From assembly GCA_021324685.1 (NCBI GenBank), contig JAJPIQ010000045.1, forward strand, positions 1 to 64,000: a stretch of 64,000 nt of DNA. Direction: 5' to 3'. Below, in pieces: positions 1-64,000 of this stretch. Source of the stretch: Bacteroidota bacterium (GTDB lineage Bacteria > Bacteroidota > Ignavibacteria > Palsa-1295). Position numbers and translations under genes: made by a program. How positions within the stretch are numbered: position 1 is the stretch's first letter; each line of letters begins with the position of its first letter. The notes under the pieces are model-generated. The model ran no database searches and was not told the DNA's origin. It saw only the letters and a program-made list of their open reading frames with translations.

Positions 1-49
1 GTAATCAGAGATCATTCTTAACTCTTCATTCTTCATTGTGAATTGACAT

Positions 50-124
50 GGTGGGCGTAGCTCAGTTGGTTAGAGCGCCAGGTTGTGGCCCTGGAGGTCG
101 TGGGTTCGAAGCCCATCGCTCACC
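50..124 (+). tRNA. tRNA-His (anticodon GTG)
   Basis: A complete cloverleaf can be drawn: acceptor stem 51-57 with 117-123, anticodon stem 78-82 with 90-94, anticodon GTG at 85-87, and T stem 100-104 with 112-116. G50 lies opposite C124, which is the extra G-1:C73 pair that marks histidine tRNAs. The 3' CCA is not encoded, since CTA follows C125. It reads the same way as gltX downstream, but a long hairpin lies between the two. Confidence 0.97.
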
Positions 125-129
125 CTACA

Positions 130-180
130 TAAGTGCTAAGTGCTAAGTCCTAAGTGCTGAGTATCGCTCAGCACTTAGCA
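130..180. repeat. Short direct repeats ending in a 12-bp hairpin
   Basis: The motif AAGTGCT recurs three times (131, 138 and 152) and the last copy forms a perfect 12-bp inverted repeat, CTAAGTGCTGAG at 150-161 and its complement at 167-178, with a 5-base loop. It lies directly after tRNA-His and could end transcription of the tRNA, although no T-run follows. It also resembles dispersed intergenic hairpin repeats. Confidence 0.6.
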
Positions 181-231
181 TTTATACTATAGGCTTTCTC
201 TCGGCGCTTAATACGTAGCATCACGAATACA

Positions 232-1671
232 TTGGTACGAGTCCGCTTTGCTCCTTCTCCCACTGGGTATGTCCATGTCGGTTCGCTCCGGACCGCCTTG
301 TACAACTATCTCTTCGCGCGCCATCACAGCGGTGTCAATATTCTTCGCATCGAAGATACCGACCGCACCCGTTACGTCGAAGGGGCCGTCGAAAACATGC
401 TGCGGACAATGGAGTGGGCCGGCATCGCGTTCGATGAAGGTCCGGTGCAGGGCGGCCCTTTCGGACCGTATGTGCAGTCAGAACGGACCGAACTCTATCG
501 CGATCACGCCGATCAACTGATTGCGCACGGTCATGCCTACGCCTGTTTTTGCACTCCGGAACGATTGGACCAGGTACGTAAAGCCCAGCAAGCGGCCGGT
601 ATTCCACCGATGTACGACCGGCTGTGCCGGAATCTCTCGAAGGAAGAGACCGACCGTCGCATTGCGGCCGGCGAGCCGCACGTCGTTCGCCTGCGCGTGC
701 CGATTGGCGAAGCGGTCCGGTTCGAGGACATGATCCGAGGGGAAGTCGAATTCGATTCCAGAACCATCGACGACCAGGTCCTGCTCAAATCCGATGGGTT
801 CCCAACGTATCATCTTGCCAATATTGTCGACGATCACGCGATGCAAATCACCCACGTGATCCGGGGCGAGGAATGGCTTTCTTCGACGCCGAAGCACGTG
901 CTGCTCTACGGTGCTTTCGGATGGGAACCTCCGAAGTTCGCGCATTTGCCGTTGCTTCTGAATGCCGACCGCTCCAAACTTTCCAAGCGACAGGGCGATG
1001 TGGCCGTGGAAGATTATCGCGATAAAGGATACTTGCCGGACGCGCTGATCAATTTTGTCGCGCTGTTGGGATGGAATCCGAGTGCCACCGAAGAAATCTT
1101 CACGATTCACGATCTTATTCGCGACTTCGACCTGGAGCGCGTCAATAAGGCCGGCGCCGTGTTCAATCGCGAAAAGCTCGATTGGATGAATGCGGAGTAT
1201 ATCCGCAAACAATCGCCGGAAGAACTACTCCCCCTCGTACGGCCCCTCGCGCAGGACCGGAACTATGTCGTAAGCGACGATTATCTCGTCGCCGTCATTC
1301 GCTGCATGCAGGAGCGCGTCCGTACCCTGCCCGATTTTGTCGATTTTGCGAGTTATTTTTTCATTCCCCCCGATTTTTCGGACGTAGACGAGAAATATAA
1401 ATCCAAGCACTGGACACCCGAAGCAAAAGAACGGCTTCGCGCACTCCTTCCGGACTTCGAATCGCTCGAGCGATGGGACCACGATTCGCTCGAGCGTGTC
1501 GTTCGAGCGTATTCCGAAGCGAACGGCCTGAGCGCGGGGAAGTTAATTCATCCCATTCGCCTCGCCGTCACCGGCCGCGGCATGGGTCCGGGACTTTTCG
1601 AGCTACTCGCCGTGATCGGAAAACCGGAATCGGTCTCGCGCATTCACCGCGCGCTTGTTACGCTCAGCTAA
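232..1671 (+). CDS. gltX: Glutamate--tRNA ligase (GluRS)
   Basis: Cytosolic class I aminoacyl-tRNA synthetase that charges tRNA-Glu with glutamate using ATP. The 479-residue length is normal. The N-terminus carries the FAPSPTG block and the HIGH-type motif HVGS at residues 15-18, and the KMSKR-type motif KLSKR is at 249-253. C105, C107, Y128 and C132 match the spacing of the zinc-knuckle ligands known in some GluRS enzymes. The start is TTG at 232; it places the catalytic block at the usual distance from the N-terminus, and no strong ribosome-binding site is visible. Whether the enzyme discriminates against tRNA-Gln cannot be judged here. Confidence 0.97.
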   Translation: MVRVRFAPSPTGYVHVGSLRTALYNYLFARHHSGVNILRIEDTDRTRYVEGAVENMLRTMEWAGIAFDEGPVQGGPFGPYVQSERTELYRDHADQLIAHGHAYACFCTPERLDQVRKAQQAAGIPPMYDRLCRNLSKEETDRRIAAGEPHVVRLRVPIGEAVRFEDMIRGEVEFDSRTIDDQVLLKSDGFPTYHLANIVDDHAMQITHVIRGEEWLSSTPKHVLLYGAFGWEPPKFAHLPLLLNADRSKLSKRQGDVAVEDYRDKGYLPDALINFVALLGWNPSATEEIFTIHDLIRDFDLERVNKAGAVFNREKLDWMNAEYIRKQSPEELLPLVRPLAQDRNYVVSDDYLVAVIRCMQERVRTLPDFVDFASYFFIPPDFSDVDEKYKSKHWTPEAKERLRALLPDFESLERWDHDSLERVVRAYSEANGLSAGKLIHPIRLAVTGRGMGPGLFELLAVIGKPESVSRIHRALVTLS

Positions 1672-1731
1672 GGAAAAGCGCCCTGAAGTTGCTCCCCAAT
1701 ACGCAGTAAGGATTATTTTCAAAAGTAAAGA

Positions 1732-1748
1732 ATTTTGGTCCCCAAAAT
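1732..1748. other. 7-bp perfect hairpin downstream of gltX
   Basis: ATTTTGG at 1732-1738 pairs with CCAAAAT at 1742-1748 around a 3-base loop. It lies 60 bases after the gltX stop and 155 bases before the next start. It could be a weak transcription end or a regulatory site for the following gene; no T-run decides between these. Confidence 0.3.
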
Positions 1749-1903
1749 CGGTCGTCCCGATTATCGTTGCTGTTTTTGAACGATAGCGAGGATTTTCCGA
1801 GCGTGGTACGTATTTCTCTCATGCACCGGCCGTTCTGAATCTTCTCGTCGATTCAGTTCCAAAATCGAACGAATTCTCACTTCCATAGTCATGGGGGCAG
1901 GCT

Positions 1904-2452
1904 GTGTTTATTAAATCCATTGTTTTTACCTCGATCTTCTTATTCTTCTCTACCCTGAGCGGGCTGGCGCAAAGCACACTCCATCAGGATACGACTTTTA
2001 CAAAAGGGGAAATGCTTTTAGGGCCACACATTGGCCTTGCGGCATTCGGCAGCGCTCCGTCGTTCGGAGCGAATTTCGAAGAAGGGATTATGAATCCCGG
2101 CGAAGTCGGTCCAGGCTCGATCGGAATCTCGGGCCGGGTAGATTATTTTTCCTTCAGCGATGTCGATTGGCGATATACCTGGATCGCCGTCGGAGTATTT
2201 GCGAATTATCACTTCCAGATGAGCGACAAAGCATGGGATCCTTTTGTCGGCTTAGGTCTCGGATATGAAAATGTGAGCGAAAGCTGGGCCGGCGAAGGGC
2301 TCAGTTATAACTATAACGGAGGCTGGAACAGCGGGCTCTATCTGGCAGGAGATGCCGGAATCCGATACTTTTTCTCTCCGAGCATGGCCGCCCGTGCTCA
2401 ATTAGGCTTCGGCATCACGTACCTCGTCGTGGGTCTCGATTTTCGCTTATAA
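1904..2452 (+). CDS. Small outer-membrane beta-barrel protein
   Basis: A 182-residue protein with a signal peptide (hydrophobic stretch to about residue 22, ending GLAQ). The mature part alternates polar and aromatic residues and is glycine-rich, as in 8-stranded OmpA/OmpW-like barrels, and it ends in an aromatic-hydrophobic strand (GLDFRL). The start is GTG at 1904, preceded by a G-rich stretch at 1892-1899 that may serve as ribosome-binding site. Ligand and function are unknown. The lipoprotein gene follows 50 bases downstream in the same direction, so the two may be cotranscribed. Confidence 0.75.
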   Translation: MFIKSIVFTSIFLFFSTLSGLAQSTLHQDTTFTKGEMLLGPHIGLAAFGSAPSFGANFEEGIMNPGEVGPGSIGISGRVDYFSFSDVDWRYTWIAVGVFANYHFQMSDKAWDPFVGLGLGYENVSESWAGEGLSYNYNGGWNSGLYLAGDAGIRYFFSPSMAARAQLGFGITYLVVGLDFRL

Positions 2453-2502
2453 ATTCCCATCCTGTTAGATGTTGATTTTTTAACCGTTCTAAAAATAAAC
2501 GT

Positions 2503-4023
2503 ATGAAACATATTCCATTTCTCATCCTCGCGGGCATTGTACTAACGATCGGTGGCTGCAAATCGAATTCGACGAACCCCTCGAACCCGAGCGGTTCAGC
2601 ACCCGTCATCCGATCGTTTACCGCTCAACCGGCCGCGATCAATATCGGCGATTCGACCCTACTTTCCTGGGCGATCGATAACGATCCGACGTCCGTAACG
2701 ATCGACCAAAATATTGGCGACGTCACGAACCGAAGTTCGCTCGCACTGTATCCGGCGCAAACCGCGACCTATACGCTTACGGCGAAAAATTCGTCGGGCC
2801 AGGTGACAGCAACAGCGACGGTCACCGTAAACAACCCGAGCGATCCGGGAGCACCGCCAAACCCGCTGAACCTGACAGCGACGACTGGTAATCCGGGAAT
2901 TATTAATCTCAACTGGACCGCCTCGACCGGCGCCTCGAGCTACGCGATCGAACGAAAATCGATCTTTGGATTCGTTCAGATCAATTCCGCAAGCGTCAAT
3001 AGCTTTACCGATGGCGGACTCTACCCCGGCGTGCTCTATACATATCGAGTTCGTGCGCTGAATGCCTCGGGTGCCCATTCGGGATATTCGAACTACGCCT
3101 GGGCGACGGCGCCGGGTACTGCGCCCGTGATCGATCATATTTCAATCATTCCGACCGCCCCTCCGACCCTGCAACCCCTGGGAACCGTGCAATTCACGGC
3201 TACGGCGTACGATGCCTCCGGTAACAATCTCGGCTTCGCGCAAAATATTTTTGGCTGGAATAGCACCGCGCCTCAGATCGTGAGCGTAACGCAAACCGGA
3301 TTAGCGACCGCCGGAAATCAACAAGGCGTCGCCGCAATTACCGCGTCGCTCGGCGGCGTAACATCGAATACCGTGAATGTGAACGTTTCCCTGCAACAAA
3401 ATCACATTCTCGTTATCTTCAACCCCATTAGCGAGGATCCGGGGTTCGCTCCTTATACGGCAGCCCTTGCGAGTTTCGGTGTCGATTATCTGACCGATAA
3501 CAACAATGGCGGCCCCACCACGATCAGCTTCAACCAGATCAAGAGCTACGATCGTGTTTTCTACTGCACGCACAACGATGAACCGGCCGATGCGACGACC
3601 ACCGCTCTGCTTCAGGAGTATGCCATGCAGGCCGGAAAGCGGCTCATCATCATGTGCGGTTCCGACTTCATCGAGAACGACCAGGGTTTCATGTCCTTCC
3701 TGGGGATTTCGAACGATGGCTGGGAGCATACCTCGGACATGTCCTCCATTTTCACGGGCCAGAGCAATACGGCAATGGCCGGCTTCAACTTCATGCGCGT
3801 GGCATCGTTCGACTACACGAGCGATCTTACGCTCGACGAAAGCGGAAAATCGCTGGCGGCGCTAACGGGAACGTTAACGTCGGACCCGGCCACCCCGATC
3901 GTCATCTCGACCCAGTCGAATGTCGGTAGCAATACGAAAGTCTTTTATAATGGGTTTGTGCTGGAAAATGTGCAGGCCGATAAACAAACGGCCTTCATGT
4001 CGCTCCTGATCAATAGCTTCTGA
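2503..4023 (+). CDS. Multidomain lipoprotein: Ig-like, fibronectin III, Big_2-like and Rossmann-like C-terminal domain
   Basis: A 506-residue protein starting with a lipoprotein signal (lipobox IGGC, lipidated Cys about residue 19) and a Ser/Asn/Pro-rich linker. Domains in order: an Ig-like domain (about 33-108), a fibronectin type III domain (about 118-200, with the WTAS and SYAIERK pattern), a bacterial Ig-like domain (about 206-295), and a C-terminal alpha/beta domain (about 300-506). The last domain opens with a buried strand (ILVIFNP) and resembles ThuA/class I glutamine-amidotransferase-like folds. No catalytic Cys-His pair was recognised, so it is probably a binding or structural module. 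A bidirectional terminator follows. Confidence 0.7.
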   Translation: MKHIPFLILAGIVLTIGGCKSNSTNPSNPSGSAPVIRSFTAQPAAINIGDSTLLSWAIDNDPTSVTIDQNIGDVTNRSSLALYPAQTATYTLTAKNSSGQVTATATVTVNNPSDPGAPPNPLNLTATTGNPGIINLNWTASTGASSYAIERKSIFGFVQINSASVNSFTDGGLYPGVLYTYRVRALNASGAHSGYSNYAWATAPGTAPVIDHISIIPTAPPTLQPLGTVQFTATAYDASGNNLGFAQNIFGWNSTAPQIVSVTQTGLATAGNQQGVAAITASLGGVTSNTVNVNVSLQQNHILVIFNPISEDPGFAPYTAALASFGVDYLTDNNNGGPTTISFNQIKSYDRVFYCTHNDEPADATTTALLQEYAMQAGKRLIIMCGSDFIENDQGFMSFLGISNDGWEHTSDMSSIFTGQSNTAMAGFNFMRVASFDYTSDLTLDESGKSLAALTGTLTSDPATPIVISTQSNVGSNTKVFYNGFVLENVQADKQTAFMSLLINSF

Positions 4024-4050
4024 TCCGGGAGCGACCGTAGGGACGCAGAA

Positions 4051-4089
4051 CGAAGCAATCCTTCTCGGGGAGGGTTGCTTCGATTTTTT
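4051..4089. terminator. Bidirectional rho-independent terminator between convergent genes
   Basis: An 11-bp stem with one G-T pair is formed by 4051-4061 and 4072-4082, followed by ATTTTTT on the plus strand. The minus-strand gene ending at 4088 has its own A/T flank, so the hairpin can end transcription from both sides. Confidence 0.8.
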
Positions 4090-6532
4090 AAAACGTGATC
4101 GCCATCGTTCCGGTAACAAACAAATTATTCTGAAGCCGGTGCGTGAGCCGCCACGCGGCATCGAACCGCAGAACGTTCAGAATATTGCCGATGCCGAATC
4201 CCGCTTCCGCGTAGGGAACGCTTCCCAACGTGACCCTCGGCACCGGAAGAAGCGTTTGCGTCGCGGAAGAAAGCGTTGCTCCCGCCGCATTCGCAAAACC
4301 AAACCATTGCAGGTCCTGGAAGATCTTAAGACCCAGGGCCCGGGTCGGTAGATCGTAGAAATTCTGTTCGAACATGACCGTCCACGCGCGATCGCCCTCG
4401 AATTCAAACGGAGAGAGCGTCCGGAACACGTCCCGCGGCGCGAGCACCGCATCGCGCGCTTCGAAAAAGAAGAGCGACTGCGCCGGCAATGCGCCCAGTA
4501 ACAACATTTTATAATTTGTCGAGAGCCACGCCTTTCCCCATCCGCCTAACTTGCCGTCGAGCGTAACACCGAGCGCGGCCGTAGCGTAGTGAAAGCGGCC
4601 TCCAAGGGAAGGATTTGAGTAAGCAAAATCTGCATTCCAGTCCACGTTCCAGAACCCGGGCCTGGCATCGCCTCCGATACTCGCAGACAACTCGTGCAGC
4701 AATCCGTCGTCGATCGTTGGATTTTTTCGGAACGTATTTTTAGAAAGAAGAATGCTGTAGTCCGTCACGTTGGAAAGGCTGCGATCGACTTCGTTCTTAA
4801 ATTCAATCGCAGCCGAAAAATGGCGGCTGGGCGTAAAATCGAAGTCGATATTGAAACCGCGAGCATGGTAATAATCGGGATAATCGACATGCAGAAAAAG
4901 CGCCGTGAGCGTGTTGACCAATGGATCGTATTCGTTGCTTAAACGGACATATTCATCGTACACATTTGCACTCATAGAAGTCGCCACTTCCGGACGGGCT
5001 TTAATGGAAGTAAAATGAATATCTCCTCCAATTGGAATATTGAAAGAGAACGCATCGGCCGGACGCATCGTGAGCGCCTGGGTAAATCCGAACGAGTATT
5101 TCCATTTGGCATCGCTCACGCCATACCCTCCGGCCACGTTCAGCGTAAACGGGTGCGATTCCGAAAGCGTCCATGAATGCCCTAACTCAAAATGGGAACC
5201 CTCGACACGATTGAACTGATAGAGATGAGTCGAGATCAGCCCGAGCGCAAGACTGGCCGGACTAAAGGAGGCGCCGGAGCCATGCGATTCGAGGCTGTCG
5301 AAAACAACGGCCAAACTATCGAACACCCGATAGGCCGTATCTTCGTCGTGCGCAAGCGGGATCGTCCGGACCGCAACCCAGTGCAGAGAATCGACGCTGT
5401 CTGCGCTTTGTGCAACGACATGTCTCTGATTCGTGAATAACGAATCGTCCAGGCCGCCATTGATCACATAATTTTCGAGTGTCGCTGTTTGCGAAATTTC
5501 AAAATTCGGGACCACCGGCAGGTCGAATGCGATCGCGCAGTTAAAGCTCATCTCGGATGGCATCCAGAACGTGTTTTCGACAAAGCTGAACGTTTGCCGG
5601 AAGATAATTCCTTTCAATGGCCCAACTTTGATCGCATCGTTCGGGCTTAGCTCGAGATACGCGATCGTGTAATCGGTCTCATCGATCCACAGCGTGCCGG
5701 TAAACGCAGGAAATAAATTGCTGGTGGGTTCGACCGCGATCTTATAGACCTTGGCGCCATTCAGTTCCCCTTCCCCTAAGAGGTCGTAATCGTAGCGGTC
5801 GAAGGCATCGTGTGCCACCGGACTCACGACGGTGTAGTCCTGGATCTGCATACGATCGTTATAGAAGTTCTCGATATCGAAGAGCGCCACACGGTTTACT
5901 TCCGCCGGGACGTCCGCGGTTTCCTTTCTCGCCGTGATCCGTTCGGCATATCCGGACCCGCGCTTCCAATACCCGTTCCCAGCCGATTCCAGAATCGCGA
6001 GAATATTGTTTTTTATATGGCTGCTGTCCGAAGCCGTGGAAGTGCCCGAAACCGAATCGGTCTGGACTCGCAGATCGCCGCGGGAATAGAGGTCGAAGCG
6101 ATAATCTTCGATCTGCGATTGCCAGGCATCCTTCGTTTCGATCACCTTATGCATGATTCGACGTGCTTCATCGCGAGTCGAACTCGCCGTAACGGTGACG
6201 GCTCGTGCCTGGATCGAAGAAACAGCAAGCGAAATATCGAAGGACGAATCGGAATACGCCGTAAAACGGACCGTATCGGGGCGGTAGCCGATCGCGGTAA
6301 TGCGAATGGAATAAAACGTGCCACGCTCGAGCGAAAGCCGGTATTTTCCATCCGAATTCGAAAGCGCACCGCGCGAAGTACCTAAAATGTGAAGCGATGC
6401 GCCGGGGACCGTTTCTCGAGAGCCCCGCTCATGGATCGTTCCGTGGACGGTCACCGTCTGCGCAAAGGCCGACGTGGAAAAAGCGAGAAGAACGAGACAA
6501 AAAAGTCTCCTCATGCAAACAAGCGTCTTCAT
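4088..6532 (-). CDS. DUF5686 outer-membrane protein with carboxypeptidase-regulatory-like N-domain
   Basis: An 814-residue exported protein. The signal peptide ends near residue 24 (SAFAQ). Residues about 26-105 form a carboxypeptidase-regulatory/CNA-B-like beta-sandwich with the typical GYRPDTVRF stretch; the rest matches the DUF5686 family, with a long C-terminal region of amphipathic strands and a final MAITF strand typical of an outer-membrane barrel. DUF5686 proteins are Bacteroidota surface proteins of unsettled function. The ATG overlaps the stop of the upstream monooxygenase by four bases, so translation is probably coupled. A second possible start lies at residue 7. Confidence 0.8.
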   Translation of the reverse strand: MKTLVCMRRLFCLVLLAFSTSAFAQTVTVHGTIHERGSRETVPGASLHILGTSRGALSNSDGKYRLSLERGTFYSIRITAIGYRPDTVRFTAYSDSSFDISLAVSSIQARAVTVTASSTRDEARRIMHKVIETKDAWQSQIEDYRFDLYSRGDLRVQTDSVSGTSTASDSSHIKNNILAILESAGNGYWKRGSGYAERITARKETADVPAEVNRVALFDIENFYNDRMQIQDYTVVSPVAHDAFDRYDYDLLGEGELNGAKVYKIAVEPTSNLFPAFTGTLWIDETDYTIAYLELSPNDAIKVGPLKGIIFRQTFSFVENTFWMPSEMSFNCAIAFDLPVVPNFEISQTATLENYVINGGLDDSLFTNQRHVVAQSADSVDSLHWVAVRTIPLAHDEDTAYRVFDSLAVVFDSLESHGSGASFSPASLALGLISTHLYQFNRVEGSHFELGHSWTLSESHPFTLNVAGGYGVSDAKWKYSFGFTQALTMRPADAFSFNIPIGGDIHFTSIKARPEVATSMSANVYDEYVRLSNEYDPLVNTLTALFLHVDYPDYYHARGFNIDFDFTPSRHFSAAIEFKNEVDRSLSNVTDYSILLSKNTFRKNPTIDDGLLHELSASIGGDARPGFWNVDWNADFAYSNPSLGGRFHYATAALGVTLDGKLGGWGKAWLSTNYKMLLLGALPAQSLFFFEARDAVLAPRDVFRTLSPFEFEGDRAWTVMFEQNFYDLPTRALGLKIFQDLQWFGFANAAGATLSSATQTLLPVPRVTLGSVPYAEAGFGIGNILNVLRFDAAWRLTHRLQNNLFVTGTMAITF

Positions 6533-7677
6533 AGGACATATTCCTCGTATCGCTTCAAAAAATCGGGATCGCGCTTTCGCAGGTTTTCGCGATCGACTTT
6601 TCCGGACCGCGTCATCAATTTATACGCAAATGGAATAGGGTCCAGGTGCATGTAGTCTTTCAGGTTTTCGAAAAGCAAAAGGCTTTCATAGGCCGCTTCC
6701 TGATACTCTTCGACGATCGGGCGGCGGGCGGCTTCGAATTCGAGGAGGGCGTCCGGCACGCGTTCGGAAAGGCGCAGGGCATGAAAGAGCGCGATCGAAT
6801 CTTCGAGCGCAAGTTTCGTTCCTGAACCGATCGAAAAATGGACGGTCGCGAGGGCATCGCCCAGGAGCACGATATTCGTTCCGGCCGTGGAGTTCCCAGG
6901 ACCGCACCACCAATGCCGGTTCCGTACGAGCACAAAATTGATCCACTTCGAATAGTTCGAAAGCAGTTCCGCGCCGTGCAGGTCGAGATGAAAGACGTCT
7001 TCGAGATAGCGCCGCGTCGAGGCCTCGTCCATGTCCTGAAATCCAGCGGTCGTCCAGGTCTCTTCATCGCATTCGACGATAAACGTACTCGTGGTGGTAT
7101 CGAACTGATACGAATGCGCCGCAAACACCCCGGCCGTATTTTCGCGGAACGTCAGCGTCAGGCCTTTGAAGAGATGCCGCGTGCCGTACCAGATATATCG
7201 GTTCGTCCGCGTCGAAAGATCGGGTTTGAAGCACGATTCATATTGGGAACGGACTTCGCTCATGACCCCATCGGCACCGACCACCAGTTCGTAATTCCGG
7301 AACTCCGAAAGATCGGCGACGGGCGACCGAAAATGAAGCTTCACTCCGAGTTCCGTGCAGCGCTCCTGAAGGATGCGCAGGATTTCGATCCGTGCAATAC
7401 CGGAAAATTTATTTCCACGAACGGTGACCGTTTCGTCACGGTGCACGATATCGACGTTATCCCACATCGTAAACCGGTCGGTGATCGCCCGGTACGTCGG
7501 CTCGTCCTCCGCCTGAAGATAGCTGAGCGTTTTATCCGAAAAGACGACGCCCCAGCCGAACGTATCGTCCGGCGCATTCCGCTCGAACAGATCGATCTCG
7601 ATATCCGGGCGCCACTTTTTAACGAGTAGCGAAAAATAAAGCCCTGCCGGGCCGCCTCCGATGACTGCAATCTTCAT
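6529..7677 (-). CDS. FAD-dependent monooxygenase, salicylyl-/anthraniloyl-CoA hydroxylase or VioD-like
   Basis: A 382-residue group A flavin monooxygenase. The ADP-binding motif GGGPAG is at residues 7-12, the DG motif (VGADGV) near residue 133, and the GD motif is followed by HFSIGSGTKLALED near 285-305. That last block and the RYIWYGT and TSTFIVECDEETW segments are typical of the monooxygenase half of salicylyl-CoA 5-hydroxylase/anthraniloyl-CoA reductase and of the tryptophan hydroxylase VioD. It is a stand-alone domain with no reductase half. The substrate is unknown and no aromatic-degradation or violacein genes are nearby. Its only operon partner is the overlapping DUF5686 gene. Confidence 0.82.
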   Translation of the reverse strand: MKIAVIGGGPAGLYFSLLVKKWRPDIEIDLFERNAPDDTFGWGVVFSDKTLSYLQAEDEPTYRAITDRFTMWDNVDIVHRDETVTVRGNKFSGIARIEILRILQERCTELGVKLHFRSPVADLSEFRNYELVVGADGVMSEVRSQYESCFKPDLSTRTNRYIWYGTRHLFKGLTLTFRENTAGVFAAHSYQFDTTTSTFIVECDEETWTTAGFQDMDEASTRRYLEDVFHLDLHGAELLSNYSKWINFVLVRNRHWWCGPGNSTAGTNIVLLGDALATVHFSIGSGTKLALEDSIALFHALRLSERVPDALLEFEAARRPIVEEYQEAAYESLLLFENLKDYMHLDPIPFAYKLMTRSGKVDRENLRKRDPDFLKRYEEYVL

Positions 7678-7774
7678 AGCGTCGTTGGAAACAGTCCATC
7701 GTTTTTATAAATCCCAGTGAAAATAGACGGGAAGCAGAACTGAAATCGGCGTTCCTGCGTCTAAGTAGCGTTCC

Positions 7775-8869
7775 ATGCGTTTCGCGCTCTCTTTTTGCCT
7801 TCTGCTCGCCATCCGTGCGAGCCCCCTCTTTGCCCAGATGGCGGTTCCCGCCACGCTCGAGCGTCCGGTCGCACCCGACTCGACCGATTACGCACTCTGG
7901 TCTCGCGAAGCCGGCGTTCATGGCCTTCGCTCCTTTACCGTCACGACCCTCGATATCGACGCGAGCGGCTCACACCCCGATACGCTCGGCACGCACTACG
8001 GCCGCGTTACTTTTACGCGAGCGGGAACCCATGTACTCCTTCGCGCCGACCACCCCATTGCCGAAGAAGGCGATTCCCTGCAAATCGAGTTCGACAGCGC
8101 CGGGCATCCCATCGCCGAAACCCAGTATGCGAACGGCCGTTCGATCTCGATCGAACGCTGGCGGTACGACACGGCCGGCCGGCTCGAGCGCGACTGGTAC
8201 GAATACGCCGAGGACGGCTGGCACGCACCGCAGGAATTTTTTTATGACGAGAACGGCGCGATCGAGCGCGTCGAACTTCGAAACCCCGACGGCAGCCTGC
8301 AGGGTAACCATTTTTTTTATCGCCCTTCGACCCCCGACCGGGCGAATCTCGTGATGGAGTACGACACGTCGTACATTAACGGACATGGAATGCTCACCGC
8401 CATCCAGTTGACGGCGTTCGATTCCGAGGGGCGCGTCGAACGGTATCTCTACCGCAGCCTCGGTTTCGATCGCAAACTTCGCCCGCCTTTCGGTTTTTTG
8501 AATGTCTATCGCGATTCGGCGCGGGTCTATAAAATGCAACAATTCCCTCTCAAACCGGGCCCTGGAAACGACGAGCGGGTTTCCTATCTGAACGAACCTT
8601 CCCGATGGCTGCGCTACGATAGCACCGAACGAACCGACGAAGAAACATCGCTCGACAGCACCGGCATGAAAATCACCGAGCGCGACCGCTTTCTCGAGGA
8701 CGAGCGATTTCTGTCCAGCGACCTCAGGAGCGAACGAGCTCCCATCCAAAACGTCGAGTGCCATTATACACCGCGTGGACTTTTGGAATCGATCCGCACC
8801 GAAAACCGGCGCACCGGCTGGACGCGGGTGCTCGTCTTTACTTATACCTACACGCTCACCGGGCCGTAA
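7775..8869 (+). CDS. Secreted protein with YD-repeat-like segments, unknown function
   Basis: I do not recognise this 364-residue protein as a named family. It has a signal peptide (residues 1-20, ending LFAQ). The mature part repeats patterns such as YDTAGRLERDWYEY, FYDENGAIERVEL and FDSEGRVERYLY, which resemble degenerate YD/RHS-type strands spaced about 30-40 residues apart and suggest an all-beta protein. It starts 97 bases from the divergent monooxygenase gene, so the two may share a promoter region. The product is probably periplasmic or surface exposed. Confidence 0.65.
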   Translation: MRFALSFCLLLAIRASPLFAQMAVPATLERPVAPDSTDYALWSREAGVHGLRSFTVTTLDIDASGSHPDTLGTHYGRVTFTRAGTHVLLRADHPIAEEGDSLQIEFDSAGHPIAETQYANGRSISIERWRYDTAGRLERDWYEYAEDGWHAPQEFFYDENGAIERVELRNPDGSLQGNHFFYRPSTPDRANLVMEYDTSYINGHGMLTAIQLTAFDSEGRVERYLYRSLGFDRKLRPPFGFLNVYRDSARVYKMQQFPLKPGPGNDERVSYLNEPSRWLRYDSTERTDEETSLDSTGMKITERDRFLEDERFLSSDLRSERAPIQNVECHYTPRGLLESIRTENRRTGWTRVLVFTYTYTLTGP

Positions 8870-8926
8870 AAGAATCGCACTCGCCCGGCCGTAGAATGAG
8901 AGAGGCGTCCTCCGTGTTCTGCGCCT

Positions 8927-9892
8927 GTGATCTCAACGTTTACACCGCCCTCTTATCCGGCGATTTCGTCTTCTCCGGACGATCCGCGTCTTGCCTCGTT
9001 CATCCAGAGGCCCGAGGAACTCGATATCGCCGACGTCGTCATACTTGGGGTTCCCACCGACGAAGGCATTCGCCGCAATGGCGGTCGCCCTGGAGCGAGT
9101 GCGGCGCCCTCGGCCATTCGAGAATGGCTCGGAACGCTTACGCCCTACGCCGGGCCGCAATTTAAGCAGCACCTTGATACGCTTCGCATCGTCGACGTGG
9201 GCGACATCCCACACAGCGATTTGGAAACAATGCACGCGCATGCTTCTGAGGTCGTAAAGCAGTTCATCGCCGCAAAAAAAATCGTGATCGCGCTCGGCGG
9301 CGGACATGATATTACCTATCCTCTTGCGAGTGGCTTTAAACAAGGCGCGAATTCCGACATTGGGATCGTGAATATCGACGCGCACCTCGACGTCCGCGAA
9401 AAAAAGAACGGCCGGCATCACTCGGGCAGCAGTTTTCGGCTCCTCCTCGAAGAAGGGATCGTGGCCGGACATCAATTTGCCGAGATCGGGATTCAATCCT
9501 TCGTTACGGCGCGCGAGCATTTCGAGTGGGTGGTCCGGCAGGGAGCACGTATCCTTACCTTCGAAGACGCGACGACGGCGCACCTTCCCCATGCTTTCGA
9601 AGAGTGCGAATTCGCGATCTCCCATGGCGATCCGGAGTTCCCAGCCTATCTTTCCTTCGATGTGGACTGTGTCCGCGCCTCCGACGCGCCCGGCGTCAGC
9701 GCCCCGGCTCCCATCGGATTTTTGGCCGAAGAAGCATACGAATTGGCCACGGCGGCGGGGCTTTCGAAAAACGTCCGAATGCTGGACATCGTCGAAGTCA
9801 GTCCGCCGCACGATATCGACAGCAGGACCTCTCGCCTCGCGGCGCGCATGATCGCAGCCTTTTTAGCCGGTGTCGCAAACCGCAACGTATAA
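8927..9892 (+). CDS. Arginase/agmatinase/formiminoglutamase-family hydrolase
   Basis: A 321-residue ureohydrolase-fold enzyme with all manganese-ligand motifs: GGGHD (H127), NIDAHLD (D151, H153, D155) and SFDVD (D245, D247). The family hydrolyses guanidino or formimidoyl groups. The HSGSSFR stretch after the second motif resembles formimidoylglutamase (HutG) more than agmatinase, but no other hut gene is present, so the substrate is open. The start is GTG at 8927. It is followed 41 bases downstream by pdxS. Confidence 0.85.
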
Positions 9893-9933
9893 AAAATTGC
9901 ACTAAGCCCGAAAAAAAATTGTTATCCGTGTCA

Positions 9934-10869
9934 ATGAAGACAAACGGTCACATCGAAACCAACGGTCATACCAAAAACGGCCAGACGTCCAAAACGGGCA
10001 CGACGCTCGTTAAACGCGCCTTTCCGCAGATGCTGAAAGGTGGCGTCATTATGGACGTGGTCAACGCCGAACAGGCCAGGATCGCGGAGGACGCCGGCGC
10101 CGTCGCCGTGATGGCGCTCGAACGAGTTCCCGCGGACATTCGCGCCATGGGCGGCGTCGCCCGCATGTCCGACCCGGAACTGATTACACAGATCATCGAA
10201 GCCGTTTCGATCCCTGTGATGGCGAAAGCGCGGATCGGGCATTTTGTCGAAGCGCAGATCCTCCAGGCGCTCGGCGTCGATTGCGTCGATGAGAGCGAAG
10301 TCCTTACGATGGCGGACGAAGAGAACCACATCGACAAATCGAAATTCGAAATTCCGTTCGTCTGCGGCGCTCGCAATCTTGGCGAAGCGCTCCGCCGAAT
10401 TGCCGAAGGAGCGGCGATGATCCGCACCAAAGGCGAAGCCGGAACGGGAGATGTCGTCGAAGCCGTACGACACGCGCGCGCGATCTTCGGCGAAATTCGG
10501 AAGCTCCAATCGCTTTCGAAGGACGAATTATATAGTGCCGCAAAAAATCTTGCCGCCCCGCTCGATCTCGTACAGGACATTGCGGCGACAGGAAAACTTC
10601 CCGTTGTGAATTTTGCAGCCGGCGGGATTGCCACCCCGGCCGATGCCGCACTCCTGATGCAACTGGGCGTCGACGGCGTCTTTGTCGGTTCGGGAATTTT
10701 CAAGTCCGGCGATCCCGCCCGGAGGGCCGCGGCCATTGTGAAAGCGACGACCTACTACAGCGATCCCTCGGTGCTCGCCGAAGTCAGCCGCGGCCTGGGT
10801 GAGCCGATGGTCGGGCGCACGGTCGCCTCGCTCGAAGAGCGGGAATTACTGGCGGTCCGTGGATTATAG
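9934..10869 (+). CDS. pdxS: Pyridoxal 5'-phosphate synthase subunit PdxS
   Basis: A 311-residue TIM-barrel lyase that makes PLP from ribose 5-phosphate, glyceraldehyde 3-phosphate and ammonia in a dodecamer with PdxT. D41 ([10 protein letters not shown]), K98 (VMAKAR) and K166 (RTKGEAG) correspond to the catalytic Asp and the two Schiff-base lysines; their 68-residue spacing matches the family. The start is ATG at 9934; the open frame continues upstream inside the preceding gene, but that part is not coding. The first 24 residues are a polar Asn/Thr/Gly/His-rich extension ahead of the conserved core. pdxT follows after 44 bases. Confidence 0.97.
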
Positions 10870-10913
10870 TTGAAAGTCATCCTCGGACTTCGCTACGATT
10901 TATTCCGCTCCGA

Positions 10914-11531
10914 ATGACGGACATACCAGCCAGATCCAAGGATCGGCCCGCAGGATCTAAAACGATCGGTGTTCTCGGCCTGCAAGGCGATTTTCGTGAG
11001 CATATCGAAAAATTCCGTTCCCTGGGGGCACACACAAAAGATGTTCGCCGCGCCCGCGATCTCGAACAGATCGATGCCTTGATCCTTCCCGGCGGCGAAT
11101 CGACGGCCGTCGCCATTCTCGAAAAGTCGGAAGCCGCAAAACATATCTTTGAAGCTATAAAAACGCTGGGCGAAGAAGGCCTCCCGATGTGGGGCACCTG
11201 CATGGGATCGATCCTGCTCGCAAAAGATATCGAAGGGTCCACACAAGGCAGATTGGGACTGATGGACATCACAGTTCACCGGAATGCTTTTGGGCCGCAG
11301 CGTTTCAGTTCCGAAACGCCGCTTGCGATTCCGGCCCTGGGCACACCCGATTTTCCGGGCGTCTTCATTCGCGCTCCTCTTATTACCAGGGCAGGAACGG
11401 GCGTTGAGGTGCTTGCCCGGGTCGAACGCGGCATTGTCATGGCGCGCGAAAAGAATCTACTGGCGACCGTCTTTCACCCGGAAGTCGTGAACGATACGCG
11501 CGTGCACGAATATTTTCTGGGCATGATTTAA
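10914..11531 (+). CDS. pdxT: Pyridoxal 5'-phosphate synthase glutaminase subunit PdxT
   Basis: A 205-residue class I glutaminase that feeds ammonia to PdxS. GGEST is at 60-64, the nucleophile is C96 in GTCMG, and H188/E190 in FHPEV complete the triad. The oxyanion block reads GTCMGSILLA where most PdxT proteins have GTCAGLILLA. About 16 polar residues precede the first strand (TIGVLGLQGD). It forms an operon with pdxS. Confidence 0.96.
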   Translation: MTDIPARSKDRPAGSKTIGVLGLQGDFREHIEKFRSLGAHTKDVRRARDLEQIDALILPGGESTAVAILEKSEAAKHIFEAIKTLGEEGLPMWGTCMGSILLAKDIEGSTQGRLGLMDITVHRNAFGPQRFSSETPLAIPALGTPDFPGVFIRAPLITRAGTGVEVLARVERGIVMAREKNLLATVFHPEVVNDTRVHEYFLGMI

Positions 11532-11588
11532 TTCCTTCCCTTCGGGACGGTCCAAAACCATTTCGTGTTCGTCACCGGTTCATCTCGC

Positions 11589-12629
11589 ATGCCGATCGAC
11601 ATTCCCGGAGCGCGAAAAGCGCCGATGCCGCACGAGGTCGAGCCGATGAAGGCCACACTCGCCGATAAACCCTTCGATCGCCAGGGCTGGATCTTCGAAG
11701 ATAAGTACGACGGGATCCGCGCCCTCGCGTATATCAAGAACGGTTCTTTCGAACTCCTTTCACGGAACCAAAAGTCGATGGCGGTCCGGTATCCGGAATT
11801 GAAAGACCTCCCCAAATGGGTCCGCGCGAAGGAAGCGATCCTGGACGGCGAGATCATCGTCCTCAACAAACGCGGCACCGCGAACTTTCAGGACCTGCAG
11901 GCACGCTTTGGCGTCACGAACCGGGACACGATCCAGCGGCTCGCCAAAACGCAAAAGATCGTCTATTATGTCTTCGATCTTCTCTATGTGGATGGCTATG
12001 ACCTGCGGGATGCGCGTCTGCTGCTCCGCAAGGCGGAACTGAAAAAAATCCTGCGTCCGCGGGAGGTCTTTCAGTTCGCCCCGCACGTCCTTGAGAAAGG
12101 AACGAAATTATTTCGCAACGCAGAACGCAAACGGCTGGAAGGGATCATGGCTAAGAACGGTGCCAGCCGGTATGAGCAGCGCCGCTCCACCGAATGGCTC
12201 AAGATCAAGACGACGATGCGCCAGGAAGCCGTTATTGTTGGGTACACCCGGCCGCAAGGCAGCCGGGAATATTTCGGCGCCCTCCATTTAGGCTTGTACG
12301 ATGGCAAACGGCTCGTTTCGGTCGGCAAAGTGGGCACCGGGTTCGACCAAAAACGGCTCAAGGAGATCTACGATCTCATGCAGCCCCTCAGGACCGACCG
12401 ACCGCCCTTCGATATGCCTTTTACCGCGAAGCGCAATAAATGGGAAGCCATTCGCGGCAGGAACTTATCTGAAGTCCAGTGGCTGAGACCGAAGCTCGTC
12501 TGTGAAGTCAAGTTTACCGAACGGACCGGCGATGGCAGTTTTCGTCATCCTTCGTTTGTCGGTCTTCGCTTCGATAAAAAACCGACCGAGTGCGTCTACG
12601 AACAGCCCATGCATGTGTCCCGCGCGTAG
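11589..12629 (+). CDS. ATP-dependent DNA ligase (LigD ligase-domain type)
   Basis: A 346-residue nucleotidyltransferase plus OB-fold ligase. Motif I is EDKYDG with adenylated Lys39, motif III is DGEII (86-90), IIIa FDLLYVDG (129-136), motif IV EGIMAK (184-189) and motif V WLKIK (203-207). It corresponds to the stand-alone ligase domain of LigD/LigC; no polymerase or phosphoesterase domain is attached and no ku gene is in the window. ATG 11589 is preferred; an in-frame GTG at 11565 would add eight residues. The probable role is end joining or short-patch repair. Confidence 0.9.
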   Translation: MPIDIPGARKAPMPHEVEPMKATLADKPFDRQGWIFEDKYDGIRALAYIKNGSFELLSRNQKSMAVRYPELKDLPKWVRAKEAILDGEIIVLNKRGTANFQDLQARFGVTNRDTIQRLAKTQKIVYYVFDLLYVDGYDLRDARLLLRKAELKKILRPREVFQFAPHVLEKGTKLFRNAERKRLEGIMAKNGASRYEQRRSTEWLKIKTTMRQEAVIVGYTRPQGSREYFGALHLGLYDGKRLVSVGKVGTGFDQKRLKEIYDLMQPLRTDRPPFDMPFTAKRNKWEAIRGRNLSEVQWLRPKLVCEVKFTERTGDGSFRHPSFVGLRFDKKPTECVYEQPMHVSRA

Positions 12630-12639
12630 CCGGTATACG

Positions 12640-12698
12640 CGGAGAATGAATCGGATGCTGAGGAAAATGAATCGGATGCTGCGGAGAATGAATCAGGG
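12640..12698. repeat. 21-bp tandem repeat, about 2.7 copies
   Basis: A 21-bp unit beginning CGGAGAATGAATCGGATGCTG at 12640-12660 is repeated at 12661-12681 with two changes and partly again from 12682. It lies in the spacer between the ligase and MATE genes. No protein-coding role is evident. Confidence 0.8.
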
Positions 12699-12722
12699 AA
12701 TCGCCTCTCGTGTTCTCGAAAA

Positions 12723-14183
12723 ATGCCCTCGACACCACCGCCACATTCCCAGCACCACGTCCGTCATGCAAAGCTGACGGAAGGCCCGATCCTGCGCTCG
12801 CTGCTGACGCTCGCGGTCCCGCTCATCCTCGCGAACGTCCTGCAGGCAGCCTATCAACTGATCGACGCATTCTGGGTCGGACGCCTGGGCGGTAATGCGG
12901 TTGCGGCGGTATCGGTATCGTTCCCGGTGATGTTCCTCTCTATTTCGCTCGGTCTGGGATTCGCCGTCTCGGGCTCGATTCTCATCGCCCAATACTTCGG
13001 CGCGAAGGACCACGAGAAGGTCGATCATGTCGCAGCCCAGACGATCCTGATGATCGTCCTCATCTCTATTTTTCTCGGGATCATCGGCTATGCCTTATCG
13101 CCCATATTCCTAAATTCGCTTGGGGTCGCGCCGGAGGTCTATGGAGGCGCGCTTTCGTTCATGCGGGTCTCATTCATCGGGCTGATCTTCAACTTCGTGT
13201 TCTTCATGTTCCAATCTGTCTTACGCGGAGTCGGCGAGGTAAAGATTCCCGTCTACATTGTGCTTGGGACTGTAATTTTGAATTTCGGGCTCGACCCGCT
13301 CTTTATCTATGGCTGGGGACCGATCCCCGCGAGCGGGGTGGCCGGTGCGGCGATCGCGACCGTCGGTACCCAGAGCATCGCGGCGATCCTCGGCATTATT
13401 ATTCTTCTTGGAGGAAAGTACAGCGTGCGCCTGCACTGGCACGATCTGCGGCCGGACTTCGCCTACATCAAGCGCGCCTTTTTCCTCGGGTTCCCAGCTT
13501 CGATCGAGCAATCGGCACGGGCCCTCGGCCTCATCGTCATGACCTATCTCATCACGAGTTTCGGGACGGTCAGTATGGCGGCCTACGGCGTCGGCTCCAA
13601 TATCCTGCAGGTCGTCATGATCCCTGCCATGGGACTTTCGATGGCGATCGCCACGCTCGTGGGCCAGAATATCGGCGCCCGCAATATGGAACGCGCGGCG
13701 CGCATCGCGTGGCTCGGCTCCGCGGCCGGTTTTATTGCGCTCGAAGCCTTCGGCATTCTCGTCTTTTTCACCGCCGCGGCCCTCGTGCAGTTTTTCGTTC
13801 CGAGCGACCAGCGCGTGATCGATGCCGGAGCTATTTTTCTGCGCATTATCGCCTTTTCCTGGGGCTTCATCGGGTTACAGTTTTGCCTTACCGCCGTCTT
13901 TCGCGCCTCCGGCAATATGGTGATGACGATGATGCTCACCCTCATTTCGCAATGGGTGCTTCAATTCCCTATCGCCTATATCCTCTCCAAGCACACGGCG
14001 ATGGGCATCGACGGCATCTGGTGGTCGGTCCCGATCGCGAATGTCGTGATGGGAATTATTGTCGTCCTCATCTATATGAAAGGCGACTGGAAAAAGAAGC
14101 GCCTGATCGAGTCCCCGCAGGAGGACCAACTCTCTTCGCAGACCTATCAGGAAGTAATGGTGGACGATCCCTCGAGAGGATAA
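12723..14183 (+). CDS. MATE-family multidrug/cation antiporter
   Basis: A 486-residue inner-membrane protein with about 12 predicted transmembrane helices in two homologous halves. The N-terminal half holds the family pattern LTLAVPLILANVLQAAYQLI followed by DAFWVGRLGG, and the second half repeats it around GFPASIEQSARALG. MATE proteins expel drugs or metabolites against H+ or Na+; the substrate cannot be told. The start at 12723 gives a polar, His/Pro-rich cytosolic leader of about 25 residues. No regulator is adjacent upstream. Confidence 0.92.
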   Translation: MPSTPPPHSQHHVRHAKLTEGPILRSLLTLAVPLILANVLQAAYQLIDAFWVGRLGGNAVAAVSVSFPVMFLSISLGLGFAVSGSILIAQYFGAKDHEKVDHVAAQTILMIVLISIFLGIIGYALSPIFLNSLGVAPEVYGGALSFMRVSFIGLIFNFVFFMFQSVLRGVGEVKIPVYIVLGTVILNFGLDPLFIYGWGPIPASGVAGAAIATVGTQSIAAILGIIILLGGKYSVRLHWHDLRPDFAYIKRAFFLGFPASIEQSARALGLIVMTYLITSFGTVSMAAYGVGSNILQVVMIPAMGLSMAIATLVGQNIGARNMERAARIAWLGSAAGFIALEAFGILVFFTAAALVQFFVPSDQRVIDAGAIFLRIIAFSWGFIGLQFCLTAVFRASGNMVMTMMLTLISQWVLQFPIAYILSKHTAMGIDGIWWSVPIANVVMGIIVVLIYMKGDWKKKRLIESPQEDQLSSQTYQEVMVDDPSRG

Positions 14184-14194
14184 TTCCCATCAAT

Positions 14195-14273
14195 CGCAAA
14201 TGCGGGTAGATCCGGCCACTGGCATCACCTGAATTTTCTGTTTTACCCACTCGGGATGCCCGCATTTGCGGGC
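14195..14273. repeat. Inverted repeat with nested hairpin after the MATE gene
   Basis: CGCAAATGCGGG at 14195-14206 is repeated inverted at 14259-14270 with a 52-base spacer. The right arm is itself part of a 7-bp hairpin, GCCCGCA at 14258-14264 with its complement at 14267-14273. It follows the MATE stop by 11 bases and may end its transcription, but lacks a T-run; it may be a dispersed element. Confidence 0.6.
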
Positions 14274-14304
14274 ATGACACAGCAAAGAAATTTTCTTGAA
14301 AATC

Positions 14305-14329
14305 ATGCAACCTTTTGGTTGCATATAAT
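14305..14329 (+). promoter_or_regulatory. Perfect palindromic operator candidate overlapping a TATAAT box
   Basis: ATGCAACC at 14305-14312 and GGTTGCAT at 14317-14324 form a perfect 8-bp inverted repeat with a TTTT centre, and the last base is shared with TATAAT at 14324-14329. The ATG of the first gene of the ArsR/SRPBCC operon lies 53 bases downstream. ArsR-type repressors usually bind such sites over their own promoter, so autoregulation is the likely reading. A good -35 box at normal spacing is not visible. Confidence 0.6.
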
Positions 14330-14382
14330 GGTTGTGATATTCGAATCGGGCAAGACCATTCGTAAATAACGGAATTACACTT

Positions 14383-14838
14383 ATGGCTAAATCTACATTC
14401 CTATACGTCACGTACATCCGCACGACCCCCGAAAAGCTGTGGCAGGCATTAACCAGCGAGGAGTTCATTCGGCAATACTGGTTCGGCAATCGGATCGAAA
14501 GCGAGTGGCGGCCAGGCTCCTCGTGGAAGAATATCTATCCCGATGGGCGCGTGACCGACGCCGGCGAGATCCTCGAAGCCGATCCGCCGCGCCGGCTTGT
14601 CATCCGCTGGCAACACATCGATCGGCCCGAACTTAAGGCCGAAGGCGATTCGATCTGCACGATCGAGATCGAACCGTTCGATACGGCCGTCAAGCTCACG
14701 ATCGCGCACACGATCGAACGGGAAGCTTCGAAATTGATCGAAGCCGTTTCCGGAGGATGGCCGAAAGTGATCTCGAATTTAAAGTCATTGCTCGAAACGG
14801 GTTCCGTCACCATGCAGGAGCCCTATCCTCATGGCTAA
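14383..14838 (+). CDS. SRPBCC (AHSA1-type) domain protein, first copy
   Basis: A 151-residue cytosolic START-like/AHSA1 domain (TTPEKLWQALTSEEFIRQYW near the N-terminus, then strands and a long C-terminal helix with SGGWPKVISNLKSLLE). The fold makes a hydrophobic pocket for small ligands. It overlaps the ArsR gene by eight bases and heads a three-gene operon. In many bacteria such proteins are paired with an ArsR regulator; the ligand is usually unknown. Confidence 0.88.
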   Translation: MAKSTFLYVTYIRTTPEKLWQALTSEEFIRQYWFGNRIESEWRPGSSWKNIYPDGRVTDAGEILEADPPRRLVIRWQHIDRPELKAEGDSICTIEIEPFDTAVKLTIAHTIEREASKLIEAVSGGWPKVISNLKSLLETGSVTMQEPYPHG

Positions 14839-15178
14839 TTTTACGATGGACCGGGTATTCAAAGCGCTCGCCGATAAGACCCGCAGGGAACTGCTCGACC
14901 GGCTGTTCGCGAAGGACGGACAGACGCTCGGCGAACTCTGCGAATACCTTTCCATGACACGGCAGGCGGTCACGAAGCATCTCGCGATCCTCGGGCAGGC
15001 AAACCTTATCGTCACGCAATGGAAGGGCCGCGAAAAGCTGCACTACCTCAATCCGGTGCCGATACAGGATATCTACGAACGCTGGGTCTCGAAGTACGAG
15101 CATGCACGGCTCGCCGCGATCTCCAATTTGAAACAAGCACTCGAACAACCATCACATCCTAAAACATCGTTAACATGA
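14831..15178 (+). CDS. ArsR-family winged-helix transcriptional regulator
   Basis: A 115-residue winged-helix protein. ALADKTRRELLDRL opens the family domain, the recognition helix region reads LSMTRQAVTKHLAIL, and the wing is LIVTQWKGREKLHYL. No metal-binding cysteine pair is present, so it is of the non-metal, SRPBCC-associated type. It lies between two SRPBCC genes and overlaps both (by eight and four bases), and probably acts on the palindrome at 14305-14324. Confidence 0.92.
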   Translation: MANFTMDRVFKALADKTRRELLDRLFAKDGQTLGELCEYLSMTRQAVTKHLAILGQANLIVTQWKGREKLHYLNPVPIQDIYERWVSKYEHARLAAISNLKQALEQPSHPKTSLT

Positions 15179-15609
15179 AGACATTCACCTACAACACGTA
15201 CATCAACACGACCGCAGAAAAACTCTGGGAAGCGCTCACGTCGAAAGAATTTACGCGCCAGTATTGGAACGGCAAGGAACTTCGTTCGGACTGGAAGGTC
15301 GGCGCCGGCCTCGAACTGGTCGGGAAAAACGGTTCTGTCGGCTGGAAGGGAACCGTTCTCTCCTACGATCCCTACACGTCGCTCTCCTACACGTTCGACG
15401 TCTCTCCGTACCCGCACTTCGCGGAGGAGCCGATCTCGAAAGTGACCTACAAACTCGCGCCTGCCGGCGACGCGATGCTGCTCACCATCATTCACGAAGA
15501 ACTCTCCGATAAAGTGGAAGCCGCTGTCTCGACCGGCTGGACAAAGATCACCTCCAGCCTCAAGAGCTTCCTCGAATCGGGCAAACCGCTGGCAACAACG
15601 GATTTTTAA
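15175..15609 (+). CDS. SRPBCC (AHSA1-type) domain protein, second copy
   Basis: A 144-residue AHSA1-like domain similar in layout to the first gene of the operon (TTAEKLWEALTSKEFTRQYW at the N-terminus, VSTGWTKITSSLKSFLESG at the C-terminus). The two copies look like an old duplication with divergent pocket regions. Its ATG overlaps the ArsR stop by four bases, so the genes are translationally coupled. Confidence 0.88.
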   Translation: MKTFTYNTYINTTAEKLWEALTSKEFTRQYWNGKELRSDWKVGAGLELVGKNGSVGWKGTVLSYDPYTSLSYTFDVSPYPHFAEEPISKVTYKLAPAGDAMLLTIIHEELSDKVEAAVSTGWTKITSSLKSFLESGKPLATTDF

Positions 15610-15621
15610 CCCATGCCTGGA

Positions 15622-15715
15622 TGCCGGGAAGCGCATGAGCGATCATGGGCGGCGAGGGGATGAGCGATCATGCTCGGCAAGTGGATGAGCGATCATGCTC
15701 GGCTGCTTCCCGGCA
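15622..15715. repeat. Three-copy 25-bp palindromic array inside an 11-bp inverted repeat
   Basis: The core ATGAGCGATCAT starts at 15635, 15660 and 15685, exactly 25 bases apart. Each core is a small hairpin (ATGA, loop GCGA, TCAT), and copies 2 and 3 continue GCTCGGC. The array is bounded by TGCCGGGAAGC at 15622-15632 and its exact complement at 15705-15715, so the region can fold as one large stem. The same core recurs inside a coding region at 19036-19047 and in altered form at 19263-19274. Confidence 0.85.
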
Positions 15716-15762
15716 CAACTGGAGCGTTTGGAACTCGATTCTTTCATCGTCCTGTTGCAAAA

Positions 15763-16068
15763 ATGATGAATCTGAGCACAGAACATATCGTTTCCGATCC
15801 GGATATGTGCTTCGGTAAGCCTCGCATTTCTGGAACGAGGCTTACCGTGAAGGACGTGATCTCCCATCACCGATTTCAAGGGATGTCTGCCGAGGAGATT
15901 GCCGACGATTGGAAAGTGTCGCTCGCAGCGGTCTATGCTGCGTTCGCCTATTATTACGATCATAAAGAGGAGATCGACCGGTCGTTCATCGAGGACAAGC
16001 AGTTCATACAATCGTTGCGTGCTTCGAACCGGTCCCTGTTGGACGCCTTGAAACACCGTTCGATCTGA
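15763..16068 (+). CDS. DUF433 antitoxin-like protein
   Basis: A 101-residue DUF433 protein (FGKPRISGTRLTVKDVI followed by the helix-turn-helix-like segment MSAEEIADDWKVSLAAVYAA). DUF433 proteins are commonly paired with PIN-like DUF5615 toxins as the antitoxin. ATG 15763 (or the adjacent ATG at 15766) is preferred over an upstream start, because the upstream in-frame part is only the translated palindromic array. The stop is immediately followed by the toxin start. Confidence 0.82.
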   Translation: MMNLSTEHIVSDPDMCFGKPRISGTRLTVKDVISHHRFQGMSAEEIADDWKVSLAAVYAAFAYYYDHKEEIDRSFIEDKQFIQSLRASNRSLLDALKHRSI

Positions 16069-16398
16069 GTGACAGAGATCCGGTTCCATCTGGATGAGAG
16101 TGTTACTTCCAAAGTGGCTCGCGCGTTGCGGGTTCAAAAGATCGATGTGACCACTACCCCGGAAGCCGGGCTGCGTTCCAGACCCGATGAATCGCAATTC
16201 GAATACGCGCAGCGTGAACGGAGGGTTCTCATTACCAGGGACAGCGATTTCCTTCGCCTCGCTTCGAAGGAGTGGGACCACTTCGGAATTCTTTATTGCA
16301 GTCCTGAAACTCCGATCGGCGAAATTGTACTCGCATGCCTGATGCTGCAAAGCAGCCTGACTCAGGAGGACATGCGTGGCCGCGTTGAATATATTTGA
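16069..16398 (+). CDS. DUF5615 PIN-like toxin-type nuclease
   Basis: A 109-residue Mut7-C/PIN-like protein. The acidic motifs FHLDES near the N-terminus and LITRDSDF in the middle are those of the family. Its GTG start abuts the DUF433 stop with no gap, a typical toxin-antitoxin arrangement. The target RNA is unknown. Confidence 0.82.
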   Translation: MTEIRFHLDESVTSKVARALRVQKIDVTTTPEAGLRSRPDESQFEYAQRERRVLITRDSDFLRLASKEWDHFGILYCSPETPIGEIVLACLMLQSSLTQEDMRGRVEYI

Positions 16399-16551
16399 TC
16401 CGTTACAAGGTCATTCCGATTTGCTCTTAGGCTCCCCTTTCCAAGGCTCCCCTTTCTATGCCTCCCCCTTTCGCCGCACCCAGATTTATTTGAGACATCG
16501 CGGTTACCTTTTGCCGCTTTGTGGGTCTTCTCATGAGTGGAGATCTCTTCT

Positions 16552-19140
16552 ATGAACCTTCGAATGGCGGTTTGTGCGAGTTTCTTGATGATTGCGGGGA
16601 TTCCGGCCCACGCGCAGTGGGTGCCCACGAACGGACCCTATAGTGGCAATGTCGATTGTTTTGCGGTCATGGGAATAAACTCACTGGCACCGGTCCTCTT
16701 TGCGGGGAATAATAGCGAAGTGGCCAGTGGCGTGTTCCGTTCGACCGACAATGGCAAAACCTGGTCCTACCCGGAATTGGGAGCGAATGTACGTTCCCTT
16801 GCGGTCATGGGCACCAATCTTTTTGCCGGAACGGAGTATGGCGTCGATCTTTCGACCGACAGCGGCGCGAGCTGGAAAGAAGTCGATTCGTTGCTGCCGT
16901 CGACCCCGTTCAATGCGTTTGCCGTCCTGGGAACAACTATTTATGCCGGTACGGGCCTCGCGTACCCGCCCACGGGCCATGGCGTTTTTTGCTCGACCGA
17001 TACCGGCAAAAGCTGGACCTCGGACGGTAACGGCTTACCGGCTAATAGTTCCGTCATTTCCCTCCAGGCCACCGGAACGATTCTCGTTGCAGGCGTGGCC
17101 TGGCTCGATAGTGCCGGACTCGGAAGTGGCGGAGTGTTCCGTTCTACCGACCGTGGCGCAAGCTGGACGAACGTTACCTCCGGCTGGCCCTTCAACGCTC
17201 CGGCGACGTCCTTTGCGCTAAGCGGTAATGACCTCTTTGCAGCAACGCAGACCGACGGCGATTTTCTCTCCACGGACAGCGGGAGAAGCTGGACCAGTAT
17301 AGGAAATGGCGGTGCCTGCTTTGCGGCGATCGGTCCCAATCTTTTTGCAGGCGGCTTTGGCTCCGTTGTTCGCTCGACGAACAATGGCATAAGCTGGACC
17401 GCATCGGGTTCCGGCCTCCCGCAAGCATCCGTCCAGGCCCTTGTTGCGATCGGCACGAACGCGCCCGAGCCCATACTTTTTGCGGGAACGAACGATAGCG
17501 GAGTATTTATCTCGACCGACGAAGGCGCAAGCTGGAACGCGACGGGATTGACGAGCATGGATGTGCGAGCGCTTGCAACGATCGGCGAGAATTCACCCTC
17601 GCAGGCGATCGTTGCGGGGTCTCCGTTCTCGGGCATTTTTCTCTCGTCGGATAGCGGTGAAAGCTGGGCACGTGCGGGAGGTACCACAACCTGGCCCTAT
17701 GCCGGAGATGCCGCCACCTGCTTTGCCGTGAGCGGAACGAATCTATTTGCCGGATCCCAGGATGGCGTTGCGCGGACGACCGATGGCGGTGCGCACTGGA
17801 CGGCTCCGGATAAACGGTTCCAGGGCGACACGGGGGCGAGAAGTGGTACGGTGACCGCCTATGCCGTGATAGGTCCGGGTACCGCCTCACCCATACTCTT
17901 TGCCGGAACAGATGACATCGGCGTTTATCGTTCGACGGATAACGGCGCAAATTGGATTGACGTCAATAACGGCTTAAGCTATTTCATCGAGTGGACGACC
18001 GTCAAAGCCCTTGCGGTGATCGGCACAAACACATCGTCATCCACGCTCTTTGCCGGGTTGCAGGACCGTGGGATCTATCTCTCGACCGATAGCGGCAACA
18101 GTTGGCAGGAGTCGGGCCTCAATGAAAATACGGTCCAGGCCTTCGCCGTGATGAACTCCAATTCGTCGTCGCCCATGATCTTTGCCGGCACAGCCGACAG
18201 CGGCGTCTTTCTCTCTACCGACAGAGGCTCCCGTTGGAAGCATGTAGGACTGACGCACCAGGATGTCCGCGCCCTCGCGGTATGCAATGGGAACTCGCCG
18301 TCGCCCATGCTCTTTGCCGGGACGTATGGCAACGGGATCTTTTTCTCTCCGGACCACGGCACGACCTGGATTTCGATCGAGGATGGCCTGATAAACCCGT
18401 ATGTACAAGCGCTTACCGTGACCGGCGGGAACACCTCGTCGCCGATGCTCTTTGCCGCGACGAACGGCAGCAGCGTGTGGCGCCGCTCCCTCTCCGAACT
18501 GTCAACCGTGTCGTACTCGATCGGCGTCAGTGCCGATTCCCTCGACTTCGGGAGCGTCCCGGTCGGGAAGGATTCCGTTCGGATCGTGACGGTGTCCAAT
18601 GTCGGGAAATCGCCTCTTACGATCCAGTCCTTTCAGTTAACGCCCAAACAAAATGCTTTTTCAACCAGCGACCTCTCCGCCAAAGTGGAACTCCTTCCCG
18701 GAGAGTCGTTCACCTTCGAGGTATTTTTTCAGCCATCGAAAGCAGGAGTTTTTTCGGCTAATCTCGAAATCGTTTCGGAAGCAGAGAGTGTGAATATCAC
18801 ATTCACCGGCAGCGCATACGCAGCCGCTGAAATTACCCCTCAATCGGACCCAACTTCCCTGCTAACTATTTTCCCCAACCCCTTCTCCCAATCGACCACC
18901 ATCTCCTTTACTTCGCAAGCGAGCGGTTATGCATATATCTCCATCGTCAACGCGCTGGGAACGGAAATCGCGCATCTCTATTCGGGCGAGCTGGCGGCCG
19001 GGGAGCATCGCTTCGTATGGAACCCGGCCAGGAGCATGAGCGATCATGCTGCCGCGCCACGCGTGCCGGATGGAATGTATGAGTGTCTTGTGCGAATGAA
19101 TGGGCGGATGGAAACCGTACCGATCATGCTCGATCGATAA
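16552..19140 (+). CDS. T9SS-exported Asp-box (BNR) beta-propeller protein with choice-of-anchor D domain
   Basis: An 862-residue secreted protein. A signal peptide (about residues 1-20, ending AHAQ) is followed by about 13 Asp-box motifs of the form STDxGxxW, often with LFAGT, as in sortilin/sialidase-like propellers. Then come an ASPM/SPD-2/hydin-like domain (SLDFGSVPVGKDSVRIVTVS) and a T9SS type A sorting domain starting at IFPNPFSQSTTISF. ATG 16552 is preferred; a GTG at 16537 would add five residues. The sorting domain has about ten extra residues (with MSDHA) encoded by a palindromic element. First of three tandem paralogues. Confidence 0.85.
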   Translation: MNLRMAVCASFLMIAGIPAHAQWVPTNGPYSGNVDCFAVMGINSLAPVLFAGNNSEVASGVFRSTDNGKTWSYPELGANVRSLAVMGTNLFAGTEYGVDLSTDSGASWKEVDSLLPSTPFNAFAVLGTTIYAGTGLAYPPTGHGVFCSTDTGKSWTSDGNGLPANSSVISLQATGTILVAGVAWLDSAGLGSGGVFRSTDRGASWTNVTSGWPFNAPATSFALSGNDLFAATQTDGDFLSTDSGRSWTSIGNGGACFAAIGPNLFAGGFGSVVRSTNNGISWTASGSGLPQASVQALVAIGTNAPEPILFAGTNDSGVFISTDEGASWNATGLTSMDVRALATIGENSPSQAIVAGSPFSGIFLSSDSGESWARAGGTTTWPYAGDAATCFAVSGTNLFAGSQDGVARTTDGGAHWTAPDKRFQGDTGARSGTVTAYAVIGPGTASPILFAGTDDIGVYRSTDNGANWIDVNNGLSYFIEWTTVKALAVIGTNTSSSTLFAGLQDRGIYLSTDSGNSWQESGLNENTVQAFAVMNSNSSSPMIFAGTADSGVFLSTDRGSRWKHVGLTHQDVRALAVCNGNSPSPMLFAGTYGNGIFFSPDHGTTWISIEDGLINPYVQALTVTGGNTSSPMLFAATNGSSVWRRSLSELSTVSYSIGVSADSLDFGSVPVGKDSVRIVTVSNVGKSPLTIQSFQLTPKQNAFSTSDLSAKVELLPGESFTFEVFFQPSKAGVFSANLEIVSEAESVNITFTGSAYAAAEITPQSDPTSLLTIFPNPFSQSTTISFTSQASGYAYISIVNALGTEIAHLYSGELAAGEHRFVWNPARSMSDHAAAPRVPDGMYECLVRMNGRMETVPIMLDR
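19033..19050. repeat. Palindromic element inside the coding region of a T9SS sorting domain
   Basis: AGCATGA at 19033-19039 pairs with TCATGCT at 19044-19050 around GCGA, giving an 18-base hairpin that contains the same ATGAGCGATCAT core as the array at 15622-15715. It is in frame and encodes SMSDHA. The paralogue ending at 22802 lacks about 30 bases here. Confidence 0.75.
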
Positions 19141-19157
19141 CGCGCACCGATACGCAT

Positions 19158-19236
19158 GTAGAACAGGCTTTCAGCCTGTCCCCGTGCTTTAGCACGCGCA
19201 GCTTGAAAGCCGGGGACAGCCTGAAGGCTGTACTAC
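19158..19236. repeat. Long imperfect hairpin with CAGGCTTTCAGCCTG-type arms
   Basis: The left arm begins GTAGAACAGGCTTTCAGC at 19158, and the right arm, ending at 19236, is its near-complement over 26-27 bases. An inner hairpin with GTGCTTTAGCAC at 19184-19195 fills the loop. It lies 17 bases after a stop codon and has the look of a dispersed intergenic repeat that can also end transcription. Confidence 0.75.
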
Positions 19237-19254
19237 AAAAATTAGTGTCTGCCT

Positions 19255-19305
19255 GGAGCGTCATCAGCGATCATCGGCTCCTGCAAGGAAGCAGCGCTTC
19301 CTTGC
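19255..19305. repeat. Two adjacent hairpins, one related to the ATGAGCGATCAT element
   Basis: GGAGC at 19255-19259 and GCTCC at 19277-19281 enclose ATCAGCGATCAT, a one-base variant of the element core. One base further, GCAAGGAAGC at 19283-19292 and its exact complement at 19296-19305 form a 10-bp stem with a 3-base loop. Both lie in the 231-base spacer between two BNR genes. Confidence 0.7.
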
Positions 19306-19371
19306 ACACGACGCGTTCGGCATTCCGAGTTGCCCTCCCCTGGGCACGATTGCCGCCCGATGCCGTTTTGA

Positions 19372-21510
19372 ATGGTGAGTATGTGGACAAAACAACTTCT
19401 TGCTTTCACGCTCCTCTTCGCGCTCACGGGCACCCGTATGGCGCGCGCGCAGTGGGTGCAGACGAATGGACCTTCGAGCGGTAACGTCTATTGTCTTGCC
19501 AATATCGGTTCCCAGCTCTTTTGCGGAATGGCGACGGGAATATTTGTCTCTACCGATAAAGGGGATTCCTGGACACCAATGAACTCCGGTTTAAAGGACG
19601 TTGGTGTGCAAACACTGGTGGTCGATGGCACGACGTTGTTCGCCGGCACATCCAAAGGGGGTGTCTATCGCTCCATGGACTCCGCTAAAACATGGAGTGC
19701 TATTAACTCAGGATTAAGCGTGCTCGATGTCCAATCGCTTTGGGTATCGGGAACATCTCTCTTTGCTGGTACTTCCAATGGGATCTTTGTTTCCACTACG
19801 AACGGAGCGAGCTGGTCCTCCGCCCATACAGGCATTCCAAATTCCACCCGTGTCGATGCATTCGTATCGTATTACTCCTTGCTCTTTGCCGGGACTTCGA
19901 ACGGTATATTTCGTTCCAGCGATCAGGGAGCGACCTGGACCCCTTCTAACACTGGCCTTACGAACATCGATGTCCGATGCCTTGCCGCTACGGAACATGA
20001 ACAGCCGCATAATGCTCTCTTTGCCGGAACGTTTGGCGGCGGCGTATTTCGTTCCAGCGACAGCGGGAGAAGCTGGGCACCGTGGAACCAGGGTCTGACG
20101 CAAATGGAAGTCCGAACATTTTCGCAGATCGGAGACCTTCTATTTGCAGGCGCGGGGTATAAATTTTTTGACTTGTCCGACAGCATATGGAACGAATCCG
20201 ATAATGGCTTGACGTTTACTTCGACAACATGGGTCTATGCCATCCTGCCCGTTCTCGATTCTTTCTCCTCCACCGAAGATGTACTCTACGCCGCGACCGG
20301 CAATGGTGTCCGGCAATCGTTCGATCATGGCAATACATGGCCGTTTCAATCGGGAGTGCATCTTACGATCTATGGAGGTGGCGCGCTTGCAACGATCGGC
20401 TCAAACGTGTTTTTAGGTGGAGATTCTACGTTTTATTCTACCGACAATGGGACAAACTGGCAGGAGAGGAATCAGCTCTCTTCCATCGAATGTTTTTCTT
20501 TACAGGGATCGGACCTGCTTGCCGGAACCTATCGAGGAGAAATTGTTCGGACCACAGATAGTGGAAGGTCATGGTCCCACGACCCAACTTTCGGTGGAAA
20601 TGCTATTTTGTCGTTCGGCACGATCGGCAATGTTACCATTGCCGGAACGGGTGATCAGCTTCTTTCTTCCGTAGCAGGTTCGAGAACATGGGGAACAATT
20701 CGCGCCTGCTCGGAAGCTCGGTCATTCGCGGCGATTGATACCGTATTATTTGCGGCCAGTTTTGACGGCCTTGAACGCAATCAGAGCCCACAAGAACTCT
20801 ATGGAGCTCAGGATTATGGTGCCAGTTGGAAGCAGGTCCTTCTCACGGGTTTCGATCCGTATCGTGGCATGGTCACAGCGATCGGCAGCGTGTTATTTGC
20901 CGGTTGGGGAGATACTGTCGTTCGCTCGACCGATCTGGGAATGACATGGGAATCGGCCTCGAACGGCTTGCCATCCTATTTCGATCTTTGGAGTTTTGCT
21001 GTGGACGGGAATGCGCTGTTTGCGATAGGAGACATCGGTGGAGTTTATCTTTCGACCGATAACGGCGGGCACTGGCAGGGAGTCAATGACGGATTAGAAG
21101 ACTCCACTGCAACAGCTTTTGCCTTTAACGATACCTTTGCGTTTGTTGCAACAAAACTTGGCGTCTACCGCCGCTCCCTTTCGGAATTATTTACGGTATC
21201 GAACGCTGGTGCACGAAATGAACCGCAGCCTCAGGAAATTATTCGTTCCTATCCCAATCCCTTCTCTCAATCGACAACCATCTCGTTTACTTCGGATGCC
21301 TGCGGCTATGCCGATATCTCCATCGTAAACACGCTGGGAACGGAAATCGCGCATCTCTATTCGGGCGATCTTGCGGCGGGTGAGCATTCGTTCGAATGGT
21401 CCGCGGCCAAGATGACCGCGCCACCCGGCGTGTATGAATGCGTTGTGCGGAGGAATGGGACGGATGAACGATCCGCGATGGCGACGCTGCGAATCATAGT
21501 TACACCTTGA
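19372..21510 (+). CDS. T9SS-exported Asp-box (BNR) beta-propeller protein, second paralogue
   Basis: A 712-residue protein with a signal peptide ending ARAQ, about 11 Asp-box repeats (for example FVSTDKGDSW, FRSSDSGRSW, YLSTDNGGHW) and a C-terminal T9SS type A domain starting SYPNPFSQSTTISF. It has no choice-of-anchor D domain. The start is ATG at 19372, with an alternative ATG at 19381. Ligand unknown. The sorting domain shares a run of nearly 60 identical bases with the next gene. Confidence 0.84.
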   Translation: MVSMWTKQLLAFTLLFALTGTRMARAQWVQTNGPSSGNVYCLANIGSQLFCGMATGIFVSTDKGDSWTPMNSGLKDVGVQTLVVDGTTLFAGTSKGGVYRSMDSAKTWSAINSGLSVLDVQSLWVSGTSLFAGTSNGIFVSTTNGASWSSAHTGIPNSTRVDAFVSYYSLLFAGTSNGIFRSSDQGATWTPSNTGLTNIDVRCLAATEHEQPHNALFAGTFGGGVFRSSDSGRSWAPWNQGLTQMEVRTFSQIGDLLFAGAGYKFFDLSDSIWNESDNGLTFTSTTWVYAILPVLDSFSSTEDVLYAATGNGVRQSFDHGNTWPFQSGVHLTIYGGGALATIGSNVFLGGDSTFYSTDNGTNWQERNQLSSIECFSLQGSDLLAGTYRGEIVRTTDSGRSWSHDPTFGGNAILSFGTIGNVTIAGTGDQLLSSVAGSRTWGTIRACSEARSFAAIDTVLFAASFDGLERNQSPQELYGAQDYGASWKQVLLTGFDPYRGMVTAIGSVLFAGWGDTVVRSTDLGMTWESASNGLPSYFDLWSFAVDGNALFAIGDIGGVYLSTDNGGHWQGVNDGLEDSTATAFAFNDTFAFVATKLGVYRRSLSELFTVSNAGARNEPQPQEIIRSYPNPFSQSTTISFTSDACGYADISIVNTLGTEIAHLYSGDLAAGEHSFEWSAAKMTAPPGVYECVVRRNGTDERSAMATLRIIVTP

Positions 21511-21560
21511 CCTGTTCGGGCACTATCGCAACACGTCGCGGCTTTGAAGAAACAAAAATC

Positions 21561-22802
21561 ATGACACCAAAACGGATTCTCTTACTTGTCCTTGTTTTTT
21601 CACTCATACATTTCGAGAGTGCCCGCGCGCAGTGGAGGCAGACGCTCGGTCCGCCATGGGGAGCGGATAAGGTACTGTGTCTCGGTGAGAATAATGGGGA
21701 CCTCTTAGCGGGCCTGCTTAACTTTGGAGTGAACGTTTCGACCGACGGTGGAAATAAATGGACAAACCCGCAAACGTATCCCCGCGATAATTCGGTCTTC
21801 GCTTTCGAAGAAGTAGGGTTGCACGAGCTACTGGGAATCGAATATGGCGTGATGATTGCGCAGAACCCCGTGACCACATGGTCTTATATCAATACGGGAC
21901 TTGACGATAGTCATTTTTATGCCGTTACCTCGTTCTTTTATGGTAATTCTATGTTGCTGGCGGGAACCGAGAATGACGGTATTTATTCGGCAACATTCGT
22001 CGGCCCGGACAGCATCGTCGGATGGACTGCGATCAATAAGGGCCTGCCTGGAACGATTACAAGTGCTACCGTCACGAGCTTTGGGTACGATAATAACGGC
22101 AATGTGGTCGCTGGTATTGATCCCTGCGGCTTATTCGTTACCACGAATAACGGGCAAAGTTGGAGTTCCTACGGATTGCTGAATACTCCAATCGATGCAT
22201 ACGTCAATATCGGATATACCCATGTTGCCGGTACGCCTACTGGTATATACATATCTACGGACAATGGCAAACACTGGAATCAGACGAATCCATCGAGCAC
22301 AAACTCTCTTTCGAGAGATGTCGTATACGGGAACGTATATGCTGGAACGAACAATGGGATATACCTCTCGCGCGATAGTGGCGTTACATGGTACCAAGCC
22401 AGTGAAGGGCTGGCCGATACGATCATTACTTCACTTTATGTCGCAAACGGCTACCTCTTTGCAGGCACGGGAAGTCATGGTGTCTGGCGCCGCCCGCTTT
22501 CCGATTTCGGAATTAGTTCTGTTGTGCAAACGCCTGCAGCTTCCAAACCTGAAATACAAGTCTATCCGAATCCCCTTTCCCAAGCCACCACCATCTCATT
22601 CTCCTCGCAATCGAGCGGCTATGCCGATATCTCCATCGTAAACACGCTGGGAACGGAAATCGCGCATCTCTATTCCGGCGAGCTGGCGGCCGGGGAGCAT
22701 CGCTTCGTATGGAGCGATCCCACGGTCAGTAATGGGATGTATGAGTGTCTTGTGCGGATGAATGGGCACATGGAAACCGTGCCATTGGTGCTGGCCAGAT
22801 AA
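21561..22802 (+). CDS. T9SS-exported Asp-box (BNR) protein, third paralogue
   Basis: A 413-residue protein, the shortest of the three tandem copies. The signal peptide (about residues 1-24) ends ARAQ and is followed by the same QW start of the mature protein. Four Asp-box repeats are clear (NVSTDGGNKW, FVTTNNGQSW, YISTDNGKHW, YLSRDSGVTW); intermediate blades are degenerate. The T9SS domain begins VYPNPLSQATTISF. ATG 21561 is preferred over an upstream TTG at 21507, because it starts the signal peptide directly. Confidence 0.84.
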   Translation: MTPKRILLLVLVFSLIHFESARAQWRQTLGPPWGADKVLCLGENNGDLLAGLLNFGVNVSTDGGNKWTNPQTYPRDNSVFAFEEVGLHELLGIEYGVMIAQNPVTTWSYINTGLDDSHFYAVTSFFYGNSMLLAGTENDGIYSATFVGPDSIVGWTAINKGLPGTITSATVTSFGYDNNGNVVAGIDPCGLFVTTNNGQSWSSYGLLNTPIDAYVNIGYTHVAGTPTGIYISTDNGKHWNQTNPSSTNSLSRDVVYGNVYAGTNNGIYLSRDSGVTWYQASEGLADTIITSLYVANGYLFAGTGSHGVWRRPLSDFGISSVVQTPAASKPEIQVYPNPLSQATTISFSSQSSGYADISIVNTLGTEIAHLYSGELAAGEHRFVWSDPTVSNGMYECLVRMNGHMETVPLVLAR

Positions 22803-22833
22803 GACTCCGCACACTGAAGGATCCGAGAAGCCG

Positions 22834-22866
22834 GGCAAGTTTGTCATGGGCAAGTTTGTCATGGGA
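22834..22866. repeat. 15-bp tandem duplication
   Basis: GGGCAAGTTTGTCAT occurs at 22834-22848 and 22849-22863, and a further GGG follows. It lies in the spacer between the third BNR gene and sahH. No function is evident. Confidence 0.8.
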
Positions 22867-22990
22867 TCGGGGGGCGGATTCTAGTCTGACCGGCAAAAGT
22901 CTATGGGGCTTATAGAAAAATAACAATTCCGGGAAACGCGAAACCCTATCTTCCGTATGGCGGTTGAGGCGCAGAATTAACCACCCCCTT

Positions 22991-23013
22991 CCCCCGCCCT
23001 GGAAAGGCGGGGG
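22991..23013 (+). terminator. GC-rich hairpin just upstream of sahH
   Basis: CCCCCGCC at 22991-22998 pairs perfectly with 23006-23013 around a 7-base loop, and TGTTT follows. It lies only 18 bases before the sahH ATG, so it could be a terminator or attenuator in the sahH leader, or a dispersed repeat. No known SAH or SAM riboswitch consensus was recognised around it. Confidence 0.5.
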
Positions 23014-23031
23014 TGTTTATCTAAAAAACAC

Positions 23032-24312
23032 ATGGATCATAAAGAAGGTCAATATAAGGTCAGAGATTTGAAACTTGCCGATGCTGGCCGCCGGCAGATC
23101 GAATGGGCCGAAAGCCGCATGCCGGTGCTCATGAAGCTCCGCGAGACCTACTCGAAGACGAAGCCGCTCGCCGGTTACCGCATCGCCGGATGCCTGCATG
23201 TCACGAAAGAGACGGCCGTGCTGATCGAGACGCTCCGCGCCGCCGGCGCGCAGGTCACCTGGTCGGGCTGCAATCCCCTTTCGACGAACGATGAAGTCGC
23301 CGCCGCGCTCGCCAAAGAGGGCGTCGAGATCTATGCGTGGTATGGTATGAACGTCGATGAATTTTACTGGTGCATCGAGCGCTCGCTCGATTTCCACCCG
23401 AACCTGACGCTCGATGACGGCGCCGACCTGATCTTTACGGTCCACAATAAATTCCCGCAGCTCGTCGATGAGATCATCGGCGGTACGGAAGAGACGACGA
23501 CGGGCGTCCATCGTCTGCGTTCGATGTCGGCCGATGGAAAGCTCCGCTACCCCGTCATCGCCGTCAACGATGCCGAGACGAAATGGGATTTCGATAACGT
23601 CTATGGCACCGGCCAATCGACGCTCGATGGCGTGATCCGCGCGACCTCCGTCCTGCTTGCGGGCAAGAACGTTGTCGTCGCCGGCTACGGCCATTGCGGC
23701 AAAGGCGTTGCGATGCGCGCCAAAGGCATGGGAGCGAATGTGATCGTCACCGAAGTAAAGCCGACCGCCGCGCTCAAAGCGACGCTCGAAGGTATGCGCG
23801 TCATGCCGATGGACGAAGCGGCCAAGATCGGCGATATCTTCATCACCGCGACCGGCGTGAAGGACGTGATCGTGGGACGCCATTTCGACCTGCTGAAGGA
23901 CGGCGCGATCATCTGCAATACCGGTCACTACGATTGCGAGATCAACATTCCGGAACTCGAAGAGCGTATGGCGACCAAACGGACCATCCGCCAGAACTGC
24001 GAAGAGTATCTGCTGAGCGGAAACCGCCGGGTCTATCTCCTCGCACAGGGCCGCTTGGTGAATCTTGCGGCTGCCGAAGGACATCCTTCCGAAGTAATGG
24101 ACATGAGCTTTGCGAATCAGTTCCTGAGCCAGTTGCGCCTTGTAAAAGTCGATAAGGGCGAAGAAGTGATGGAACGCGGCCTGGTCTATGACATCCCGAA
24201 CGAGCAGGACCAGGAACTCGCGGCGCTCAAACTCGAAACGATCGGCGCCTCGATCGACGCGCTCACCGAAGAGCAGCTTGCCTACTCGATGGACTACGCG
24301 GCGGGAACGTAA
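23032..24312 (+). CDS. ahcY: Adenosylhomocysteinase (S-adenosylhomocysteine hydrolase)
   Basis: A 426-residue cytosolic NAD-dependent enzyme that splits S-adenosylhomocysteine into homocysteine and adenosine in the methyl cycle. The NAD-binding motif GYGHCGKG is at 218-225 and the active-site lysine is K184 in NDAETKWDFDN. CNPLSTNDEVAAAL and the missing C-terminal KPDHYRY tail match the archaeal/Thermotoga-type subfamily, of which some members also accept S-inosylhomocysteine. Its stop directly abuts the stop of the convergent YdeI-like gene. A GC-rich hairpin lies 18 bases upstream of the start. Confidence 0.95.
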   Translation: MDHKEGQYKVRDLKLADAGRRQIEWAESRMPVLMKLRETYSKTKPLAGYRIAGCLHVTKETAVLIETLRAAGAQVTWSGCNPLSTNDEVAAALAKEGVEIYAWYGMNVDEFYWCIERSLDFHPNLTLDDGADLIFTVHNKFPQLVDEIIGGTEETTTGVHRLRSMSADGKLRYPVIAVNDAETKWDFDNVYGTGQSTLDGVIRATSVLLAGKNVVVAGYGHCGKGVAMRAKGMGANVIVTEVKPTAALKATLEGMRVMPMDEAAKIGDIFITATGVKDVIVGRHFDLLKDGAIICNTGHYDCEINIPELEERMATKRTIRQNCEEYLLSGNRRVYLLAQGRLVNLAAAEGHPSEVMDMSFANQFLSQLRLVKVDKGEEVMERGLVYDIPNEQDQELAALKLETIGASIDALTEEQLAYSMDYAAGT

Positions 24313-24816
24313 TCATTTCCCCTCGCTCCAAAGCCGCCCCATAAATCGCTCGCGGCTCCCACTCAGGACATGAATAGCCCGTTCGATATTTCTCGAACGG
24401 GCTGCTTCGGATTTGAGACTTGCAAAATAACGTAAGATCTCTTTTTTACGGCTCGGGGAAAGCTTCGTCCAGGCCTTTTTGGCCTCCGGATGTTCCAAGA
24501 GCGCAGATCGAAACGATTTTGGAAGTGGGTGTTGCGGACCGTTCCGATACTGATGGTCAAACTCGATCTCGACCGTAACGTGATCTTCGACCTTCGTCCC
24601 TGATGCCTTGCGAACATGCCCGTGGAGATAGAGATAAAAGCTCCCATCGCCTTTGGGCATCATGTTGATCCGCCACGGTTTCTTCGGCTCGCCGTTGATG
24701 CGTACGAGGACGGGCATGGGGCGTCGCCAGCCGGCCCGCAGCCGCGCGGCGCGGATACGACTGACATGAACGTACGGATTGACGCCAACGATCTTAATCG
24801 TTCCTCGAAATTTCAT
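24313..24816 (-). CDS. DUF1905/YdeI-OmdA-like protein
   Basis: A 167-residue protein with an N-terminal DUF1905 beta domain (MKFRGTIKI, then RPMPVLVRINGEPKKPWRIN) and a C-terminal bacteriocin-protection YdeI/OmdA-like segment (FRSALLEHPEAKKAWTKLSP and the RYFASLKSEAARSRNIERA helix). The function is not settled in the family. ATG 24816 is preferred; an ATG at 24837, created by a 21-bp duplication, would add seven residues. It overlaps the end of the GT9 gene and is probably cotranscribed with it. Confidence 0.85.
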   Translation of the reverse strand: MKFRGTIKIVGVNPYVHVSRIRAARLRAGWRRPMPVLVRINGEPKKPWRINMMPKGDGSFYLYLHGHVRKASGTKVEDHVTVEIEFDHQYRNGPQHPLPKSFRSALLEHPEAKKAWTKLSPSRKKEILRYFASLKSEAARSRNIERAIHVLSGSRERFMGRLWSEGK

Positions 24817-25819
24817 TGGCGTTCCACGACATTTCATTGGCCATGTGCTCCAGTACGTTTTCGACCGAGAGGCGCTTCATGCATTCGTGGGTATAGATCG
24901 GGCACGTATGGCTGCCATGCGGCGTGCAGGGCCGGCACCAGAGGCCGGGGACTTCGATCGCTTCCCCGCTGCCGCCGGGCGGTGCGAAGCCGAACGCCGG
25001 GACGGTCGGGCCGAAGAGTGTAAATACTTTCGTTCCGACCGCGACCGCCGCGTGGGTCGGCGCACTATCGTTGGCGACCAGCAACGACGACCGTGCAATG
25101 GCGCTCATCGACGTCAGGAAACTTACTCTTCCGGTGAGATCGAGAACGTTTCCCGAAGCCGCCGTTTCGATTTTAGATCCCACGGCCTGTTCGTCCTTTC
25201 CGCCGATCACAACGATTCCAATATTCTTTGCCGCCAGAGCTATTGCCAACGCGAAGAACTTGTCGTCCCCCCACTTTTTCGTTTCCCACGCGCTGCCGGG
25301 TGCGAGCGCGACCGCAATATCGAATCTGTTGAAAAAAGCATCGAATTCCGGAGTACGGGGCGGAACGATCTTTGGAAGAATGTCAAGACGGGCATTCGGA
25401 TCGATCGCGCGCAGCGGCAGGACGGCTCGTTCGTATCGGTTATTCCATCCGGCGTCCTTCACCGTATGCGTCAGTGTGGCATGCGTCATTCCCTCGAAGC
25501 CGACTTTAACCGGGATCGTCAGCCGTGACGCAAGCGATTGCGATCGTCGGGAACCGTGCAGGAGAAACAGGGTATCGAACTTAAAATCATCGATTTGAGC
25601 GGCTTTCGTATGGATGCCTGCGAGGCCGGATTCCGCCCCGTGTTTGTCGAACGCGATCGCGCGGGCAACGTCCGGAGAAGCGCTTATTACTTCCCCGGCA
25701 TCCGGCCGGACCACGTAGGACACCGTCGAGTCTGGATCGAGCTGTTTAATGGCGTGCGCAAGCGAGAGCGATACGATCGCATCCCCGAGGAACGCCGTCT
25801 CGATAATGAGCGCGTTCAT
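24794..25819 (-). CDS. Glycosyltransferase family 9 (heptosyltransferase-like)
   Basis: A 341-residue two-domain GT-B enzyme. MNALIIETAFLGDAIVSL opens the N-terminal Rossmann domain, the nucleotide-sugar domain starts near ALAPGSAWETKKW, and NDSAPTHAAVAVGTK is the conserved donor-site block. It resembles ADP-heptose:LPS heptosyltransferases (WaaF/WaaC), which build the lipopolysaccharide core at the inner membrane. The ATG at 25819 overlaps the stop of the acyltransferase gene by four bases; a longer frame to 25855 is less likely. Coupling to an LpxL-like gene supports a lipopolysaccharide role. Confidence 0.88.
   Translation of the reverse strand: MNALIIETAFLGDAIVSLSLAHAIKQLDPDSTVSYVVRPDAGEVISASPDVARAIAFDKHGAESGLAGIHTKAAQIDDFKFDTLFLLHGSRRSQSLASRLTIPVKVGFEGMTHATLTHTVKDAGWNNRYERAVLPLRAIDPNARLDILPKIVPPRTPEFDAFFNRFDIAVALAPGSAWETKKWGDDKFFALAIALAAKNIGIVVIGGKDEQAVGSKIETAASGNVLDLTGRVSFLTSMSAIARSSLLVANDSAPTHAAVAVGTKVFTLFGPTVPAFGFAPPGGSGEAIEVPGLWCRPCTPHGSHTCPIYTHECMKRLSVENVLEHMANEMSWNANEISRND
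24800..24841. repeat. 21-bp tandem duplication across the GT9/DUF1905 gene junction
   Basis: The 21-base unit at 24800-24820 is repeated at 24821-24841 with two mismatches. It covers the last codons of the GT9 gene and the start region of the DUF1905 gene, so each copy supplies a possible ATG for the latter. Confidence 0.85.
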
Positions 25820-26625
25820 GGAACGTATTTCCAGCGGCGATGCTGCCAGAGCCAAAGTTCCGGCCGCTCCCGGATCGCCCGCTCCAGGACCGCCGTATGC
25901 CGTGCAGTAAGTTCCTTGACGTGTTCGGGCCTGGCATCCGCAAGGTCGTCAAAAGGAACGGGAATAAATCGCGATCGGTAGCCCCGGCGGGTCCGCTCGA
26001 ATGGTTGTAGAAAAAGGATCGGCGCGCGCGTGGCCAGCGCAAGACGTGCCGTTCCTTCGAAGGTCGGAACGTCAGACCCGAAAAACGGGACGCGGACATC
26101 CTCGGCGGTAGCCGCCTGATCGCCGAGGATCGCCAGGAGTTCCCGGCTTCGAAGGGCCCGGAAAATAGCCCGTACGTTACCGGCGTCGAGCATGGCGTTC
26201 CCAAACCGGGTGCGCATGCGGACGAGGAAGCGCTCGGCGAACTTCGAACGTTGATTTTTAATGATCACGTCGAGTGGAACTCCGAGGCGAAGCCCACATC
26301 CCAGGGCGAGCCATTCCCAGTTCCCCAAGTGACCCGAAAGCAGGATCGCCCCGTTCGCGCCGGCGATCGTGGATTGGACCTCTTCCAAATTTACAATTTC
26401 AAGACCGTTCCGGATCCGGCCTTTGGGCGCCCACCGCAGATACGGGAATTCGAAAAAGACACGGCCTAAATTAGCGTAGCTCCGAACGGCGATACGACGG
26501 CGCCAGCGGGAAGATCGGTCGGGATACGCCCGCCGAAGATTTTCCAGGGTTACCCTGGAACGAATATTGAGGTAAAAGGCGAGCCGTCCGAGCACGCTTC
26601 CCACCCACGACAACAGCCAAAGCAT
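25816..26625 (-). CDS. LpxL/HtrB-family lipid A acyltransferase
   Basis: A 269-residue inner-membrane-associated lysophospholipid acyltransferase-like enzyme. The HX4E catalytic motif is HLGNWE near residues 98-103, followed by KNQRSKFAERF, LLAILGDQAAT and the C-terminal LWQHRRWK block typical of LpxL/LpxM. It transfers an acyl chain to lipid A or a related lipid. The gene ends in a 4-base overlap with GT9 and starts seven bases after the GWxTD gene stop, so the three are in one operon. Confidence 0.87.
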   Translation of the reverse strand: MLWLLSWVGSVLGRLAFYLNIRSRVTLENLRRAYPDRSSRWRRRIAVRSYANLGRVFFEFPYLRWAPKGRIRNGLEIVNLEEVQSTIAGANGAILLSGHLGNWEWLALGCGLRLGVPLDVIIKNQRSKFAERFLVRMRTRFGNAMLDAGNVRAIFRALRSRELLAILGDQAATAEDVRVPFFGSDVPTFEGTARLALATRAPILFLQPFERTRRGYRSRFIPVPFDDLADARPEHVKELTARHTAVLERAIRERPELWLWQHRRWKYVP

Positions 26626-26632
26626 GAAGGCC

Positions 26633-28069
26633 TTAGTGCGCGAGCCGAAGGGCCTCGTGCGTCATCCAGTCGACGTCATAGTTCTCGCCAATGACATTCG
26701 AACTCACCAGGAAGTAATTTCCGCCGCCCATCCGATCGACGAAATCGAATTCCGGGAACGTTCCCGCCTTCAGGCGGATATTCGGATCCGGATCGTACTG
26801 CCAGACAATATAGGGCTTGTAGGCAGGGTCGTAAGCGACCGTGCCGATGCGCTTGGGCGGTCCGTACGTAATGAGCACGCGCCCGCGGCCGGTTTTCCAA
26901 CCCGGCGTTTTTTGGTAATTGTATTCCTTATTCGCTTCGGTCACGCGGCCCATGAACAGCCGGTAGGCGTCGAGCGGCTGGGCGGAATGCAACTTCTCGT
27001 CCTCACTGCGCCAAAACGTGAATAGGAACCGCTGTTTATCGGCAAGGGTCTTCAATTTTTTTGCGGCATTCTGGTCCGCTTCGCCCATCCAGTATTTCGA
27101 CTGATCGATGCGCTCGTCCGCTTCGGGCTCCGACATTTTCATAAAGTCCGATTCCGCAAAAAGGATAGAATCGTTCGATAAGGAGGCCGGTGGCGGCGGC
27201 GCGTCCTCGGAGAGCTTCATTTCCGAGGCATAGAAGAATGGCTTTTCGATTTCAGCCACAATTGCGTCTTCATACTTCGCCTGGATACGAAGGCGATAAG
27301 AATCGCCCGGAAGACCGTCGATGTCGAGTCCCAGGATCAGGGGCACTGCCGGTCCGGTGAGTTGCACCTTCTCGGTACTCGAAACAATTTGCTTCCCGGA
27401 GGCATCGATCACCGACGTTACAATGTCGGCTTTCTGTGCCGGGTCGACGGAATTAGCGGGAACATACAGCTCGGTGTAATAATAGAGCTTGGTGTAATTT
27501 TCCCCAAAAATTCCCGATGGGTTCGGAGTGACAATGTATCCGGATTTTTCGAACGGGCTCGGGTTGCCGGAGGATTTCGCTACAGAGGAAGAAAGCTCGA
27601 CGCTCCCGAACGAAAACTTTGTGCTGTCCTTGCTCGGAAGGTTAAGCGGAATAACGATCGTATCGAAGACCGCCTTGCCGTCCTTGATGCCCCGTTGCCA
27701 GATAAATGCGGCCGTTGTGGGACTCACGTACGGAACGGCAAACCCAGCGGCTCCGAGCAATTTATTCGCACTGGCGGAATCGAGCTGCGCCTGTGTGCAG
27801 GGACATTGAACCGTATCGTGAATCTCTTTACGTTGGGCGACTGCACCGTTCTGCCAGATCTCGGCTTTTGCAGACGTTATCGCTGTGAAGCCGTTGCCAT
27901 GGGGCGTAAATGCCAGGGCGCGCTGCAGCACACCATAATCGATCTCGATTTCAGCGTGAGAGCTGTCATAACGATAGGCTTCGGCATCGGCTTCGAGCGG
28001 GCTTTGACCGAACGCACTCGAGAACCAGAGACTTAAAAACGGGGCGCAAAGAATAAGGCGATAATTCAT
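26633..28069 (-). CDS. GWxTD-domain protein
   Basis: A 478-residue exported protein with a signal peptide (residues 1-21, ending AFGQ). The C-terminal GWxTD domain is recognised from KYWMGEADQNAAKKLKTLAD, FWRSEDEKLHSAQPLDAYRLF and PGWKTGRGRVLITYGPPKRI; the usual Asp of the GWxTD motif is Gly here. The first about 300 residues are beta-rich and divergent. GWxTD proteins are found in Bacteroidota and relatives and have no fixed function. It lies between a PorV-like gene and lipopolysaccharide genes. Confidence 0.85.
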   Translation of the reverse strand: MNYRLILCAPFLSLWFSSAFGQSPLEADAEAYRYDSSHAEIEIDYGVLQRALAFTPHGNGFTAITSAKAEIWQNGAVAQRKEIHDTVQCPCTQAQLDSASANKLLGAAGFAVPYVSPTTAAFIWQRGIKDGKAVFDTIVIPLNLPSKDSTKFSFGSVELSSSVAKSSGNPSPFEKSGYIVTPNPSGIFGENYTKLYYYTELYVPANSVDPAQKADIVTSVIDASGKQIVSSTEKVQLTGPAVPLILGLDIDGLPGDSYRLRIQAKYEDAIVAEIEKPFFYASEMKLSEDAPPPPASLSNDSILFAESDFMKMSEPEADERIDQSKYWMGEADQNAAKKLKTLADKQRFLFTFWRSEDEKLHSAQPLDAYRLFMGRVTEANKEYNYQKTPGWKTGRGRVLITYGPPKRIGTVAYDPAYKPYIVWQYDPDPNIRLKAGTFPEFDFVDRMGGGNYFLVSSNVIGENYDVDWMTHEALRLAH

Positions 28070-28192
28070 ATTCGGATAGTATCGCAGTTCTTATGCGATA
28101 GGTTTCGTGCCGCGGGGTTTCATGCCGCGGGCAGGTCCACAACAGAAGCCCGTAAGATCCTTCGAGAGAGTTGAAAAACCGCCTCGTGCGAT

Positions 28193-29272
28193 TTACTGGA
28201 AGGTCGCGCTGATCGAAATGCGGTGGATTCCGCCCAAACTTTTGGTCGTGTTATAGGCGTAATCGATCACGCCCGAAAAATCCTCGGTCTTGAAGTGGAA
28301 TCCTGCACCGACTCCGAGCCCAAGCTGGTCCTGATTAAAGGCGTATCCAGCCCGGAACGCGGCCATATCATTCCAGATATATTCCGCACCAAGATTATAT
28401 TGCTCCGGACCGTCGGAATGGGTCGAAAAATCGAAATCGACATTCAATTTCTGGTTCTCGACTTTTCCCTGAAAAACATCCGTTCCTAAGCCGATGCGGA
28501 ATATAAGAGGGAGCGGATAGGCACCCGTGATCAGGCTGCCCTGAAGCGAATCCCGGACGGCATTGATACTCGGATTGCTCGTAATGAAGTCGAGGCTGTT
28601 ACCGCTGAAATTCCGGTCAGCACCCAGGTTCGAAAGGTCCATCGAGATCCGCATGTTATAAAAATCGGTCAGGTACTGCGAGCCGGCATCGAAGGCAAGC
28701 CCGTCGGCGGACATGTCCAGGATGGTGCTGCGAAGGTACTTCGCGGACGCCCCGAACGAGAACCGGTCTGTCAGGGAACCGGCGATCGTCGCGGTGAAGG
28801 CAAGATCGTTTGCATTGAAGGTACCGGCATTCGCATCCTGTTGGATCGTGGCTTTAGATAAATTTCCATAATCGACCACGATGAGCGAAAAACCGGCACG
28901 ATACCGCTCGCTGACCGGCAACGTGACGCCTAAAAAGTTCTCGGTCACATCGCCAAACCAGTGGGTGTAGGAGGCGCCGACATTGACACCGGGAAGCCTC
29001 GCAATGCCGGCGGGATTCCAGTACAGCGCGGTGATATCGTCAGCCATCGCGCTGTACGCGCCGGCCATACCTGCGGCCCTCGCTCCGACCCATAATTTGG
29101 TAAAGACCGAGCCCGAGGAACCGGCGTTCGTAAAATTCGTGGTGGCAGTGGACTGCGTTTGGCCGCCCTGCTGCGCGAACGCCGTTCTACCCACCATCAA
29201 GCAGAAGAGTGCTACAAGGGGCCAGACTTGCGTCCCATGGGCGCGTCGATTGACAATTCTCATAAGCTTCAA
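28193..29272 (-). CDS. PorV/PorQ-family outer-membrane barrel protein
   Basis: A 359-residue protein with a signal peptide ending AFAQ. The N-terminal block LWVGARAAGMAGAYSAMADD and the following YWNPAGIARLPG are diagnostic of the PorV/PorQ (FadL-like) family, and the protein ends in an aromatic-terminated strand (ISISATFQ). PorV moves T9SS cargo to the attachment complex; this copy may be a paralogue serving its operon partner. It lies 35 bases after the 1315-residue protein gene. Confidence 0.87.
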   Translation of the reverse strand: MKLMRIVNRRAHGTQVWPLVALFCLMVGRTAFAQQGGQTQSTATTNFTNAGSSGSVFTKLWVGARAAGMAGAYSAMADDITALYWNPAGIARLPGVNVGASYTHWFGDVTENFLGVTLPVSERYRAGFSLIVVDYGNLSKATIQQDANAGTFNANDLAFTATIAGSLTDRFSFGASAKYLRSTILDMSADGLAFDAGSQYLTDFYNMRISMDLSNLGADRNFSGNSLDFITSNPSINAVRDSLQGSLITGAYPLPLIFRIGLGTDVFQGKVENQKLNVDFDFSTHSDGPEQYNLGAEYIWNDMAAFRAGYAFNQDQLGLGVGAGFHFKTEDFSGVIDYAYNTTKSLGGIHRISISATFQ

Positions 29273-29307
29273 AGTCGATTTTACTTCTATTTCTCGAATC
29301 TTGTTTG

Positions 29308-32300
29308 TTATTTCGATACGCCGACGACAATGGCGAACTTCGTGGTCGTTTCACCCGTCTCCGCATTCGTGATCGGGTCGCGCGCAATAATGTGTGCGAA
29401 CAGGACCTGGCTTCCGACCCGCTGCTTTCCAGCCGTCAGCAAGTTCCACGTTTCGACCGACGATTGGTCGCTCAGTTGCGAGTAGTCGTAGGTTGTTGTC
29501 GTTTGCGCCGGATTGTTCGGGTTCTGCGTCGTCGACGATGCGTAGCCAATGTGTTCGATCGTGTTAACGAGCGTGCCATCGAGTGCGTAAATCTCGATCG
29601 TGCAGCGCGGTGGAAGCCGTGTAAAGAACAGCTTTGCATTATCGGTCGAGGTCTGGCCGAGATGCGTTACGATATACGGGTTCGGCACCACCTGCACCTG
29701 CGACAGCATCGAATCGGTGTAATTCCCGGCGTTCGAAAAATCGACTTTCGAACCGCTCTCGGTGACGATATTGAATTGCGCACCGGGGAACGGCACGTTC
29801 TTCATTAGGCCCGTAAACGATAACGTGATCTTATCTCCCGGCTGAAAATCGTTCATGTGTGGATTCACATGCGAACCGGTCCCTGCAATCGTATCGCCGG
29901 TGTTCGGATCGGATATTTCCGGAGCGTTGAAAATAAGTTCGGCACCCGCGACGCTCAGCTTATGTACGACGAGATGATATTGCCCCTGGTCGATATTATC
30001 GTTACCGCCGATCGGGAAATAATATGCCCCGACGCTGGCACCGCTGGCAAACGCCGTCGGCGCGGTCGTCGGCTGGGAAGCAAAGCTCGCATTGGTATGC
30101 TGCTGATCGAAGCCCGCCTGATCGACGTAATGGAATGCCTGCATAGTATACCAGCCGGGATTCGGCACATGCATCACATCCGGATCGTCGAATTTCGGGA
30201 ACAGCGTTGTGCTACCCTGAGGAGAACCGACATCGCTATAGAACCGGTGATCGTATTCTATCGTCATATTGGCCGTCGTATCCTGCACCAGGCGTAGTAT
30301 CGCCTCCGGGCAGTTTGTAAGACTGACCTGGATCGGCATGACGCGAGGATGAATCACATCGCCCGACGGCAGAACGACGGGAACCGGGCCCGGCGAGATC
30401 GTCGGACCGAACGTAATGTCATACGACGTTTCGCCGAGCGCCCCAAGGAACGAAGGCCGAGTGCTGCCCTGGCCGTTATTCAACGCCTCATCGGTCGGCA
30501 AACTCCAGATGCTCTGGTTCGTATCTCCATCGGCCCCGTTATTCGTACGGCGCGATAAGCGAAGAATATCCTTATCGAGCGTTGGGTTGCTCGGACCGGG
30601 AGTGACCGTGACCGAATGCAGCCGATACGGTGTGCTCAATTGCTCGAAATTCACATCGGCTAAGACTTTTAACGCCTGCGCAATAGTTTGATTTGGAGCG
30701 AAGCCTGTATTGTCCGTCGTGAACTGCGAGGCAAAGACCGAGTCCGGCGTGATCGTGCCATTGACATGCAGCGTGATTGCGCCCGGCAGCGTCGTCGGGA
30801 AGAAATATGCGTTAGTATTATTCGCCGCGCTCTGCATGGTGCTATACGTATTCTGCACCAGAGGCTGGCCGTCGGGACCTTTTCTCGAATCGGTCACATC
30901 GACATACGTAAGCATATAGCTTTGGTTGAGTACGTTCGTGGTAAGTTCGACCCATCGAGGCTGGAAGCTCACATGAATCGTATCGTTCGTGAAGAGCTTC
31001 TCGAAAATCCCCGTATCGACGATGTCGAGACGGACGTCCTGAAGGCCGCCGAAATTTGGACCGATGTCCCCGCTGCCCGCAAGGCAGTTCCCAGCGATCC
31101 CGCTTGCCGTGTCGCTGGTAAATGGAGCAAGCAGAACCGGGCGGTTCGGTATTCCAACGACGAAATTCTTGGGTGGAACAATAGCGGTGTAGAGCGGCCC
31201 GATCTTATTGATCGAGTCGAATTCGTCGTAGGCAATGACGTAGTAGTAGTACTGAACGCCATTATAGAGACCTTCTGTACCTGTCAATACACCATCGTGG
31301 TTATCGTCGCCGACGTCGAGGTAAGAATGCGGGATCGGATGCGGCGTCGAGTTCAGGCGGCGATAATGAAAGCGGTTAAAATGCCCGTTCGCATCGAACA
31401 CAGAGTCCTTCGCAAAATCGTAGAGATGCCAGTCGCCAAGCATGACATCCGGATTGTTCCCATCCGGGCGAATGGTGCTGTCATGATCTTTTCGAGTCGT
31501 GCGCCAGAGTTGGTAGCCCATGAAAGGAAGCGTCGCTTTCGCACGGAGGGAATCGGGAGCGCCATAAAGACCGCTCACCGCATCGATGCTCTTTTCAGAA
31601 GTGCTGTCCCATGTTACGAGCACTGCGCGATCGAGCGCCGTGGTTTTAATATTCGGAATGTCCGGAGGCACCGGGGAAAGAAAATGGCTCACCGAATACG
31701 CATAGGTCGTATCGAGTTTTCCGGTCGTGTCCGGCATAACCGACAGAACGGAAGAATCTACTTCTCCGAAGACCTGATGTGCAAAATCCATGAGGAGAAG
31801 CAGGGCACCGAAGTTCTTATGATAATCGGTGTTGTCAACCTGCGCAATACCAATGGCGACCGTCGTCTCCACGGACTTATGCGGCGGAAGTGTGAACGGT
31901 CCCGTGGACATCAGAAGGCGCTGGTCCTGATAGACGCCATTGAAAAGATCTTTTTCGCCGGACGCCACAAAATCGTAGCGCAAGTCCTGAGTAGAAGGAT
32001 CGTTCAGAATGATCCAGTCGCGGAAGGTCGTAAGGCCAAGCTGATTTTTCTGGAAGAGGCTGTTTGGCCCATAGCCACCCAAACCGGCGCTATCGTCATT
32101 AGCGATGATGTTACCGCTGGCATCGATGACAGGGCTTTCAAGGAAGCTGAAACCGATCCAGCCATATTGCTTGCCGTTCGGAGCCTGAGTATAATTCCGC
32201 CACTGGACGCCCATATTGAGTTTTGCGGGGTCGGAACGGTAGGGTTCGCGTAATTCCTGAACGCTGGCCGCATCCGCAGTGGTCTTCACCAAACTATCGG

Positions 32301-33255
32301 TCACATAACTGTTTGCATCGTTATTGGCTCCGCCAACCGCCGCGTCGAGATCGGGATCGAATGCCGGCGCCATATAGCAGTCGATCAGGGAATCGCCGGA
32401 AGAATTCGTGACCTTCTGGCGAAGGAAGATCATATCACGATAGCGCCCGAAGCTCCACGAATAGATCTCTTCCTGAACATCGATCCCAAACGGATAGCCG
32501 GTACCTGCGCGGAATTCAGGGTTATTCGTGGGGTCCTGGTCCGTATAGACATTGAAAATGTCTTCTTCGGAGGTGATCGCAGGTTTGACACTGGTATTTC
32601 CACCCTTGGCCTCTGTCACGAGGGTATTTCGGGTTCCAACATCGGAGATATAATCTCCAAAATAAAAATTGTGGTACAGCGTTTTTCCCGAAGCCGTATC
32701 CCACAACGGCCAGGGATAATATGGCGAGGGGACGACCGACGAAGACCCGGAGATATACGCGCCCGTCAGTTTATCGTAGCGCGGGCTGACATACGAAATA
32801 TATTTTGCGGCCGGAGTTGCGCCATCTGTTCCGGTACTTAATCCGACCTGGCTTGCCTCTCCCTCCATGTACCATCCGGCACCCGAGTTTGGATTGTATC
32901 CAAGGTCACAGAGCTTCCGGCGCTTGCCCTGGATCTCTTTTTTAGTGGCGAACCACAATCCTTCTCCGAAGAGATAGCTCTGATTCGAGCCGCGCGGCCA
33001 GAAAAGGCCTTCGTTCTCACCCTGACCCGCATTAAACAGCACGCCGCGGTTGGTGTAAAAGAATTCGAGGTTACTATAGACGTTCAACTGCCGAAGAAAG
33101 TTGAGCGGCGCAGCGCTGCCACCCTTTTTCGACTTCGATACCGGCCGAGCGTCGGCCTTCGAAGACGAGAGCACTGGAACGATAGCCACCGCAACGAACG
33201 CTGCCAAAAATGCAGCCCGCGCGCGCGCATTCGATGATAGGATCATAGTTCTCAT
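29308..33255 (-). CDS. Giant secreted protein, possible T9SS cargo of the TonB/PorV locus
   Basis: A 1315-residue exported protein with a signal peptide in the first about 36 residues, preceded by a basic N-terminus. I recognise no enzyme domain. The body is rich in aromatic, Gly and Asp residues and contains fibronectin-like stretches. An EF-hand loop (DDNHDGVLTGTE) is encoded at 31273-31308. Near the C-terminus VVPNPYIVTHLG opens a segment that resembles T9SS sorting domains but is longer and divergent. It lies between the TonB receptor (27 bases upstream) and the PorV-like gene, so the three are probably made together. Confidence 0.75.
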   Translation of the reverse strand: MRTMILSSNARARAAFLAAFVAVAIVPVLSSSKADARPVSKSKKGGSAAPLNFLRQLNVYSNLEFFYTNRGVLFNAGQGENEGLFWPRGSNQSYLFGEGLWFATKKEIQGKRRKLCDLGYNPNSGAGWYMEGEASQVGLSTGTDGATPAAKYISYVSPRYDKLTGAYISGSSSVVPSPYYPWPLWDTASGKTLYHNFYFGDYISDVGTRNTLVTEAKGGNTSVKPAITSEEDIFNVYTDQDPTNNPEFRAGTGYPFGIDVQEEIYSWSFGRYRDMIFLRQKVTNSSGDSLIDCYMAPAFDPDLDAAVGGANNDANSYVTDSLVKTTADAASVQELREPYRSDPAKLNMGVQWRNYTQAPNGKQYGWIGFSFLESPVIDASGNIIANDDSAGLGGYGPNSLFQKNQLGLTTFRDWIILNDPSTQDLRYDFVASGEKDLFNGVYQDQRLLMSTGPFTLPPHKSVETTVAIGIAQVDNTDYHKNFGALLLLMDFAHQVFGEVDSSVLSVMPDTTGKLDTTYAYSVSHFLSPVPPDIPNIKTTALDRAVLVTWDSTSEKSIDAVSGLYGAPDSLRAKATLPFMGYQLWRTTRKDHDSTIRPDGNNPDVMLGDWHLYDFAKDSVFDANGHFNRFHYRRLNSTPHPIPHSYLDVGDDNHDGVLTGTEGLYNGVQYYYYVIAYDEFDSINKIGPLYTAIVPPKNFVVGIPNRPVLLAPFTSDTASGIAGNCLAGSGDIGPNFGGLQDVRLDIVDTGIFEKLFTNDTIHVSFQPRWVELTTNVLNQSYMLTYVDVTDSRKGPDGQPLVQNTYSTMQSAANNTNAYFFPTTLPGAITLHVNGTITPDSVFASQFTTDNTGFAPNQTIAQALKVLADVNFEQLSTPYRLHSVTVTPGPSNPTLDKDILRLSRRTNNGADGDTNQSIWSLPTDEALNNGQGSTRPSFLGALGETSYDITFGPTISPGPVPVVLPSGDVIHPRVMPIQVSLTNCPEAILRLVQDTTANMTIEYDHRFYSDVGSPQGSTTLFPKFDDPDVMHVPNPGWYTMQAFHYVDQAGFDQQHTNASFASQPTTAPTAFASGASVGAYYFPIGGNDNIDQGQYHLVVHKLSVAGAELIFNAPEISDPNTGDTIAGTGSHVNPHMNDFQPGDKITLSFTGLMKNVPFPGAQFNIVTESGSKVDFSNAGNYTDSMLSQVQVVPNPYIVTHLGQTSTDNAKLFFTRLPPRCTIEIYALDGTLVNTIEHIGYASSTTQNPNNPAQTTTTYDYSQLSDQSSVETWNLLTAGKQRVGSQVLFAHIIARDPITNAETGETTTKFAIVVGVSK

Positions 33256-33282
33256 ACTAAAAAAATCTTTGCAAAATCTGCG

Positions 33283-36200
33283 TCAGAACCGGAGCATGAA
33301 GTTCAAAAATACCCGGCGAGGAATTTCATACCAAATTCGACGATCGAAATTATCCGTGCGATAGCGGGTATACGAGGTCTGCTGTTCCTGCAGACTGACC
33401 CGCCCATCGTGGTTCAAGTCGAGCCGGGGATTATAAAATAAATTCCCGAGTGCGTCGATCTGCCCGCCACGGCTGTTGGTCGGATCGTTGTAATACTCGG
33501 TCGTGGTGCCGAGCAGGCCCGTTTGGCCGTCGTTATCTCCCTGGGCGGTCGTCGGATAGACATAGAGCGCGTTCGTATTATTGAATACATTCGTCACTTC
33601 GAGCTGAATATCCAGGAAGAGCTTGCTCATGCTCGCGCCGAAGAGGTCCTCGAACGGGATCGTGCGGGTGAGCGTCGCATCGGTGGTAAATTCATCGGGC
33701 TCGCGCTCGCCATTGATTTCACCGAGCGGGGCGCCTTTGAGGTTGACCGCCGTATACGGAGTGCCGGTCTGGTACACTGTGGTCGTCTGCAGCGAGAACC
33801 ATTCGAGGAGTTTGCTACCGAAGATCGTCGGGCCTTCCCCCTTATTGTAATTTAAGTTAAAGAGGAGGTTCGCCACGTGCGTCCGGTCGTAGCTGAACGG
33901 GAACGGCGTGAGCGGCAGTACGGCCTGCTCCGAACTCGGGTCCTGGTTGATGAGCGCGTTATACGCTTCGGTCGCCGAGGAGGAAGTTCCCTTCGCCGAC
34001 TGGTACGTGTAGTCCAGTTTCAGCGAGTAGTTATCGGACATTCGCTTTTCGGCGATGATCTCGATCGCGCGGTCGTTGCCGTATTGATCGTCCGTATAGA
34101 TCGTGTAACCGATCGGGAGCACGGGGCTCGAGATCTGTTCGAGACCGGCTTCATTCCGTAGATCTTTATAAATTCCGGTCACGCTGAATGCGAAGACGTC
34201 CGAGAGCTGGGTGCTAAAGCCGACATCGACCTCCTTGGTACGTTCGGCCTGCAGCCCGGCATCGCCTAATATTTGATTCCCTCGCTGGAGGACCAGCGCG
34301 ATTTGCGCGATATTACCGCCTGCCGTATTCGCCAGAACGTTATTCAGGTTCGGCTCTTTGAAATACCAGTTGTACCCAAAATTAAATGTGGTCTGGTCCG
34401 TAACGGCATACGTAATGGCAAGCCGGGGAGAAAGCTGCGTTTGAAGCGAGGTCGGGCTAATGCCGGACGCAATAGGATTGTATAAATCGTTAATTTGGAA
34501 GGAGTTCGGCTGGTACATATCGAAGCGAATACCAGGAGCGAACGTGATGTCGCTGAACTCCATCTTGTCCTCCGCATAGATGGCCGCAGTATAGGGATGG
34601 ACGAGAAACGAATCTTTAAAGGGGTTCGCGTCCCAGGGCAGATCGTTCTCGTATTTATAGACCGACATCAGGTTCGTTTCAAACCCTCCCTGTAAATAAT
34701 GGGAACCGACCTGGAGAGAATAATTTCCACTTAACTGTGTTTGTCCGGTATTCTCGATTTGAAATCCACCGCCATTGCCGGCCACGGGGAAGAGGCCAAC
34801 GATTCCGTATCCATTTGCACTCGATTGCGTAATAATGGGTCCTTCAATATGACCGGTGAATGGATTTGGACCCTGAATTTGCGAGCTATACGGCTTCGTC
34901 GGGTCGGCCGGATCGGGAATTTGTTTGGTGACCGGGGTATAGATGTCGATAATACCATCGGAGCCCGGCGAGATGCTTCCGTCGATCGAATTATATTGAT
35001 AATTATCGGCAACGGAAAGAAATTGCGGAAGGTGCGAGGCATCGACCGGTTGTGAATGATCGTACTTGCCCAGTTGAATATCGTACACCGTATAACCGGC
35101 GGTAAACTCGAGTACGCCATCTCCGATCTGGCCGCGACCGGTCAGCGAATAGACGTTGTTCGTTTGTTCTTCTGCCGGAACGTAATAGGGATCTTCGTAC
35201 AGCGTTGCCCAGCTATTAAGGAGATCGCTTTCCGCGCTTAACGCTGCGTTCGCTTCGATAGAAAATCCGAGCGCGTCGAAAGAGAGTTTACCCGTTGTGG
35301 TGCGGCGATAACGCTGCGTAAGCGGAATTTCACCAAGATTATTACCAAGCGGGTCGGTCACGCCCAGGCCTTCGTTTGCATAGATCGGGTCGGTAAAAAT
35401 ATTATAGTGATCGAAGGAGTTGAGGCGGCCCGTCAAATAAAACTTAATGTCCTGCGTCAGGAGCGGTCCGTCCAATTCAAACTCGTAGATGTTATCGCCG
35501 GCCGGCATTTGCTTGAACCCATTGGCATTGGAACCGAATAGCGCCGGGACTTCCGTACGATAGTGCGCATTGAAGGCGATCTCACTACCGCCGGCGCGTG
35601 TTTGCGTATTAATTTCACCGCCTACGAATCCACCTTTGGAAGCATCGGCATTTCCGGAAACGATATCGATCTCGGAAACCGCGAATCGGGAAAGACCCTG
35701 TTGGAGCGAACCGGAACGGCCGGTGAGCGGGTCCGTTATTTCGACACCATTGAGCCGGATCGAATTCGAGGTCCCGCGGCTGCCGTGAAAGCTGACGCCG
35801 CCATTCGAATTATCCTGCACGGCACCGGGGGTCAGCTTGATGACCTCATCGATTCGCTGGCGTCCCGGCATTGCCGCAAGCGTCGAAGTTTCGAACTTCG
35901 TACTAATATCGGTCTTCGTCTTTTCCACCAGGGGCGCTTGCGCGACCACCACGACGATCTTTTCTTTCGTTCCGAGCGTAAATTTGAGTGCGGTCGTGAT
36001 GTCCGATTGCACCTTGACATGATAGACCGTATCGGTAACGTAGCCGGCATATTTCGCGACCACCGTGTAATTCTCATCCGGCGGGACGTTAATGATCGTC
36101 GCGACGCCATCGTCCTTCGTCAGCGCGCCCATCCGGTTTTGAACGATCTGTACGACCGCGTGAATGAGCGGCTCGCCGGTCTTGGCATCGATGATCTTGG

Positions 36201-36333
36201 CGGTGATCTTGCCGTTTTGTGCCCACACCGAAGAAGCTGTGAGCATCGCCGTCAGTACGAAGGCTGCGCTTATAACGCCCTTGATGAAAGACGGGATGCG
36301 AAAAGGACTACGAGGAAACCGATTCAGAATCAT
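33283..36333 (-). CDS. TonB-dependent receptor with carboxypeptidase-regulatory-like domain
   Basis: A 1016-residue outer-membrane receptor of the Oar-like type. A signal peptide (to about residue 38, VWAQ) is followed by a carboxypeptidase-regulatory-like domain (about 40-120), a plug domain (LAAMPGRQRIDEVIKLTPGA, then HGSRGTSNSIRLNGVEITD) and a 22-strand barrel ending FLNFMLRF with the terminal Phe needed for barrel insertion. A perfect EF-hand loop, DLNHDGRVSLQE, is encoded at 33385-33420, near the C-terminal strands. The substrate is unknown. It heads the receptor/giant protein/PorV operon. Confidence 0.9.
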   Translation of the reverse strand: MILNRFPRSPFRIPSFIKGVISAAFVLTAMLTASSVWAQNGKITAKIIDAKTGEPLIHAVVQIVQNRMGALTKDDGVATIINVPPDENYTVVAKYAGYVTDTVYHVKVQSDITTALKFTLGTKEKIVVVVAQAPLVEKTKTDISTKFETSTLAAMPGRQRIDEVIKLTPGAVQDNSNGGVSFHGSRGTSNSIRLNGVEITDPLTGRSGSLQQGLSRFAVSEIDIVSGNADASKGGFVGGEINTQTRAGGSEIAFNAHYRTEVPALFGSNANGFKQMPAGDNIYEFELDGPLLTQDIKFYLTGRLNSFDHYNIFTDPIYANEGLGVTDPLGNNLGEIPLTQRYRRTTTGKLSFDALGFSIEANAALSAESDLLNSWATLYEDPYYVPAEEQTNNVYSLTGRGQIGDGVLEFTAGYTVYDIQLGKYDHSQPVDASHLPQFLSVADNYQYNSIDGSISPGSDGIIDIYTPVTKQIPDPADPTKPYSSQIQGPNPFTGHIEGPIITQSSANGYGIVGLFPVAGNGGGFQIENTGQTQLSGNYSLQVGSHYLQGGFETNLMSVYKYENDLPWDANPFKDSFLVHPYTAAIYAEDKMEFSDITFAPGIRFDMYQPNSFQINDLYNPIASGISPTSLQTQLSPRLAITYAVTDQTTFNFGYNWYFKEPNLNNVLANTAGGNIAQIALVLQRGNQILGDAGLQAERTKEVDVGFSTQLSDVFAFSVTGIYKDLRNEAGLEQISSPVLPIGYTIYTDDQYGNDRAIEIIAEKRMSDNYSLKLDYTYQSAKGTSSSATEAYNALINQDPSSEQAVLPLTPFPFSYDRTHVANLLFNLNYNKGEGPTIFGSKLLEWFSLQTTTVYQTGTPYTAVNLKGAPLGEINGEREPDEFTTDATLTRTIPFEDLFGASMSKLFLDIQLEVTNVFNNTNALYVYPTTAQGDNDGQTGLLGTTTEYYNDPTNSRGGQIDALGNLFYNPRLDLNHDGRVSLQEQQTSYTRYRTDNFDRRIWYEIPRRVFLNFMLRF

Positions 36334-36561
36334 AATTCAAGGTCAAAAATCGTAGAAGTCTGAAGAACGCTGTAATCCGGCCCATCGCCCATTTTCGTGG
36401 TCAAAGCAGAAGGGAGCGAAGCCATGAACAAGCGGGCCGCTGTTGGCGCGTGCCGTCGATTCATTCTCGCTCCGGTGCAAGAACACATGAACCGGCGATG
36501 AGTCGCGGAAATCTTGAAATTTTTACGGGTTCGCAACAAAATTTCTGCAGGCCGGAAGAAC

Positions 36562-36600
36562 AAAAGCCGGCGCTCGAATCATGAACTTCGAGCGCCAGCA
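36562..36600 (-). terminator. Rho-independent terminator of the minus-strand BNR gene
   Basis: GGCGCTCGAA at 36569-36578 and its exact complement at 36587-36596 form a 10-bp stem with an 8-base loop, and on the minus strand GGCTTTTG follows. It lies 13 bases after the stop at 36610. Confidence 0.78.
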
Positions 36601-36609
36601 AAACCATAC

Positions 36610-38586
36610 TTATCGCAGAAGCGACATGCTCTTTGAAATGCTGCCTTCCTCCGTTTGGAGCGTATAGCGATAGACTCCGTTTGGAAGTTGGGCCGCGTTA
36701 AACACTGCGGTGTGCTCTCCGGCTCCCAGGCGTCCATTCATTATTGTCGCCACGGTTCGGCCCAACTGGTCGGTTACTGTAAGGGTAACATTCGACGCTT
36801 GCGGGAGTGTAAAATCGATCGCGGAAGAAGAAGCGACAGGATTAGGATAGTTTGAAATGCTTGTTACCACCGGCACAGCGGAGGGCGATACACCCGAGAA
36901 CTGCAAGGCCAGCGTATCATGGAAAAAGTTGACGACATCCCAATCGGGCGCGCCATTACTTGCCGTGGTTCCCGCGGCGGTATCGGCACCGTACATAAGG
37001 GTCGGAACAAAATCTGCAGGAGAGTTACCGTTCCAATCGGAAGCTTGCGGCCATCGGAAATCGATTTTCCCAAAGGTATTCGGGTCCCCGGTATTCGTAC
37101 GATAGGGTGCGGGTTGCGTCCAGGTCAGGCCACCGTCCCTCGTGCTTTGATAAAAAATGCTAGCATAAAATTTATACGTGGTGTCCGTTACGAACACACT
37201 ATCGCTGATTGGGAACGTCTGATAAAAGACGGCAAATGCTTTTGCGTCGCCATTCGGGGCAAAGACGGGATACGCGATCCAATCGTCATTTTCCTTTAGT
37301 TCTGGTTTTTCGAACGACGTTAGCGTACCATTCAGGTTATTGGCTGCGGTATCGTTCGCTGCATTCGTTACAATATCGACGTCCGTATTCGAAGTCACAT
37401 CGTAGACGTGCAGGCTCAACTGATCGGGATAATAATAATTCGTGTCATTGCTGAAGGTCTGTGGAACGCTGTTATACAGGACACGCGCGTTTTCTCCATA
37501 ATAATAGAAATCGATTCCGGTCCACGGGCCCGTAAAGAGTTCGGAGCCGGCGGCCGTCGATCCCTGATCGACGATCGGTTGAATGGGCTCAAAATCATTC
37601 GGCCAGGTCTTTCCCCCATCCGTCGATTCGAGAAAGTACAGATCCGCTTCCGGAGTCGTATAGTCCGTGCTGCGCCACAGGAGTCCTACTTTACCGGCCG
37701 GGGAAACACGAAGCACATAATCGCCGCTCTGCATGAGGCCAGCGCCGCCATGATTTCCATTGTTCGATCCGATCTCGGCATTCCAACCGTTCCATGTCGC
37801 ATGCCCGGTGCCGTCTAACGCGAAGGTCCCGAATCGAATATAATCGGACTGGGTAACGCTCGAGTACGAAACCGAGCCGACCATATATACCGTCGATCCA
37901 TCCGGCGAGATACCGATATACGGCCACAGAATACCGGCGGCACCCTGCGGGATACTTCCGTAGGTCCCCGAAGTGCCACACTCTGTCATCTCGAAATTGC
38001 CGTCACCCGGATTTCCTTTTTCAACCCACAATGCACATTCGTAGTCCGTGGTGGACGTATCATGCGCGAGTGGCAGCATGAACCGATGGGCAGCGATAAT
38101 GGGAACATATTTCTCCCCTCGCTTATAAAGGATCATACACGGAAACCCTGTTTTCACATTCGTCAATGCAACCGGCGTTTTCCAGGTGTGACCGCCGTCG
38201 CTACTGAACGTATAAAAGACCCTTCGGCTAAGGAAATTGGTATCTTTGACCCAATCGCTTGCAAGTTCCATAATGACCGCATGGACGTTCATCGGATTGC
38301 TGGGATCGACCTGAATGTTATGAAGTGCTCGGCCATCACTTTGCTGCTGCTCTAATCGCCCACTTACCGGCATGAGGTCTGCGCCGGGAATGCTGATCGC
38401 TTCCGGGAGCGAATTTCCCTTGATTGCTTCATTGAAGCTTTGTCCGAAAGAATGGGTCGTTTGCTCGCTCGAAGAGAGCTGACTCGGTGAAATGGAACGC
38501 GGTCCTAATGGCATTTGCGCATGGACCATCGAGCCACCCAAAAATGAAAGTGCGAAAAAAGCTACTGACGGTAGAAATCTCTTCAT
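36610..38586 (-). CDS. T9SS-exported sialidase-like (BNR) protein
   Basis: A 658-residue protein with a signal peptide ending VHAQ. Three Asp-box motifs are clear (FSSDGGHTW, ESTDGGKTW, STRDGGLTW) within a propeller-like body, so a sialidase-like fold is likely although the arginine triad of true sialidases was not identified. The C-terminus is a T9SS type A sorting domain (ISNYPNPVASSSAIDFTLPQ to the final MSLLR). It has its own terminator downstream and is followed by the receptor operon in the same direction. Confidence 0.85.
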   Translation of the reverse strand: MKRFLPSVAFFALSFLGGSMVHAQMPLGPRSISPSQLSSSEQTTHSFGQSFNEAIKGNSLPEAISIPGADLMPVSGRLEQQQSDGRALHNIQVDPSNPMNVHAVIMELASDWVKDTNFLSRRVFYTFSSDGGHTWKTPVALTNVKTGFPCMILYKRGEKYVPIIAAHRFMLPLAHDTSTTDYECALWVEKGNPGDGNFEMTECGTSGTYGSIPQGAAGILWPYIGISPDGSTVYMVGSVSYSSVTQSDYIRFGTFALDGTGHATWNGWNAEIGSNNGNHGGAGLMQSGDYVLRVSPAGKVGLLWRSTDYTTPEADLYFLESTDGGKTWPNDFEPIQPIVDQGSTAAGSELFTGPWTGIDFYYYGENARVLYNSVPQTFSNDTNYYYPDQLSLHVYDVTSNTDVDIVTNAANDTAANNLNGTLTSFEKPELKENDDWIAYPVFAPNGDAKAFAVFYQTFPISDSVFVTDTTYKFYASIFYQSTRDGGLTWTQPAPYRTNTGDPNTFGKIDFRWPQASDWNGNSPADFVPTLMYGADTAAGTTASNGAPDWDVVNFFHDTLALQFSGVSPSAVPVVTSISNYPNPVASSSAIDFTLPQASNVTLTVTDQLGRTVATIMNGRLGAGEHTAVFNAAQLPNGVYRYTLQTEEGSISKSMSLLR

Positions 38587-38699
38587 ACGTTAAAAATAAT
38601 GAGGCTATGAAATTCGCGCGATTCGAACGACGCGACGTATTTAGCCCGGCAAAAATAATGCTTTTTTTGACCGAACAAATGAAATTCGTATTGGCAGGG

Positions 38700-39317
38700 T
38701 CATTCCCGTGCCAGGGAGTGGAACACTTGAGGCGCCCGATCGTCGCGCTCCATCGAGCTTTCGAGAATGAATTTTCGAAGCTGGGCTATGGACTTACCGG
38801 TTTCGGCCGAAGTTGCGAAAACATGCAGAAATCCGGAGTCGATGAGCACTCGCGTATGATGGGCAATTCCCTGCTGGCTGGCTTTATCGGCTTTGGTCAG
38901 GACTGCAAATGCAGGCAAATGATGGCCTTTGAACCACTCGAGCACGGCCATATCGCTTTCCAATCCGGCATGACGCGCATCGATCAGGAGACCGATGGCC
39001 CGGAGTTCGGCCCGTTCCAGAAAATATCGCTCGGCAATTCGCGCCCAATGTCCGCGATCGGTCTTGGATTGCTTGGCATAGCCATAGCCCGGCATATCGA
39101 CAAGATAAAAATTACCGTTTATCAGGTAATAATTGAGGGTGCGGGTTTTTCCGGGAGTAGCGCTCGTTTTTGCCAACTGTTTTCGCGCGGCGAGGGCATT
39201 GATAAGCGACGATTTTCCGACATTCGAACGGCCGATAAGAGCGATCTCCGGCCGCCCGTCTTTGGGCAAGTCCTCAATCTTCGAAAAGCTGGAAATGAAC
39301 GCGGCTTCGAATTTCAT
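38700..39317 (-). CDS. engB: Ribosome-biogenesis GTPase EngB (YsxC/YihA)
   Basis: A 205-residue TrmE-Era-EngA-EngB-like GTPase needed for assembly of the large ribosomal subunit. The G1 motif is GRSNVGKSS (about residues 29-37), G2 region TPGKTRTLNYY, G3 DMPGYGYA and G4 TKAD. Length and motif order are normal. It lies downstream of rplI but a terminator at 39408-39441 separates the two. Confidence 0.95.
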   Translation of the reverse strand: MKFEAAFISSFSKIEDLPKDGRPEIALIGRSNVGKSSLINALAARKQLAKTSATPGKTRTLNYYLINGNFYLVDMPGYGYAKQSKTDRGHWARIAERYFLERAELRAIGLLIDARHAGLESDMAVLEWFKGHHLPAFAVLTKADKASQQGIAHHTRVLIDSGFLHVFATSAETGKSIAQLRKFILESSMERDDRAPQVFHSLARE

Positions 39318-39407
39318 GCACCGCTAACAACCGCCGATCGAAGAACCTCGCATCAGGGATTGAAAATCCGAAAGAGAAGGCCTATTCCGATTTCATTGTT
39401 ATTCGCG

Positions 39408-39441
39408 AAAAAAGCACAGAGGAAACCCCCTGTGCTTTTAT
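39408..39441. terminator. Terminator between rplI and engB
   Basis: AAAGCACAG at 39411-39419 pairs with CTGTGCTTT at 39430-39438 around a 10-base loop. On the minus strand a T-run follows the stem, so it can end the rpsF-ssb-rplI transcript. Confidence 0.8.
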
Positions 39442-39468
39442 GAACACGAAAAACAGAAGGCGCTGTCC

Positions 39469-39912
39469 TTACTCCGCGACTACATTGACTCGGAAGGTCC
39501 CTGACACGCCGTGCCTGAGGCGGACAGAGACATCGTGGGAACCGAGCGTGCGGATGGGCTCGTCGAGCACGATCGACCGGCGATCGACGTCGAAACCCTG
39601 CCGTTCCAGGCCATCGGAGAGCATTTGGGCCGTTACCGAACCGTACAGCCGCTCTTCTTCGCCCACGCGCATCGGAATCGTAAGGGTCACGCTTTCCAGG
39701 CGCTTTGCAAAATCTTCGGCGGTTAACTTTTCGCGCTCGACCACGCGCGCGCGCTGACGCATCTCATGCTCGATCTTGCGCAGCGCACCCGGGGTGGCGG
39801 TATACGCCAGGCCGCGGGGAACGAGAAAATTTCGCGCAAAGCCATCGCGCACATTTACGGCCTCACCGGCATTTCCAAGCTTTGCGACATCGTCGCGAAG
39901 GATCACTTTCAT
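39469..39912 (-). CDS. rplI: 50S ribosomal protein L9
   Basis: A 147-residue protein with the N-terminal rRNA-binding domain (MKVILRDDVAKLGNAGEAVN, then DGFARNFLVPRGLA), the long connecting helix and a C-terminal domain (GSVTAQMLSDGLERQGFDVD). Length matches the family. It is last in the rpsF-ssb-rplI cluster, 47 bases after the ssb stop; rpsR, often found in this cluster, is absent. Confidence 0.97.
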   Translation of the reverse strand: MKVILRDDVAKLGNAGEAVNVRDGFARNFLVPRGLAYTATPGALRKIEHEMRQRARVVEREKLTAEDFAKRLESVTLTIPMRVGEEERLYGSVTAQMLSDGLERQGFDVDRRSIVLDEPIRTLGSHDVSVRLRHGVSGTFRVNVVAE

Positions 39913-39959
39913 AAAAATCGTTGACCTTAAGAACAGTTATAAAAATCTATTATGAGGTT

Positions 39960-40457
39960 TTACGCGTGGCTCTCCGCGGTTTCCTCTGAAAAAATTTCCC
40001 GGACCTGAGATTCTTCAAAGCCGACGGCATACACCGCGGGCGGATCTTCGGCCGGCGCCGCGAACGGAAATTCTTCGTTCATCTCGTTGAATTCAGAAGA
40101 AAAATCGTTCGAAGCGAATTCGGCAGGCTCGGGCTTATTCAAAAATTGAATCCGGTGTGCTTTGATTTCGACGACCGTCCGGGAGCTGTCTTCGGCATGC
40201 CAGGTCCGGCTTTGAAGTTCGCCGTCGACCAAAACCGCGCTTCCTTTACGCAATTTCGCCATGCAGCTATCGGCCAGTTTGCTCCAGGCAACGACGCCGA
40301 CATAGCAGACGTCCTCGGCCCACTGATTTCCGCCATCGCGATACCGGTGGTTCGATGCGAGGCAGAAATTGATGACCGGTATCCCATTCGCTGTTTTGCG
40401 AATAACCGGGTCTTTCGTCAAATTGCCGGCAATGAGCACATGGTTGACTTCCGGCAT
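39960..40457 (-). CDS. ssb: Single-stranded DNA-binding protein
   Basis: A 165-residue SSB with an N-terminal OB-fold (NHVLIAGNLTKDPVIRKTANG, then VLVDGELQSRTWH and VVEIKAHRIQFL). After the fold there is a short linker with the motif NEEFPF, which resembles the acidic protein-docking tip DDDIPF, but here it is internal and followed by 33 more residues ending EETAESHA. ATG 40457 begins the conserved PEVNHVLIAG; an ATG at 40472 would add five residues. It lies between rpsF and rplI, a common position for a replication SSB. Confidence 0.92.
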   Translation of the reverse strand: MPEVNHVLIAGNLTKDPVIRKTANGIPVINFCLASNHRYRDGGNQWAEDVCYVGVVAWSKLADSCMAKLRKGSAVLVDGELQSRTWHAEDSSRTVVEIKAHRIQFLNKPEPAEFASNDFSSEFNEMNEEFPFAAPAEDPPAVYAVGFEESQVREIFSEETAESHA

Positions 40458-40489
40458 TTTTAAGCACGCCATAGCCGATTCAAAAAAGG

Positions 40490-40879
40490 TTAAATGACCG
40501 ATTCACTCGCCTGCGCTGCCGCTTCGCGCTGTTTCATTGCGACTTCCTCTGCCCGTTTTTTCATTGCAACTCGCCCTTTTACGGCCGATTCTGGCATCTG
40601 GAGCGTCAGAAAACGGATCACGTTTTCGTCCAGAGTGAACATCCGTTCCAAACGGGAAACGAGGCTGCCGGGACCCGTAAAATGGGCAGAAACGTAGAAT
40701 CCCTGCGTTTCTCGGCCAATTACATAGGCCAGTTTTCGGCGGCCCCAGCGCTCCATTTCAAGGATCGAGCCGCCGTTTTTCTGTATGAAATCTTCAGTTT
40801 TTGCGACTAATGGATCGATCTCTTTGTCTTCGAGCGATCCTTTGATTATAAAAGTCGTTTCGTATCTTTTTTCAGCCAT
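40490..40879 (-). CDS. rpsF: 30S ribosomal protein S6
   Basis: A 129-residue protein with the S6 ferredoxin-like fold: KRYETTFIIKGSLEDKEIDP, ILEMERWGRRKLAYVIG, then TLDENVIRFLTLQ. A Lys/Glu/Ala-rich C-terminal tail of about 30 residues follows. ATG 40879 is preferred; the frame extends nine codons upstream to 40906 without conserved sequence. It heads the rpsF-ssb-rplI cluster. Confidence 0.96.
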   Translation of the reverse strand: MAEKRYETTFIIKGSLEDKEIDPLVAKTEDFIQKNGGSILEMERWGRRKLAYVIGRETQGFYVSAHFTGPGSLVSRLERMFTLDENVIRFLTLQMPESAVKGRVAMKKRAEEVAMKQREAAAQASESVI

Positions 40880-41061
40880 ATTTGTCCTGTGGATACCCGG
40901 CAGCATGGGTTTTAGCGCAATTTTGCCGGTTTGGTAGCCCTTCGAGTGTTACTGCGAAGAGCAGGAAAAAACGCACATCCATTGTGCGAGGGGTGCTAAA
41001 CAATAATTGATCAAAGTGGTTCGAAAAAATCGCGGACGCTAGTTCGCCTCTCTTTGATCGC

Positions 41062-41089
41062 TAAGCTTTTCCCTTTAAGCTTTTCCCTT
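41062..41089. repeat. 14-bp tandem duplication
   Basis: TAAGCTTTTCCCTT occurs twice in a row, at 41062-41075 and 41076-41089. The second copy overlaps the stop codon end of the minus-strand gene that finishes at 41088. Confidence 0.85.
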
Positions 41090-43061
41090 ATGGTATAAAG
41101 AAATTCGCACCAATCCGGAGGCCCGCGGGGATGTCCTGATAAAACGGAGAGGCATGATGGAAAGCATCGCGCCAGGAAATACGAACAAGGCCGAGCGTCA
41201 GATCCGAGTGTGAAAGCAGCACCATCGCTCCGACCGTCGTTTCAACATCCCACGCGAGCGGTCCTGTGGGATGTGGCTCTCGGCCATCGAGCGAGGTAAC
41301 GAAGTCCACCGGTTCCGTGGTGATCGCGAAATGCGGAGAAAAATAGTAACGAAGGATATAGCCTGCTTCGATCGACTGAAGTTCTTCCGCATCTTCCGCA
41401 AACGCAACGTCGAGACCACTCGAAAATCCCGGGTTTCTTTCACCGCTCCCATTGCGGTCAAAGAGGAGTTGAACCGATGCACCCAGAAGTCGATTGGCGT
41501 ATGGGTTGAGCTCGAAATTCAGGATCGTTCCAGAAATACTCATTCCGGAGCCGAGTTTCGCGGTCGCGATCGTGGCCGAATCCGGGACCTTCCAACCGGC
41601 TCCAGCAAATGGCATCGGCTTGTCACTCCCAATCCATTCCGAGAACCATTTTCCAATGTCCCAGCCATCCGACCATCCAATGGCGACACCGTAATCATTC
41701 GGGATCCACCCCGAAGTCCAGAAGCGCGGTGCTTGGAGTTGGAACCAAAAATGACGCTCGATAATACCTTCGATATCCAAAAACGAAATCAGATTTCGAG
41801 TTTCGCCTTTGTGCCCGGAGGTAAAAACAAACTCCCGCTCGAAGGGAACTGTCCGGACTTCAAAATCGTCGGCAAATTCGAACGCAAGGCCGTATCCCAC
41901 GCGAAGCAGTGACGAAGAAGTTCCTCCCGGATAATACCGTCTTCCGTAGTGAAACACAAGTCCCGGTGTAACCGGCGCAACATCGGGAATGGGAATATCG
42001 AGCAAGAGTCCTGCGGTATAATCTCGCGCGAGAATTCCGTTTACCGTTGTCGAATGAACGTCAAGGCCGGCATGGACGAGCGGCCGCCATTCGCGTTCAT
42101 CGCTTCGCAAGTGCCGCTGCGGCGCTACGCCCTTCCACCCGACAAAAAATTCGTGTAGATACGCATTCCAGGAAGCCCGTTCGAACGCCGTATCGACGCC
42201 ATGGAACTCTTTTTCTCGCAGGACATTCTCGGTGAGTATAACCAGCAGCTCTTCCAGGGCACGCGCTGCTTCCACTGCTCGGGGCGCGAGGCAATCGTCG
42301 TCCACCTGATAAGGATTCGTGGAAGAGGAACAGGTCGGGTCCTTTGTGGCGTCGTCCCAATATTCGAAATCGCGTTTATCGGAGAGTTGATGTCCCCACG
42401 GCCCGGCATAAAATCGTTTGGCGTACGGATGAAAAAAATAGGGAATAATGGCGGTCGGTTCCCAAACTTTGAGGTAGATGATCCGCCAATTCGAATCGCG
42501 TTCGACATGCGCTGCCGAATACGAATCGGCGATGCAGTGCATGAGGCCATACACATCATGATCGCCGGCGCGTGCGGCAAGCGCGTTGTTGAGCACGAGG
42601 TTGAACATCGAGGTCATAAAGGCAATCGCACGTGGATATGCCGAGTCATAGAGCATGTGCGGATAACCATAGGTAGGATCGGTGGTCGTATCCCAATAGA
42701 CATCGCTCGAGCGTGCCATAAAATGGAAGCACTGAGAGTTTCCCTCGAATTGGCGGGAAAGGACATAATCCAAGTTGCCACTGCGAACAATTGGCAGCGC
42801 ATTGAGCGGGTCTTTTGTATTTCCATTCGGCCAACTCCGCGGCCGGTCCAAAATCCGATATGCAATGAGTGCATCCAGTGCGTCCTTGCCGGAAAACGGT
42901 CGTCCGGCGATCATCGAAAGCCGCTCGATGTTTGCCTGGGCGAGTAAATGGCGGTAGGCGGCGGCCTCGATCACATTATGACCATTTGCCGTGAAGGCAT
43001 AAGCCGCGCCTGCAATGCAGACCGAGATTACGGCGCACGAATAACTCAGCCATGAGCGCAT
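41088..43061 (-). CDS. Predicted phospholipase C/P1-nuclease-like domain fused to a beta-barrel-like C-terminal region
   Basis: A 657-residue exported protein (signal peptide about 1-22). The N-terminal about 300 residues are helical, with NGHNVIEAAAYRHLL at the start and GDHDVYGLMHCIADSYSAAH followed by VERDSN near 165-190. This histidine/aspartate layout recalls zinc-dependent phospholipase C and S1/P1 nucleases. The C-terminal about 330 residues consist of amphipathic strands (GLVFHYGRRYYPGG, AGYILRYYFSPHF) and end in GANFFIP, suggesting an outer-membrane barrel or beta domain. Enzyme activity is inferred, not shown. The gene stands alone on the minus strand. Confidence 0.6.
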   Translation of the reverse strand: MRSWLSYSCAVISVCIAGAAYAFTANGHNVIEAAAYRHLLAQANIERLSMIAGRPFSGKDALDALIAYRILDRPRSWPNGNTKDPLNALPIVRSGNLDYVLSRQFEGNSQCFHFMARSSDVYWDTTTDPTYGYPHMLYDSAYPRAIAFMTSMFNLVLNNALAARAGDHDVYGLMHCIADSYSAAHVERDSNWRIIYLKVWEPTAIIPYFFHPYAKRFYAGPWGHQLSDKRDFEYWDDATKDPTCSSSTNPYQVDDDCLAPRAVEAARALEELLVILTENVLREKEFHGVDTAFERASWNAYLHEFFVGWKGVAPQRHLRSDEREWRPLVHAGLDVHSTTVNGILARDYTAGLLLDIPIPDVAPVTPGLVFHYGRRYYPGGTSSSLLRVGYGLAFEFADDFEVRTVPFEREFVFTSGHKGETRNLISFLDIEGIIERHFWFQLQAPRFWTSGWIPNDYGVAIGWSDGWDIGKWFSEWIGSDKPMPFAGAGWKVPDSATIATAKLGSGMSISGTILNFELNPYANRLLGASVQLLFDRNGSGERNPGFSSGLDVAFAEDAEELQSIEAGYILRYYFSPHFAITTEPVDFVTSLDGREPHPTGPLAWDVETTVGAMVLLSHSDLTLGLVRISWRDAFHHASPFYQDIPAGLRIGANFFIP

Positions 43062-43107
43062 GCGCCATTGCTAAGCAGGGCTTGTGCCAACGGTTTCTTT
43101 TGGAACA

Positions 43108-43136
43108 AAAAACCCCTCGTTTCGCGAGGGGTTTTT
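43108..43136. terminator. Strong terminator downstream of hppA
   Basis: AAAAACCCCTCG at 43108-43119 pairs perfectly with 43125-43136 around a 5-base loop; both strands then have a T-run. On the minus strand it lies 37 bases after the hppA stop. Confidence 0.93.
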
Positions 43137-43173
43137 CGAAAAAAGCGTTCTAAAATTGCGAAAGCCTCAAAGA

Positions 43174-45744
<2,571 letters not shown>

Positions 45745-45848
45745 TCAGATTATAGTGTGCTGGTTTCGTAATACTTACGTGAGACTATCCCGGTGCAGTG
45801 TAAAAGGCGCACCGAAGCACAAAAATACGGAATTTTTCGGACAATTCA

Positions 45849-45879
45849 TAAAAAAGCCGCCCGGAATGCTCCGAGGGGC
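45849..45879 (-). terminator. Terminator of the minus-strand lipoprotein gene
   Basis: A 10-bp stem with one mismatch, 45856-45865 with 45870-45879 and a 4-base loop, is followed on the minus strand by six T. It lies just after the stop at 45888 and upstream of hppA. Confidence 0.72.
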
Positions 45880-45887
45880 CGGTCTCC

Positions 45888-46307
45888 TTAAAAAGCCGTT
45901 GCAACGATAGGCTCGGAAAGCAAGAGGTGCGTTGTGTCGGGATAACTCAAAATCACAAGGGTATCGCGATAGACCCCGGGAGAAGAGGCTATAAACCCCA
46001 AAGATGGAACATTGTCATAATTGCCCGTCCTGATTGTATCGACGTTCGCACTGAAATTTCGGATAATCCAGAATACTTTGTTTTGTGTTAATTTAGGTTT
46101 TAGAACGATAAAGGAATCGGTCGTATTGTTTATGATCGAGGCACCATTAAATCCTGTATCTCCGGCTTTAACTTGTCCAAAATCCACCATACTCTCTGCA
46201 AAGTATAAACCTTCTTGCCGAGGAGATCCTCCGAACAAACATCCGGAACTCAGTGCAATCATCAGAGTGATTGCGCCAAGTAAGGAAATTGATTTTAGCG
46301 CTTTCAT
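45888..46307 (-). CDS. Small lipoprotein with an Ig-like (DUF1573-like) domain
   Basis: A 139-residue lipoprotein: basic N-terminus, hydrophobic stretch and lipobox SSGC near residue 23. The mature part (FAESMVDFGQVKAGDTGFNG, ending with RDTLVILSYPDT) resembles one Ig-like choice-of-anchor D/DUF1573 domain. Its ATG overlaps by four bases the stop of a leftover T9SS domain upstream, so it may be translated by coupling to the preceding reading frame. Function unknown. Confidence 0.68.
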   Translation of the reverse strand: MKALKSISLLGAITLMIALSSGCLFGGSPRQEGLYFAESMVDFGQVKAGDTGFNGASIINNTTDSFIVLKPKLTQNKVFWIIRNFSANVDTIRTGNYDNVPSLGFIASSPGVYRDTLVILSYPDTTHLLLSEPIVATAF

Positions 46308-46489
46308 TTCATGACTACCATCTTGGCGCTTTCGCGATAATTACCCGCTTCTAAAACCACAAAGTAAGCTCCGGACTTCAAGTTTGAAGCATCGAATACA
46401 ATTTCACCCGAACGGCCGGCTCGTTCATCTCGATCCGTCAACAATGCTACCTTTTCACCCATCCGCAGTGCACGGTTTATCGAAAATTC
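46304..46489 (-). pseudogene. Relic of a T9SS sorting domain
   Basis: The frame reads through RMGEKVALLTDRDERAG, GEIVFDASNLKSGAYFVVLE and KMVVMK, which is the C-terminal half of a type A sorting domain. The body of the original gene is missing: upstream the same frame runs antiparallel-free into the end of the CAP gene in another frame, and no start is plausible. The stop overlaps the lipoprotein start by four bases. I read it as the tail of a deleted cargo gene, or as a 3' piece exchanged with the CAP gene. Confidence 0.55.
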
Positions 46490-46499
46490 ATAAGCGCAT

Positions 46500-48452
46500 T
46501 CAATGCACCACGATGATCGCTCCAATTTTCGCGGCCGTGCCCATGCGCAATCGATACGTATAGCTTCCGGCCGGAAGCGCCGAAAGGTCGAGCACATATT
46601 CATGCTCGGCTGGAGCAAGCGCGCCGAAATTCACACGTTCCACTTCCTCGCCGAGACTATTGAACATTTGGAGTTCACCCTCCGAAGCCGATCTAGACGT
46701 GAAGTGAAGGTGCAATGCACCCGTCGTCGGATTCGGTGAAATGGTTACCGCACTTTGGGAAATACTTTCAGAACCGACCGAGGACGATGCGAACGCAAAA
46801 TGATTAGGTGCGCCTGGCATTCCCCAACCAAAATCGTTATATGCCGCGACGGTCCAGTAATACGTTTGTCCAGCCTGGAACGTCGAGGCGGGCGCAACAT
46901 CGCTCGTGTCGTTCATATCACTTTGGAGAAGATCGGAGAAAACCGTATCTTTCATCGCTTTGTCGGAGGTCACTGCAATCGCATACGACTGAGTTCCTTT
47001 ATTGCCCACGTGCCACAAGAACGTTACATCGCTATCTGCAACAACAGCATTGTTCGCAGGAGAAATAAGAGCTACGGTACTCGGCGCAAGACCGACCGAA
47101 AACGCTGCGGCTTCCGACCACGGACCCGTCCCCTTCGTATTCTTTGCCTGCACACGCCAGAAATATGTTGTGCTATCTTTCAGCACTCCGAACTTAAATG
47201 TTGTATCGGTAAGAACTGAATCGTTGGCAACGATTCCCTTCTTGAAGAGGGAATCCGTTCCTATCTCGATGTGATACTTCGTTGCAAGCTGAACGCTGTT
47301 CCAGGTAAACGTTACGCTATCGAAATTGACTGTCGTATCGATCGAAGGCAGCACAAGGATGGCCTGCGTCGGATAGCCGGTAAGATCGGGATTGAAATCG
47401 ACCTTCACATTCTGCCCCTCAAAGTCAATTGTTTTCGTAACAGGCGTAGGAAATGGGCCGCCCGATGCCGTGACCGTCACACTTCCCGATCCGGAAAATG
47501 GAATTGCGTATCCGCCGGAACCGGACGTGATGGCATAATACGATCCGCTTGAGACCGTGATCTTCACACCGGAATCGCCTTCTCCAATATCATAGAAATT
47601 ATTATGATTATTATCGCTATAGGCAACGCCGAGAATAAAATGTTTTCCAGCGTCCCCCAGATCAAGCGTGCATACCAGGGGGCCCGTGTGCGTAGGATAA
47701 CTACCTTGAGGATACGGAATCATGCCCGGCCCGCATTCGGTATAGCCGGGATTGACCGTATCCGAGCCACTCTTAAATTCGAGGCAATTATTGCGGTGCC
47801 CCCATTGAGTGTCGTTCGTGCTCCCGAAGTCGATCAGCCATCCCGCATAGGCATCATACACACTCTTGGCATAGGCCGCGGCATTTTCTCCGACGTAGGG
47901 TGGTCCGCCAAACAAACCTGGATAACCTGCTTTTTGAGCGCGATCGGATGGCCACGAACCGTCGGTCCCCTGATGACCCTGATAATTGTTGTCGATCATG
48001 TCCTGACTGTGGACCCGCGCTGCCGTGAGAAGGCTCGCATTCATTGCAAGCGGCTGTTTAGGCACATACGTTGCGAAATCTGTTTTAATGCTCGCTCTCG
48101 TCGGCTCATTTGGATCCTGACCCGCCCAATAAGTAAATTCAAAAGATACGTCGGGATCGGTCGTATTCGAAATCTCAACTCCTGCCGCCGGCGGATTCAT
48201 TCGCGCGCGATTGAGCAGTTCAAGATAATATTGCTCTTCGTTTGTCGGATGCCCGCAATCGTATTGAGTGGCAAGAGGCTGCTCCGCGACCGCCGGCTGA
48301 TTTTGCTCAATTAAATTCATCCGAGGCGACACAGGCGGCGGCAGTACCGGACAGACCTGCGACTGCGCAAAAACGTTCGACGGAACAACGAATGACGCAT
48401 ACGTCCCTATGACAGCGAATAACGCAGCTCGAAATAAAGGAATCGGTCTCAT
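46500..48452 (-). CDS. T9SS-exported CAP/SCP-domain protein
   Basis: A 650-residue secreted protein with a signal peptide ending VFAQ. A CAP (SCP/PR-1-like) domain covers about residues 65-260 (EEQYYLELLNRARMNPPAAG, AARVHSQDMIDNNYQGHQGT, VGENAAAY). It is followed by a calcium-binding-like loop (SDNNHNNFYDIGEGDSG), two fibronectin-like domains and a T9SS type A domain (ISPNPTTGALHLHF). ATG 48452 starts the signal peptide; the open frame continues upstream as non-coding sequence. CAP proteins in bacteria are mostly of unknown function. Confidence 0.85.
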   Translation of the reverse strand: MRPIPLFRAALFAVIGTYASFVVPSNVFAQSQVCPVLPPPVSPRMNLIEQNQPAVAEQPLATQYDCGHPTNEEQYYLELLNRARMNPPAAGVEISNTTDPDVSFEFTYWAGQDPNEPTRASIKTDFATYVPKQPLAMNASLLTAARVHSQDMIDNNYQGHQGTDGSWPSDRAQKAGYPGLFGGPPYVGENAAAYAKSVYDAYAGWLIDFGSTNDTQWGHRNNCLEFKSGSDTVNPGYTECGPGMIPYPQGSYPTHTGPLVCTLDLGDAGKHFILGVAYSDNNHNNFYDIGEGDSGVKITVSSGSYYAITSGSGGYAIPFSGSGSVTVTASGGPFPTPVTKTIDFEGQNVKVDFNPDLTGYPTQAILVLPSIDTTVNFDSVTFTWNSVQLATKYHIEIGTDSLFKKGIVANDSVLTDTTFKFGVLKDSTTYFWRVQAKNTKGTGPWSEAAAFSVGLAPSTVALISPANNAVVADSDVTFLWHVGNKGTQSYAIAVTSDKAMKDTVFSDLLQSDMNDTSDVAPASTFQAGQTYYWTVAAYNDFGWGMPGAPNHFAFASSSVGSESISQSAVTISPNPTTGALHLHFTSRSASEGELQMFNSLGEEVERVNFGALAPAEHEYVLDLSALPAGSYTYRLRMGTAAKIGAIIVVH

Positions 48453-48600
48453 GGTCAGGAACGGAAAAATTGTTTTCCTGCTAACCCGTTGGGCAGCATA
48501 ACGAATCCCGTTCGAACCCTTGTCGGTTGCTTGTAACTTTCGCACTTTTAAAGCATTCTTGATAAGACTGCTCTGCATAGCGGTCCCAACCGACACGATT

Positions 48601-50922
48601 ATGAGATCTTTCCACACGTTCCCCACGACATGTGTTGCATTCCTTACATTATTCGTCCTCGCTTCCGGCTGCCGCAAGGTAAGTTCTCCGACAATGCCAC
48701 CCGAAGGCGCACAGATTACCACGACGATCGCCGGTCGCATTGTCGATGAATCCGGCGCGCCGATTTCGGGCGTTACCGTTACGGAACAAACCGGCTCGGC
48801 AACGACCGATGCCAACGGCCTTTTCTTCATTGCCAACACAAGCGTCCCTTCGGAGCGGACATTTATTCTTGCAAAGAAATCGGGATATTTCGATGGCGCC
48901 CGCGCTGCGGTCCCAACGCCCAATGGCGTCACCTATATGCAGATCACACTCGCGAGCAATACGCCCATCGGGACGGTCGATGCCACAAGCGGGGGAATGG
49001 TTTCCCTGCCGTCCGGCGGCAGCGTGTCGCTCCTGCCTGGAGGAGTTGTCACCTCTTCCGGCACGCCGTACACTGGGACGGTTTCCGTCAGCGCAAAACA
49101 CCTCGACCCGTCGAATGGGAATTTTACCGGCCTCTTTGCCGGCGACCTCACCGGCCAGCAAACCGACGGTTCCCAAACGGAACTTCAGAGCTACGGCGTC
49201 ATCGTCACCGAATTACACGGCTCCAATGGTGAAACGCTTCAACCGGCGCCCGGAAATCCCGCCACGCTCACGATGCCGATCGCGGCTTCGCAGCAATCGA
49301 CCGCACCCGTGTCCACTCCTCTCTGGTATTTCGACGAAACGCTCGGAATGTGGAAGGAAGAAGGAAGCGCAACGAAGCAAGGGAGCAGTTATGTGGGGAG
49401 AGTCCAGCATTTCAGCTTTTGGAATTATGATATGTACTGCCCCTATGGGACGCTTACAGGCGTGATCGTTTGTAACGACGTTCCGATTCCCGGGGTGGTC
49501 GTGAATCTCGGTGCATTAGTCGAAGGAGGCCAACCGTACGTAGTTACCGATGCGGCCGGCCGCTTCAAGGTTCGCGTCCCAGCTAATTCCAATGCGGTAC
49601 AATTGCAAGTCCTGGGGAGTCAAAATAATGGCCTCTATTGGACCAATAACCCCATCACCGAAAATATCCCGGCGAACGTAACGACAGACGTTGGTCAAAT
49701 CGCTCTCAGCTCCCCGTGCCCGAGTTATCTGACGGGTCGTCTCGTCGATTGCGGCGGTGAACCGGTGGCGGGAATGATTCTTGCTTCGTTCCACGGTGGA
49801 ATGAGTTATGTCTATTCGCAGGATGGTAACTTTACATTATTTGTTGGCGCGGGTGAGACAGTATCCATCGGAGCCACCGCCGGAAATGGCGCAACCGCAC
49901 AGCCGCAAACCCTGACTGCGGGCAGTCAGGGAAGTGTGGTCTCGATGAACGATATAGTTGCATGCAATGGAACTAGCAGCGATGTGAACCGCGATATTTC
50001 CGGCAGCTTCTCTGGTTCGTCGCTCGCATTCAATTCAGACGGGTCTCAAATTGCAGCCTTGAGTAGTGCTACCAATCAAATTGCGATCTACAACGTAAGT
50101 TCCGGCACGGTAACAATCCAGTTCACGGCGGCATCGGCCGTTGCAAGTTTGCAATTTAGCGCTGACGGTTCGAAAATTTTGGCGCTCGAGGGCAATACCT
50201 GGTACCAGGGAAAATTATTTGCGAACCAGTTCGAATGCTGGAACACGAACGGAACAAAACTCACGACCACGCCAGTATCCGCTAATTCCGGGATCTTTAC
50301 CAAGGATGGTTCCGGCGTTATTGCATGGACGGCTAATGGCGTTATTCAATACGATCTTTCCACCAATACGATCGTAAAAACATTTTCGCTTCCAAGTCCC
50401 ACGTGGCTGAATGGAGCACCAACGATCGAATGGACATCGAGCGTTGTCGGGCTTGCTGGAAACGGATCGCAACTGATTGCCATCTCGAATTCCGCGATCT
50501 ATATGTGGGACCTTGCATCGGATCAGTCGATTGACACTATCCAGGTCGGATCGACTGGGGATAGTATCATTGCGAATTATAATTCCGTTTTAAGCCCGGA
50601 CGGAACGATCATTGGCATTTATAAACTCGTATCGGTCGCGTTTTATAATACACAATCGCGGACAAAAATCAGTACAGGAACGATTGCCGTACCTTCTCAA
50701 TATTCCTATGCACTAGTGGCCGACGATACACGTTTCATCGCCCAATATCAATCGGGCGGAGGCTCCTCTGTAGGGCTCTTCCATATTACCGATGGAACTT
50801 CGTCCTATCTTTTTGATGCACCGGCAAGCTTTGGGAATTCTTCCGGCGTGGCAATCAGCTCCGACGGCAAACTTGCCGCAGCGGTCTATGCCAATGAGAT
50901 TCGTATTTGGAATGTAAAGTAG
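48601..50922 (+). CDS. Lipoprotein with carboxypeptidase-regulatory-like and WD40-like regions
   Basis: A 773-residue lipoprotein (lipobox LASGC, Cys near residue 24). Residues about 40-115 form a carboxypeptidase-regulatory-like domain (IAGRIVDESGAPISGVTVTE); another such unit starts near TGVIVCNDVPIPGVVVNLG and a third near TGRLVDCGGEPVAGM. From about residue 465 a WD40/PD40-like propeller follows (LAFNSDGSQIAAL, LQFSADGSKILAL, LSPDGTIIGIY, AISSDGKLAAAVYANEIRIW). It probably sits on the outer membrane. The gene is divergent from the CAP gene across 148 bases and ends 54 bases from the end of ftsK. Confidence 0.75.
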   Translation: MRSFHTFPTTCVAFLTLFVLASGCRKVSSPTMPPEGAQITTTIAGRIVDESGAPISGVTVTEQTGSATTDANGLFFIANTSVPSERTFILAKKSGYFDGARAAVPTPNGVTYMQITLASNTPIGTVDATSGGMVSLPSGGSVSLLPGGVVTSSGTPYTGTVSVSAKHLDPSNGNFTGLFAGDLTGQQTDGSQTELQSYGVIVTELHGSNGETLQPAPGNPATLTMPIAASQQSTAPVSTPLWYFDETLGMWKEEGSATKQGSSYVGRVQHFSFWNYDMYCPYGTLTGVIVCNDVPIPGVVVNLGALVEGGQPYVVTDAAGRFKVRVPANSNAVQLQVLGSQNNGLYWTNNPITENIPANVTTDVGQIALSSPCPSYLTGRLVDCGGEPVAGMILASFHGGMSYVYSQDGNFTLFVGAGETVSIGATAGNGATAQPQTLTAGSQGSVVSMNDIVACNGTSSDVNRDISGSFSGSSLAFNSDGSQIAALSSATNQIAIYNVSSGTVTIQFTAASAVASLQFSADGSKILALEGNTWYQGKLFANQFECWNTNGTKLTTTPVSANSGIFTKDGSGVIAWTANGVIQYDLSTNTIVKTFSLPSPTWLNGAPTIEWTSSVVGLAGNGSQLIAISNSAIYMWDLASDQSIDTIQVGSTGDSIIANYNSVLSPDGTIIGIYKLVSVAFYNTQSRTKISTGTIAVPSQYSYALVADDTRFIAQYQSGGGSSVGLFHITDGTSSYLFDAPASFGNSSGVAISSDGKLAAAVYANEIRIWNVK

Positions 50923-50976
50923 TTGGTTGTTTCGGATGACGTGGGTATTCTCGGTACTCATTTTTTTTCGTCCGAG

Positions 50977-53900
50977 TTACCGCAGCCCTTCCAGCACCAC
51001 TTCCAACTCCGCTTCGGTTTCGCACATCACAGGCCGAGCTTTGGCGCCATCGAAGGGGCCGACGATCCCGGCCGCTTCGAGTTCGTCCATAATGCGAGCG
51101 GCGCGCGAGTAACCGACTTTCAGCCTGCGTTGCAAGAGCGAAACGCTTCCCTGCTGGTGGCGCACAAGGACCTTTGCGGCGTCCTCAAATAAATCATCGC
51201 GGCTATCGACCTCCTCCTCGTCTTCGAAGTCGTCATCGGATTCTTTTTCTCGCAGCGATGGCAGCGTCCACGGGCGTGTGTAACTAAGTTTGTCGCCATC
51301 CTGCACCGCCACCGCATCGACGATGGCTTCTACTTCTTCCGTTGAAATGAAAGGCGACTGCAGACGGATCGGCTTTGGAGTGCCACTCGGTTGATAGAGC
51401 ATGTCGCCGTTGCCCATCAACTGCTCGGCACCCATGGAATCGAGAATCGTTCGCGAATCGACTCGCGTCGCGACCTGGAATGCGATACGTGCCGGAAAAT
51501 TTGCTTTGATGACGCCGGTAATGACATCGACCGAAGGCCGCTGTGTCGCAAGGATCAGATGGATCCCGACGGCGCGTGCCATTTGTGCGATGCGGCAAAT
51601 GGGTTCCTCGATCTCACGCGCGGCCGTGATCATGAGGTCGGCCAATTCGTCGATAATGACGACGATATACGGCAAATGATAATGCTGTTCCTCCTGGGTC
51701 GAACGAAGCTTGCCCTGTGCTACTTTGATATTATAATCGGCCAGCGAGCGGACGGCGGCTTTTGCAAGCTTATCGTAACGGCGCTCCATTTCGAGTTCCA
51801 CCGCCTTGAGTGCCAGGACGGCAAACATCGGAGTCGTGACGATATCCTCTCCGGCTTCCGGCGAGACGATAAGGTAATGCTTCCGAAGTTTCTTATAGAG
51901 TGAAAGCTCGATCTTTTTAGGATCGATAATAACGAACTTAATATCGCGGGGCGATTTCGCGTAGAGCAGGCTTGCGATGATTCCATTTACGCCCACCGAC
52001 TTTCCAGACCCGGTCGCGCCGGCGATAAGTAAATGCGGCATCTTGTTCAGGTCATCGACATACACATCCCCCGAAATGGTCTTACCCAGTGCAAGCGGCA
52101 GGTTCATTTTCGTATTGCGGAAGCTCTCGCTTTCGAAGAGAGAGCGAATCCGGACGATCTTTGCCACGTCGTTCGGAATTTCAACGCCAATCGTTCCACG
52201 CCCAGGGATGGGAGCGATAATACGAATGCCGCGCGCTTTCATGGCGAGCGCAATGTCGTCGGTAAGATTTTCGACGCGGGACACTTTAATTCCCTCCGCC
52301 GGCGTGAACTCGTACAGTGTCACGACCGGTCCCGGCGTCACCGTGATATTCTCGATATCGACGCCGAAGGTCGCAAGCTTGTCGCGCAGCAGCCGGCCTT
52401 TCTTCGCAAGTTCCTCGTCATTCGCATCGAGTGCATCCTTCGGGTCCGCAGGCGTTAATAGTTCTAACGGCGGGATCCGATACTTCGAAAGCATTTCGAG
52501 GTAGGGATTTTCCGGGATCACCGGCTTTTCACCCTCCTCATGGAAGAGATCCTCGGCCGCGGAAGCCGCTGCCTTTTGTTCCGACAGCCTTGGAACCGGA
52601 AGGCCCGAATCGGTCGAGACGGAATGCGGTAGCGCTTCGTTCGAAAGCACTTTCTCATCGCCCAGGGTAACGGGTGGCGGTATCGCCGCTTTTGGTTCCT
52701 TGCTGCGCGGTTTCAAAGGTTCGATGACTGCCTCGGAACGGTCAATATTGTCGAGGCCGGATTCCCCCGCTATCGGTGTTACTTCGACAGCGGAAGTCAT
52801 CATCTCGGTCTCGGCCAATGCGGGTGCGGCGCTCGTGACCATGGCGTTTATCTCCGGCGATGCCGCCGCGGGCTTTGCAAGCAATGTTACGGCAGAGACC
52901 GGGACCGATTTGGAACGATCTTCTTCGGGTGCGATCGCACCGTTCGTTAGGCGGCTAAAATGCATGGAGCGCGAACCGAGACGCTCCTGCCCATTCCGCG
53001 TTATGCGCGGAATGCCCGCATCCTGCTTCGCGGCCGGACGAACTTTAAGTAGTGGCTGGCCTGGCTGGGGTACGGGAGATTCGGGTATCGGGTTCCGCAA
53101 ACCTGCTTCAGGATTCTGTGATGGCGTGGCCGGGATCGCAATATCCGCAGGTGTAACGAATGGAGAAGCACTGTTCGAATGTTGCGCTTCGGGGGTCGCA
53201 GCACTCTCGATGCTCGCTGCGGCAGCATGATACTTTGCCTCTTGAACTTTCTGGACTTCTTTCGGTTCGGGAACGATCTTCGGTGACGATTTCGGACGTT
53301 CCCCGACCGAATTCACGATACGTTCCTTCTGCTCTGGGATGTCCGATACCGGAGGTTCCGCGCTTGAAACGCTGTCCTCGGAATCGGGCTCCCATGCGGC
53401 GGCGGCGGCTTCCTCTGCCTCTTCGGCAGCGCGCCGTTCGGCTCGAACAGCCTGGCGGGCTTCGCGCCGTTCCCAGTATTCGATAATCTTTTTTCTGGAC
53501 CAGAGCACCAGTGCCTGCCACCAGCCCTGCAACCTCAGGAATGTTTTCTCGATGTCAAGGTCGATCGAGAAAACGAGCATCACGACAAAGGCGGCGGCGT
53601 AAATAATAAAAGCCCCGGCACCACCGATGGCCCGCGTAAATGCGACCCCTAAAAATTGCCCGACGGAACCGAACCACTCCCTTGGGATCGAAAAAAAGTT
53701 CGCAGCCGTCCCCATCGTTGCACTGAACAGAATCGCCGTGATGAGGAAGAACGTCGTCGCAAGAGTCAGACGCCGGCGTTGTTTATACGTAAATCGGAAA
53801 AATGCAAGCGACCATGCACCGAAAAAGATAGGATAGAGGATCGCCGCATACCCAATTGTTTTATTGATCAGGAAATTGGCGAGCATCGCGCCAATGAGGC

Positions 53901-54462
53901 CCAGCCAGTTCTTGGCCTGATCGGCGCTGGCGCGAACGGCTTCGCGGACCGGATCGGGCGTGTCCCCATGAGGAAGAAATAACGCCGGCAGGTCGCTCAC
54001 GCGCGTTTCGGCGCGCGAGGCATCGTCCCCCGAATAGCTAACAATCGCGAGCAGGACGAGTACCGCCATAACGATACAGCAGAACCCGAGGACCTGTCTC
54101 TGTCGGACCATTGCATCAGGGCGTTCTTTCGGCGCCTTGAGCGGAAGGGCAATTTGCTCGACCTTCTCAGTGGAATTTTTCTTGCGTCGCGGCGCACGTT
54201 TTTTCGTGACCGGCTCGGCGGGCTCTTCGACGGTTCGTGCTATTCGTGCCGCTTCGGCGGCTTCGCGTGCTTCTTCCGAGAGCCGCTTCGGCATCGGACG
54301 CTCCCGTGTGGAAGGCGCCGGGGCTTCCATCGCTTCGCGTATCGTGGCATTCGATGAGGGCGCAAGGTAGCTCTCCGGTTCATCGACCAGATGCGTTACA
54401 TTGCCATCGCGCGTGATGCGAATGTAAGGTAATTGTTCCCGAGTCTCGAAATCGTCAGCCAT
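50977..54462 (-). CDS. ftsK: DNA translocase FtsK
   Basis: A 1161-residue septal DNA pump for chromosome dimer resolution and segregation. The N-terminus has a charged cytosolic stretch, then about four transmembrane helices (first FCCIVMAVLVLLAIVSY near 128-145). A long Pro/Glu/Ser-rich linker (about 330-690) leads to the RecA-like motor: Walker A GATGSGKSVG at 815-824 (K821) and Walker B VVIIDELAD near 935. The C-terminal gamma winged helix (SVSLLQRRLKVGYSRAARIM) would read polar KOPS-like sites. Longer than typical FtsK mainly in its N-terminal charged part and linker. Confidence 0.95.
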   Translation of the reverse strand: MADDFETREQLPYIRITRDGNVTHLVDEPESYLAPSSNATIREAMEAPAPSTRERPMPKRLSEEAREAAEAARIARTVEEPAEPVTKKRAPRRKKNSTEKVEQIALPLKAPKERPDAMVRQRQVLGFCCIVMAVLVLLAIVSYSGDDASRAETRVSDLPALFLPHGDTPDPVREAVRASADQAKNWLGLIGAMLANFLINKTIGYAAILYPIFFGAWSLAFFRFTYKQRRRLTLATTFFLITAILFSATMGTAANFFSIPREWFGSVGQFLGVAFTRAIGGAGAFIIYAAAFVVMLVFSIDLDIEKTFLRLQGWWQALVLWSRKKIIEYWERREARQAVRAERRAAEEAEEAAAAAWEPDSEDSVSSAEPPVSDIPEQKERIVNSVGERPKSSPKIVPEPKEVQKVQEAKYHAAAASIESAATPEAQHSNSASPFVTPADIAIPATPSQNPEAGLRNPIPESPVPQPGQPLLKVRPAAKQDAGIPRITRNGQERLGSRSMHFSRLTNGAIAPEEDRSKSVPVSAVTLLAKPAAASPEINAMVTSAAPALAETEMMTSAVEVTPIAGESGLDNIDRSEAVIEPLKPRSKEPKAAIPPPVTLGDEKVLSNEALPHSVSTDSGLPVPRLSEQKAAASAAEDLFHEEGEKPVIPENPYLEMLSKYRIPPLELLTPADPKDALDANDEELAKKGRLLRDKLATFGVDIENITVTPGPVVTLYEFTPAEGIKVSRVENLTDDIALAMKARGIRIIAPIPGRGTIGVEIPNDVAKIVRIRSLFESESFRNTKMNLPLALGKTISGDVYVDDLNKMPHLLIAGATGSGKSVGVNGIIASLLYAKSPRDIKFVIIDPKKIELSLYKKLRKHYLIVSPEAGEDIVTTPMFAVLALKAVELEMERRYDKLAKAAVRSLADYNIKVAQGKLRSTQEEQHYHLPYIVVIIDELADLMITAAREIEEPICRIAQMARAVGIHLILATQRPSVDVITGVIKANFPARIAFQVATRVDSRTILDSMGAEQLMGNGDMLYQPSGTPKPIRLQSPFISTEEVEAIVDAVAVQDGDKLSYTRPWTLPSLREKESDDDFEDEEEVDSRDDLFEDAAKVLVRHQQGSVSLLQRRLKVGYSRAARIMDELEAAGIVGPFDGAKARPVMCETEAELEVVLEGLR

Positions 54463-54665
54463 TCCCGACAGCTTAGGGATACGAAGCCAAATGACGAAAT
54501 GTGTTCTTCGCCATTCGCTCTATTGTCACTCCAATTGTGGGTATAAAGGGAGAAAAGTGGGAAAAGTTCATTGCCCGAAAAATATTTTTAAAAATTGGCT
54601 TTCGATGTTCCATTTTCAATAAAACTTAGTTATATTCGTGTCCTTTGACTCGTTCCAAAACGTCC

Positions 54666-57600
54666 ATGAAAAAGTCCGTCCTTTTATGGCTCTCCTGTTC
54701 AATTTCGCTTTGCGTGTCTTCCACATTCGCGCAAACCCGGGTCTCCTCCGATGGGACCGACTTTATATTCGCTCTGCTGCCGGTCGGCAATAATCAAGCG
54801 ACTTATAATTACCAGAGTAGCTATTGGAGAATACAAGTATCCGGATACGATACCGGGGCCGTCTCAGTTTATTCCTTCGATCCACAAGGGAATGAAATAC
54901 TGCAATGGACTTCTGCCTACGGCTCGGGAACTCCGGCCATGCAACAACTTAATACGTACTCCGCTCAGGCCGGTGCTCCACCCTCGTTTTCTGGGTTCCA
55001 TTTAACTTCGACGAGCCCAGTCAGCGTTCAGCTCTACAGTGAAGGAGATGACAACGGCGAACTTTACCTGCTCTTGCCCACGATCGGATTGGGCACGTCA
55101 TACGTTGCGGAAAGTTATGCAAATGTCCCCGGACAACCGCTGCAAATCAATCCCAAGGTTTGGAATGCCCTGCCGGGCCGTAGTATCGTGCTTCTGACTG
55201 CGGCATATGATAGTACGCACGTTCAGATCATTCCTTCCTGCCGGACCGTCGACGGCCTTTCATCGGGCTCGACTCGTAACATCGTTCTCGAGCGTGGACA
55301 GACCTATCTCATGGAAGCCGATACGTTTGCCTCGGAAGATATCTCGGGAACGACGATCACAAGCGACCGGCCTGTTGCCGTTTTCTCCGGCAATAACAAT
55401 CCTTTACTGCCTGATCTTAGTAGCTATTCACTTACCGTTCCGGGCGATAACTATCGAAACCCGATCGCAGAGGGAATGCTCCCGTTATGGAGTTGGGATT
55501 CAACGGGATATGTTTCCATTCCTTTCTATCCCGTTTCGACAAACGCTACGACTCCCGGGGGCGATGGCGACTTTTATCAATGCTTTGGCATGTCCCCGAT
55601 TTCGGCAACCATTACTGACGGCAGTACGAATTGGACAAATTCCGCTCAGAATGTTATACTCCCAATCAGTATTCAGGATCGTAAGCCGTTTTCCGCTATA
55701 CAATACGATTATTTTACAGGGAACGATACGAAAAATGGGCTGGAGACCTTCACAAGCCCCGATGCCAGTGTTTTAATTCCCACGTCGGCATGGAAGAACG
55801 CGTATGCCTGGGTTGTTCCGCGCAACTCAGAGTATCGCGGTGCCCAATATGTAAATGTCATTGCCCGAACTGCGAGAGTGAATTCAATCAAATTTTTAAA
55901 AGATGGGAAAGCGATCAAAGTCTCGCCGATCGCAACTTATTCAGTACCACAATTTCCAAACCTGACAGGAATTACCTTAGAACTCGCCCCGGGTCTTTAT
56001 CAGGCGTTTGGTGATTCAAATTTTATCGTCTACTCGTACGGTCATACGACCGGGGAGTATAAGGGCGGGTATGGCTATGCCGCTCCCTGCGGGCTGATGC
56101 TTAACGTTCCCAATAACATTCCTCCGATTTTTTCGGTCGATACGTTTTGCCATAGCTGGATCGTTCATATTCACGAGACGCGTCCAGACTATTTACGGAT
56201 TCATTCAGTTCTCATGTATTCGGATTCTGCGACAGCATCGAAACTTGGCCTCAATGTTTCGTTCAATATCAGCCCCATTCAAAAATTTCCCTCTCTTAAG
56301 GATACGGACGAAACGTTTGAAGTTGACGTCGCTGACCCCACAAAGCCGGCATCGGGATTCCTTTATTTCACGGATGGCGAAGGAAAAATGTATGCGCTCG
56401 ATCTTCGATATTTAGGAGCTACCTTTTTCCCACAGTTTTCTCCTTCCTCTTTTTCTGGCCGCGTGATCACTCCCAGTGACACCTGTATTACGATTCATGT
56501 CTGGAATGCCTACTCCACACGATCGATCCCCGTGGACAGGATCGGATTGGATTCTTCTTCCTCGTTCTCCCTCGATACCGTTGGACTCGGGCTACCCAAA
56601 ATGCTTGCCCCGCACGACACAATTACCGTAAGGGTGTGTGCATCCGTCTCCGACCACGATACGATCCATGTCGATACTTTGGCAATCGATGCAGGATGCC
56701 TTTTTCACATTCCGCTCGCGATTACCGGCCTTCTGCCCCGGGTCAACTGGGATCGCGATTCTGCGACGGATACGCTGCTCTGCGGCTCACCGGATACGGT
56801 TCGCATTACCCTCCAAAATAATAGCGCCAATCACACCGAAGAGGTGATCGATTCGATCGTCATTCAAGGTGCTGACGCCACGGAATTTTCGTTCGCGGGA
56901 AATCAGTTCGATTATCCTCAGCTCGTAAACTTCCCGCTCGACTACGGCGAAACCGTTTGGATTGACGTCGCCTTTACCCCCGATATGTCAAAACCGGTTC
57001 CGACACGATGGAACGACCGGCATGCGGAGGTCATCGCCTACAATGAACTGCACAGCAATCCCATTGTTCAATTGACGGCGCGCGTTACTTACGGTCAGAT
57101 CGCGATCGATCGTCCGGAAGTCGATTTCGGAACGATTCCCATCCAGACCTCCAAGACGTCCACCATCCATGTCACCAATACCGGCACCGCCCCGGTCACC
57201 GTCTCGAAAATTCTCATCGGCGATACGGAAGTAACGCTTTCCGGACTTTCGATCGGCGATCCGATCAGCCCCGGACAATCGATCCCTGTCACGCTGACCG
57301 CCACCGCTGCATCGCTCGATAGCGAAACGGTGCTCGTCCAGATCTGGACCTCGTCCGTGTGTACATCTCCGGACACCCTGCTCGTGACGTTCTATGCAGC
57401 CGGCAAGCCGCATGGCGTGCAGTCGCAGATCGTTCCGGCCGCAATTCCTCCGATTTATACCTGCGGAAGATCCTCCGGTGCTGTAACCATTACGAATTTC
57501 GGTCCCGATACGATGCATGTTCTGTCGCTTCATATTGCCGGTTCCGGTATAAACCCCGATTCCACTTTCTTCACACTTGCGAACGGAACTCAAACGGAAG

Positions 57601-58490
57601 CTCTTGATTCCAAGCTTGCCGTCGATTCCATGCTCGCGATCCCCCTTTCCTACCATCCGACGCAGGAAGGATTCCATTCCGCGGTTCTCGAGATTACCTG
57701 GGACAGCCTGGGAACGACGGTCGTCTCGAGTGTGGTCGTGAATGGTGTCTCGAGTACATTGCATACCACCCTTTCCGCATCCATGACCGGGGTCGATACG
57801 AATTATTCCGGTATCATCTCGAATGTCCTGCGAGTTCCGATCGTCCTCGATTCTGCGCTGGATGCCGCAGCCCAGGTATACCGTCTTCCGGTCTCGATCT
57901 CGTTCGACCGCGATCTATTCGAGTACGAAGGGATCGTCCCACTTCCGGGTCTTTTCATTTCCGATTCGAACGTCAGTGACAATGTGAACAAAACCACGGT
58001 ATCGGTCACCCTGAGCGCGACGCAGCCCATACGCATAGCCGGGCAACTGTGTACGTTGAAGTTATTGCCGGTCGTCGCTCAGACCAATACCAGCGAGCTA
58101 TCCCTCGCGGCGCCATTTGGGATCGATTCCACCGGCGACACGCTGTGCCTTGCCAGCGCCATCCATCCGGCGACGATCGTCGTGGGCGATTCCTGTGGAG
58201 ACCGTTTGCTGCGAGAGGCCATGAATATGGAACCTATCGTTATCTCCGGCATCGTTCCGCAGCCTGCAGCCGACAATCTCACGATCCGAATGAACGTCTT
58301 GTCGCCGATGACCATGAGACTGACGTTATCGGACGCACTGGGACGGACCTCGCTCGAGCAATCGACTGCCGCGGCACCAGGAACGAATTCATACCTTCTC
58401 CAGATCGGCCAGCTCCCTCCCGGCTATTACGAGCTTACCGTCGCCGGCGAGGGATGCATTGTGCGAAAACGCATCCTCATCGAGCGATAA
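54666..58490 (+). CDS. Giant T9SS-exported protein with IgGFc-binding-like, choice-of-anchor D and cohesin-like domains
   Basis: A 1274-residue protein with a signal peptide ending TFAQ (ATG 54666 preferred; a TTG at 54645 adds seven residues). The N-terminal about 490 residues (GTDFIFALLPVGNNQATYNY onwards) resemble the IgGFc-binding N-terminal domain family. Several choice-of-anchor D/hydin-like domains follow (FGTIPIQTSKTSTIHVTNTG). Near 1040-1190 a cohesin-like segment is likely (LRVPIVLDSALDAAAQVYRL). A divergent T9SS type A domain (GIVPQPAADNLTIRM to ILIER) ends the protein. Probably a cell-surface adhesin; ligand unknown. Confidence 0.75.
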   Translation: MKKSVLLWLSCSISLCVSSTFAQTRVSSDGTDFIFALLPVGNNQATYNYQSSYWRIQVSGYDTGAVSVYSFDPQGNEILQWTSAYGSGTPAMQQLNTYSAQAGAPPSFSGFHLTSTSPVSVQLYSEGDDNGELYLLLPTIGLGTSYVAESYANVPGQPLQINPKVWNALPGRSIVLLTAAYDSTHVQIIPSCRTVDGLSSGSTRNIVLERGQTYLMEADTFASEDISGTTITSDRPVAVFSGNNNPLLPDLSSYSLTVPGDNYRNPIAEGMLPLWSWDSTGYVSIPFYPVSTNATTPGGDGDFYQCFGMSPISATITDGSTNWTNSAQNVILPISIQDRKPFSAIQYDYFTGNDTKNGLETFTSPDASVLIPTSAWKNAYAWVVPRNSEYRGAQYVNVIARTARVNSIKFLKDGKAIKVSPIATYSVPQFPNLTGITLELAPGLYQAFGDSNFIVYSYGHTTGEYKGGYGYAAPCGLMLNVPNNIPPIFSVDTFCHSWIVHIHETRPDYLRIHSVLMYSDSATASKLGLNVSFNISPIQKFPSLKDTDETFEVDVADPTKPASGFLYFTDGEGKMYALDLRYLGATFFPQFSPSSFSGRVITPSDTCITIHVWNAYSTRSIPVDRIGLDSSSSFSLDTVGLGLPKMLAPHDTITVRVCASVSDHDTIHVDTLAIDAGCLFHIPLAITGLLPRVNWDRDSATDTLLCGSPDTVRITLQNNSANHTEEVIDSIVIQGADATEFSFAGNQFDYPQLVNFPLDYGETVWIDVAFTPDMSKPVPTRWNDRHAEVIAYNELHSNPIVQLTARVTYGQIAIDRPEVDFGTIPIQTSKTSTIHVTNTGTAPVTVSKILIGDTEVTLSGLSIGDPISPGQSIPVTLTATAASLDSETVLVQIWTSSVCTSPDTLLVTFYAAGKPHGVQSQIVPAAIPPIYTCGRSSGAVTITNFGPDTMHVLSLHIAGSGINPDSTFFTLANGTQTEALDSKLAVDSMLAIPLSYHPTQEGFHSAVLEITWDSLGTTVVSSVVVNGVSSTLHTTLSASMTGVDTNYSGIISNVLRVPIVLDSALDAAAQVYRLPVSISFDRDLFEYEGIVPLPGLFISDSNVSDNVNKTTVSVTLSATQPIRIAGQLCTLKLLPVVAQTNTSELSLAAPFGIDSTGDTLCLASAIHPATIVVGDSCGDRLLREAMNMEPIVISGIVPQPAADNLTIRMNVLSPMTMRLTLSDALGRTSLEQSTAAAPGTNSYLLQIGQLPPGYYELTVAGEGCIVRKRILIER

Positions 58491-58510
58491 CGATAGGGCG
58501 CTGTTGAAGG

Positions 58511-58531
58511 TGTGATAACATTCTTATCACA
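58511..58531. terminator. Weak hairpin between convergent genes
   Basis: TGTGATAA at 58511-58518 pairs with TTATCACA at 58524-58531 around a 5-base loop. It lies between the stops of the T9SS gene and adk. It lacks a T-run, so its role as a terminator is only probable. Confidence 0.4.
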
Positions 58532-58542
58532 ACTCGTTTCGC

Positions 58543-59100
58543 CTACAGTACCTTTTCGATCCTGCCGGTAATCTCTTCAATCGTTCCCAGTCCGTCGACG
58601 AGCTTAACGCCACGCGACTGGTCGTAATACGATTTTACGGGCTCGGTCTGGGCGGAATAGACTTCGAGGCGGCGGCGAATCGTCTCGGCGGTATCGTCCT
58701 TGCGGCCCTGTTCCAGGCCGCGGCGGACCATCCGGTCCAGGAGCTCCTGCTCCGGTGCCGTGAGCATGACGATTCGGACGTCCGCAATTCCAAGTTCCGA
58801 GAACAGGCGGTCCAGGGCGCGGGCTTGTTCGAGCGTGCGCGGGAACCCGTCGAGCAAAAATCCCTTGCCTTCGGCGTTGGCTTCGAGCACCTCGCGCACG
58901 AGCCCGATAATGATGTCGTCCGGCACCAGCCCGCCGGACTCGACATAGGTCTTCGCCGTACGGCCGAGCGGCGATCCTTCCGCGATCGCGGCGCGAAGAA
59001 TATCACCGGTAGAAATATGGAGCAAGTTGTGCGAAGCGGCAAGGCGCATGGCCTGCGTTCCTTTGCCGACGCCGGGCGGCCCAAATAAAATTAGGTTCAC
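58543..59100 (-). CDS. adk: Adenylate kinase, short form
   Basis: A 185-residue cytosolic enzyme that interconverts ATP + AMP and 2 ADP. The P-loop is GPPGVGKGT, followed by HISTGDILRAAI and DGFPRTLEQA. The LID region is short (GRKDDTAETIRRRLEVY), as in eukaryotic-cytosolic-like and some bacterial adenylate kinases without a zinc domain. The start is GTG at 59100, right before the first strand (NLILFGPPG). A much longer open frame continues upstream but is antisense to the TPR gene and not coding. Confidence 0.95.
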   Translation of the reverse strand: MNLILFGPPGVGKGTQAMRLAASHNLLHISTGDILRAAIAEGSPLGRTAKTYVESGGLVPDDIIIGLVREVLEANAEGKGFLLDGFPRTLEQARALDRLFSELGIADVRIVMLTAPEQELLDRMVRRGLEQGRKDDTAETIRRRLEVYSAQTEPVKSYYDQSRGVKLVDGLGTIEEITGRIEKVL

Positions 59101-59247
59101 GGGGAGCTTGAATCTGTTTTGAAACTTTGTTAACGATGAGGAATGAGGGGACGGTTTCACGGATCGCGAAGGTCGGCGGTACGATTCCTGCATGAGAATC
59201 CTTTCAGGATGACCCGAAACCGATCGAATCCGAGCAAAGTTGGTCTT

Positions 59248-61206
59248 ATGCTTATGCTCGCGCGTACACTCTCGTTTCTTCGGTCTCTGCGGTTCGCGGT
59301 CCTCCTTCTCGGAAGCCTTATCGCCGTTCCCGGCCGTCCCCTTCTCGCTCAGGAACCCGACGAACCGCGTCAGGCCATTCCCATGAGTCCCTCGGAATAC
59401 GCACAAAAACTGCAACTTGCGGAAGTGTATGAAGAGCGGCGCGATGCCACCAGTGCCGCCCGTTTGTACGGGGAACTCTTTACGATCCACCCGAACGATC
59501 CCGTCGTATTCGATGGCTATACGCGCTCGCTCATGGTGCTCAAACGCTATGACGAAGCCGAGAACATCGTCAAGCGGAGGCTCGACGTCGATGGCTCGCT
59601 CGACATGCAATTGCTCTACGCCCGGCTCGAAGCGAGGATGAACAAGCGCTCCGAAGCGCTCGATGCCTTCCATAAAGCCGAAACGGACGTCAATGCCCAC
59701 GACTGCGCCGCGCTCTTCCCCATTGTCTATGCGATGATGGACGTCTCGTACAATCAGGACGCTTTGGAACTTTTGGACCACATGCGCCAGAACGCTTCCC
59801 AGGACGCCGACATCTGTTCCAGCCAGATCGCCGGACTCTACCTTCGGCTCGGCGATTTCGACCGCGCTTCGAAAGAATTCATCGCGATCCTCAAATCGGG
59901 CGAGGGCAACGTCGGCATGGTCGAGCAACGCCTCGCAGAATACCTCACGGACTCCCTTTCGCGGGCCACGGTGCTCGGTTCGCTCGAACACGAGATCCTC
60001 TCGGCCAATACAGCGACGCCCTCGCGCGCGAACCTGCGATTGCTCGCCTGGCTTTATGGCGAGGAACGGTCCTACGACAAAGCGCTCGCCACGATCATTG
60101 AGATCGACGACCTTTCGAAAGGCGAGCCCGGCAACGAAGGTCCGGAACTCCTGCAATTCGCCGACCGGGCGCGCAGCGAAGGTGCGCTCGAAGTCGCCGC
60201 CCGCGCCTATGCCGAAGCCGGAAAACGACTGAAACAAAACACCGCTTACCAGGGCTCGGCCTACTTCGTCGCGCAAGCCGAACTCGGCGCGCTCAAGACG
60301 TGGGAAGCTTATTACCAGACGGCCCCGGCTCCGAACGATTCGATCGTCAGCCTGGTGTCGCAGTACGAAGCGTTTGCCGCCGGTACCCGCATGAACGACC
60401 TTGCGCTGGACGCGCTCGCACACGCGGGCGCGCTCGCCTATTCGGAACTTTTCGATCTCCCCCGCGCCACGCGGGATTTCGAAGCCGCCCTCGCCTTTAA
60501 CGGCGGCGGCATGACCGATCCACTCCGGACGGCGGCGTTCGGACTCGTGGACATTGCCTATGCTTCGAAGAACTTTCTCCTTGCCGCTCAACGACTGGCG
60601 AAGATCGATGCCATGCTTGCAAATGCCCATAGCCCGAACGAGAAAGACATTCGCGATCATATCATCTACGAACGCGCCCTGGGTGCGTATTACCAATTGA
60701 AATTCGATACCGCGACCACCCTGCTCGGCGAGGTATCGAGCGACGCCTCGAGCGACGATGCGAACGACGCCATTTCCCTCGCGGGAATTATTCAGGAGAG
60801 CAACAATCCTTCCGGTATCGCCGGGCTCCAGCATTTCGCCTTGGGCGCGCTCGACGAAGAAGCCCACGATTACCCGGCGGCCGAAGCTGCCTATCGTTCC
60901 ATTATCGACTCGGAAATGAATGCACCCCTTGCCGACGATGCCACGCTCCGCCACGCCCAGGTGCTCGTAAAACTCGGGCACCCGGAAGCAGCCGTTCAGG
61001 AACTCGATTCGATGCAGACGAAAATGCTCACGAGCCCGCTCCTCGATGTCGCCGCGTTTCGCGAAGCCGAGATCGTCGAACAGGACCTTCACGATAAAAC
61101 CCGCGCGGAAAAACTTTATGAGGACTTCCTCGCCCGCTATCCCAACTCCAATTTCGTTACCGATGCCCGGGACCGTGCCCGCAAACTCCGAGGCGATGCC
61201 TTTTAA
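59248..61206 (+). CDS. TPR-repeat secreted protein
   Basis: A 652-residue protein with a hydrophobic signal sequence (ending LLAQ near residue 36) and many TPR-like helical repeats (LAEVYEERRDATSAARLYGE, YDEAENIVKRR, LYLRLGDFDRASKEF, and the C-terminal AEKLYEDFLARYPNSNFV). The last repeat is of the YfiO/BamD/CpoB type. It probably acts as a periplasmic or outer-membrane-associated scaffold. Alternative in-frame ATGs are at 59209 and 59254. It is divergent from adk with about 150 bases between the chosen starts. Confidence 0.78.
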   Translation: MLMLARTLSFLRSLRFAVLLLGSLIAVPGRPLLAQEPDEPRQAIPMSPSEYAQKLQLAEVYEERRDATSAARLYGELFTIHPNDPVVFDGYTRSLMVLKRYDEAENIVKRRLDVDGSLDMQLLYARLEARMNKRSEALDAFHKAETDVNAHDCAALFPIVYAMMDVSYNQDALELLDHMRQNASQDADICSSQIAGLYLRLGDFDRASKEFIAILKSGEGNVGMVEQRLAEYLTDSLSRATVLGSLEHEILSANTATPSRANLRLLAWLYGEERSYDKALATIIEIDDLSKGEPGNEGPELLQFADRARSEGALEVAARAYAEAGKRLKQNTAYQGSAYFVAQAELGALKTWEAYYQTAPAPNDSIVSLVSQYEAFAAGTRMNDLALDALAHAGALAYSELFDLPRATRDFEAALAFNGGGMTDPLRTAAFGLVDIAYASKNFLLAAQRLAKIDAMLANAHSPNEKDIRDHIIYERALGAYYQLKFDTATTLLGEVSSDASSDDANDAISLAGIIQESNNPSGIAGLQHFALGALDEEAHDYPAAEAAYRSIIDSEMNAPLADDATLRHAQVLVKLGHPEAAVQELDSMQTKMLTSPLLDVAAFREAEIVEQDLHDKTRAEKLYEDFLARYPNSNFVTDARDRARKLRGDAF

Positions 61207-61230
61207 GCGGGAGCGGGAGAGGAACGGAAT

Positions 61231-61254
61231 GTAGCGCATGCTTCAGCTTGCGCT
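61231..61254. repeat. GTAG-type hairpin repeat between convergent genes
   Basis: AGCGCA at 61233-61238 pairs with TGCGCT at 61249-61254 around TGCTTCAGCT. It begins GTAG and has the CTTCAG centre also seen in the hairpin at 19158-19236. It lies between two convergent stop codons and may help end transcription. Confidence 0.5.
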
Positions 61255-61261
61255 CATAAAA

Positions 61262-62359
61262 TTATTTCCGATAAAATGTAACGGATAGCCATGTGGGATT
61301 TCCCCAATTTACTGGACTCGAACCGCCTGGGTACCAGGTGTCGACTGCGAAATCAATTTGTCCTTCCAAATTCTGACCTCGAAGCTCATAGCAAGCGGAA
61401 TCTGGTGTAAACCAAATTAAACGCAATGAACGACCCGCAAACCATTCCGATTGTGCAGTGACATCCGAAAACGGTGTATATATAGATTCAGTATACCAGT
61501 AATCGGAAATAGAGTCCACTGACATTCCATCGGACGATATTGATCCATACAAAAAGAAATTGCTATAATTTATGTAATCGATCGAATAGCTTGTATCCAT
61601 GTAGCCGTCTGAGAACTTGTTCCCATTCCAAAAAAGCTGTTGTGCCGTAGGAGATTGCATTGTTTGGTCCGAAAAAACAGCAATGGCTCTGTGAAAAGAT
61701 GACAATGTGGATAGGGAGAAACTATCTAAAAGTGGACCTACGGAAAATGTCATACTCACCTGCACGAGACTCTTGGAAACGGTATCGGGATAAAAAACAG
61801 AAACGGTGTGACGTCCGATAGATGCAAAAGAAAAAGATACAGTATCGCAATTCGATCGCTGAACAGTATTGCTGTCAAACATCCATATCAATTGATAGGA
61901 TCGAGGGAATTGTTCAGGACTCAAATGAGCAGTGAAAACGATAGGTGCAAGTATCTGAGATTTCGAGGAATCGAATGAAACGGAGATCTCTTCCGGCACG
62001 ACCGTAAACGTATCCGTCACAGAACACAACTTCGCATTGTCGCCCGTTCGAAGGACATCGGCGTGAATAATATGCGGCCCGAGTTTCTGGAAGGTCCAGG
62101 ATACACTCGAAGAGTCGGGCGTTGTGTTAGATGTGAACATGGAGTCGTCGAACGTCCAGCGATAATAGAGCATGGCTTGGGAGCTGAAGTTGATCGTTCC
62201 GTTGAATGTATAGGAACGATTCAATAATCCGGTCTTCGGTCCTGCAATGGAAACAGCATCGGCCGGGGTGGGCGCCGTCGGAGACGAGCAACCGGCCATT
62301 ATTGCCAAAACGAAGATTGGCAGAAGAATTTGAAGAGCACTTCGGTTCAGGACTGGCAT
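61262..62359 (-). CDS. Lipoprotein with PKD/Ig-like domains, unknown function
   Basis: A 365-residue lipoprotein (lipobox IMAGC, Cys about residue 24, then a Ser/Thr/Pro linker). The mature part starts with PKD-like repeats (GLLNRSYTFNGTINFSSQAM, YYRWTFDDS, LGPHIIHADVL), a second similar unit near SVSFDSSKSQILAPIVFTA, and a C-terminal beta-rich domain of about 150 residues that I do not recognise. ATG 62359 is preferred over an upstream start at 62440 because it begins the signal. Codon use is more AT-rich than its neighbours, which may hint at a different origin. Confidence 0.68.
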   Translation of the reverse strand: MPVLNRSALQILLPIFVLAIMAGCSSPTAPTPADAVSIAGPKTGLLNRSYTFNGTINFSSQAMLYYRWTFDDSMFTSNTTPDSSSVSWTFQKLGPHIIHADVLRTGDNAKLCSVTDTFTVVPEEISVSFDSSKSQILAPIVFTAHLSPEQFPRSYQLIWMFDSNTVQRSNCDTVSFSFASIGRHTVSVFYPDTVSKSLVQVSMTFSVGPLLDSFSLSTLSSFHRAIAVFSDQTMQSPTAQQLFWNGNKFSDGYMDTSYSIDYINYSNFFLYGSISSDGMSVDSISDYWYTESIYTPFSDVTAQSEWFAGRSLRLIWFTPDSACYELRGQNLEGQIDFAVDTWYPGGSSPVNWGNPTWLSVTFYRK

Positions 62360-62718
62360 TCGAAGTAAGATCGTATTACTCAATAACTCTCGAACTCGAG
62401 TTTTGTTACACCTCACTGCCGCCGGCCGATGACGATCCAACTTGTACCGTTTTTTTGACTAACTGCCATGACGTGAAATAATCGAGCGTGACACCTGCAA
62501 AAAAAAAAATGGGAATGTGCACTGAATCGTATTCGACCCCGAGATCCGCAATAACGCCTACGCCGATCTCGGCGGACAGGCCGGGCAGAGAATTTTTTTA
62601 GTTTTATTCATTTACGAAATTTTTTTGGGACTACCTTCGGTTAACGCCTCCCCTGTACCACTCGTCACGGCATTTCATTACTGTTCTTTCTGAAACAACA
62701 AGAGATTATAGAGGTGCA
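62360..62718. other. 359-base intergenic region with inverted repeat
   Basis: No gene is seen. CCGAGATC at 62539-62546 is repeated inverted at 62565-62572 with an 18-base loop, and about 18 bases later a run of T begins (62592-62598). An A-run lies near 62500. The region must hold the promoters of the divergent lipoprotein gene and the small gene at 62719. Confidence 0.5.
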
Positions 62719-62964
62719 ATGAGAATACTGGAGGATGTCCACCACCGCCTGAACCGGGAACTTCCACGCTGCAAAACGCACCGCGAAGTGGAAAACCTGT
62801 TTTCGGAAGCCCGGAAGACCCTGACCGAAAGCGAGGCACCGCTGGGCCAGAAGCAGCGTATGTGGGAAAATATCAAAGAGAATCTAAACACGCTTATTCG
62901 CCGCCCCGATATTGTCAATGGCGCTCAAGCCATGATCGACCGGATTTTGAAAAATATATCCTGA
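62719..62964 (+). CDS. Small helical protein of unknown function
   Basis: An 81-residue soluble, mostly helical, charged protein without a signal peptide or recognised domain. It is likely real because GAGGTG at 62709-62714 is a good ribosome-binding site at normal distance, an otherwise rare feature in this window. The next gene is about 150 bases downstream. I cannot assign a function. Confidence 0.6.
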   Translation: MRILEDVHHRLNRELPRCKTHREVENLFSEARKTLTESEAPLGQKQRMWENIKENLNTLIRRPDIVNGAQAMIDRILKNIS

Positions 62965-63118
62965 CTATCTTTCCGGAGTTGTTGTCGTCCTCTCTTCTAA
63001 CCGAGACTTCCATGCGTATTCCCCTCACGAACGCAATATGACAAAAAATTCTTGTCTGGCCCCCTTAAATGATATAGCGGAGAGTAATTGTTTTCCTCTT
63101 CAGGGAGTTACTTATTCG

Positions 63119-64000
63119 ATGCTCACTCGGAAACTCCTTCTGCCGCTGGTCACGGCTCTTCTACTTCTGCCTTCCCTTGCCTTTGCACAAGGCAAGTTGC
63201 TTATTCCGATGGACCTGGACCAGACGGACCATCTGAAGGCCTATGGAATTACGTTCTGGGCACTGCAAAAGGGTCTTTCGGTCGATTGGCTCCTGAACTA
63301 TCGCGGCGGCAGTTTTATGGCCGATTATTCCGATCTTCTCGCGGCCGAGTGCCGGATCCGTGGCGTTTCTTTCGAAAAGCTCGACGCTTCGAGCGCCAAT
63401 TCGATCTACACGCTCGTCCAGTCCCCGGACAAGAATATGGACGTCGTCAAACTCGAAAAAGCGCCGAAGATCGCGGTCTATATCCCGCCCGGATACCAAC
63501 CGTGGGACGATGCCGTGACGCTTGCGCTGCAATATGCCGAAGTCCCCTACGACCGTGTGTGGGACGATGAGGTCATGGGCGACAAGCTGAAGAACTATGA
63601 CTGGCTGCACCTGCACCACGAGGACTTTACCGGCCAATACGGAAAATTCTATGGGAATTATAGTTCGGCGCCCTGGTACCAGGCGCAGGTCCGGACGCTC
63701 GAAGCCGAAGCGAAGAAACTGGGCTTCGCAAAAGTAAGCGAAGAGAAAAAGGCGGTCGCCAGGAAGATCCGGGAGTTCGTCGCGAACGGCGGTTTTATGT
63801 TCGCCATGTGCTCGGCCACCGACACGTATGACATTGCTCTCGCCTCCGAGAACGACGACATCTGCGACGCCGTCTTCGATGGCGATCCCGTCGATCCGAA
63901 CTATCAGCAGAAGCTCGATTTTTCGAAGACCTTCGCATTCGAAAATTTTCACGTCGATCCCAACCCGTTCATGTACGAGTTCAGCGACATCGATGTGCAG
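63119..64000 (+). CDS. Secreted protein (database 'asparagine synthetase B'-like), partial at the right edge
   Basis: The frame is open from ATG 63119 to the last base (294 codons). A signal peptide (about 1-23, ending AFAQ) is followed by KLLIPMDLDQTDHLKAYG and WLLNYRGGSF, a pattern I know from Bacteroidota secreted proteins often annotated as asparagine synthetase B. No glutaminase N-terminal Cys or synthetase PP-loop is visible, so that name is probably wrong. Later parts (KIAVYIPPGYQPWDD, FVANGGFMFAMCSATD) suggest an alpha/beta fold with a ThuA-like look. AGGGAG at 63102-63107 is a possible ribosome-binding site. Confidence 0.7.
   Translation, partial: MLTRKLLLPLVTALLLLPSLAFAQGKLLIPMDLDQTDHLKAYGITFWALQKGLSVDWLLNYRGGSFMADYSDLLAAECRIRGVSFEKLDASSANSIYTLVQSPDKNMDVVKLEKAPKIAVYIPPGYQPWDDAVTLALQYAEVPYDRVWDDEVMGDKLKNYDWLHLHHEDFTGQYGKFYGNYSSAPWYQAQVRTLEAEAKKLGFAKVSEEKKAVARKIREFVANGGFMFAMCSATDTYDIALASENDDICDAVFDGDPVDPNYQQKLDFSKTFAFENFHVDPNPFMYEFSDIDVQ

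Follow-up and report, generated by a model that had tools for sequence, protein, structure and literature searches.

A P1 nuclease-like metal-ligand pattern joined to a predicted outer-membrane barrel in a genome of the Ignavibacteria

Among the closest described systems, the S1/P1 nuclease SmNuc1 has the published metal ligands W27, H32, D71, H88, H141, D145, H151, H175 and D179 (PMC11705217), and in the phospholipase C of Listeria (PC-PLC) the third metal is bound by the main chain of W1 (PMC10576769). Hydrolases carried on barrels are also on record, namely EstA (type Va) and PlpD/FplA (type Vd) (PMC6555100), as are Omp85 proteins with a PF00149 domain (PMC4104836). Layouts that join an enzyme to a barrel are therefore already known; the combination of a P1 nuclease or zinc-dependent phospholipase C (PLC) with a barrel was not found in the family libraries searched or in the open literature (judged by title). 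Here we describe a 657-residue protein that, on balance, we predict to be an outer-membrane-tethered phosphodiesterase.

The window (that is, the whole stretch of 64,000 nucleotides that was analysed) contains the gene exactly as first described, as an intact frame with an ATG start and 657 codons. Its features are as follows.

41088..43061, minus strand: whole gene, open reading frame (ORF) of 657 amino acids with an ATG start (from the ORF list and intact homologues)
42996..43061, minus strand: predicted signal peptide, residues 1–22, cut between AYA and FTANGH (from the (-3,-1) rule)
42072..42995, minus strand: N-terminal P1 nuclease/PLC-like domain, residues 23–330 (from the ligand pattern, alignments and hhalign to same-class S1/P1 proteins)
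42978..42980, minus strand: H28 (mature H6), predicted Zn3 ligand, invariant and aligned to H6 of P1-type proteins
42768..42770, minus strand: D98 (mature D76), predicted Zn1 ligand, invariant in alignment A4 and aligned to the WAD/D ligand position
42723..42725, minus strand: H113 (mature H91), predicted Zn1 ligand, invariant and aligned with P1-type proteins
42507..42539, minus strand: core motif H175-x3-D179-x5-H185, invariant in 7/7 sequences and aligned to HxxGDxxxPxH
42378..42392, minus strand: H224-x3-D228, predicted Zn2 ligands, invariant in full-length homologues
41091..42071, minus strand: C-terminal outer-membrane beta-barrel domain, residues ~328–657 (from AlphaFold strands, Foldseek and amphipathicity)

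The upstream neighbour is a proton-pumping pyrophosphatase gene (PF03030), and downstream lie rpsF-ssb-rplI-engB (rpsF and ssb assigned by Pfam, rplI and engB by reading ORFs). Given the terminator-like hairpins on both flanks, that is, a hairpin with a T-run (CCCCTCG-CGAAA-CGAGGGG-TTTTTTG; CCCCTCG...CGAGGGGTTTTTTG) at about 43131-43105 that ends the upstream unit and a second terminator-like site at 40988-40972 after the gene, the gene is probably transcribed alone as a monocistronic unit. This neighbourhood is common to G001 only; the gene sits elsewhere in G005 and G006. Two further minus-strand genes of the window (36610-38586 and 46500-48932) encode proteins that carry type IX secretion sorting tails (PF18962); one of them has a weak BNR-like match, the other CAP and fibronectin-like domains.

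The protein is kept as an intact frame in four of the seven genomes of its own genus (53–65% identity). A protein search within the genus found full-length relatives at 65% identity to the window protein in G001, 53% in G005 and 61–63% in G006 (the deposited record L001 is the same sequence as the G006 contig), and no full-length relative in G002–G004. Homologues of about 29% identity occur in a second genus from another family, g69, in the genomes G125 and G289, the latter added by a profile search of 391 genomes of the class. The same kind of search across 396 genomes of the phylum gave no further family members, and 13 genomes of the order and 323 of the class, at E values up to 1, gave besides the known homologues only scattered matches above 0.03; those that were translated proved unrelated and were rejected as family members. 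Relatives were not found in viral contigs and plasmids. The family is rare and patchily distributed. In G125 the gene is split across two contig ends (L006 on contig C9 and L007 on contig C104), which overlap by ~49 residues with a few differences; this would fit an assembly break combined with strain variation, or else two copies that are nearly identical.

The preliminary description had pointed to histidine and aspartate motifs of the P1 nuclease and PLC kind in the N-terminal half, and conservation bears this out. Across the five complete sequences, 79 of the 308 positions of the N-terminal domain are invariant, and the only invariant histidines are exactly five (mature 6, 91, 153, 163 and 202), at P1-nuclease spacing. 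Adding D76, D157 and D206 gives a set that matches the tri-zinc template of S1/P1 nucleases with its nine ligands, the first residue included, as residue 1, H6, D76...H91, H153xxxD157xxxxxH163 and H202xxxD206. The SmNuc1 spacings (W+5=H, D-H 17, H+4=D, H+10=H and H+4=D) compare with +5, 15, +4, +10 and +4 in the window protein, in which D98 stands 15 residues before H113. When the invariant residues were permuted, the partial pattern (H6, D-x13-18-H and HxxxDx5H in order) arose in 2e-5 of trials, a figure that serves as a guide only, as the template was picked after the finding had been seen. P1-type proteins usually have a proline two residues before the last motif histidine; here it is missing or rare, with SxAH in place of PxH. 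At the position of H224-x3-D228 the g69 proteins read HWFPED, so that their last pair may be read as HxxxE, as in PLC. A complete metal-site pattern is kept in this protein, although standard family profiles detect nothing.

A permitted signal-peptidase cut, by the (-3,-1) rule, lies exactly 5 residues ahead of the first invariant histidine in five of six homologues; the sixth, from G125, has proline at -1 and a poor cut site. A cut at this distance is what an N-terminal residue acting as a ligand needs. Mature residue 1 is F, W or H across the homologues rather than an invariant W.

By Pfam, the protein belongs to neither the S1/P1 nor the PLC family. The profile search against these families that had been proposed at the outset returned nothing: Pfam, NCBIfam and PDB sequence scans up to E 10 gave no P1 or PLC relative, with no Pfam match to PF02265 (S1/P1 nuclease) at E 10 for any of the six homologue sequences and none to PF00882 (zinc-dependent PLC). 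Matches to 9me0 VP1 (PDB, E 0.62) and phrog_8307 (PHROGs, E 0.14) look like chance and were set aside. An unguided default MAFFT alignment matches the five histidines column for column with those of same-class P1/PLC-type proteins (in alignment A7 the fifth ligand pair is shifted by a gap). When the mature domains were compared by hhalign with four same-class S1/P1 proteins, the score was 33.0 (E 6e-4), against 23.0 for the best of 60 column-shuffles and 12.6 for the reversed profile; with signal peptides kept, E was 1.7e-5. The same comparison stayed at noise level for 14 same-class PLC-like proteins (score 16) and for PF00882-type proteins. Given that the alignment brings the five histidines together and that the S1/P1 score, though modest, exceeds all shuffles, but that the PLC profiles give noise and the library scans are empty, we regard remote homology of the N-terminal domain to P1, judged from sequence, as likely and not established.

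AlphaFold with the six family rows gave a mean pLDDT of 42 and did not resolve the N-terminal domain. With 20 rows the mean was 58, in a model that is partly circular and not independent, as its alignment held P1-type rows (13 of the 20). This model is good at N-terminal domain residues 10–50, in helices near 230–280 and in many barrel strands; mature residues 70–146 and 172–215 have pLDDT below 50. Among the 50 Foldseek matches listed, both models found outer-membrane barrels almost throughout: the OmpA transmembrane domain (TM-score by target 0.66–0.67 in both models), OmpW, NspA, PcoB, CymA, OmpG, FadL, a T9SS translocon barrel and the autotransporter barrels NalP, EspP, EstA, BrkA and AaaA. 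These 50 included no P1/PLC structure, the models being of low confidence over much of the N-terminal domain. Of the P1/PLC domain and barrel first described as joined, the full ligand set and the C-terminal barrel are supported, and the P1/PLC fold with its ligands clustered in space is putative.

The C-terminal half, earlier claimed to be an outer-membrane beta domain, is just that by these predictions. It holds 21 amphipathic-beta windows, whereas 1000 shuffled versions average 13.0 and none has as many as 21; the N-terminal half shows no such excess by the same count. The antiparallel strands of the C-terminal half, about 14–16 in a low-confidence model, match outer-membrane barrels; strand pLDDT is 70–91 in the first half of the barrel, and high confidence is limited to roughly that half. 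With a Sec signal, amphipathic antiparallel strands and a barrel fold, the predicted assignment as an outer-membrane barrel is sound. The barrel profile alone gave a match to a PorV/PorQ-like FadL-type protein, too weak (E 0.002) to be adopted as homology. The protein has no Pfam match of any kind, so that neither an Omp85 barrel nor POTRA, as in type Vd, was found. Identity within the genus is 45–60% for the barrel versus 63–73% for the N-terminal domain, so the enzyme part looks more constrained.

We suggest that the protein would be exported by Sec and that signal peptidase would expose F23, which would coordinate one of three zinc ions through its amino group and carbonyl. The residues holding these ions would be H28, D98, H113, H175, D179, H185, H224 and D228, an arrangement like that of S1/P1 nucleases and zinc phospholipases C. 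The barrel would insert in the outer membrane and keep the enzyme there, where it may cut phosphodiester bonds of phospholipid head groups, nucleotides or nucleic acids; a phosphatase would then remove phosphate from the product. The periplasmic face is likelier than the outside: when a barrel at the C-terminus has an even strand count, the domain ahead of it stays in the periplasm by default and reaches the surface only if it is actively exported. Surface exposure is at best as likely as an enzyme tethered on the periplasmic side, and we rank the latter higher. An enzyme using an N-terminus made by signal peptidase as a ligand would probably fold in the periplasm.

The barrel might instead act as a type Va autotransporter, as in EstA, with the zinc enzyme outside the cell. 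An N-terminal enzyme with a C-terminal barrel is indeed the EstA layout (PMC6555100), and autotransporter barrels occur among the Foldseek matches, yet they match no better than porin, OmpA or FadL; moreover, the predicted strands number about 14–16 rather than 12, a pore-spanning linker helix was not identified, and a zinc site folded in the periplasm around the processed N-terminus would probably block passage. We therefore consider surface display unlikely, if the foremost of the alternatives. Ranking just behind it, and likewise improbable, is a membrane-tethered helical metal-binding domain outside the P1/PLC type, with a role such as the sensing of zinc or its uptake at the barrel. The profile and structure tests, which did not confirm the fold, and the scarcity of the usual PxH proline would suit such a domain, but in the order, spacing and uniqueness of its five histidines, and in the predicted position of its N-terminal ligand, the protein agrees with P1.

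The least probable of these readings makes the barrel the working part, that is, a transporter for phosphorylated nutrients, with an N-terminal domain whose sole task is to prepare the substrate on the periplasmic side. Consistent with it are the substrate channels (CymA, OmpG, FadL and PcoB) among the Foldseek matches and the faint PorV/PorQ-like resemblance of the barrel profile; the lower conservation of the barrel argues against it. For the tethered phosphodiesterase that we prefer, a possible context comes from g69, in both genomes of which the homologue is followed, on the same strand and with gaps of 16–119 bases, by an uncharacterised protein of ~205 amino acids and a purple acid phosphatase:

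L101 (G289), 6804-10477, one strand: g69 gene row
L102 (G125), 1-3292, one strand: g69 gene row

The phosphatase is of the tartrate-resistant type (PDB 7ov8, E 2e-32; PF00149, 2e-21). As a phosphodiesterase and a phosphomonoesterase form a natural phosphate-salvage pair, this row suggests phosphate scavenging; an acid phosphatase neighbour was not found in the window's own genus, and the role is therefore only a hint. We tentatively raise, as possible and short of probable, the idea of a new protein family that combines a divergent tri-zinc phosphodiesterase of the P1/PLC type with an outer-membrane barrel; the enzyme would act together with a purple acid phosphatase to obtain phosphate from lipids or nucleic acids at that membrane. 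If true, a tri-zinc phosphodiesterase would join the short list of barrel-borne enzymes, from a group of bacteria that has received little study, and would indicate a membrane-fixed route of phosphate salvage.

The barrel protein is not the only enzyme of the P1 kind in the window's genome, which also encodes a separate, ordinary S1/P1 nuclease (L038; G000 contig C48 10922-11569; PF02265, E 4e-32). In three proteins of the same class (L042, L050 and L053) a long, repeat-containing C-terminal region follows a P1-type domain; the end of L050 resembles a sorting tail, and such layouts may be other ways of attaching or exporting P1-type enzymes.

Compared with known systems, the window protein resembles the S1/P1 nucleases (PF02265; SmNuc1, P1 and S1) in having all nine ligand positions in order and at similar spacing, residue 1 and H+5 included, and differs from them in lacking Pfam-level similarity, in F/W/H at residue 1 and in its fused barrel; its spacers are also longer than those of SmNuc1 (H6-D76, 70 versus 39; H163-H202, 39 versus 24). 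With zinc-dependent PLC (PF00882; the PC-PLC of B. cereus and Listeria) it would share the tri-metal chemistry and the N-terminal residue as a ligand, both predicted here, whereas it has no PF00882 match, a profile comparison at noise and a fused barrel. EstA-type esterase autotransporters have the same order of N-terminal enzyme and C-terminal outer-membrane barrel with a passenger that is not cleaved off, but EstA is a surface-exposed GDSL alpha/beta hydrolase on a 12-strand barrel, with no sequence relation found. PlpD (a patatin) and the PF00149 metallo-Omp85 group likewise carry a hydrolase on an outer-membrane barrel; their barrel is of the Omp85 type (in PlpD also with POTRA), neither of which the Pfam scan found in the window protein, and the PF00149 group is, like the enzyme proposed here, a metalloenzyme.
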